Below are positions 1 through 33,495 of a stretch of DNA of 33,495 nt, piece by piece. A program made the position numbers and the translations under genes. The notes under the pieces are model-generated. The model saw only the letters and a list, made by a program, of their open reading frames with translations. It was not told where the DNA came from and did no database searches. The stretch's first letter is position 1. Each line of letters opens with the position of its first letter. The DNA comes from Porphyromonadaceae bacterium (lineage in GTDB: Bacteria > Bacteroidota > Bacteroidia > Bacteroidales > UBA12481): contig QYQM01000020.1 of the NCBI GenBank assembly GCA_007280905.1, forward strand, positions 1-33,495, read 5' to 3'.

Positions 1-201
1 AATGAAATCTGGGAAAATAGGTTTTTGCCTTTCCGGAATCGAACCTGGACGAAAATAAACGAATGCTTGGGTTGCGACCAATACCGCTATTGTGAAGGTA
101 ACGGGATACATTGGTGGGACTATGAAGGGCAGAAGATGTATGGGCGTAACTTTCAAAAGGTTCAGAGCAGCGTCAAGGGGTCCCGGCCTTCGCCGGGATG
201 A
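1..201 (+). CDS. Radical SAM/SPASM domain protein, C-terminal fragment (5' end outside window)
   Basis: Frame 1 is open from the first base to a TGA at 199-201 and gives 66 residues. It contains the cysteine cluster CLGCDQYRYCEGNGIHWW, which matches the C-x2-C-x5-C layout plus GN-x-H seen at the C-terminal end of SPASM domains, where the cysteines hold an auxiliary Fe-S cluster. Such enzymes modify peptides or proteins by radical chemistry. In Bacteroidetes, one group is paired with small lipoproteins (rSAM/lipoprotein systems), but the partner cannot be seen here. The last residues (about VKGSRPSPG) are encoded by a hairpin repeat that also supplies the stop, so the native C-terminus may have been replaced. 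The family call rests only on the cysteine motif, because the radical SAM CxxxCxxC site lies outside the window. Confidence 0.6.
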   Translation, partial: NEIWENRFLPFRNRTWTKINECLGCDQYRYCEGNGIHWWDYEGQKMYGRNFQKVQSSVKGSRPSPG

Positions 202-204
202 CAC
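167..204. repeat. Hairpin repeat element, copy 1
   Basis: A 38 bp element begins GCAGCGT and ends GGGATGACA. Its core is a perfect 7 bp stem, TCCCGGC (181-187) and GCCGGGA (192-198), with a CTTC loop. Near-identical copies lie at 6788-6822 and 32793-32829, and a partial one at 23940-23954. This copy overlaps the 3' end of the radical SAM gene and gives its stop codon. It resembles REP-type dispersed palindromes. Confidence 0.85.
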
Positions 205-227
205 TTCTCCGAGGAGAATTGTTTTCC

Positions 228-262
228 GCGTCACGTGTCACGAATCTTCCGTCACTTGCCAC
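228..262 (-). repeat. GTGAC-word repeat at the permease 3' end
   Basis: Read on the minus strand, this stretch has AGTGGCAAGTGACGG followed by GTGACACGTGACGCGG. It shares the ACGTGACGCGGAA core with 6855-6902 and 8023-8050. The last codons and the TGA stop of the permease (ending SGK) lie in this repeat. Confidence 0.6.
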
Positions 263-1490
263 TCTCTTGGCCTGCGTGTTTGTATTTGAAAACCATCAGA
301 AAAACAACGCCTAGAACCATGGCATATCCTGAGAAAACGAACCAGATGTTTTGCCAATCCTTAACTCCGTTACTGGTAAAATGGTCGACCACCCATCCGC
401 TGCCTGTTCCCCCGATAAAGGCCCCTAAGCCATTGGTCATGATCATAAACAACCCTTGAGCGCTGGCCCGGATTTTGGGATCGGCTTCGGTTTCCACAAA
501 CAGGGAGCCCGAAATGTTGAAGAAATCGAAAGCCATACCGTAGATAATCATCGACAGGACAAGGAGTACCAATCCGCCACCGGGATTGCCAAGGCCAAAC
601 AGGCCAAATCGCAATACCCATCCGAAAATACTTAAAAGCATAACCTTTTTGATTCCAAAACGGCGTAAAAAGAAGGGAATCGACAGGATGAACAGTGTTT
701 CGGATATCTGAGAAACCGACATTAAAACGCCTGGGTGAGTCACTGCAAAGGAATCTGCATAATTCTGAATCGATTTAAATTCCTGCAGAAACTGTCCGCC
801 AAAAGTATTGGTAATCTGTAACGCAGCTCCCAGAAGCATAGCGAAAATAAAGAAGATGGCCATTTTAGGCTGCTTAAACAGCACGAAAGCATCGAGTCCG
901 AAGACTGATATCCATGAGCCATCCCTTTGTGCCTTAGCTGGCGGACAAGCCGGCATGGTAAAAGCGTAAATAGCTAAACACATGGCAGATATCGAACTGA
1001 TGTATAATTGCACCGGACTTTGTGACCAGCCAAACAGGTCAACCACCCACATCGCGCAGATAAATCCGATCGTTCCCCAAACCCGGATTGGCGGAAAGGT
1101 TTTAACCACATCAAATCCTTTTTGACCAAGCACACTATAGGACACGGTATTATTCAGCGCAATAGTCGGCATATAAGCCATGGCATTGAACAGCATAATC
1201 CAGTACATCAAAGTGGGATCAGTAGCTGTTGATGCCCAAAACAGCAAAACTGCCCCTATAATATGGCACATTCCCAATACCCGCTCGGCATTCACCCATC
1301 TGTCGGCGACAATCCCCAGCAGCCCTGGCATAAACAGGGAGGCAATTCCCATAGTGGCATAAATTCCGCCAATCTGGCCTCCTGTAAAATGAAGGGAGAT
1401 ACCCAGATAGCCTCCCAATGAAATCAACCAGGAACCCCATACAAAAAACTGCAGGAAATTCATCACTACCAGACGATTCTTGATTCCCAT
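252..1490 (-). CDS. NupG-like nucleoside:H+ symporter family MFS permease
   Basis: A 412-residue integral membrane protein with about 12 hydrophobic segments. The N-terminus (NRLVVMNFLQFFVWGSWLIS) and the stretch around residues 80-130 (TLMYWIMLFNAMAYMPTIAL, NNTVSYSVLG) are typical of the nucleoside:proton symporter family (Nuc_H_symport; NupG/XapB). In Bacteroidetes, members often sit beside nucleoside or sugar catabolism genes and true substrates vary, so the substrate is not established. It acts in the inner membrane. The ATG at 1490 gives the expected N-terminus right before the first membrane segment. It is transcribed divergently from the glycosyltransferase and shares a 256 bp intergenic region with it. 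Its last codons fall in a GTGAC-word repeat. The length is normal for the family. Confidence 0.8.
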   Translation of the reverse strand: MGIKNRLVVMNFLQFFVWGSWLISLGGYLGISLHFTGGQIGGIYATMGIASLFMPGLLGIVADRWVNAERVLGMCHIIGAVLLFWASTATDPTLMYWIMLFNAMAYMPTIALNNTVSYSVLGQKGFDVVKTFPPIRVWGTIGFICAMWVVDLFGWSQSPVQLYISSISAMCLAIYAFTMPACPPAKAQRDGSWISVFGLDAFVLFKQPKMAIFFIFAMLLGAALQITNTFGGQFLQEFKSIQNYADSFAVTHPGVLMSVSQISETLFILSIPFFLRRFGIKKVMLLSIFGWVLRFGLFGLGNPGGGLVLLVLSMIIYGMAFDFFNISGSLFVETEADPKIRASAQGLFMIMTNGLGAFIGGTGSGWVVDHFTSNGVKDWQNIWFVFSGYAMVLGVVFLMVFKYKHAGQESGK

Positions 1491-1746
1491 ATCACTTTTG
1501 ATTATTATTTACAGGGTGCTAAAACTAATCAAAAAACCGATAATCCATAATCAAGAATAGTTTCAGGGTTTCAGGATGATTTTGAACCATTCCAAAGCTT
1601 TTAAACAAAACCGGTAATCCCATCCCACAATCCTTGTAAGCCGTTTTGCATAATAAAATTGAACAGTTTTACAATTAAGGGAAACAGTAATACTATTTGC
1701 AGAGTTACACTACCTTTAATCAAAATTATACGGTTAGCTTTGGAAG
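1491..1746. other. Divergent intergenic region (permease / glycosyltransferase)
   Basis: This 256 bp AT-rich gap must hold promoters for both flanking genes. I see no convincing full TTTG-N19-TAnnTTTG pair. A TACCTTTA box lies about 30 bp before the glycosyltransferase start. ACCGATAATCCATAATC near 1537-1553 resembles the GATAACC-type words at 18900-18930. Confidence 0.4.
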
Positions 1747-2883
1747 ATGAAAATAGGATTTGACTCAAAGAGGCTCTTTTGCAATTTTACCGGATTAGGA
1801 AATTATAGTCGCACTTTATTAAATAATGTCGTCGAATTTTATCCTGTTAACGATTATTATTTATATACCACAAAAATTAATAAAACACCGGAAACCAATC
1901 AATTTTTTAATTGGTCCAGATACAATGTTAATGTACCGTCAACATTTTTTAAGGCCTTTTGGAGAACCTATTCAATTAAAAAACAATTAAAATCCGACAA
2001 GATTCAATTATATCACGGATTAAGCAATGAAATTCCGATAAATATCCATAAAACACCAATTAAAAGCGTAGTAACCATACACGATTTAATTTTTAAAATC
2101 CTTCCTGAAACTTATTCAGCGGTTGACCGGAAAGTCTATGATATAAAGTTTAAATATGCCTGCGATCATGCAGATAGAATTATTTCCCTCAGTGAAAATA
2201 CGAAAAAAGATATTGTCAGATTCTACCATATCAAACCCAAAAAAATAGAAGTTATTTATCAGGCTTGTAATCCAATATATTATCATTCAAAAAATCAGAA
2301 AAAAAATGATTTAATTCTTCAACTTTATAATATTCCTCCCGAATATTTACTCTCGGTTGGAAGCGTTGAACCGCGAAAAAATCTCAAAAGAATAATTGAA
2401 TCGTTCCGGTATTTAAAGCGGGATTTGCACCTACCGTTAGTTGTCATCGGCAAGGGAGGGATATATAAGCAGCAAGCAGAGCAGATGGTGAGAAAAGCGG
2501 GACTGGAGAAATTAGTTATCTGGATCGACAGCCTGGCCAATAATGAACATCTTCAGTCTATTTATCAAAATTCAAAAGCACTTATCTATCCTTCTCTATA
2601 TGAAGGCTTTGGATTACCGGTAGCCGAAGCACTACTAAGCAAAACCCCTGTTGTAACTTCTGATAGGTCTTCACTGAAAGAGGCTGGCGGTCCGGGATCA
2701 CTTTACATTGATCCGGAAAGTCCGGAGCAAATAGCCGCGGCCATTGAAAAAGTGCTGACCAACTCTGCATTCAGGCAGAATATGATTGATTTAGGGTATT
2801 TATATGCGCACCAGAATTTTGCTGCAGAAATTGTAACGAAACAAATCATGAATTGCTATCAAAAAACGCTGGAAGGGAATTAA
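1747..2883 (+). CDS. Glycosyltransferase, GT4-type (GT-B fold)
   Basis: A 378-residue cytoplasmic or membrane-associated glycosyltransferase that moves a sugar from a nucleotide donor to a glycan or lipid acceptor. The N-terminal half begins MKIGFDSKRL and has a glycine-rich GLGNYSR loop near residue 16. The C-terminal half has the usual SVGSVEPRKN segment (about 203-212), the donor-site YEGFGLPVAEAL (E286 and E294, the E-x7-E motif) and PVVTSDRSSLKEAGG (about 301-315). Length is normal for GT4. The exact sugar and acceptor cannot be read from sequence. The gene is followed 23 bp later by a multi-pass membrane protein, likely in one transcript. Both genes are clearly richer in A and T than the rest of the window, which may mean recent acquisition. 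Confidence 0.88.
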   Translation: MKIGFDSKRLFCNFTGLGNYSRTLLNNVVEFYPVNDYYLYTTKINKTPETNQFFNWSRYNVNVPSTFFKAFWRTYSIKKQLKSDKIQLYHGLSNEIPINIHKTPIKSVVTIHDLIFKILPETYSAVDRKVYDIKFKYACDHADRIISLSENTKKDIVRFYHIKPKKIEVIYQACNPIYYHSKNQKKNDLILQLYNIPPEYLLSVGSVEPRKNLKRIIESFRYLKRDLHLPLVVIGKGGIYKQQAEQMVRKAGLEKLVIWIDSLANNEHLQSIYQNSKALIYPSLYEGFGLPVAEALLSKTPVVTSDRSSLKEAGGPGSLYIDPESPEQIAAAIEKVLTNSAFRQNMIDLGYLYAHQNFAAEIVTKQIMNCYQKTLEGN

Positions 2884-2906
2884 TCAAGGAATTACAGGAT
2901 AATAAA

Positions 2907-3797
2907 ATGCCAGGTATTCATTATATTATCGGTACAATTTTCGCCCTGTTAGCCGGAGTATCTACCTATATCGGTCTTGCTATTGAAAAAAAAGCAGTAA
3001 ATAAAATCACGGTTGAAAACCGGAGTAAAGGCTTTTTAAAAACACTTCTTAAAAGTCGTTTGTGGGTTCTTGGTATATTTATCCATATCGGGCTGGGAAC
3101 CGTTTTTTTTGTCATTGCCCAATTCATGATTGGACCGGCATTAGTGCCGGGTATAATGATCAGCGGGTTGGTGGTCCTTATTATAGCCGCTTCCAAAATT
3201 GCGGGTGAAAAATTTACCCTGATTGACATCGCCGGAATTTTAATGCTTGTAATCGGCGCAATTTTTATTGCAGCCAGCCAGCTTGTTATCGACAGTTCGA
3301 AAATTAATCTTGCTGATAAAAAAATAATATTTCACATTTTTTCATTTTCATTTTTGATACTCGGATTATGGTTGCTGAGCAATCTAATTTCTTCGAAAAA
3401 CATTAAATACAAAGCCCTGTTCAAAGGACTCGCTGCGGGATTTCCCTATTGTATCGGCAATTTCTGGATTACCGTTTTTTATGCATCAATGATGCCGGTA
3501 TTCAAAGGTAATTCCAGTTCAATTTTAGTGTTCTTTTTGATTATTTCGATCGTCATACTGATTGTTTCAAACATATTCGGAATCACAGAAATACAATCTG
3601 CACTCAAATGCGGAGAAGTCGGTTATGTAATACCAATCCAGCAAATACCTGTTCAGATAACACCAATCTTGTATTTTTACTATGTTTTTATGCTTAAAAC
3701 GCCCGGTAATAATTCATTAATCTGGATACTCTGCGGTATGTCATTAATTATCATTGGTGGTTTTATGCTCGGCAAAAAGCAGCAGGCGCTAACGTAA
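2907..3797 (+). CDS. NIPA/DMT-superfamily membrane transporter-like protein
   Basis: A 296-residue membrane protein with about nine hydrophobic helices and very few charged residues inside them. The pattern MPGIHYIIGTIFALLAGVST at the start, then GPALVPGIMISGLVVLIIAA and GEKFTLIDIAGILMLVIGA, resembles the NIPA-like branch of the drug/metabolite transporter (DMT) superfamily. Eukaryotic NIPA proteins carry Mg2+, but bacterial members are mostly uncharacterised. I chose the ATG at 2907, preceded by AGGA at 2897-2900 and starting the first helix. An in-frame ATG at 2853 would overlap the glycosyltransferase and add a charged, unlikely N-terminus. It is probably co-transcribed with the glycosyltransferase, so a role in lipid-linked sugar or envelope traffic is possible but is only inference. 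Confidence 0.65.
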   Translation: MPGIHYIIGTIFALLAGVSTYIGLAIEKKAVNKITVENRSKGFLKTLLKSRLWVLGIFIHIGLGTVFFVIAQFMIGPALVPGIMISGLVVLIIAASKIAGEKFTLIDIAGILMLVIGAIFIAASQLVIDSSKINLADKKIIFHIFSFSFLILGLWLLSNLISSKNIKYKALFKGLAAGFPYCIGNFWITVFYASMMPVFKGNSSSILVFFLIISIVILIVSNIFGITEIQSALKCGEVGYVIPIQQIPVQITPILYFYYVFMLKTPGNNSLIWILCGMSLIIIGGFMLGKKQQALT

Positions 3798-3822
3798 CAT
3801 CCGGGCAGAGACGTAATTATTA

Positions 3823-3840
3823 GGACGCAATTATGCGTCC
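3823..3840. terminator. Hairpin between convergent genes
   Basis: GGACGCA (3823-3829) and TGCGTCC (3834-3840) form a perfect 7 bp stem with an ATTA loop. It lies between the convergent ends of the NIPA-like gene (3797) and the TldE-like gene, directly against the latter's stop. There is no long T tract, so it may be a REP-like palindrome acting as a bidirectional 3'-end stem rather than a classical intrinsic terminator. Confidence 0.55.
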
Positions 3841-5175
3841 CTACATTCCGCCGATCTGCATTTCTTTGACCCGGAAAGTTGGAGCAGCCATTCCCCTGTT
3901 CATATCCAGATCATTTCCCATCATATCGATATCATTAAGGATATTTAAGGCATTGCCCGCGATGGTAACTCCCTGTACGGGATGTTTGATCTCTCCGTTC
4001 TCGATCCAGAACCCGGTAGCTCCTCCGCTAAAGTTTCCGGTTACAGGATCAATCCCGTAACCAGTGACCTCTTTGAGCAATAAACCCTTGTCTGTGGATT
4101 TGATAATCTCTGCAGGCGTATTGGTACCGGCTTCAATGTACAAATTGTGCGTCCCGATGCCCGGTAAACTCGTGAATCCACCGCGGGATGCATTGCCAGT
4201 GCTGGTTGTTCCGGCCCGGTGAGCCACAATCGTATTATAAATAAATCCCCTGACCACTCCTTTTTCGACCAGCACCCGTTTCCGGGTTGGAACACCTTCC
4301 CCGTCAAACGGAGCACTGCCCATTCCTTTGGCGCGGGTTCCATCATCGATAATCGTTAGTAACGGGGAGGCAAATGGTTTATCCAGATAATCTTTTAAAA
4401 AGCTGGCTCCCTGGGTAACCCTTTCTCCGTTCAATGCACCCAGAATTCCGCCGATCAATGAACGGGCAACATCCGGGTCAAAAATAACCGCAGCCCGCTG
4501 TGTTGGGATCATTACCGGATCGAGCAGCTCCCAGGCTTTCTTCGCAGCTTTCGAAGCAATTTCTTCCAATGGAAGTAAATCAGCGAAATATCGTCTGGAG
4601 CAAGACTCATCACCGGTGTTCTTTTGTTCATCCTTCTCGGCAACCACGCTAACGCCTATATTACAACTTGTTGATTTGAAATTTTTCGATAAACCGTTTG
4701 AATTTGCAATAAAGACCTCGCCCTCCCCTTCTCCATATCCGGCACCAGAACTTTTAGTGATACGGGGGTCCTTCATGGCCAATTTCTCAAGATTGATAGC
4801 CATCTGTATCTTCTTGTCCATCGGTATTTTAATAATTTCCGGATCATACAACTCGTCCACTTGAGTATACCCTTTATCATTGGGCAACAGATTGTTGCTA
4901 TCCGGTGTAGTCAGTTTGGCAAATTCAATTGCCCTCTTTAGTGTGTCCTCCAGAGCATTGTTGCTCAGGTCATTGCAATGACTGAACCCCATTTTACCCT
5001 CCACAATAACACGAAAACCGACGCCTGCCGAAGAGGCCTCCTCAATGGTTTCAACTTCCCCGTCGCGCACCTGGATGGATAGGTTCCGGCCAGTTTCGAG
5101 GTATACCTCGGCTGCATTTGCACCAAACTGTTTTGCCTTCGAAACCAGTGATTCTGTAAGTTTTATATAGTTCAT
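3841..5175 (-). CDS. TldE/PmbA-like protein (TldD/PmbA family, non-catalytic type)
   Basis: A 444-residue member of the TldD/PmbA family. Seen: N-terminal MNYIKLTESLVSKAKQFGAN, RDGEVETIEEASSAGVGFRV near residues 40-60, and a C-terminal half with GTRAKGMGSAPFDGEG and GVPTRKRVLVEKG. It lacks the HExxxH metal site, as expected of the TldE partner. Family knowledge: TldD and TldE form a heterodimeric zinc protease that cleaves unfolded peptides inside a closed chamber, used for example in microcin B17 maturation and CcdA turnover. I chose the ATG at 5175 because upstream in-frame ATGs lie inside the TldD-like gene and add unrelated sequence. It follows that gene by 31 bp, so they form an operon. 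It has no signal peptide, unlike its partner. Confidence 0.88.
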   Translation of the reverse strand: MNYIKLTESLVSKAKQFGANAAEVYLETGRNLSIQVRDGEVETIEEASSAGVGFRVIVEGKMGFSHCNDLSNNALEDTLKRAIEFAKLTTPDSNNLLPNDKGYTQVDELYDPEIIKIPMDKKIQMAINLEKLAMKDPRITKSSGAGYGEGEGEVFIANSNGLSKNFKSTSCNIGVSVVAEKDEQKNTGDESCSRRYFADLLPLEEIASKAAKKAWELLDPVMIPTQRAAVIFDPDVARSLIGGILGALNGERVTQGASFLKDYLDKPFASPLLTIIDDGTRAKGMGSAPFDGEGVPTRKRVLVEKGVVRGFIYNTIVAHRAGTTSTGNASRGGFTSLPGIGTHNLYIEAGTNTPAEIIKSTDKGLLLKEVTGYGIDPVTGNFSGGATGFWIENGEIKHPVQGVTIAGNALNILNDIDMMGNDLDMNRGMAAPTFRVKEMQIGGM

Positions 5176-5206
5176 AATGCTTCTTTCAATCGTAAACCGT
5201 GAATAA

Positions 5207-6739
5207 TTAAGCTCTAGATCCGCCAACATTAATCCCGCGAATCCTAACTGTTGGCATTCCTGCATCAACCTCGGCATTTTGCCCTTTTCCGCAGATCCCG
5301 GGGCCAAAATCAAGGTCGTTGCCCACAGCATCAACATTTGAGATCACGTCCAGACAGGAACCAATGAGCGTTGCGCCTTTGATGGGCACTGTTTTCTTTC
5401 CTTTTTCGATGAGATAAGCTTCGCGGCAGGTGAAGTTAAATACGCCGGTCACCGGATTAACACTGCCGCCGCTAAGGCTCTGAACATAGATGCCTTTTTT
5501 GGTAGATGACAGGATATCGGCCGGATTGCTACTGCCATTTGCAATAAATGTATTGGTCATCCTGGGGATCGGAATATACTGGAAAGATTCCCTCCGCCCG
5601 TTGCCGGTACGTTCCATGCTAAGTTGTTTGGCACTGAGGATATCGCTCATATATCCTTTGAGAATACCTTTCTCAATCAGCACGTTACGTTTGGTTTGCG
5701 TTCCTTCGTCATCGAAATTAATCGTACCGCGGGCATTCGGGATCGATCCATCGTCCACCATGGTGAAGACTTCGGATGCCACTTTCTGACCGACCTTTCC
5801 TGTGAAAGCGCCGATCTTTTTGGCGATATTGTCGGCTTCCAAAGGATGGCCCACTGCTTCATGAACCAGTACACCTCCCCATCCGTTCTGCATCACCACA
5901 TCCATCATTCCGGCAGGAGCATCCTGTGCATCGAGCATAGCAATTGCCTCACGTGCTGCACGTTTAGCGACCATCTCAGGCGTGAATTGATCAAACATTT
6001 CGAAGCCCATGTGTTTACTCAGGCGCTCCCTCGACAGGTGACGGGCTTTTCCGTCATCGCTCATGGTTTGTACGATGAAGAACATCATGGGCAATTCATC
6101 TTTCAGATAAACGCCTTCGCTGTTGGCAATTACGCGTCCCCGAACTTCATCGTAATAATTGACCAGGGCCATTTTGATCCGCTTATCATAATCCATGGCG
6201 GCTTGATCGGCGCGTTTCATGATATCGATTCGCTTTTCATCAGCGATACCTCCAAGCGGTTGCTGCACCGTAATGAATGATTGTCTGTTGGTTTCAGAAA
6301 TACTCACCGGATTGGCCATTCTGGCATTTAAGGCAACAAACGAGGCAACTTCAGCAGCCCTCAGAAGTTTCTCTTCAGTGATCTCCTCGGTATAGGCATA
6401 TCCTGTTTTATTCCCGGATATCACCCGTACGCCGGCCCCCTGACTGATCCCGTATAATCCGCTTTTGAATTTGGATTCCTCCATCACGATCTGGCGGGAG
6501 ACACGGTTTTCGATATATACATCGGCAAAATCGCCACCCTTTTCGAGAGCCTTGGCGATCACTTTGTTTAGGATCGATTGATCGATGGCGAAACCCGGAG
6601 CAGTTGAATTTCCGGTTGAGCATGACGACAGGAACTGGGTCATGAGGGGCGATGAGGCCGCCAGGACCAATCCGCCTTTTAAGCTCATTTCCAGAAATTT
6701 GCGGCGCGGTATGTCGCGCACGAAGTAATGGGTTGTCAT
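5207..6739 (-). CDS. TldD-like metalloprotease with Tat signal and possible lipobox
   Basis: A 510-residue TldD-family protein. The metal site HEAVGH (H293, E294, H298; HExxxH) is intact, and the C-terminal GICGKGQ segment carries the cysteine usual for catalytic TldD proteins. The N-terminus has a twin-arginine motif (PRRKFLE, R12-R13), a hydrophobic stretch (about 21-36) and LSSC at 37-40, which could be a lipobox. That predicts folded export by the Tat route and perhaps membrane anchoring, unlike classical cytoplasmic TldD of E. coli. The TldE-like partner downstream has no signal, so it either hitchhikes through Tat in a complex or stays behind. The start ATG at 6739 fits the signal peptide. 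The real substrate is unknown. Confidence 0.9.
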   Translation of the reverse strand: MTTHYFVRDIPRRKFLEMSLKGGLVLAASSPLMTQFLSSCSTGNSTAPGFAIDQSILNKVIAKALEKGGDFADVYIENRVSRQIVMEESKFKSGLYGISQGAGVRVISGNKTGYAYTEEITEEKLLRAAEVASFVALNARMANPVSISETNRQSFITVQQPLGGIADEKRIDIMKRADQAAMDYDKRIKMALVNYYDEVRGRVIANSEGVYLKDELPMMFFIVQTMSDDGKARHLSRERLSKHMGFEMFDQFTPEMVAKRAAREAIAMLDAQDAPAGMMDVVMQNGWGGVLVHEAVGHPLEADNIAKKIGAFTGKVGQKVASEVFTMVDDGSIPNARGTINFDDEGTQTKRNVLIEKGILKGYMSDILSAKQLSMERTGNGRRESFQYIPIPRMTNTFIANGSSNPADILSSTKKGIYVQSLSGGSVNPVTGVFNFTCREAYLIEKGKKTVPIKGATLIGSCLDVISNVDAVGNDLDFGPGICGKGQNAEVDAGMPTVRIRGINVGGSRA

Positions 6740-6787
6740 GGTTGCTTACTGTTAAAATTAAGAAGTCCCCGCCTGCTGGCATTCATA

Positions 6788-6822
6788 CAGCGTGACGGGG
6801 TCCCGCCTTCGCCGGGATGACA
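6788..6822. repeat. Hairpin repeat element, copy 2
   Basis: The element runs CAGCGTGACGGGG, TCCCG, CCTTC, GCCGGGA, TGACA. It matches copy 1 at 167-204 except for one missing G in the left arm and two base changes upstream. It lies about 50 bp upstream of the TldD-like start. Confidence 0.8.
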
Positions 6823-6854
6823 ATTGCTTTTGGGTGATAAAGTTAAAAAGAAAT

Positions 6855-6902
6855 CGTGAAACGTGACGCGGAAGAGTGACAAGTGACAAGTGACCAGTGA
6901 CA
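6855..6902 (+). repeat. GTGAC-word repeat array
   Basis: CGTGAAACGTGACGCGGAAG is followed by AGTGACAAGTGACAAGTGAC and CAGTGACA. The first part recurs almost exactly at 8023-8050, where it codes the end of the YhcG-like protein, and partly at 228-262 on the other strand. Short AGTGACA units recur at 26415-26430 and 26503-26518. Confidence 0.7.
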
Positions 6903-6950
6903 ACCCACCTGTTAGTTACATCAGATGTTAAAATCAACCGGTATTTTCCA

Positions 6951-6981
6951 TTTGGCAACTTGATTTGCATCTATATTTTCA
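6951..6981 (+). promoter_or_regulatory. Candidate promoter for the YhcG-like nuclease gene
   Basis: TTTG at 6951-6954 is followed after exactly 19 bp by TATTTTCA (6974-6981), close to the Bacteroidetes consensus TTTG-N19-TAnnTTTG although the last two bases of the downstream box differ. The ATG is at 6994, implying a very short leader. Confidence 0.35.
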
Positions 6982-6993
6982 AAATACAATTGT

Positions 6994-8046
6994 ATGTCAG
7001 TACCAAAGGAATATTCTGATTTTATCGGATCGGTCAAGGACCGGATCTGGTCGGCTCAGTATGAGGCTTTGAAAGTGGTGAACAAGGAATTGGTTGGGCT
7101 TTATTGGGATATAGGGAAAATGATCAGCGAGAAGCAGAAGGAGCTGGGATGGGGGAAATCTGTTGTTAGGAATATCTCCAATGATCTGCAAGATGAATTT
7201 CCAGGTAAGTCGGGATTCTCTGCCCGGAATATATGGCTGATGGTGCGCTTATACACAGAATATAAGGACGATATAAAAGTGCAACCATTGGTTGCACAAA
7301 TTGGATGGGCGCATAACCTCATAATTTTTTCGAAATGCCAGTCCACGGATGAGCGCAGTTTTTATATTATTTCTTCGAGGAAGTTTGGTTGGTCAAAGAG
7401 GGTTTTAGAGCACCAAATAGACAACAAGACCTACGAAAAGTACCTGCTTAATCAAACCAATTTTGATGAACTCACACCTGAGAAATTTCAACATCAAAGG
7501 AACCTGGCTATCAAGGAACATTACACTTTTGATTTCCTGGAACTTGCTGACAAACATTCAGAACGGGAGCTGGAGGAGGCCCTAATCCGGAATATGCAAA
7601 AATTTCTTTTGGAACTGGGAGGGGATTACAGTTTTATGGGATGTCAATATCGAATCAGTCTGGGTGATGAAGAGTTTTTTATTGATCTGCTCCTGTATCA
7701 TCGCAGCCTGCAAAGCTTGGTGGCCATTGAGCTTAAAACCGGTACCTTCAAACCGGAATATAAAGGAAAAATGGAGTTCTACTTAAATGTTTTAAACGAC
7801 TTCCATAAAAAATCCCATGAAAATGATGCCATCGGCATTATCATCTGTAAAAGCAAAAACCGGCTGGTGGTGGAGTACTCATTAAAGAAATCCGCTACTC
7901 CCATTGGTATAGCCAGTTATAGCACCAGCCCGGAACTTCCGGACTATTATGAGAAAGCCCTTCCTTCGGTTGAGCAGATTGAGCGGGGGTTGGTACATGG
8001 GCAATGGGGTGACATTGATATTGTGAAACGTGATGCGGAGGAGTGA
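6994..8046 (+). CDS. YhcG/DUF1016-family PDDEXK nuclease
   Basis: A 350-residue protein with the two-part layout of the YhcG family. The N-terminal DUF1016 helical domain spans about residues 10-155 (YWDIGKMISEKQKELGWGKS, NIWLMVRLY, WAHNLIIFSK). The C-terminal PDDEXK nuclease domain spans about 175-330. The active-site pattern is intact: D231 in EEFFIDLLLYH and E246-x-K248 in VAIELKTG. Family members resemble Holliday-junction resolvases and restriction-like nucleases and are often carried on accessory DNA. The gene is a lone coding unit on the plus strand between minus-strand operons. Its last residues (VKRDAEE) and stop are encoded by a GTGAC-word repeat, so its native C-terminus may have been changed. 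The cellular role is unknown. Confidence 0.9.
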   Translation: MSVPKEYSDFIGSVKDRIWSAQYEALKVVNKELVGLYWDIGKMISEKQKELGWGKSVVRNISNDLQDEFPGKSGFSARNIWLMVRLYTEYKDDIKVQPLVAQIGWAHNLIIFSKCQSTDERSFYIISSRKFGWSKRVLEHQIDNKTYEKYLLNQTNFDELTPEKFQHQRNLAIKEHYTFDFLELADKHSERELEEALIRNMQKFLLELGGDYSFMGCQYRISLGDEEFFIDLLLYHRSLQSLVAIELKTGTFKPEYKGKMEFYLNVLNDFHKKSHENDAIGIIICKSKNRLVVEYSLKKSATPIGIASYSTSPELPDYYEKALPSVEQIERGLVHGQWGDIDIVKRDAEE

Positions 8047-8050
8047 CGAC
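8023..8050 (+). repeat. GTGAC-word repeat forming the YhcG C-terminus
   Basis: GTGAAACGTGATGCGGAG followed by GAGTGACGAC matches 6857-6880 with few changes. It lies in frame and encodes the final seven residues and TGA of the nuclease gene. Confidence 0.65.
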
Positions 8051-8535
8051 CTCCCCCTTCCCCCTCCTTAGGAAAGTCGGGGGTAAGAGAGCTGCAGGAT
8101 ACGGGCACTGAGCGGATTAGTTCCTGAAATTCCCGTGCCCAGGCCCGTTTTATCAGGTCTGATTCGGCTCCAGTCCGGGTTCTTTCGCCAGAATCATATA
8201 TGACAGGGAATCCGGAAGGCCTGTGATGACAGCATCCAATTGCCGGAAGAATTCCTGTGCCAGGATCTGCATCTCGTTCCGGGTTTGTTTTTCACGCAAA
8301 GCCTGGTCGTTCCTGATGCCCCGGAAAGCCAGGAAACCCAGTATCAATCCGGGCAGCACTACTCCCAGGGAATAGTAAAGAATAATCCTTTTTCGTTTAG
8401 TTTCGGGATAGGTTCGTTTTACGATTTAAATTTAGGCCATATTGCAGCAAAGATCAAAATTAAACCTCTGAGGATTGTCAAGGCAATTTGCTGAATTGTG
8501 AAAATGGTGTGAAAGCCGGGCATAGTCTTGACTGT
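8047..8535. other. Intergenic stretch after the nuclease gene
   Basis: Apart from the kinase-like fragment, this stretch holds a C/T-rich segment with an imperfect complement (CTCCCCCTTCCCCCTCC, then CGGGGG near 8078) and a GGGCAC...GTGCCC pair (8103-8108 and 8135-8140). I see no intact gene in it. Confidence 0.5.
8068..8425 (-). pseudogene. Decayed sensor-kinase-like N-terminal fragment
   Basis: Minus-strand codons from 8425 to 8153 read without a stop: RKRIILYYSLGVVLPGLILG is followed by FLAFRGIRNDQALREKQTRN, then EFFRQLDAVITGLPDSLSYM. This resembles the N-terminal inner-membrane helix and start of the sensor region of Bacteroidetes histidine kinases. There is no ATG before a stop at 8426-8428, only an internal GTG at 8359. 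The frame stops at 8153, while the next frame (GLGTGISGTNPLSARILQLS) stays open to 8068, which suggests a frameshift. No kinase domain follows. I read it as a remnant, though a short expressed membrane peptide starting at the GTG cannot be excluded. Confidence 0.45.
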
Positions 8536-10002
8536 TCACCAGATAAAAGTAGCCACAGAGCCACTGTTTAACGTAGCTGTAACCGTTCTTCCTTTAAATT
8601 TAATGTTGAATGATTGCTCCGCATCAGCATCATTTAAAACGATGAGCACTTTCTTACCTTCCGGAGTTTTGAAGGCTACATTCTGCAATTTGGAAGTTAT
8701 GGTGGAGCCTATCCTTACAGAACCTGAGGGTACAAACTTTGATGCATGGGCCATGATGTAATAGGATACATTTCGCACAACATAAGAACTAATCGTAACA
8801 GCTCCTTCACAGGTGTTGCAACCTCCATCTGTATGAGGGTTGTAAGACGGATCGGATGCCAGGTTCCATTCGAGTACATTTTTGCTCCAGTTCCTGGTTG
8901 CCCCAATAATTAAATTCTTTACATGCCAGCGTAAATCCGGGCCAAAATTACCTGGCCCTCCAACATATTGCTCGGTAAAATAAATGTTCTTTTGGGGGTA
9001 GGCTTCATGGACCTGGGATAAAGCACTTATATCTCCGGCATACAAATGAAATGCTGAGCCATCAACATATTGACGGGCATCTGCATCATTGAGAACATTG
9101 ATCGGATACTCCGGATGATCGCAATTATGGTCGTAAAGGATAATTTTATTCGTCAAACCAGCCGATTGAAATGCCGGTCCCAAATTACTTTTTATGAATG
9201 CAGCCTGTTCCCCTGACGACATCTCCATGCTAGGGTTGTTATTGGGGTTAAGGGGCTCATTCTGAATGGTTATGGCATCAATGCGTATGCCTTCGGCCTG
9301 TATTCCCTGAATATATTTCACCAGGTACCGGGCATAGGCATCATAATATTCCGGCAGCAGTCTGCCTCCTATTGTGCTTTTGTTGGTTTTCATCCAGGCA
9401 GGAGCCGACCATGGTGATCCAAGTATTTTAATATCAGGATTTTGCAAAATGACTTGTTTTAAGACAGGAATCAAATCAGCTTTATCGTTGTCGAGACTGA
9501 AATGTGTCAGATCATTATCTGTCTGGCCGTCAGGCATATCATCATAGGAAAAAACAGAAGCATTCAGATCGGAGGAACCGATGCTAATCCTTAAGTAACT
9601 AATGCCGATGCAGGCGCTGTCAGTTGAGAAAAGTTCTTTAATTAATGCATCGCGGATGGCAGCTGGTAACTTTTTTATGAGCCAGGCGCTGCCGCCGGTC
9701 AATGTACAGCCAAAGCCATCAATAGACTGATAGGTAAGTGCGGTGTCAACTTCGATAGAGGGATACTGGTTGGGGGTCGTATTAAAGAGCAATTTCACAT
9801 CCGGTTTTTCTAATAAAAAGGACTTATCCGCTGTTGTCAGCCAAAAAACAACATCAGTTTTATCCTTTGCACTATTGCCGGTTGTATCTGAAGGATTACC
9901 ATTATCAGGAACTACCTCATTATTCTTACAGCTAAAAGCGAAATTTAAACCTGCAAGAAGGAACAGGGCTCCAAACAGGTAGATTAAAAGGTTTTTTTTC
10001 AT
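8536..10002 (-). CDS. GH30-family glycoside hydrolase, lipoprotein
   Basis: A 488-residue glycosidase. The N-terminus is a lipoprotein signal (lipid cysteine C25 in FAFSC) with a polar linker to about residue 50. The catalytic barrel carries YQSIDGFGCTLTGGSAW (91-107), typical of GH30, then WSAPAWMKTN near 198-207. The acid/base glutamate is E249 in TIQNEP and the nucleophile is E344 in YFTEQY. The C-terminal beta-sandwich (about 405-488) is normal for GH30. Known activities of GH30 include beta-glucosidase, beta-1,6-glucanase, glucosylceramidase and xylanase; subfamilies 1 or 3 look most likely. It is the last gene of the SusC/SusD operon, so it most likely cuts the polymer at the cell surface or in the periplasm. 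Both catalytic residues are present. Confidence 0.92.
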   Translation of the reverse strand: MKKNLLIYLFGALFLLAGLNFAFSCKNNEVVPDNGNPSDTTGNSAKDKTDVVFWLTTADKSFLLEKPDVKLLFNTTPNQYPSIEVDTALTYQSIDGFGCTLTGGSAWLIKKLPAAIRDALIKELFSTDSACIGISYLRISIGSSDLNASVFSYDDMPDGQTDNDLTHFSLDNDKADLIPVLKQVILQNPDIKILGSPWSAPAWMKTNKSTIGGRLLPEYYDAYARYLVKYIQGIQAEGIRIDAITIQNEPLNPNNNPSMEMSSGEQAAFIKSNLGPAFQSAGLTNKIILYDHNCDHPEYPINVLNDADARQYVDGSAFHLYAGDISALSQVHEAYPQKNIYFTEQYVGGPGNFGPDLRWHVKNLIIGATRNWSKNVLEWNLASDPSYNPHTDGGCNTCEGAVTISSYVVRNVSYYIMAHASKFVPSGSVRIGSTITSKLQNVAFKTPEGKKVLIVLNDADAEQSFNIKFKGRTVTATLNSGSVATFIW

Positions 10003-10109
10003 AATGATATCGCTTCCTTAACCATTTAACTGATTATCTGCTTCATACAAGTAAAAAGTAATATCGTTCAGTATATCATACTATATATTGCCAGATGAGA
10101 AAATTAACC

Positions 10110-10216
10110 ACAATAGACACATTAGGTCACAATAGTATTCTCTTGGTAATGTGGTATAAAGTTAAGTTAACTTTGCTATTCGTACATCTATTGTGAACTA
10201 TTGTGCCTAATGTGGT
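10110..10216. repeat. Large inverted repeat of CACAATAG/CACATTAGG words
   Basis: The left arm 10118-10136 (CACATTAGGTCACAATAGT) is complementary to 10197-10214 (ACTATTGTGCCTAATGTG) with a single-base bulge. Each arm also carries a second CACAATAG unit, at 10110-10117 and 10188-10195. The spacer is about 60 bp. It lies between GH30 and the upstream gene's terminator. Confidence 0.7.
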
Positions 10217-10225
10217 AAAAAAACA

Positions 10226-10254
10226 AAAAAAGCTCCCTGCGTGGGAGCTTTTTT
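10226..10254 (-). terminator. Intrinsic terminator after the T9SS-sorted protein gene
   Basis: AGCTCCC (10231-10237) and GGGAGCT (10243-10249) form a 7 bp stem with a TGCGT loop, extended by A/T pairs and flanked by an A tract on one side and a T tract on the other. It lies about 18 bp past the stop of the minus-strand gene ending at 10272, so GH30 may need read-through or its own promoter. Confidence 0.8.
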
Positions 10255-10271
10255 AACGACCAAAACCAGTC

Positions 10272-11858
10272 TTAGTTTTTTATCAGTTTCTGTGTCTGCA
10301 GCCTTTTGCCATCTTTACCCACAAAGGTAATGAAGTACATTCCGCTGCTCAGGGCTGAAGTGTTGATAGTTTGGTTGCCTGTGTTGCTTAAAGTATAAAT
10401 GCCAACAACCTTTCCAAGCGTTGATGTAATGATTACACTGCGTATTTCTGCAGTTGAGTTGATGTTTAATTCGTTACTAAAGGGGTTGGGATAAATCTGA
10501 ATTTTTCCTGCCAGTGAAATTTCAGGTACTGAGAGAACAACACCTTGCACACCCCAGGTATAAATTAAGTAGACGTTACCGGCAATATTGTAGGTCCTGT
10601 CGCCACCGGGTGCGGGATCACCGTTATTCCAGCTTGCTCCTTTAAAGAATTTGAAAGCAATAAGTCCGTCAGCTAAATGCATGGTTATTTTGTAAATACC
10701 ATCGCCGTCCGGGTCAAACATTTCATTATTAAGATTGGTCCCGGGTTCCATCCAGGTACCGTGAATCCCTCCGATAGCACCGGAAATAAATACCCGATCT
10801 CCCGCAACCACGCCTGCCGGATTCATATCAACAGCGATTATCTGTTCCGGAGGATTCATTGGATTAGGATCGTTGTTCAGGATAATGTCATCGAAATAGA
10901 TATCGATATCCTCAGTAAGGTTCACCGGATCTGCAAAGTCAGGCATGAATACAATGGTGGGATAAGTACCGGTTTTTGCTGAGAAGTCGAAAACATAATC
11001 TGCCCAGGCATTGGTAGTTGTTTGTGCATTGGTTGATGCAACTTCCAGCGTACCTGCTGCACCGGCTTCTATCTTGAATTTAACCGGGCTGATACGTGGT
11101 TTCCATGCTTTCACGTGCATGTACTTGTTGGTCGTAACATCAACCTGGGTACCTGAATAAAAACCACCCCAGGGAATACCATTTTGAGCGCGGTGGAATT
11201 TGATGACATAGTCGCTCAGGTTCACACCGGATTTGTCGGGATTGGGAACAAGTCTGAAGTTACTCAGGTCTGTTGCACCGCTTGTCATAATATTCAGTGG
11301 AATATATTCATAATCTTCCATTACCTGAACAGGTGCGCTTCCCGGGTTCGGATCGTTGTTGATTGTAAGATCATCAAAATAGATTGTGATGTAATCCGTA
11401 AGAGTCACAGGATCTTCAAAGTCGGGCATGAAAACGATTTTTGTGTATTCGCCCGTTGCTGCAGGAAATTCAAATACCAGTTCTTCCCAGGCAGCTACAA
11501 GGGTCTGGGGGTTAATAGATGCGACTTCGAAATTTGGATTTTCGAACTTAAAATGAACCGGGGTGATTCTTGGTTTCCACACTTTTACGTGCACAAACTT
11601 GTTCGTGGTTAAATCAACAGGAGTTGGCAGGGTTGCATAAAAGCCTCCCCAGGGATCGCCCTTTCCGCGCACGAATTTTACCACATTAACACTGGTATTG
11701 ATTCCACCAGGAAAGGGATTGGGAACAACAGTGAGCGAACCGTTGTCTCCGGCGGCCATCAGGTTCATTTTCAGGCTTTCGAAGTTCTCAATGGTTTGAG
11801 CCATTGTCAGACCAGCGAAAGTGAGCATCATCATTAAAACGAGTGTAAATTTCTTCAT
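10272..11858 (-). CDS. Secreted repeat protein with type IX sorting domain, putative surface glycan-binding protein
   Basis: A 528-residue secreted protein. It has a signal peptide (residues 1-20, cut after TMA), two tandem homologous beta-sandwich-like modules (about 24-172 and 180-332), a third module (about 340-440) and a C-terminal T9SS type A sorting domain (about 452-528, with IYPNPFSNELNI and ending LQTQKLIKN). The two repeats share VDLTTNKFVHVKVWKPRITP or VDVTTNKYMHVKAWKPRISP, PWGGFY, IVFMPDF and YFDD. The third module (FDPDGDGIYKITMHL, FKFFKG, GDRTYNI) resembles small starch- or SusE/F-type binding folds. It lies in the SusE position behind SusC/SusD, so surface glycan capture is the likely role. 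No catalytic motif is visible. The use of a T9SS tail rather than a lipid anchor is notable. Confidence 0.8.
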   Translation of the reverse strand: MKKFTLVLMMMLTFAGLTMAQTIENFESLKMNLMAAGDNGSLTVVPNPFPGGINTSVNVVKFVRGKGDPWGGFYATLPTPVDLTTNKFVHVKVWKPRITPVHFKFENPNFEVASINPQTLVAAWEELVFEFPAATGEYTKIVFMPDFEDPVTLTDYITIYFDDLTINNDPNPGSAPVQVMEDYEYIPLNIMTSGATDLSNFRLVPNPDKSGVNLSDYVIKFHRAQNGIPWGGFYSGTQVDVTTNKYMHVKAWKPRISPVKFKIEAGAAGTLEVASTNAQTTTNAWADYVFDFSAKTGTYPTIVFMPDFADPVNLTEDIDIYFDDIILNNDPNPMNPPEQIIAVDMNPAGVVAGDRVFISGAIGGIHGTWMEPGTNLNNEMFDPDGDGIYKITMHLADGLIAFKFFKGASWNNGDPAPGGDRTYNIAGNVYLIYTWGVQGVVLSVPEISLAGKIQIYPNPFSNELNINSTAEIRSVIITSTLGKVVGIYTLSNTGNQTINTSALSSGMYFITFVGKDGKRLQTQKLIKN

Positions 11859-11977
11859 GTGTAAAAGATTTAAAGTAAATAATTGGTTAACTTCTATAAA
11901 TATAGTTCATTTTTAAATAGCAACGTAATTTCTTTTGAAAGATTTAAAAAGTTACTGTTCAGCAGTTGATCTTATAT

Positions 11978-13462
11978 TTAGTAACCAGGGTTTTGAGTCA
12001 GTTGTGTGTTCTTATCCAGCTCAGCCTGGGGTATTGGCCAGAGTAACTGGTATAGAGCAATTGAATAGCCAAGGTTCACACCATCAACGCCGGTAACATT
12101 ATTCATTACTTCAATAGCTCTGCCGGTGCGTTTGAGATCGTACCAGCGCACTCCTTCAAAAGCAAGTTCGAGCCTTCTTTCCTTTTCGATGGCAAGGTGC
12201 ATGTCTGGCTGAGTGCCCGCAGTTGTATTCGGCAGCGAAACACGGGTTCTTATCTGGTTGACCAATGCTGCTGCACCGGTTAAATCGCCTGTTTCGTTAA
12301 GAGCTTCAGCTTTCAGCAATAATATGTCAGCCAGCCGTATGAAAATATAATTCTGAGGGCTGGGCGAAGTAAAAATACGGTACTTGTTCCCAAAGGGATA
12401 ATTTGTCTGAGGCCAGTGTGGGTCGGACCATTTGCCGGTAACATCAAGGAAAATAATTGAAGAGGCCTTCCGGATATTGTCGTGTTCAGCATCAAAAGCC
12501 GCGACCAGGTCATTGGAAGGGATATTGAATTTCTTCCAATCCAGTCCCCTGAACATGCTGGCACCCCAGTTACCTGAGGAAGCGGTGCCTTCATAGTTTA
12601 TTTCGAAAATGGCTTCAACCGAATTCTCATGTGCATTATCCCAAAGTTGGTCATAATCAGGCAGGAGGCTGTATCCACCGGCAATCACATCGTTACAATA
12701 TTTCAGAACCTTGTTCCAGTCATGCGGATCCTGGGTGGCGTAAACTTTGGCCAGCATAGCATTCGCGGCTCCTTTGGTTATAATGGTTTTATTTGCAGCA
12801 GTTGCTTTTACATTGAGCAAAGCGGTTTCCAGGTCAATAATTATTTGGGCATAAACATCAGTCATAGGAGCTCTTTTAGGAAACAGAATAGGATAGACAT
12901 CGGGCAGAATCGCTGCATTGAATGTTTTAAGTTCTTTCAGCTGCAAAGGAACATCACCCCATAGTTGTACCAGCTGGAAATACATGAAGGCCCTGATAAA
13001 AGAAGCCTCTCCACGAATTTCCTTTCTTCGGTCGGACGTGAGTAACGTATCAGGAACGGAATCCACATTATTAATTACCACGTTTGCCTGGCCAATTATG
13101 TTATATAGATAAGCCCAGTCGCGCTTAACATTTGAGTTGGTCGGACTGATTTTATAGTCGTCAATCTGAAAGTTAGCAGGATTATCGGCTCCTGCATATG
13201 CATCATCGGATTGTGCATCACCATTCACAAAGTAATCAAGTTCAAAATACTCGTTTCTGAAACCGGCATATACTCCTGCCAGTGCAGCTTCAACTGCATT
13301 GGCTGTTTTGTACGTTGGCCCGGTAGAGGTTGTATTTTCAATGGCAATGCCGTTATCTGCAGGTTTCAGATCAAGAAAATCATTAATCTTCCCGCACGAA
13401 TAAAATGGCAATGCAAGAAGTGTTGCTATCAGAAGTTTGAATATGTTTTTCATATGCGTCAT
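11978..13462 (-). CDS. SusD/RagB-family nutrient-binding outer-membrane lipoprotein
   Basis: A 494-residue SusD-like protein that caps the SusC channel and binds the glycan. It has a lipoprotein signal (C23 in FYSC), then FLDLKP, a typical mature SusD start. Helical TPR-like segments include RGEASFIRAFMYFQLVQLWG and the C-terminal FIRLADILLLKAEALNETGD and ERRLELAFEGVRWYDLKRTG, all characteristic of the family. It starts three bases after the SusC stop, so the two are translationally linked. An ATG at 13453 (MKNIF) is an equally possible start and gives a more usual signal peptide. Length is normal. The glycan it binds cannot be read from sequence; the GH30 gene downstream suggests a beta-glucan. 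Confidence 0.93.
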   Translation of the reverse strand: MTHMKNIFKLLIATLLALPFYSCGKINDFLDLKPADNGIAIENTTSTGPTYKTANAVEAALAGVYAGFRNEYFELDYFVNGDAQSDDAYAGADNPANFQIDDYKISPTNSNVKRDWAYLYNIIGQANVVINNVDSVPDTLLTSDRRKEIRGEASFIRAFMYFQLVQLWGDVPLQLKELKTFNAAILPDVYPILFPKRAPMTDVYAQIIIDLETALLNVKATAANKTIITKGAANAMLAKVYATQDPHDWNKVLKYCNDVIAGGYSLLPDYDQLWDNAHENSVEAIFEINYEGTASSGNWGASMFRGLDWKKFNIPSNDLVAAFDAEHDNIRKASSIIFLDVTGKWSDPHWPQTNYPFGNKYRIFTSPSPQNYIFIRLADILLLKAEALNETGDLTGAAALVNQIRTRVSLPNTTAGTQPDMHLAIEKERRLELAFEGVRWYDLKRTGRAIEVMNNVTGVDGVNLGYSIALYQLLWPIPQAELDKNTQLTQNPGY

Positions 13463-13465
13463 TTT

Positions 13466-16396
13466 TTAGAATTCAACATTTAAACCTACAATGATTGATC
13501 TTGCCTGCGGATAGGTTCCATAATCAACCCCTAATGTGGTTGAGCTGCTTCCAAAGGCATTAACTTCAGGATCGAATCCGGTGTAATTGGTAAAAGTCAG
13601 CAGATTTTGTCCGGTGATATAGACAGAAAGATTCTTAACAGCTTTAAAGCGGGCATTGTTCTCAAGCACTTTATAGGAAAGCGTGAGCGATTTTAGCCTG
13701 ACGTAGGATCCATCCTCCACAAAGCGGGAAGAGTTGTTCACATTATTAACACTTCCATTACGAACTGCTCTTGGGATATCGGTGATGGTATTTTCAGACG
13801 TCCACCGGCGCAGAACATCTACTAACTGATTTTTGCTGTCAAACATTCCCTCCAGGTCGATCCGGGTAGCATTATATATGTCATTTCCATAACTCCCCTG
13901 GAAGAATACACTCAGATCAAAGCGCTTGTAGCTGAGCCTATTGGTAAACCCAAAAATAAAGTCGGGTTGTGCATTACCGATAACCGTGCGGTCACCGGGA
14001 TCAAAAATACCGTTGTTATTTAAATCCTTGTATTTGATATCGCCTGTTGCAGGGTCAACTCCTTCTGAAACGTAACCAAAGAAAGAGCCAAGCGGTAAGC
14101 CGGCTTTTACAATGGAAACATCCTGGTTATTGCTATAGATCCCACCATAGTAATAAACGTTGGTATATTTCAAGGCAGTTACCTTATTCCGGTTGAACGA
14201 CATATTGAAATCAGTGAGCCATTTCCACTTCTTGTCGACATTAACGGTGTTGATGCCAAACTCAATACCCCTGTTTTCAATGTCACCGGCATTTGTCTGG
14301 ATACTGGTGATAGGCAAAGTGTTGGAAAGCTGAACATTCAGCAGCACATCAGTGGTTTTTTTAATGTAGGCATCGAAATTCAGTACAATCCGGGTTTTGA
14401 ACATACTAACATCGAAGCCTATGTTTGTTTGGGTAGTAGTTTCCCATTTAAGGTCAGGGTTTGAATAGGTTATTTGCGTAGCACCCGGACCGGCTAATGG
14501 ATTCTTGGGTGTACGTCGCGTATACGAAATTAATCCGTAGCTTGCATAGTTGGAAATGCCTTCCTGGTTACCATTTTTACCCCAGCCACCGCGAATCTTC
14601 AGGTCATCGATAAAAGTCAGGTTTCGCATAAACTTCTCGGAAGAAAGGCGCCATCCTGCCGAGAAGGAAGGGAAAGATCCCCATTTATTGGCAAGTTTGG
14701 ATGAAGCATCACGACGGACAGTTGCAGTAAGGTAATATTTACGGTTGAAGTCATAGGTGGCCCGGGCGAAAAATGATGCCAGCGCCCATTCCTGTCTTGA
14801 AGTGCCGCCGGAGATAATGTTTGCAGCCCATAATGTCCTGACTAAAGTATCAGCGGGGAAATCATTACCGGAAAGGTAGGAATCGTTGCCTGTAAATTTT
14901 TGGACACTGCTGCCGGCAAGCCCGGTAAAATTGTGCTTGCCAAACGTGCGGGTATAGTCCAGCGTATTATCCCACATCCAGGAATTGCTGTCATACTTAT
15001 CAGAGTAACCGATGCCGTTTTGCTTGCGTCCATAATTGGTAGTGACGCGATCGAGGTAGTAATCCATCTGATGACTGTTTACATCAATACCAAATCTGGA
15101 TTTGAATAACAGCCCTTTGATAATTCCAGCTTCAGCATTTATACTTCCAAACAACTGATTATCAATTTCTTTCTGGTCAGGGCCGTTCATATAAGCAATA
15201 GGATTTTCCCACGAGGGCTGGAAGGGATTAGGGTCGTACCAGCCACTGGAATCGTTTTTAAAAACATGCAGGAAGGGAGGCGTGTTAAGTGTACTCATGA
15301 TCACACCTCCTCGGCCGGAACTGGCATTATCAGGTGTATCTTTAGTTTTAAGATTCAGCACACTGATGCTGGTTCCTATTTTTAGCCAGGGCTTTATTTC
15401 GTTGTCAAGGTTAACCCGAACACTATATCTGTCGAAACGGGCTGGTTTAACAATACCCTGGTCGCTAAGATAACCACCGGATACAAAATATCTTGATTTA
15501 TCATTACCACCGGAAACTGATAATTGATACGATTGATAATAGCCTGTACCAAAAACCAGGTCACTCCAGTTCGTATAATCAGTGTAGGTAGTATCCAGGG
15601 TTGCGCCGGTAATCTCTTTCATCAATTTCCGGTATTCATCGGTGTTCAGAACCTCTATGGGTTTCCTGAGTTTTGATGTGCCAAAATAGGTATTATAGCT
15701 GATTACCGGAGCATTTTCCTTTCCCCTCTTGGTAGTAATAAGCACAACGCCATTTGCAGCCCGGGCACCATAAATGGCTGCTGAAGAAGCATCCTTCAGC
15801 ACACTCATTGAAGAGATATCAGTTGGGCTCAATCCCTTGATATCAGTTGTTGGAACGCCATCCACCACATACAGCGGTTCATTTCCTGCCAGTACAGATG
15901 TAGCTCCGCGAACTCGCACAGTAAGGCTTTCTCCCGGTTTCCCCGAAGTTTGTGTTACCTGAACACCAGCTGCTTTTCCTTGCAGCGCTTGTACGGCAGA
16001 AACAATTGGTCTGTCTTTAATTTCCTTTTCGCTCACAGTTGATACTGCAGTTGTAAGGTCCATTTTCTTTTGAGAACCATAGCCAATAACGACAATCTCG
16101 TTGAGAAGTCTGACGTCTTCCAGTAAAACCACATTAATGACTGATTGATTTGTAACAGGAATTTCCTGGGTCACAAACCCAACATACCTGAATACTAAAA
16201 CACCTCCGCTTACCGAAATCTGGTAACTTCCATCTACATTAGTGATAGTACCGTTGATAGTGCCTTTGATTTGTATAGTAACACCAGGTAGCCCGATGCC
16301 ACCTGCATCCGTTACTTTTCCGGTGATTGTCCCGTTTTGTGCAAAAACTGAAACGAAAAGTGTAGAAAGAATAAGTAGCGTAAAGATTTTTTTCAT
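13466..16396 (-). CDS. SusC/RagA-family TonB-dependent outer-membrane transporter
   Basis: A 976-residue TonB-linked outer-membrane protein importing oligosaccharides. It has a signal peptide (1-19), an N-terminal CarboxypepD-regulatory-like domain (about 22-95, GTITGKVTDAGGIGLPGVTI), a TonB-box-like segment LNEIVVIGYG (98-107), a plug domain (about 110-230) with the SusC hallmark LYVVDGVPT (175-183), and a beta-barrel ending in aromatic/charged strand residues (VEF). There is no anti-sigma STN domain, so regulation does not run through an ECF sigma/anti-sigma pair encoded here. It is the first gene of the SusC-SusD-binding protein-GH30 operon. An inverted repeat, TTTGTTG-N7-CAACAAA, lies about 50 bp upstream. 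Length is normal for the family. Confidence 0.95.
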   Translation of the reverse strand: MKKIFTLLILSTLFVSVFAQNGTITGKVTDAGGIGLPGVTIQIKGTINGTITNVDGSYQISVSGGVLVFRYVGFVTQEIPVTNQSVINVVLLEDVRLLNEIVVIGYGSQKKMDLTTAVSTVSEKEIKDRPIVSAVQALQGKAAGVQVTQTSGKPGESLTVRVRGATSVLAGNEPLYVVDGVPTTDIKGLSPTDISSMSVLKDASSAAIYGARAANGVVLITTKRGKENAPVISYNTYFGTSKLRKPIEVLNTDEYRKLMKEITGATLDTTYTDYTNWSDLVFGTGYYQSYQLSVSGGNDKSRYFVSGGYLSDQGIVKPARFDRYSVRVNLDNEIKPWLKIGTSISVLNLKTKDTPDNASSGRGGVIMSTLNTPPFLHVFKNDSSGWYDPNPFQPSWENPIAYMNGPDQKEIDNQLFGSINAEAGIIKGLLFKSRFGIDVNSHQMDYYLDRVTTNYGRKQNGIGYSDKYDSNSWMWDNTLDYTRTFGKHNFTGLAGSSVQKFTGNDSYLSGNDFPADTLVRTLWAANIISGGTSRQEWALASFFARATYDFNRKYYLTATVRRDASSKLANKWGSFPSFSAGWRLSSEKFMRNLTFIDDLKIRGGWGKNGNQEGISNYASYGLISYTRRTPKNPLAGPGATQITYSNPDLKWETTTQTNIGFDVSMFKTRIVLNFDAYIKKTTDVLLNVQLSNTLPITSIQTNAGDIENRGIEFGINTVNVDKKWKWLTDFNMSFNRNKVTALKYTNVYYYGGIYSNNQDVSIVKAGLPLGSFFGYVSEGVDPATGDIKYKDLNNNGIFDPGDRTVIGNAQPDFIFGFTNRLSYKRFDLSVFFQGSYGNDIYNATRIDLEGMFDSKNQLVDVLRRWTSENTITDIPRAVRNGSVNNVNNSSRFVEDGSYVRLKSLTLSYKVLENNARFKAVKNLSVYITGQNLLTFTNYTGFDPEVNAFGSSSTTLGVDYGTYPQARSIIVGLNVEF

Positions 16397-16445
16397 AGCC
16401 GGATGGTTTAAGTGATGAATTCAAGACACAAAAACAACTTTTCGA

Positions 16446-16466
16446 TTTGTTGAAATTAGCAACAAA
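16446..16466. promoter_or_regulatory. Operator-like inverted repeat upstream of susC
   Basis: TTTGTTG (16446-16452) and CAACAAA (16460-16466) form a 7 bp palindrome with a 7 bp spacer, 50-70 bp before the SusC start. It may be a binding site for the PUL regulator, which is not encoded in the window. Confidence 0.3.
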
Positions 16467-16663
16467 AATTCAATTGGAGTTGAAAATCCCAATGTTTTTT
16501 GCTCTGTTACTTAGCTTGTTTTGTACATAATGGATTTGTTGATTAGTAATTTTTGCTGAATTATTTGAGAACTATTTTCTTTGTAAGGATTATTCCTTCG
16601 CTGAATTCGTAAGTTAATTTGTTATCAGAAAAATATATCAAGATACACTGTGCTGTTCGGTTA

Positions 16664-16876
16664 TTAGTCCCACAAACTCAATTGGGTAGAAAAACCGGAA
16701 TCTTGCTGGTTCAATTTTCTCGACTCGGGTATCAGAACTTGAGAAAAATCCCCATAGATCCGCCAGTCTCGCAGTTCATTGGCATCAGCCAGGGTTGAAT
16801 GCGGTACTTTTTTCTTGTTACCGGAATGATAGAACTTAATGGAAACGGCGTCGAAACAATCGATTTCAAATCGCAA
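16664..16876 (-). pseudogene. IS4-family transposase remnant (N-terminal part)
   Basis: The minus-strand frame gives about 70 residues including IKFYHSGNKKK, STLADANELRDWRIYGDFSQ and VLIPESRKL. Intact IS4-family transposases of Bacteroidetes have a matching stretch (YHSG...STLADANE.RDWRIY.DF.QVLI..ARKLY) about a fifth to a third of the way in. The reading frame ends before the DDE catalytic core. The rest of the element and its ends are not recognisable, so this is a decayed fragment. Confidence 0.75.
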
Positions 16877-17150
16877 AAACGCTGAACACTGTTAAACTAT
16901 CATTATATCAAGTAGTTGTAACTATTTTAAAACTCAACAACCGGACAGCACTGTTAGTTAAACCTGATTATTTGCGTTTCTAATGCTACTGCCGCCATAA
17001 TCAGGAGCGTGAACCGGAGATTTTTTTCATGGGTGCTCTATTATAGTCTAAATGTAATTCTTTTGCCGGAATTTTTACATTCTAAAACGGACTAGCCTAT
17101 TACATATCCACTGTTGCGCCTCGTTATACTAAATTGCTAATCCAGGAAAA

Positions 17151-17630
17151 TTAGTTCAACTGATCCAGAATAAAGTTGATTTCGTTGATTATGCCATGGG
17201 ACGAGTAGGTGGCTCCGGAAATTGCATCGATATTTTTGTGTAGGGCAAACGAGCTATCGGTTTTGGCATAAAACTGGGCGAGCCACTTCTTATTGGTGAT
17301 TTCAGATCCATACTCAGAGCGGTACTTCAGAATCCGGATCAGGCTGATTTTACCGGCCGGATCAACCACCACCATCAGATCAAAACGCTCAAACCGTCCC
17401 TGTGCCGAGGTCAGCACCAGGGTACCCATAGTTTCACCCGTCCGGTCCAGCATCCGGTAAAATTCGCGGGAGTCGATGGTTTTAATGTATTCTGCCTTTT
17501 CAAATGAATCGGACCAAGTGGTCAGTTCCTTCGTAACCTGCTTATTATAAGCTACCCGGAAGGGTTGGTCGGGGGTAGCAGACACACCCACGAAGCCCAA
17601 AAGAATGATCAGTAAACGGATCATGGTCAA
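17151..17630 (-). CDS. Exported FMN-binding domain protein
   Basis: A 159-residue single-domain protein with an N-terminal signal-like hydrophobic segment (4-17). The FMN-binding motif is DAISGATYSS (135-144); in NqrC/RnfG-type domains the threonine of SGAT (here T141) carries FMN by a phosphoester bond made by an ApbE-type flavin transferase outside the cytoplasm. It would therefore be a small periplasmic flavoprotein for electron transfer. It lies 6 bp after the porin gene, in one operon. No ApbE is encoded here. The partner that gives or takes the electrons is not visible. An ATG two codons in (17624) is an alternative start. Confidence 0.85.
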   Translation of the reverse strand: MTMIRLLIILLGFVGVSATPDQPFRVAYNKQVTKELTTWSDSFEKAEYIKTIDSREFYRMLDRTGETMGTLVLTSAQGRFERFDLMVVVDPAGKISLIRILKYRSEYGSEITNKKWLAQFYAKTDSSFALHKNIDAISGATYSSHGIINEINFILDQLN

Positions 17631-17636
17631 TTGTTT

Positions 17637-18821
17637 TTAAAACCAAACGCCGATACCGGCATTCAGGTAGGTTATAAAGCTGCTGTCGGCCTTTGATTTC
17701 CGCATCCGTGCATCCACCTTGAAAACGGCTCCCTCGGCAGGTTTCCAGCCCAGGCCAAACACATATTCATTAACGCTGAATTTGTTCTGGCGGGTAGTTC
17801 CCGGATCAACCGCGAAATGCGTGTCATAATGCTCGAACCGCAAGAATGGATTCAATTGATGCGAGCTGGAGGTATGCCTGAGTATGTTATAGGACTCTTC
17901 AATGTAATATCCGGTAACTGCCGAACCGAGATCGCTATGGGTAAAACTGTTGTAAGCCGCACTATTTGACTGTTTTGCGTAGATCAATTGTCCCCTCACA
18001 TGGAACCCTTTCCAACTGTAGCGTACATCCAGGCCAACCATGGCAATCCCGACCACTGTTGAATCGGCGCGGTCCGTAAGCAGGTTATCAGACTTATCCA
18101 GATTATTGAACATTGCCGATTGCGTATCTCCGAAATAACCGGCGAGACCAATCTTCAATCCCATGATCCCGTAATAATCCAATTTGGCCGAAAGGTTGGG
18201 TGCCGATAGGAAAGACTTTGCTCCCCGCTGACGGCCATTCCGCAGATAGCCCGATCCGTTCAGTGTGCCTTTGCCATCTAAACCATAGCTACTGAAGCCG
18301 TTGACAAGGTAAACCTGGTATTTGAGCCCAATCTCCTGAAACCGGCCGGTAAAACCGGCACCGATCTCCCGCCAGGTGGTTGGAACGATCGTATTATCGA
18401 CCATCGGCCGCAACACCCCATTATAGGCGGTCGGTTCATGGTATTCATTTATGATCCCCATCGGGATTAGCATAAGTCCGGCGCGGAAGCTGAGTGCATC
18501 GTTGAACGTATGATTCAGAAAAGCCTGCTCAACGTACAACTCCTTAACGTGTTCGAATTCCACTTCGGTGAGGAACTGGGTTTTTTCGGAAAACCGGTAG
18601 CCCATGCTTATAACCATTCTAGATACGTCCAGACTGGCATTGGACCGTTTGCCCGATTGTAGCTGGGTAGTCATGTCCACCTGCGCATATCCGCCAATAT
18701 TGAGCTTTTGAGCGGTATTCGAAATCAGAGTCGAGGCCAGATTCTGTGGACTGTTATCCTGCTGGCCGAACGCCGAAACGGCAGCCACACTAAAGAAGAA
18801 AGAGTAGATAAGTCTTTTCAT
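17637..18821 (-). CDS. Outer-membrane porin (OprO/OprP-like beta-barrel)
   Basis: A 394-residue outer-membrane protein with a signal peptide (1-19, cut after AFG) and beta-strand alternation throughout, ending GIGVWF with the expected terminal aromatic. Segments such as FLTEVEFEHVKELYVEQAFL and FRAGLMLIPMGIINEYHEPT resemble the phosphate-selective porin O/P family (FxxGxxxxPxG after the strand-forming region). In Bacteroidetes, such porins often sit with FMN-binding proteins, and the pair is associated with metal or iron supply, but substrate specificity is not shown here. It is the first gene of a two-gene operon with the FMN-binding protein, under a promoter with a palindrome in its spacer. 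Confidence 0.8.
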   Translation of the reverse strand: MKRLIYSFFFSVAAVSAFGQQDNSPQNLASTLISNTAQKLNIGGYAQVDMTTQLQSGKRSNASLDVSRMVISMGYRFSEKTQFLTEVEFEHVKELYVEQAFLNHTFNDALSFRAGLMLIPMGIINEYHEPTAYNGVLRPMVDNTIVPTTWREIGAGFTGRFQEIGLKYQVYLVNGFSSYGLDGKGTLNGSGYLRNGRQRGAKSFLSAPNLSAKLDYYGIMGLKIGLAGYFGDTQSAMFNNLDKSDNLLTDRADSTVVGIAMVGLDVRYSWKGFHVRGQLIYAKQSNSAAYNSFTHSDLGSAVTGYYIEESYNILRHTSSSHQLNPFLRFEHYDTHFAVDPGTTRQNKFSVNEYVFGLGWKPAEGAVFKVDARMRKSKADSSFITYLNAGIGVWF

Positions 18822-18839
18822 CGTGATAAATTTTAATCA

Positions 18840-18871
18840 CAAAGATAGACTTATTTGTATTAAGTCTAAAT
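18840..18871 (-). promoter_or_regulatory. Porin/FMN operon promoter with palindromic operator in the spacer
   Basis: On the minus strand, TTTA is followed after exactly 19 bp by TATCTTTG (18840-18847 on plus), matching TTTG-N19-TAnnTTTG with one change. The spacer holds the palindrome TAGACTTA-N7-TAAGTCTA (18846-18868). A repressor bound there would block RNA polymerase. The shape suits a Fur/DtxR-type metal repressor, but that is inference. Confidence 0.6.
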
Positions 18872-18895
18872 TAGAATAACGCTTCCCTTAACCAA

Positions 18896-18936
18896 CAAAC
18901 CGATAACAGATAACCCATAACCGATAACACACAACC
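18896..18936. repeat. GATAACC-type word repeat
   Basis: ACCGATAACAGATAACCCAT is followed by AACCGATAACACACAACC: near-tandem 8-9 bp units directly downstream of the GH51 stop codon. A related single unit (ACCGATAATCCATAATC) lies near 1537. Confidence 0.55.
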
Positions 18937-18939
18937 GGA

Positions 18940-20487
18940 TCACATAATTTCCAGAACAACTAATGCCTTCGATGGCACAGTTAAATGCAGTGATGAAGCA
19001 TTGATCTTCTTAAAGCTCCTGAAGTCGATCGGTTTTACTACCTCGGGGTTGTCAAATGAATTGAACGAATTGTATTCCGGAGCAGTCAGAACGGATGCTG
19101 CATTGACTTTTCCAAAAGATTTGCCAACAAGTTCAACCGAGAGGGTGATCTCCTTATCAGGATTGAGGTTGGTAATAGAAACATGGATATTGCCATTCTG
19201 ATCTTCCGAGACTGAACTGCTTAATGCAGGGATCTTCCTTCCGTCCATTTCATAATCTTCGGTGATCAGGTGGCTGGGCAGCAGTTTGGCATCCTGATGC
19301 ACCTTATACATTTTAAAGACATAGTAGGTGGGAGTTAATATCATCTTACTGCCTTCGGTCAGGATAACGGCTTGCAACACGTTAATAGTCTGGGCGATAT
19401 TGGCCATCTTTACCCGGTCTGCATGGTTATTGAATACGTCTAACGTAACCGAAGCGATCAATGCATCGCGGATGGAATTCTGCTGAAACAGGAAGCCTTC
19501 CTCGGTGCCAGGTTCAACATCAGTCCAGATACCCCACTCGTCTACCATCAAACCAACGTGCTTCTTAGGATCATACTTATCCATAATGGCACTGTGCTTT
19601 TCAACCAGCTCATTGATCTTCAGCGCTTTCTCAAGTCCGGAGAAATAATACTTCTTTTCAAACCCGGTTGCTGCAGTTTTATTTCCCCAACCAGGCCCGG
19701 CAATAGTATAATAGTGCAACGACAGGCCACTCATGGCACCGGGTCTTTGTTTCATTACGACATCGGTCCAGTTATAATCGGCACCGTTAGCCCCGCACCC
19801 GATCTGCTGCAACTTCCATTGACCATAAATCCCGGCCATCTCTGAATAGTTCCGAAGGAGGTTCACATAAAAGTCGGGCGTCATAGTCCCACCGCATCCC
19901 CAACTTTCATTGCCGACCCCGAGGTATTTAACATTCCAGGGCTTCTCGCGTCCGTTCTGCCGGCGAAGGTTAGCCATCGGAACGTCCTTATCGGAGTTCA
20001 TATACTCTATCCATTGAGTCATTTCAACAACCGTACCGCTGCCAACATTAGCCGATATATAGGGTTCACAGCCAAGCATTTCGCACAGGTTCAAAAATTC
20101 ATGAGTTCCGAAGGTGTTGTTTTCAACCACCCCACCCCAGTGGTAGTTCATCATCTTAGCCCGCTGATTTACAGGACCGATGCCATCTTTCCAATGATAG
20201 GTATCGGCAAAACAGCCTCCCGGCCAGCGCAGAACAGGTATCTGCATCTCTTTCAGTGCATTAACAATATCCGTACGATATCCGTTTATATTGGGAATTT
20301 TTGAATCCTTGCCCACCCAGATGCCATCGTAAATACAACGGCCCAGATGTTCGGCAAAATGACCGTAAATATTCTTACTGATCACCACATTGCCTTTAGT
20401 GGCATCAACAATCAGTTTATTGGTTTCCTGTGCATTAGCCGCAATGGCAATCAGGAAAATGCAAAAAAGAGAATAGATTCGATTCAT
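18940..20487 (-). CDS. Alpha-L-arabinofuranosidase, GH51
   Basis: A 515-residue secreted enzyme that releases arabinofuranose from arabinan, arabinoxylan or arabinogalactan side chains. It has a signal peptide (1-19, ANAQ). The GH51 barrel shows IYGHFAEHLGRCIYDGIWVG (40-59), VLRWPGGCFADTYHWKDGIG (85-104), the acid/base E194 in GVGNESWG and the nucleophile E317 in MVDEWGIW. The C-terminal beta-sandwich (about 385-515) is normal. Length matches bacterial GH51 plus a signal. It is preceded by an MFS transporter on the same strand, 86 bp away. Both catalytic residues are present. Confidence 0.95.
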   Translation of the reverse strand: MNRIYSLFCIFLIAIAANAQETNKLIVDATKGNVVISKNIYGHFAEHLGRCIYDGIWVGKDSKIPNINGYRTDIVNALKEMQIPVLRWPGGCFADTYHWKDGIGPVNQRAKMMNYHWGGVVENNTFGTHEFLNLCEMLGCEPYISANVGSGTVVEMTQWIEYMNSDKDVPMANLRRQNGREKPWNVKYLGVGNESWGCGGTMTPDFYVNLLRNYSEMAGIYGQWKLQQIGCGANGADYNWTDVVMKQRPGAMSGLSLHYYTIAGPGWGNKTAATGFEKKYYFSGLEKALKINELVEKHSAIMDKYDPKKHVGLMVDEWGIWTDVEPGTEEGFLFQQNSIRDALIASVTLDVFNNHADRVKMANIAQTINVLQAVILTEGSKMILTPTYYVFKMYKVHQDAKLLPSHLITEDYEMDGRKIPALSSSVSEDQNGNIHVSITNLNPDKEITLSVELVGKSFGKVNAASVLTAPEYNSFNSFDNPEVVKPIDFRSFKKINASSLHLTVPSKALVVLEIM

Positions 20488-20573
20488 GACACAGGGATTT
20501 ATTAGTGTATTAATTACAATTATCCAAAAATAACGAAATAAATTAGAATATGGATAATGAAGAATGGCACGCG

Positions 20574-21758
20574 TTATTGATCCTGTTTGAATTTCATGTA
20601 GTGGGGCAAACTCACCACCAAGAAGAAAACCAATCCGGAAAAGGCCAGCAGGGCAGCAGAGTTATAGGTCCAGGCCAATCCGAGAGGTTCAGAGAGGACA
20701 CCGGTCAATACCGAGCCAAGACCAATGCCCAGATCGAGTCCCGTTAGGAAAGTGGAATTGGCGGCACCGCGCCGGTCGCGCGTTACGACATTATTGGCCA
20801 TGGTTTGGAGAGTCGGAAAAATAACGCCAAATCCTACTCCAATAACAAAGCCGGAGATCAGAAAGAACGAAAGAACCGGTGCATGGGCCAGCAGCAAGAG
20901 ACCGCCCGATACCGCGATCATCCCGAAAACAGAAATCCAGGTTGGCCCATAACGGTCGAATAAACTCCCGGAAAAAACCCGTGTTAGTGCGGTGCCAATA
21001 GCCGTTATCGTAAAAAACCATCCGGTATAGGAATTCAGGTCATTCTCTTTGGCATACAACGTGATAAAAGTCAACACCCCGCCATAAGAGGCAGCCAGTA
21101 TCAGCATATTCAGAGCTACAGGAACTGATTGCCTGGCTATCAGCATTTTCCAGCTAAAGACGGGATTTTCCGGACGTTTAAATGCCGGATACTTTACCAG
21201 AGAAGCCATCAGAATACCCAGAACCGAAACCCCTCCGGCAACCAGAAAAAGGGCGGTAAAATGATTCTCGCCCATCACTTTAAGGCCGATGACCGGACCG
21301 ATGGACATAGCTACGGTAAAGGAGAGTCCGAAATAACTGATACCGCGCCCCCTCTTTTCAACCGGCACCAGATCCACAACCAGCGTAAAACCTGCCGTGG
21401 TGGATGCTCCCCAGTTTAAGCCATGCAGAAAACGAAGGATGAGTAACGGAAGAAGGGTAACCGCAAACGGATATATCAGAAAAAGCGCAGAGAATAAGCT
21501 TAAGGTTGTCAGGAATATCCATTTACGGCCCAATGTATCAAGTGCATATCCGGAAATCGGCCTGACCAGCAAGGCAGCCAGGGTATAAGTGCCGATTATC
21601 AGGCCCACCTCCTGTTTCCCGGCATGCAAAACCTCCTCCAGATACACCGGCAACGTTGGCATCAGGAAGTAAAATGCAGTGGAAATCAGAAAAACCGAAA
21701 TGGTGAGATGAATGAAATTCTGGGAAAACAGAGTCTTGTTGTTTTTTTGAGTTATCAT
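20574..21758 (-). CDS. MFS transporter
   Basis: A 394-residue membrane protein with about 12 helices and the MFS motif A-like loop GYALDTLGRKW between helices 2 and 3. The substrate is unknown; position beside GH51 and GH29 suggests a sugar or sugar-derived product, but drug-efflux-type families look similar. I chose the ATG at 21758; a GTG four codons upstream (21770) is a less likely start. It shares a 98 bp divergent region with the fucosidase. Confidence 0.82.
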   Translation of the reverse strand: MITQKNNKTLFSQNFIHLTISVFLISTAFYFLMPTLPVYLEEVLHAGKQEVGLIIGTYTLAALLVRPISGYALDTLGRKWIFLTTLSLFSALFLIYPFAVTLLPLLILRFLHGLNWGASTTAGFTLVVDLVPVEKRGRGISYFGLSFTVAMSIGPVIGLKVMGENHFTALFLVAGGVSVLGILMASLVKYPAFKRPENPVFSWKMLIARQSVPVALNMLILAASYGGVLTFITLYAKENDLNSYTGWFFTITAIGTALTRVFSGSLFDRYGPTWISVFGMIAVSGGLLLLAHAPVLSFFLISGFVIGVGFGVIFPTLQTMANNVVTRDRRGAANSTFLTGLDLGIGLGSVLTGVLSEPLGLAWTYNSAALLAFSGLVFFLVVSLPHYMKFKQDQ

Positions 21759-21784
21759 AGGCTGGCCCACTTATTCTGTTCTAA

Positions 21785-21812
21785 TTTGCACAATTACTCT
21801 TTAAGGTGCAAA
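21785..21812. promoter_or_regulatory. Operator-like inverted repeat in the MFS/fucosidase divergent region
   Basis: TTTGCAC (21785-21791) and GTGCAAA (21806-21812) are perfect 7 bp arms with a 14 bp spacer, centred between the two start codons. This fits a site for a regulator controlling both genes. Confidence 0.4.
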
Positions 21813-21820
21813 GAAATGGC

Positions 21821-21828
21821 TAATTTTG
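21821..21828 (+). promoter_or_regulatory. Candidate -7 box of the fucosidase promoter
   Basis: TAATTTTG matches the Bacteroidetes TAnnTTTG box exactly and lies 28 bp before the fucosidase ATG. The upstream box is weak (TTTA, 17 bp before). Confidence 0.4.
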
Positions 21829-21856
21829 CATAATCCCGATACTTAATTCAGTTGAT

Positions 21857-23917
21857 ATGAAATCCAGACTTTTACCTGTTTTATTGCTGATGCTGCTATT
21901 CATCAGCTGCCAGCAAAAACCTGTTGACTACCTCAAGGAGACGAAAGCCGACAAGGATGCCCGCATGGAATGGTGGCGGGAAGCCCGTTTCGGAATGTTC
22001 ATTCACTGGGGCCTCTATGCAGTTCCAGCTGGCGAATGGAAAGGTCAAACCAACCACGCTGAATGGATCCGTGAATCAGCCCAGATACCTCTGGAAGAAT
22101 ATGACAAATTTGTTGGCCAGTTTAATCCGGTCAAGTTTAATGCCGATGATTGGGTAAGAATGGCTAAGAATGCCGGAATGAAATATATTGTGATCACCTC
22201 CAAACACCACGATGGGTTTGGGCTATTTGATTCGAAGCAGACCGACTTCGATGTAATGTCGACACCATTCAAAAGGGATATCCTGAAAGAACTATCGAAA
22301 GCCTGTGAAAAACAAGGAATGACCTTCTGCTTTTACCATTCGATCATGGACTGGCACAACCCGGATTACCTGCCCCGGAGAAGCTGGGAGACCACCAGAA
22401 GCACGAAAGGCGCCGACTTTAACCGTTATAGGTCCTACTTAAAGGCTCAATTAAAAGAATTGCTTACCCATTATGGAAAACTGGGTGTACTTTGGTTTGA
22501 CGGGGAGTGGGAAAACACCTGGACCAGCGAATACGGCAAAGACTTATACAATTATGTCCGGAATTTACAGCCTGATATCATTATCAACAACCGGGTTACG
22601 GTTGGCCGTTCCGGAATGGCCGGTATGACCCAGGATAGTGAGTTTGCCGGTGACTTCGGCACTCCCGAACAAGAGATCCCTGCAACCGGAATACCGGGTG
22701 CCGACTGGGAATCGTGCATGACTATGAACGACCACTGGGGGTACAATAAAAATGATAAAAACTTCAAAACAACCGAACAAATACTCCGGATGCTGGCAGA
22801 TATCGCATCAAAGGGAGGAAATTACCTGCTGAACATCGGACCTACAGCTGATGGTGTGTTCCCGCAGGAAAGCATCGACAGGCTGCAAGAGATTGGCGCC
22901 TGGATGAAAACAAACGGTGAATCTATTTACAGCACCCAGGCCAGTCCATTTAAAAACCTCCCATGGGGCCGGTGTACCCAGAAAAAAATGACCGGCGGAA
23001 CGAGGCTTTATCTTCATGTGCTTGATTGGCCTGCTGATCAGAACCTCATGGTTCCCGGCCTGGGCAATAAGCCGATCCGTGCCTACTTGTTGTCTGACAC
23101 CAATCAGGAAGAACTTCCTATGACAGTCGAATCAGGTGGTATAGCTATCCAGGTTCCGTACAAAGCGCCGGATGCCATCAATTCGGTAATCGCAGTTGAC
23201 ATCGAAGGTGACCCCGCTGTTTATGATGCCCCGGAGATTACTGCCATTGCCGGGATCTTTATTGACCAGACAGAGGTTGCGATCAAGAAAAATGAAACTT
23301 TATCAGAAATCAGATATACCCTTGATGGAACCGTACCCACCTCTTTATCAACTGTTTATACCAGTCCCCTTAAGGTCACTGAAACTATAACCATAACTGC
23401 TGCCTGTTTTAAAGATGGAAGAGCCATGACAGGAAACACTTCCCTAACGGTTAACAAGGTAATCCCCGTTTCGGGTCGCCAGGTACCGCAGGCCAAACCA
23501 GGATTGCTTTTCAACCTGTATCGCGGTGATTGGGACAAGGTTCCGGATTATAATGGCCTGAATCCTAATTTATCGGGCATTGCAACTGATTTCAGCCTGG
23601 CCAATAAGGCATCCGATGAAAAATTTTCGATTGATTATCAGGGTTTTATCAATATTCCTGCAGATGGAATTTATACACTGAGCTTAAATTCCGATGACGG
23701 CAGCAAACTCTATATCGTCGAGAAACTGGTCATCGATAACGATGGCCTTCACGGACCGGCCACAAAAAGTGCAGACCTGGCCCTGGGGAAAGGCCTGCAT
23801 TCCATCCGGATCTCCTTTTTCGAGAAAAGCGGTGGCAATAACCTCGAACTCCTGTGGAAGACCGGTAATGGCAAATCTGAACAGGTACCTAAGGAATCGT
23901 TTTTTTATTATCGATAA
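21857..23917 (+). CDS. Alpha-L-fucosidase GH29 with CHB_HEX_C-like and PA14 C-terminal modules, lipoprotein
   Basis: A 686-residue exported lipoprotein (lipid cysteine C18 in FISC). The GH29 catalytic domain spans about 28-365: ARFGMFIHWGLYAVPAGEW (43-61), SKHHDGFGLFDS (115-126) and the nucleophile D215 in VLWFDGEW, with GGNYLLNIGPTADG near 320-333. After a beta-sandwich (about 370-455) comes a module resembling the chitobiase C-terminal domain (about 460-535, IRYTLDGTVPTS) and then a PA14-like domain (about 549-686, DGIYTLSLNSDDGSKLYI, LELLWKTG). PA14 domains often bind carbohydrate and extend enzyme reach. It removes fucose from glycans; the substrate polymer is not clear. It is transcribed away from the MFS gene. 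No frame damage is seen. Confidence 0.94.
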   Translation: MKSRLLPVLLLMLLFISCQQKPVDYLKETKADKDARMEWWREARFGMFIHWGLYAVPAGEWKGQTNHAEWIRESAQIPLEEYDKFVGQFNPVKFNADDWVRMAKNAGMKYIVITSKHHDGFGLFDSKQTDFDVMSTPFKRDILKELSKACEKQGMTFCFYHSIMDWHNPDYLPRRSWETTRSTKGADFNRYRSYLKAQLKELLTHYGKLGVLWFDGEWENTWTSEYGKDLYNYVRNLQPDIIINNRVTVGRSGMAGMTQDSEFAGDFGTPEQEIPATGIPGADWESCMTMNDHWGYNKNDKNFKTTEQILRMLADIASKGGNYLLNIGPTADGVFPQESIDRLQEIGAWMKTNGESIYSTQASPFKNLPWGRCTQKKMTGGTRLYLHVLDWPADQNLMVPGLGNKPIRAYLLSDTNQEELPMTVESGGIAIQVPYKAPDAINSVIAVDIEGDPAVYDAPEITAIAGIFIDQTEVAIKKNETLSEIRYTLDGTVPTSLSTVYTSPLKVTETITITAACFKDGRAMTGNTSLTVNKVIPVSGRQVPQAKPGLLFNLYRGDWDKVPDYNGLNPNLSGIATDFSLANKASDEKFSIDYQGFINIPADGIYTLSLNSDDGSKLYIVEKLVIDNDGLHGPATKSADLALGKGLHSIRISFFEKSGGNNLELLWKTGNGKSEQVPKESFFYYR

Positions 23918-23939
23918 ACAGGCATCCGTGGTCAGGGAC

Positions 23940-23954
23940 GGGATCCCGGCCTTC
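23940..23954. repeat. Hairpin repeat element, truncated copy
   Basis: GGGATCCCGGCCTTC matches the left arm and loop of the 35-38 bp hairpin element (GGGG-TCCCGGC-CTTC) with one inserted base. It is then joined directly to the CCTACTG tandem array, which replaces the right arm. Confidence 0.5.
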
Positions 23955-23980
23955 CTACTGCCTACTGCCTACTGCCTACT
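23954..23980. repeat. CCTACTG heptamer tandem repeat
   Basis: There are three perfect CCTACTG units (23954-23974) plus CCTACT. The array reaches into the stop codon of the penicillin-acylase-family gene (TAG at 23976-23978 on the minus strand). Confidence 0.9.
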
Positions 23981-26375
23981 TTCTGGTAAATTTCATCCGG
24001 TACAGCTTCGCTCCTTCAACTTTCGCACGGGTTACGTAATCCGTGTGATATTTGTTGGCCACATACGATTCTGTCTGGTCGCAATAGTGCTTGCTGGCAG
24101 GAATTCCTGATGTTCCGGTAAGGATTACTGTCAACGAATGATCCCAGTTGCCGGTATCGAAAATATGTCGCTCCGAAGCACCGTGATTGACTCCTGAATT
24201 CTTGTTTAGCGGACTTTCATAAGGCCCAACGGTGTGAAAACTTCCTCCTACCGGGTAAGGTCCGCGGTTTAACCGGAATATCTTGTTCAGGATCTTAACG
24301 CTCGACATAGGATGTGCAAGGGTAATGGTATGGGCATCACCCCACTTCCATGCATCCGGTTTAGTGCCATATTCCAATGCCAGTTCCTTCACCGCTTGCT
24401 GAAACGAGAGGCCAATGATATTCCCGAAGGTCTCGGTTACCTCTTTTGTTGTTATATCATCCGCCCAGGTATCATTGGGCTTAACCAGCATATTTTCCAG
24501 AAAATTCTCGAAAAAGGTTTTTTCTCCGATGAATTCAGTCAGCAATAAGGAATCCATCTGATCCTTAACCAAATTGATGCCGGTGAGGTAATACCATTTT
24601 TCAAAAATCAGTCCTTCCGGACGCTCTTTCAAAAGGGTACAGTCCCAATTCCGCATCAATTCATAGACTTGTTTTTCGGTTTCCGACAATCCGGTTTTTA
24701 CAACCAGGTGCGATAGAAAATAGCGTGTGAATTTTTCCGCCATTTTCGATTTCTGATCGCCTTGCATCCGTTGAAAATCCTCGGCAGATAATTTCTCCTT
24801 CTCTTTCAGCATCTCGACAATCCGGTCCATACGATAAGGCAAAACATACCAATCACTGATATAATAAGGATAATCTGCCGGGGCCGTTTTACAGTTAGCC
24901 GATGCAACATACCCGCATTCAGGATTATAGGTATACGGCAGTTGATCAAAGGGCACCAGCCCTTTCCAATCATAACGATCGGTATCTCCGGGGTAAACCA
25001 GGATCCTGTCGCCCTCGCGGATCGGAATTCCGATGGTGGATTGAAGTCCGATATTTCCCTTGACATCAGCGTAAACCGCATTTTGATTAACTGAAACAAA
25101 TGATCTCAAGGCGTTTCTGAAATCGGTCCAGTTAGATGCTCTGTTCAGCAGGTAAACCGCTGACACTTCATTGCTGTCCTCATTGCCCAGCCATCTCATT
25201 GACAATACTTTATCATGCACCTTTTTTAGTTCGGAAATGATAGGTCCCCGATGGGTAAACCGGTTGTACCGGATCACCGAATCACCGCCCTTGATCAGAA
25301 TTTTTTCCTCCACTCTCTTTAAATCCTTCCAGACTCCATTCAGGAGGTACTGATCAGGATTGTTGGGATTGATGGTCTCCTGATAAAAATCAGCATCATC
25401 GGTCATCACGTTGGTAAATCCCCAGGCTATAGAATCGTTGTGACCGGCAATAACCATCGGCTGTCCCGGCAGAACCACCCCTGTTACATTCAGTTTCCCC
25501 GGTATAACCTGGTTCATCTGGTACCAGATACCGGGAATATTCAGGTTCAGGTGCATATCATTGGCCAGCAATGGCTTGCCGGTTACGCTTTTCTTGCCTG
25601 CCACCGCCCAGTTGTTACTGCCGCGAAACACATCCAATCCAAGTTCATCGGTAATTGATGCAGTTTTCGAAAGCTTTGTCAATGCCTCAGCGGCCGACTT
25701 ATCTAACTTAAAATCGGGATAAATCGGGGTTTTGTGAACTGAATCCATATCAGGCACCATATATTTCGAAAGGTCAGGCCCCAGTTTCTGGAGCATCTTA
25801 TCGAGTAAAACCTCACAAGGCCAGCCGGTTGAGAGATCCCAGGCCATATATCCGATCAGGTTAAGTGAATGTTCGGGCAACCAGGGTTCCGGTTTATAGC
25901 CCAGCAGTCCGAATTCCGGGGGTAGCTTGCTTCCGGCTTGCTGAATAAACTGGTTAACTCCTTCGGCAAAAGATTCGATGCTGGTACGCATGTTTGAATC
26001 TGCCTTGCCAAAAATTCTTCTTGATTTCTCGGTAAAGCGAAGGGAGCGGAAAAGCATATCCGCATCAACAAGGTCTTTGCCAAAAATCTCTGCCAGGCGC
26101 CCTTGCGTAACCCGCCTGAGCAGATCCATCTGCCAGAGCCTGTCCTGAGCCATTGTATAACCTGCCGCCAGGTAAAGATCGTGCTCATTCTCAGCATAAA
26201 TATGAGGAATCGCGAATGAATCCCTGATCACGGTTACGTCAGCAGTAAGTCCGGAAAGTTTAACATCTTTGTTATAATCAGGCAAGGCCCTGGTTTTAAA
26301 CTGACCAATAAAAATCAATCCACCAACGACCACAACCGCGAGAATAACGCCCAGGATAATCAGTATCTTTTTCAT
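23976..26375 (-). CDS. Penicillin acylase family amidohydrolase (Ntn hydrolase)
   Basis: A 799-residue exported or membrane-anchored Ntn hydrolase. A single N-terminal hydrophobic segment (3-24) acts as signal or anchor. The alpha chain (about 30-252) contains AGYTMAQDRLWQMDLLRR (71-88) and QGRLAEIFG. The precursor is expected to cut itself between G252 and S253, freeing S253 (RGSNNWAV) as nucleophile of the beta chain; HNDSIAWGFTNVMTDDADFY follows as usual. Members hydrolyse amide bonds in acyl-homoserine lactones, beta-lactams or other N-acyl compounds; the substrate is unknown. The ATG at 26375 starts the signal; longer forms begin in a repeat. It lies 146 bp downstream of the envelope operon. 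Confidence 0.93.
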   Translation of the reverse strand: MKKILIILGVILAVVVVGGLIFIGQFKTRALPDYNKDVKLSGLTADVTVIRDSFAIPHIYAENEHDLYLAAGYTMAQDRLWQMDLLRRVTQGRLAEIFGKDLVDADMLFRSLRFTEKSRRIFGKADSNMRTSIESFAEGVNQFIQQAGSKLPPEFGLLGYKPEPWLPEHSLNLIGYMAWDLSTGWPCEVLLDKMLQKLGPDLSKYMVPDMDSVHKTPIYPDFKLDKSAAEALTKLSKTASITDELGLDVFRGSNNWAVAGKKSVTGKPLLANDMHLNLNIPGIWYQMNQVIPGKLNVTGVVLPGQPMVIAGHNDSIAWGFTNVMTDDADFYQETINPNNPDQYLLNGVWKDLKRVEEKILIKGGDSVIRYNRFTHRGPIISELKKVHDKVLSMRWLGNEDSNEVSAVYLLNRASNWTDFRNALRSFVSVNQNAVYADVKGNIGLQSTIGIPIREGDRILVYPGDTDRYDWKGLVPFDQLPYTYNPECGYVASANCKTAPADYPYYISDWYVLPYRMDRIVEMLKEKEKLSAEDFQRMQGDQKSKMAEKFTRYFLSHLVVKTGLSETEKQVYELMRNWDCTLLKERPEGLIFEKWYYLTGINLVKDQMDSLLLTEFIGEKTFFENFLENMLVKPNDTWADDITTKEVTETFGNIIGLSFQQAVKELALEYGTKPDAWKWGDAHTITLAHPMSSVKILNKIFRLNRGPYPVGGSFHTVGPYESPLNKNSGVNHGASERHIFDTGNWDHSLTVILTGTSGIPASKHYCDQTESYVANKYHTDYVTRAKVEGAKLYRMKFTRK

Positions 26376-26414
26376 AATGCAGGTTTTAGATTGCCGGAAA
26401 AGATACAAATATTT

Positions 26415-26518
26415 GTGACGAGTGACAAGTGACGGTTGAGATTCGAATTTAGAATTCCGAAGTTGAAGATCCAAGTATCATGAAGGTCGGCTTCTCTACT
26501 CAACTTGTCACTCGTCAC
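26415..26518. repeat. 16 bp perfect inverted repeat of GTGAC words
   Basis: GTGACGAGTGACAAGT (26415-26430) and ACTTGTCACTCGTCAC (26503-26518) are exact reverse complements with 72 bp between them. The right arm begins 3 bp after the LolA-like gene's stop. It could form a long stem in the transcript running toward the penicillin-acylase-family gene. Confidence 0.8.
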
Positions 26519-26521
26519 TTT

Positions 26522-27253
26522 TCAACGCAGTGCCGCTTTGCTGAACACCGACTCCGGTATCGTTGCGTCAAACTGTATGTCATTAATAATAAACTCTGTA
26601 CCGGCCCCAGTCTTCAGCATATCCTTGTAAGTCATTTTTGTTGGAAACCAACGACCATCAATCTTCTTAACCCCGCTTAAGTTTGTCTGTTTAAGGAGTT
26701 TTCCTGCTTTCGCATAACATTCTTCTTTCATCGGGATATTTCTCTCCTGATCGATCCACATTTTTCGCATGTAATAGGCTGCATCGTCAGTTTTGGCCCT
26801 TAACTCGAGTACCCAGCAGGCTTGGCCATCGATATGGTCAGGACCGATCACTGCCGCATCATAAATGTCAGTCAGTTTGCGGTCGTCCATCATATCTTCG
26901 TAGGAAAGATCCGATCCCATAACCGACTGGCGAAGCATGTGACCGGAAATCTGTATGATTCGGTCGGCTGATGGAGAGAACATCCATAATTGATCTTCCA
27001 ATTTGAGCATTTTGGTTCCTTTATCACGGGCCGGCGACAGGTATTCGGTAAAGGATTTTTTATCTCCTTCCGACCAGACCTTCAATTCCATGATACGCTC
27101 CCCGCGCTGTGCATGAACGATCATGGTTGCGGTGAGAACCCGGTTTTTTGATGCCATGTTCCGGTCGATTTGTTCAAGAATTTTGTTTGCCGATGGGTTC
27201 TGTCCATATAAAAGGCCTGGCAGAAACACCAGAGATATCAGTATTCTTCTCAT
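26522..27253 (-). CDS. LolA-like outer-membrane lipoprotein-sorting family protein
   Basis: A 243-residue periplasmic protein with a signal peptide (1-17, LLYGQ). It shows the half-barrel pattern of the LolA/outer membrane lipoprotein-sorting family: ATMIVHAQRGERIMELKVWS (42-61), then TKMLKLEDQLWMFSPSADRI and the C-terminal RWFPTKMTYKDM. Family members shuttle lipid-attached or hydrophobic cargo across the periplasm. Its ATG overlaps the stop of the upstream permease by one base (TAATG), so they are translationally coupled. It is the last gene of the barrel-ATPase-permease-permease-LolA set. It is probably not the housekeeping LolA; that is inference from the operon. Confidence 0.82.
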   Translation of the reverse strand: MRRILISLVFLPGLLYGQNPSANKILEQIDRNMASKNRVLTATMIVHAQRGERIMELKVWSEGDKKSFTEYLSPARDKGTKMLKLEDQLWMFSPSADRIIQISGHMLRQSVMGSDLSYEDMMDDRKLTDIYDAAVIGPDHIDGQACWVLELRAKTDDAAYYMRKMWIDQERNIPMKEECYAKAGKLLKQTNLSGVKKIDGRWFPTKMTYKDMLKTGAGTEFIINDIQFDATIPESVFSKAALR

Positions 27254-28521
27254 TATTCGAGTTCTTTAAACAGTTGAGCAGTTTTGCGTTTATAGATTCC
27301 GATGCCTGCAAGCGACGTTCCTATGACGGTTGCGAAAAGGCCTGGGACAAATCCAACATAAAAGGCAGGCAGGGTAACTTCCGTACGGAAAACAGCAGGG
27401 AGCATCATCGAGGCATTTTTCATAAATCCTGACACATCGATGCCATGTTTCTGAATCCAGAACGAGAGGGATAGTCCAATTGCTGATCCGATAAGCGATC
27501 CGACAAGTCCAATCAGGATGGATTCCGATATAAGCGACCGGTAAACGTGTCCTTTCGATTCGCCCATAGCCAGGCGCACACCCACTTCGCCATATCGCCT
27601 CAATCCTCCAAGCAGTCCAGCGTTCCATAGCACCAGCGACATAGCCATCACAAAAATAGAAATGACGATTGCTGACACTAAATCCATATAATCAACCATG
27701 CTGCTGAGGCCATTCTGATCGCGCAGGCTGACCATAACCGGACTGTAAGGGTCGGCAGGATCGGATGATGTCATGAACCTGGTAACCTCTGCAGCGGCCA
27801 GCTCCTTATTGTAAAAATTGGTTTTAAAGTATCCAAGGATTTCGCTCGCGGCATCAGGCATATCAAGTGCAAGCTGAACATCATGGATATCTGCAATGAT
27901 TGCCCCCCGATCGAGAATGGCGCTGCCGAATTTCACGGTACCGGCCACTTTAAAATTATAAACCGTCATGCTTCCGAACATCGTTGAACCCAGCAAGGTT
28001 ATCTGATCGCCTGGCACTACTTTCAGTTTTTCCGCAAACTGCTCACTGATCAGAACTTCTCCTGCCTGGGTTGGAATATGTCCCTTGACCATTGACTTCG
28101 GAATATTGAGCCGTTGCGTTTCTGTTGAGTTTGCAGATAGAAGGTCGATGCCCCAGCCAATGGCCGGTCCCTGTGAGCGGGTTTCGCCCTGTGCATCAGG
28201 TGCATCGATTAACCCGCCGAACCGGATACGCTGAATCCATGCCATTTCCGGAAACTCTTTTTGCAGAGTTTCTGTTAGCTTACCGGTTTGAACCAATGCC
28301 AGATCATTGGGCGTTTGCTCCACCCGCTCGGCGTAAGCCTTGGTCATCACCTTAACATGGCCGGTGGAGAACTTAGCATTAAAATCGATCAGATCGCCGA
28401 GTATGCCGTTCATCCAGCAGTGCAGGAAGACGGTCAGAAAAACCCCGGTCACTACCACGATGACTGGTAACAAACTTCGCTGACGGTCTCTTAATAGTCC
28501 TTTGAATATGAATCGTATCAT
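27253..28521 (-). CDS. ABC transporter permease, FtsX/LolE-like (second of pair)
   Basis: A 422-residue permease with the FtsX/MacB layout: one N-terminal helix (about 17-38), a large periplasmic domain (about 40-275), and three C-terminal helices. The C-terminal FtsX-type segment includes GLLGGLRRYGEVGVRLAMGE. The N-terminal MIRFIFKGLLRDRQRSLLPV resembles LolC/E-type permeases. It acts in the inner membrane, using the ATPase encoded upstream. It overlaps the previous gene by 4 bp and the LolA-like gene by 1 bp. Confidence 0.88.
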   Translation of the reverse strand: MIRFIFKGLLRDRQRSLLPVIVVVTGVFLTVFLHCWMNGILGDLIDFNAKFSTGHVKVMTKAYAERVEQTPNDLALVQTGKLTETLQKEFPEMAWIQRIRFGGLIDAPDAQGETRSQGPAIGWGIDLLSANSTETQRLNIPKSMVKGHIPTQAGEVLISEQFAEKLKVVPGDQITLLGSTMFGSMTVYNFKVAGTVKFGSAILDRGAIIADIHDVQLALDMPDAASEILGYFKTNFYNKELAAAEVTRFMTSSDPADPYSPVMVSLRDQNGLSSMVDYMDLVSAIVISIFVMAMSLVLWNAGLLGGLRRYGEVGVRLAMGESKGHVYRSLISESILIGLVGSLIGSAIGLSLSFWIQKHGIDVSGFMKNASMMLPAVFRTEVTLPAFYVGFVPGLFATVIGTSLAGIGIYKRKTAQLFKELE

Positions 28522-29690
28522 TGTATTCTTCCTCTAATTGCTTCGGTTGGGTTCATTTTGGAAATGCGACGGGCCGGGAGGTAACTGACAATAGTGGCTG
28601 TAATTAATACAAACACGATCGTTATGATTATCAATCCGATACTATATACCGGAAAGATTTTTTCTGCCACTGCCAGTCCCATCGAATCGGTGGCTTTTGG
28701 CATGGGGATACCGAATCTCGATTGTGATGCAAGGAAGGGAATCCCATAGATGGCGGCCAAAATTGCAGCAAGAACGCCATGCATGGCACCTTCCACGGTG
28801 AACAGTTTTACTACCTGCCAGCGGGTCATTCCGAGGGCAATCTGTGTGCCGATTTCCCGCTGCCTGCGGAATATCGATAAAACCTGCGTATCAAAGATCG
28901 CCAGCATGGCCAGCAGAAGAAGGATCAGGTACATTACGGCACTGCTAAATGACTTCCCTTTGATGATCTGATCGATTTCCGCAGTTAGCGTTTTCAGGTC
29001 CTTGGAAACCCAACCTTCGGAGTTAAAAGAGGGCCATTCTGATTTCCCCCGGATGAGCAATGTTGCCTCGCCGGGCACCTGAAGCATTTTTTGCAGGCGT
29101 GTTAAGGGTATCCAGATCTGGCCCGCGTCCACCGTGGGCACGTTTGTATCAAAGATAGCGGCTATCCTGACATCTGCCGCATCGAAGGTACCGTTGCGAT
29201 CGCGCCAGCGTAACGTGATCAGATCTCCCACTTTAATCCTGTTGGATTGAGCCATCCGTTTACCGACCAAAGCAGAAATTTCAGTAGAATCGCCTATCAT
29301 AGAAGCCGTTGGAAGGTCGAGCACTTTCTGGTTGTCAGGAATGCCTTTCAGTAGAATGCTCTGTATCCGGCCTTCAGGATAAAATGAAGCCATCGTGATC
29401 AGAACCGGAGCTATCTGACCTTCCTTAACCAGGTTATTGAGCTCACCGGGAATCGGGCCGAAGCTATTTTGCAGGGTAAAAGGATCGACCGGGTCGTAAT
29501 TTTTCTGCCATAGCTGTCCCTGGCCCGTGTCCCAGTGAATCATATCCGTTTTAGCCTGCCGGTTCCACCCATCAAGCATACCATTCATATAAATGATCAC
29601 CACATAGGAGAGCGACAATACAAACACATTCAGCCAGGTTCGCAGACCGGCGCCTATCAGGTTCCGTATCGCGAGTTTGAAAGTTAACAT
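28518..29690 (-). CDS. ABC transporter permease, FtsX/LolC-like (first of pair)
   Basis: A 390-residue FtsX-type permease. It begins MLTFKLAIRNLIGAGLRTWL, has one helix near 18-35, a periplasmic domain (about 40-250) and C-terminal helices, and closes with SYLPARRISKMNPTEAIRG, a strong LolC/E/MacB-family signature. A coupling-loop-like segment, FRRQREIGTQIALGMTRW, should contact the ATPase. It starts 11 bp after the ATPase gene and overlaps the second permease by 4 bp (ATGA). Two different permeases suggest a heterodimer like LolCE. Confidence 0.9.
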   Translation of the reverse strand: MLTFKLAIRNLIGAGLRTWLNVFVLSLSYVVIIYMNGMLDGWNRQAKTDMIHWDTGQGQLWQKNYDPVDPFTLQNSFGPIPGELNNLVKEGQIAPVLITMASFYPEGRIQSILLKGIPDNQKVLDLPTASMIGDSTEISALVGKRMAQSNRIKVGDLITLRWRDRNGTFDAADVRIAAIFDTNVPTVDAGQIWIPLTRLQKMLQVPGEATLLIRGKSEWPSFNSEGWVSKDLKTLTAEIDQIIKGKSFSSAVMYLILLLLAMLAIFDTQVLSIFRRQREIGTQIALGMTRWQVVKLFTVEGAMHGVLAAILAAIYGIPFLASQSRFGIPMPKATDSMGLAVAEKIFPVYSIGLIIITIVFVLITATIVSYLPARRISKMNPTEAIRGRIQ

Positions 29691-29701
29691 AAACGATCCT
29701 C

Positions 29702-30406
29702 CTATTTAACCGTAACAATCTCATCACTAGATACTTTACCATCGTAAAGTTTAATAATCCGACGAAGGTACCCAATGACCTTTTCATCGTGGGTAGCAAA
29801 AAGGAATGTTGTTCCAAGTTCCTTATTCAGTTTGACCATGGTTTGCAGGATATGATGGGAATTTTCGGCATCAAGGTTGGCTGTGGGCTCATCGGCCAAT
29901 ACAATTTCCGGCTTCTTTACGATGGCCCGAGCTATCGCTACCCGCTGACATTCACCGCCTGACATCTGGGCTGGCCGCGAACGCACCTTATCCGCCAAAC
30001 CAACCCAATCGAGCGCATCCATTACGGCTTTTTTCCGGCTTGCAGCATTCATTTTTTGCAGCAACAGAGGAAATTCAACGTTTTCCAGAGCTGAATATAC
30101 CGGCAACAGGTTAAACGTCTGAAAAATAAATCCGATTTTAAGATTTCTCAGATGTGCCGCTTTCTTCTGCGAAAGCTTCCCTACGGAATGGCGCATTACC
30201 AATGCTTCGCCTTCGGTTGGTGAATCGAGCGTACCAATAATATTGAGGAGGGTGGTTTTACCTGATCCGCTCGGCCCCACTAAGCCTGAGAATTCGCCCC
30301 CGGTGAAGGTAAGGTTGATGCCGTTAAGGGCAGTGAATTCCCTGTTCCCCATCGGAAACGTCTTCACCAGGTTCCGGATCTCAATGACAGTTTTATTGGA
30401 TTCCAT
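29702..30406 (-). CDS. ABC transporter ATPase, LolD/MacB-type
   Basis: A 234-residue ATPase. It carries Walker A GPSGSGKT (44-51), the Q-loop Q96 in GFIFQTFNLLP, the signature MSGGECQRVAIARAI (148-162), Walker B EIVLADEPTANLD (167-179) and the switch H206 (FATHD). All motifs are intact. The type is that of LolD/MacB/FtsE-like systems, which extract or push substrates at the inner membrane rather than move them through a classical channel. It lies between the outer-membrane barrel gene (23 bp upstream) and the first permease. Confidence 0.93.
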   Translation of the reverse strand: MESNKTVIEIRNLVKTFPMGNREFTALNGINLTFTGGEFSGLVGPSGSGKTTLLNIIGTLDSPTEGEALVMRHSVGKLSQKKAAHLRNLKIGFIFQTFNLLPVYSALENVEFPLLLQKMNAASRKKAVMDALDWVGLADKVRSRPAQMSGGECQRVAIARAIVKKPEIVLADEPTANLDAENSHHILQTMVKLNKELGTTFLFATHDEKVIGYLRRIIKLYDGKVSSDEIVTVK

Positions 30407-30429
30407 TGTATCTTATTAATAGTATAAAC

Positions 30430-31575
30430 TTAATGATTCCATACAAAAAGAAGCTGTATTCCCTTGCCGCCCATCAGATTGGAGTTGCCGGTATTCTGAT
30501 ATAGGTCGAAGGAATCAGGATTCCAGAAAGCGATCACATGCAGGCTGATCTTCTTCAAACTGATCCTCCAGTTAATAAACCGGTACCAATTGTTGGCTGT
30601 CCAGTTGTAAAAAACTATTCCCGATACCGAGAGGGACAGGTTGATAGGGTATGTGAGTGAAACTGCAGTAAAATCCAGATCTGAGGTGCTTTCAAACAGG
30701 GCAGGACCTGTCTGGTAAAGGAATTGTTCAGTGGTAAAGGTCAGCCCGTTACCGAGTCCGATGGTATAATCCGCACCGATTGTCAGCATCCGTATATGAT
30801 TTATGTTGGACTGCGGAAGGTTTTGGTAGGTGTATGTTCCTTCGAACCATATACCGGGACCGATATCCCATTTGCCGTCGAGACCAAAACGATATTCCGG
30901 AAAAGGCTTATCCAGGCTTACGGGGAAAAAACCTCTGGATTGATCTATGCCGATATACCTGAAATGCCCTGAAAAAGCCAATTCTCCTTTACCGGCAGGT
31001 ATCTGAAACCGTCCCCCGAATTCCGGCAGGTGGCGGTCAGTTGTGAGCATCTCCCATCCCTTAACCGTTTTACCCGGTAAAATTCCCCAAAGCCAGATGT
31101 TTGCATTATTCTGAAAGAAATAACGGCCGAGGGCAGCATACACACCGTTAGTTATTTGCAGGGGATCACGCGGATCCATATGATCGAACCACATCAGCGG
31201 CCGGAGCATCGTAGCGCTGCCGAAGCTGATTTTTTGCAGGCCCAGCCGGAGTTCAAACCTCTCCGACGCGATCCGGCCCCAAACCCGGTAAGGTTTGAGG
31301 TAAACGTCAGTGTAAAGGGTATCGTGCTTTTGAACCCCCACCTGGCCGTATGCATTGACTGATGCTTCCAGATCAAATTTCCAGGCTTTGCCAACAGGGG
31401 TATTCCATTTGATCTCGGGTATGTATCGCAAGGCTGTCAATAAATGCCAGTAACTTCCCGGTTTCACAAATTCCATCGATGATACCTGGCCGCCGAAAGA
31501 AACCTTTTGCCCCTCCGACACGGTGAATATCCCTCCCAGGAGGAAAAGAGTGGCCGCGATGAGCCTGGTTTTCAT
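30430..31575 (-). CDS. Outer-membrane beta-barrel protein, DUF1302-like motif, unknown function
   Basis: A 381-residue exported protein with a signal peptide (1-23, VSEGQ) and alternating strand pattern to the terminal LLFVWNH. It is predicted to be an outer-membrane barrel. The stretch LRLGLQKISFGSATMLRPLM, WFDHMDPRDP resembles the GRQ-IxxG-RPxxxF-DPRDP pattern of DUF1302-type barrels. That family is often encoded with LolA-like DUF1329 proteins and RND exporters in Proteobacteria; here the partners are ABC permeases. I chose the ATG at 31575, which begins the signal; a longer frame from 31734 starts inside the upstream peptidase gene. Its function is not known. Confidence 0.68.
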   Translation of the reverse strand: MKTRLIAATLFLLGGIFTVSEGQKVSFGGQVSSMEFVKPGSYWHLLTALRYIPEIKWNTPVGKAWKFDLEASVNAYGQVGVQKHDTLYTDVYLKPYRVWGRIASERFELRLGLQKISFGSATMLRPLMWFDHMDPRDPLQITNGVYAALGRYFFQNNANIWLWGILPGKTVKGWEMLTTDRHLPEFGGRFQIPAGKGELAFSGHFRYIGIDQSRGFFPVSLDKPFPEYRFGLDGKWDIGPGIWFEGTYTYQNLPQSNINHIRMLTIGADYTIGLGNGLTFTTEQFLYQTGPALFESTSDLDFTAVSLTYPINLSLSVSGIVFYNWTANNWYRFINWRISLKKISLHVIAFWNPDSFDLYQNTGNSNLMGGKGIQLLFVWNH

Positions 31576-31627
31576 TCTTCTGGTTTTCCGATGATTGTAG
31601 AATTCAATAAAGAATTTCGTAAAATAA

Positions 31628-32677
31628 TCACTTGTCACCAAAAATGGCCACTTTGTGCTCTCCTTTGCTGTTTGCCATCCCCCTGTACATACCTGGGGAA
31701 TTGAAAACCAGGGCGATATTCCCGTCTTTATCAACGGCGATGATTCCCCCTTCGCCCCCTGCCGGCTTAAGGCGATTGATGATAACCTCTTCGGCGGCTT
31801 TCCGGACGGTCATTCCTTTGTATTCCATGAGTGCTGCAATTTCGCGGGCGACGGTGTACCGGATAAAGAATTCGCCATGACCGGTGCCCGAAACAGCGCA
31901 GGATTTATTGTTTGCATAGGTACCCGCCCCAATGATCGGGGTATCGCCTATGCGGTTCCATCGTTTGTTTGTCATGCCGCCGGTAGAGGTTCCGGCCGCC
32001 AGGTTTCCGGCTTTATCCAGAGCCACGCAACCAACTGTACCAAATTTATTTTCCTTTTCTTTGGCAATTGCCTTCTGCAGATCCATCCACCGCCGTTCTG
32101 TAAAAAAGTAGGTGCTATCGACAATCTCCAATCCCTGCTCGCGTGCAAACTCGGTGGCTCCTTTGCCGGATAGAATCACATGGCTGGAATTCGTCATCAC
32201 TTTGCGGGCAAGGCTGATCGGGTTTTTCACATTCCTGACAACAGCCACTGCTCCGGCCATCAGGTTGGATCCGTCCATAACCGCAGCGTCGAGCTCATTA
32301 TATCCTTCGTGGGAGAAAACAGCTCCTTTGCCTGCATTAAACAACGGACAATCCTCCATGATCCGGATAACCCTTTCCACCGCATCCATCGACGCCCCTC
32401 CCTTGGCAAGTATCTGTTCACCAACGGTTAATGCCGAATCCAAAACGGCCAAATATGCCGTCTCCAATTCTTTCGACAGGTTTTCCCGCAGAATGACCCC
32501 GGCTCCTCCATGAATCGCAATGGCATATACTGGTTTAACGGAAACCGCACTCTTATCAGGAGCCGGATTCTTACAACCTGATAATCCCACAACAATCATA
32601 ACAAACAAAACCATCCACCCTCTCTTTACGATCTTATCGTTCTTCACGCTCTTCATGCTCTTTTCGTTTGTCTTCAT
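31628..32677 (-). CDS. Isoaspartyl peptidase / type 2 asparaginase, lipoprotein
   Basis: A 349-residue Ntn hydrolase. The N-terminus has a lipoprotein signal (C35 in LSGC), so it is exported and anchored. The mature part begins near 50 with YAIAIHGGAG. The precursor should self-cleave before T214 (KFGTVG), which becomes the catalytic threonine; GTSTGGMTNKRWNRIGDTPI follows, with the substrate-binding GTGHGE segment near 264. Such enzymes remove isoaspartyl residues from peptides or hydrolyse asparagine. It lies 52 bp upstream of the barrel gene on the same strand, so it may head the envelope operon. Its last residues and stop lie in a short TCACTTGTCAC repeat word (31628-31638). The second ATG (codon 8) is an alternative start. 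Confidence 0.94.
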   Translation of the reverse strand: MKTNEKSMKSVKNDKIVKRGWMVLFVMIVVGLSGCKNPAPDKSAVSVKPVYAIAIHGGAGVILRENLSKELETAYLAVLDSALTVGEQILAKGGASMDAVERVIRIMEDCPLFNAGKGAVFSHEGYNELDAAVMDGSNLMAGAVAVVRNVKNPISLARKVMTNSSHVILSGKGATEFAREQGLEIVDSTYFFTERRWMDLQKAIAKEKENKFGTVGCVALDKAGNLAAGTSTGGMTNKRWNRIGDTPIIGAGTYANNKSCAVSGTGHGEFFIRYTVAREIAALMEYKGMTVRKAAEEVIINRLKPAGGEGGIIAVDKDGNIALVFNSPGMYRGMANSKGEHKVAIFGDK

Positions 32678-32792
32678 GGCATTTCTATTGTTTTCATAAT
32701 CTGATCAGTATGAATGGCACATAAAGGTCAGGTTTAACGGGAAAAGATAAACAATTTATCGGTAAAGTGGTTTTATTCATACGGGCCTCCGT

Positions 32793-32829
32793 GCAGCGTG
32801 AAGGGGTCCCGGCCTTCGCCGGGATGACA
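32793..32829. repeat. Hairpin repeat element, copy 3
   Basis: This matches copy 1 almost exactly: GCAGCGTGAAGGGG, then TCCCGGC (32807-32813), CTTC, GCCGGGA (32818-32824) and TGACA. It lies between the divergent isoaspartyl peptidase and MsrBA genes, 35 bp before the MsrBA start. Confidence 0.85.
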
Positions 32830-32863
32830 ACGCTTCGATTTAAGGGGTTGAAATTTGAGATAT

Positions 32864-33495
32864 ATGAAAACGATATTATTATTTATGATGTTAATAGTTA
32901 GTGCAATGTCAAATATTAACGGACAGTCGAAAGATTCTCGGAATGAACTGACGGCCGAGGAGAAACGGGTGATTATCAATAAGGGAACAGAACGGCCGTT
33001 CATCGGCAAGTATACCGATAACAAGGAGAGGGGAACCTATACCTGTAAATGGTGCAATGCTCCATTGTATCTATCTGATTCAAAGTTCGATTCCCACTGC
33101 GGATGGCCCAGTTTCGATGATGAGATTCCGGGTGCTGTTAAACGTATTCCTGATCCCGATGGCAGCCGCACCGAGATCGTGTGTGCCAACTGTGGAGGCC
33201 ATCTGGGGCATGTATTTATCGGAGAAGAGTTCACACTTAAGAATACCCGTCACTGCGTGAATTCGATATCTTTGAATTTTAAACCATACAACCCGATGGA
33301 TAATCAGCAGAAAACCGAAACCGCCATTTTTGCAGGCGGATGTTTTTGGGGAGTTCAGTATTATTTTGAAAAAGCTCCCGGCGTTTTGAAATCCGAAGTA
33401 GGTTATACGGGCGGAACTAAGGAAAATCCGACCTACAAGGAAGTATGCGCACATACCACAGGCCATGTTGAAGCCATCAGGGTCACTTATGATCC
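32864..33495 (+). CDS. msrBA: Bifunctional methionine sulfoxide reductase MsrB-MsrA, exported (3' end outside window)
   Basis: An open frame from ATG at 32864 runs to the window edge (210 codons plus two bases). It starts with a signal-like segment (1-20, ending NING). The MsrB domain (about 25-140) has zinc-binding C61/C64 and C107/C110, SHCGWPSF (78-85) and the catalytic C131 in RHCVNS. A short linker leads to MsrA with catalytic C160 in GGCFWG and [25 protein letters not shown]. It reduces both R- and S-methionine sulfoxide; the signal suggests periplasmic repair of oxidised envelope proteins. The B-then-A order is one of the known fusion arrangements. The remaining MsrA part is outside the window. 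It is divergent from the peptidase gene. Confidence 0.93.

Follow-up and report, generated by a model that had tools for sequence, protein, structure and literature searches.

The porin–FMN_bind operon and its products

On the minus strand of the window, i.e., of the whole stretch of 33,495 nucleotides that was analysed, an operon of two genes encodes an outer-membrane porin and an FMN_bind protein. The intergenic region that holds its promoter measures 119 bp. The relevant features are the following.

17151–17630, minus strand: second gene, FMN_bind (PF04205) protein of 159 aa, separated by a 6-nt gap; RnfG/NqrC fold; SGATYS motif; probably exported
17637–18821, minus strand: first gene, outer-membrane porin of 394 aa; N-terminal signal-like stretch; BBP2 below cut-off; beta-barrel model
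18835, minus strand: inferred transcription start, from TAnnTTTG at -12 to -5 (PMC9723704); leader of about 13 nt
18840–18847, minus strand: -7-type box TATCTTTG (Bacteroidota TAnnTTTG); consensus and location at -12 to -5 according to PMC9723704
18846–18868, no strand: inverted repeat TAGACTTA-N7-TAAGTCTA; left arm (minus-strand reading) within the Fur-type box, right arm not conserved
18851–18873, minus strand: Fur-type 7-1-7 box TAATTTAGACTTAATACAAATAA; 4 mismatches in 22 positions to TTATTTAGAMTNAKTCTAAATAA; top-scoring match of the window
18867–18870, minus strand: -33-type box TTTA; spacing unchanged in the two congeners with the gene

The model of the first protein is a beta-barrel (mean pLDDT 83). 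Its best matches are trimeric porins (OmpM1, PorB, OmpU), with a TM-score of about 0.5; a search by sequence up to E = 1 yielded no solved relative. The second protein matches PF04205 at 2.6e-8, and also RnfG and NqrC. Its SGAT lies at residues 138–141; S138, G139, T141 and S143 of SGATxS are invariant in 27 aligned sequences, and the [ST]GAT motif is found in 70 of 76 relatives. The bacterium's own genome encodes one ApbE (7.1e-84). The FMN_bind domain, the [ST]GAT motif and an ApbE in the genome are sequence attributes of an ApbE-flavinylated protein, and the protein is probably flavinylated by this enzyme.

Of 393 genomes from the order, 63 have a relative of the porin at E ≤ 1e-60 (a few of them partial) and 122 any match at E ≤ 0.001. 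Within the family, the gene is present in 3 of 12 genomes, the window's own included. Among named genomes, 269 stretches encode a porin relative, and 80 of these were kept. At 78 of the 80 loci, the porin gene is followed on its own strand by the FMN_bind gene; at 77 of 79 the two are direct neighbours. A record titled ‘archaeon’ (L153) contains a Bacteroidota-type porin–FMN operon, perhaps due to an error in binning or naming.

The promoter and a Fur-type box overlapping it

On the minus strand, TTTA (18870–18867) and TATCTTTG (18847–18840) are separated by 19 bp; counted from position 18821, where the porin gene begins, the ensemble lies 49 to 19 bases upstream. The first-pass annotation had taken it for a Bacteroidota promoter with a 19-bp spacer. 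The letters are indeed as claimed, and both congeners with the gene (G005 and G010) retain TTTA-N19-TATATTTG, which again reads TTTA-N19-TAnnTTTG. In flavobacteria, TAnnTTTG at -12 to -5 serves as the sigma-A box (PMC9723704); transcription should accordingly start near 18835. In the upstream regions of orthologs, TAnnTTTG was counted in 45 of 60, versus 19.8 expected, on both strands. For this count, and for that of TTATTTAGA given below, 60 of 71 upstream regions were used, duplicates and partial or odd starts being omitted.

The classical Fur box is of the 7-1-7 type, TGATAATNATTATCA. The site at 18851–18873 shares with it the 7-1-7 inverted repeat with one central base and the overlap with the promoter, by which a Fur-regulated promoter is recognised; boxes of its kind also lie before feoAB, superoxide dismutase and Fe-S genes. 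It differs in its half-site, here TTAGAAT or TTAGACT inside TTATTT...AAATAA, and in that the window copy is asymmetric, its right half being the weaker one. The box overlies the -33 element and the greater part of the spacer, so that the placement typical of repression, which had been proposed for this promoter, is borne out.

With a matrix made from four unselected sites of the own genome, the box scores 15.1 bits and the next-best site in the window 11.3; 2 of 2,000 shuffles of the upstream region were equally good (p = 0.0015). With a matrix confined to the superoxide dismutase, sufB and hemerythrin sites, and hence without feoAB and C59, its score exceeds that of each of 1,000 shuffles. 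All shuffles were first-order Markov resamplings. The matrices are built on 3–4 sites; the first ones used four sites picked with the genes in view, the later ones the four sites found at up to 3 mismatches, without selection.

The same box elsewhere in the genome

The Fur-type consensus is a 7-1-7 repeat of 23 bp, TTATTTAGAnTnATTCTAAATAA. At up to 3 mismatches, this 23-mer has 4 sites in the own genome, with 2 mismatches each. Three precede the genes for an Fe/Mn superoxide dismutase, for SufB and for a DUF438-hemerythrin-PAS protein; the fourth, on contig C59, lies between convergent frames. Having 4 mismatches, the window box is missed by this search. The 17-base core at 1 mismatch reveals a site between feoAB and a divergent Peripla_BP_2 gene. 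At up to 2 mismatches the core has 11 sites, 4 of which precede iron or oxygen genes (feoAB, sufB, superoxide dismutase and hemerythrin), while 7 (on C59, C171, C40, C41, C69 and two on C89) are without an evident iron gene. The boxes of feoAB, sufB, superoxide dismutase and the hemerythrin gene match the consensus better than the window box does.

The counts as such, 4 versus 1 in the backwards control for the 23-mer and 11 versus 26 for the core at up to 2 mismatches, do not prove enrichment in the genome. Without mismatch, the 23-mer is absent from the own genome, and a single genome out of 80 from the order has it; as an order-wide search pattern it was discarded as too strict. A search of the own genome with the window-type variant, TTTAGACTTAATNNAAATAA, gave 5 forward and 6 reverse matches versus 10 and 11 for the control; there is no second good copy, and the next best one has 2 mismatches.

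Two minor observations concern these sites. The C59 box (L077:1501–1523), a strong one, is identical in all 23 bases to that of the hemerythrin gene (L080); one of the convergent frames around it is a PLD-domain gene. On C171, a repetitive frame (L085, 177–587; RTPRGVRGLK...) resembles a CRISPR array read as protein and may be one.

Conservation of the box in relatives

From 151 porin upstream regions 128 distinct ones were obtained, copies that share the last 100 bp and L146 (2 bp) being omitted; L131 contains an N. With the four-site matrix, a box at p ≤ 0.01 was found in 42 of the 128 porin promoters, versus 11 of 344 promoters of neighbouring genes at the same loci; 86 of the 128 are devoid of a box at this threshold. 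Scores of at least 14 were reached by 40 of 128 and 9 of 344, respectively. The nine neighbours include a SufB/D-core gene, the FMN_bind gene of the operon itself at locus L115 and two LuxR-type regulators with receiver domains. When the feoAB site is included in the matrix and C59 left out, 39 of the 128 remain at p ≤ 0.01.

The box is also seen before feoAB. Among the best-scoring 30 feoAB loci from 99 genomes of the order, own genome and G005 included, 14 upstream regions have it at p ≤ 0.05 and 12 at p ≤ 0.01, by the matrix of the superoxide dismutase, sufB and hemerythrin sites; in 18 of the 30 there is none at p ≤ 0.01. Independent of any matrix, TTATTTAGA, a part of the 23-bp repeat, is common to 18 of 60 ortholog upstream regions, versus 0.9 expected. 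The matrix search of the ortholog upstream regions made use of 61 of 71, with the same kinds of omission as above.

Closer to the window, the four-site matrix yields p = 0.0025 for G005, 0.05 for G010 and 0.0005 for L095. Relative to the promoter, the G005 box is in register with that of the window. In G010, TTTAGTCTTAAT is kept in place, and the best matrix match is weak and shifted by 6 bp. Both congeners have TTTAG[AT]CT[AT]AAT at the same promoter position. In the next relative, L095 (56% identity), the box reads TAATTTAGAATAGTTCTAAATAA; compared with that of the window, it lies one base more distant from the gene and 7 bp more distant from the -7 box. At L115 the box, TTATTTGTATTAAGTCTAAATAA, agrees in 22 of 23 bases with the asymmetric variant of the window and lies on the opposite strand. 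The position varies among the porin promoters in general. Some boxes occupy the spacer, others cover the -7 box, follow the start or lie about 45–60 bp upstream. By eye, two Fur-type boxes can be read in each of the porin upstream regions of L132 and L151, one ahead of the -7 box, the other within the leader.

A candidate regulator

The own genome encodes one protein of the FUR family (PF01475, 97.3 bits), and its gene lies before purA. Inspection of 250 bp upstream of this gene by eye revealed no box. The DtxR profile PF02742 has 0 matches in the own genome, and its positive control matched in 11 of 14 genomes; on this one profile, control by DtxR or MntR was rejected. That a metal-sensing repressor acts on this promoter had been a guess of the first-pass annotation. 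Sites of the same type before iron genes, a single FUR-family protein and the lack of PF02742 support the guess as to the kind of regulator; they do not support the operator named there, which was the palindrome.

Flavobacterium psychrophilum likewise has a single FUR homolog, with its gene before purA; a heme/iron operon of this species is repressed by iron, although no fur mutant could be obtained (PMC9331221).

Proposed regulation and its alternatives

What is seen at this locus and in this genome is a conserved box in a defined position, which recurs before iron genes, besides one FUR protein, no PF02742 match and one ApbE. Taken together, these features make it likely that 18851–18873 is a Fur-type operator on the promoter of the operon for the porin and the exported FMN_bind protein, and that metal-loaded Fur represses the operon. 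When iron is plentiful, the metal-loaded FUR-family protein would bind the box and exclude RNA polymerase; when iron is scarce, the operon would be expressed. The products, the porin and an ApbE-flavinylated flavoprotein, would then serve extracytosolic electron transfer, most plausibly for reductive iron acquisition. Binding, its dependence on metal, the direction of regulation, flavinylation and the roles of the products we infer. Reductive iron uptake, in particular, is suggested by FMN-binding extracytosolic proteins that are linked to iron elsewhere (PMC8238504) and is not a result of this analysis.

The FUR protein could functionally be PerR- or Mn-like, and the operon would then respond to peroxide or manganese instead of iron. 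Among solved structures, the FUR protein best matches that of a peroxide operon regulator (2fe3, 7e-21), followed closely by a Fur (9ire, 3.8e-20); the NCBIfam scores for Fur and PerR are 84 and 82 bits, both far below cut-off, and the box precedes superoxide dismutase and the hemerythrin gene. Sequence does not settle between Fur and PerR. However, the box also precedes feoAB and sufB in the own genome, and feoAB in relatives as well, which favours Fur; the FUR protein is the only one found in the genome, and the single homolog of F. psychrophilum is accompanied by an iron-repressed heme/iron operon (PMC9331221). We thus consider a peroxide or manganese response as unlikely.

A less probable reading is that of a window box which has lost its function by decay, with a constitutive promoter and a palindrome due to chance. 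The 4 mismatches to the consensus and the weaker right half would fit, as would the lack of over-representation of the core pattern versus its control; yet the box is the best site of the window (p = 0.0015), and the two congeners with the gene keep TTTAG[AT]CT[AT]AAT in place relative to the promoter. Repression by metal-loaded Fur, acting on a somewhat degenerate site, is preferred here too.

The inverted repeat

The palindrome that had drawn attention to this promoter is real: read directly from the letters, TAGACTTA-N7-TAAGTCTA at 18846–18868 is an exact inverted repeat. When the 119-bp intergenic region was resampled 2,000 times by a Markov model, a perfect repeat with 8-bp arms appeared in 62 cases at loops of 0–12, and in 82 of a separate set of 2,000 at loops of 0–20. 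With 3–4% of the resampled regions containing an equal repeat, the palindrome is barely more than chance and, as a signal of its own, weakly supported.

It also fails to recur. The exact palindrome occurs once in the own genome (4.39 Mb, 185 contigs), and there is no further copy at 1–2 mismatches. At up to 3 mismatches there are 5 forward matches, 4 besides the window, versus 86 for the backwards control; the four were dismissed, since the genes near them, named by eye, form no consistent set. The scan that the first-pass annotation had suggested for similar sites before iron or manganese genes thus came out against the palindrome. Uniqueness in the genome, which had been named as what would speak against the site, applies to the exact palindrome but not to the overlapping Fur-type box. 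In relatives, the right arm TAAGTCTA is lost: the two congeners have CAATGCTA and TTAGATTA in its place. Nor does it recur in the sequence after the box in the 38 other orthologs listed; the closest approach is GTCTTG, in L151.

The Fur-type consensus sits 5 bp off the palindrome, and the left arm of the latter is contained in the box. The conserved feature is, by these comparisons, the Fur-type box, offset from the palindrome and a somewhat degenerate member of a known box type. The palindrome extends this box, in part by accident; its right arm most likely represents the last bases of the box plus chance. Of the original observation, the letters and the promoter stand; the palindrome as a conserved unit does not, given its chance level, its uniqueness in the genome and the loss of its right arm. 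That the full 23 bp are the operator of another, possibly local, repressor, a dimer of which would read TAGACTTA half-sites 15 bp apart, is the least probable explanation, for the exact symmetry, the placement in the spacer and the recurrence of the half-site variant ATTAAGTCTAAAT in L115 are outweighed by the uniqueness at 0–2 mismatches, by the absence of the right arm from both congeners and L115, and by an equal repeat in 62–82 of 2,000 resamplings. Palindrome as operator was accordingly rejected. Where the conserved operator lies a few bases off, even a perfect palindrome can be deceptive.

Relation to known iron and flavinylation systems

In Shewanella and Caulobacter, PepSY-like flavinylation systems have been described, some of the PepSY genes being repressed by Fur, and FMN-binding genes associated with P19 are also known (PMC8238504). 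The common denominator with the window is an extracytosolic FMN-binding protein tied to iron assimilation. The difference is the partner, here an outer-membrane porin, a pairing also seen in relatives; ‘porin’ occurs 0 times in PMC8238504 according to the search listing. Beside the window operon, PepSY, P19 or FTR1 genes were not noticed by eye in the window.

Titles and beginnings of abstracts from the literature search contain no description of this Fur box or of the porin–FMN_bind pair, and the parts seen of PMC10434189, PMC6613475, PMC4222909, PMC9331221 and PMC9723704, which deal with Fur, iron or transcription, hold no Fur-box consensus for this part of Bacteroidota. The analysis supplies a testable definition of such a box. 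The value of the window site is that it ties a widespread porin–flavoprotein operon to iron: the pair is placed in a likely iron regulon, which suggests what it does.

A second site in relatives

A different inverted repeat, A[AT]NCC-N8-GGN[AT]T, here called motif A, was detected in 61 of the 128 porin upstream regions, versus 1.25 in shuffles (maximum 3) and 3 of 344 control regions upstream of neighbouring genes. In 48 of 52 counted pairs, 30–31 bp separate its centre from a -7-like box downstream, which implies a position near -43. Carriers of AATACC-N8-GGTATT-like versions are, e.g., L011, L012, L015, L016, L026, L034, L052, L065 and L142. Motif A is absent before the operon of the window and in G005 and G010; in the own genome it is not clearly enriched (42 versus 25 in the control). 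By sequence and position it looks like a class II activator site, perhaps, at a guess, for an activator of the CdhR/NarL type.

Hemerythrin–CdhR pairs that respond to iron are known from Porphyromonas gingivalis (PG1236-37) and Bacteroides thetaiotaomicron (BT0519-20) (PMC10434189); CdhR is a regulator of hmuYR (PMC9666725). The likeness is a hemerythrin/RIC-like gene followed by a LuxR-type regulator before the porin operon of some relatives. The differences are that such a pair was not seen beside the window operon and that motif A is a candidate binding site only. At 13 of 79 loci the operon is preceded, on its own strand, by a cluster of LuxR-type regulators, and at 10 of 79 by one of RIC/hemerythrin-like proteins. 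Nine LuxR-type genes near the operon were checked for sites of their own; two upstream regions were too short, and the 7 readable ones, 6 with a RIC/hemerythrin-like gene in front, have neither motif A nor a box at p ≤ 0.05.

Tentatively, the operon might represent a cytochrome-free reductive iron module of the outer membrane, consisting of a flavinylated RnfG/NqrC-like protein and its own porin and widespread in Bacteroidota, which would be repressed by Fur and, in many relatives, activated at AATACC-N8-GGTATT near -43 by a hemerythrin-coupled regulator of the CdhR/NarL type; this wider proposal is clearly less secure than repression by Fur at the window promoter.

A RIC/hemerythrin-like gene and a LuxR-type regulator just upstream of the operon can be seen in L120 (4581–5899), and also in L125, L153, L162, L164 and L165.
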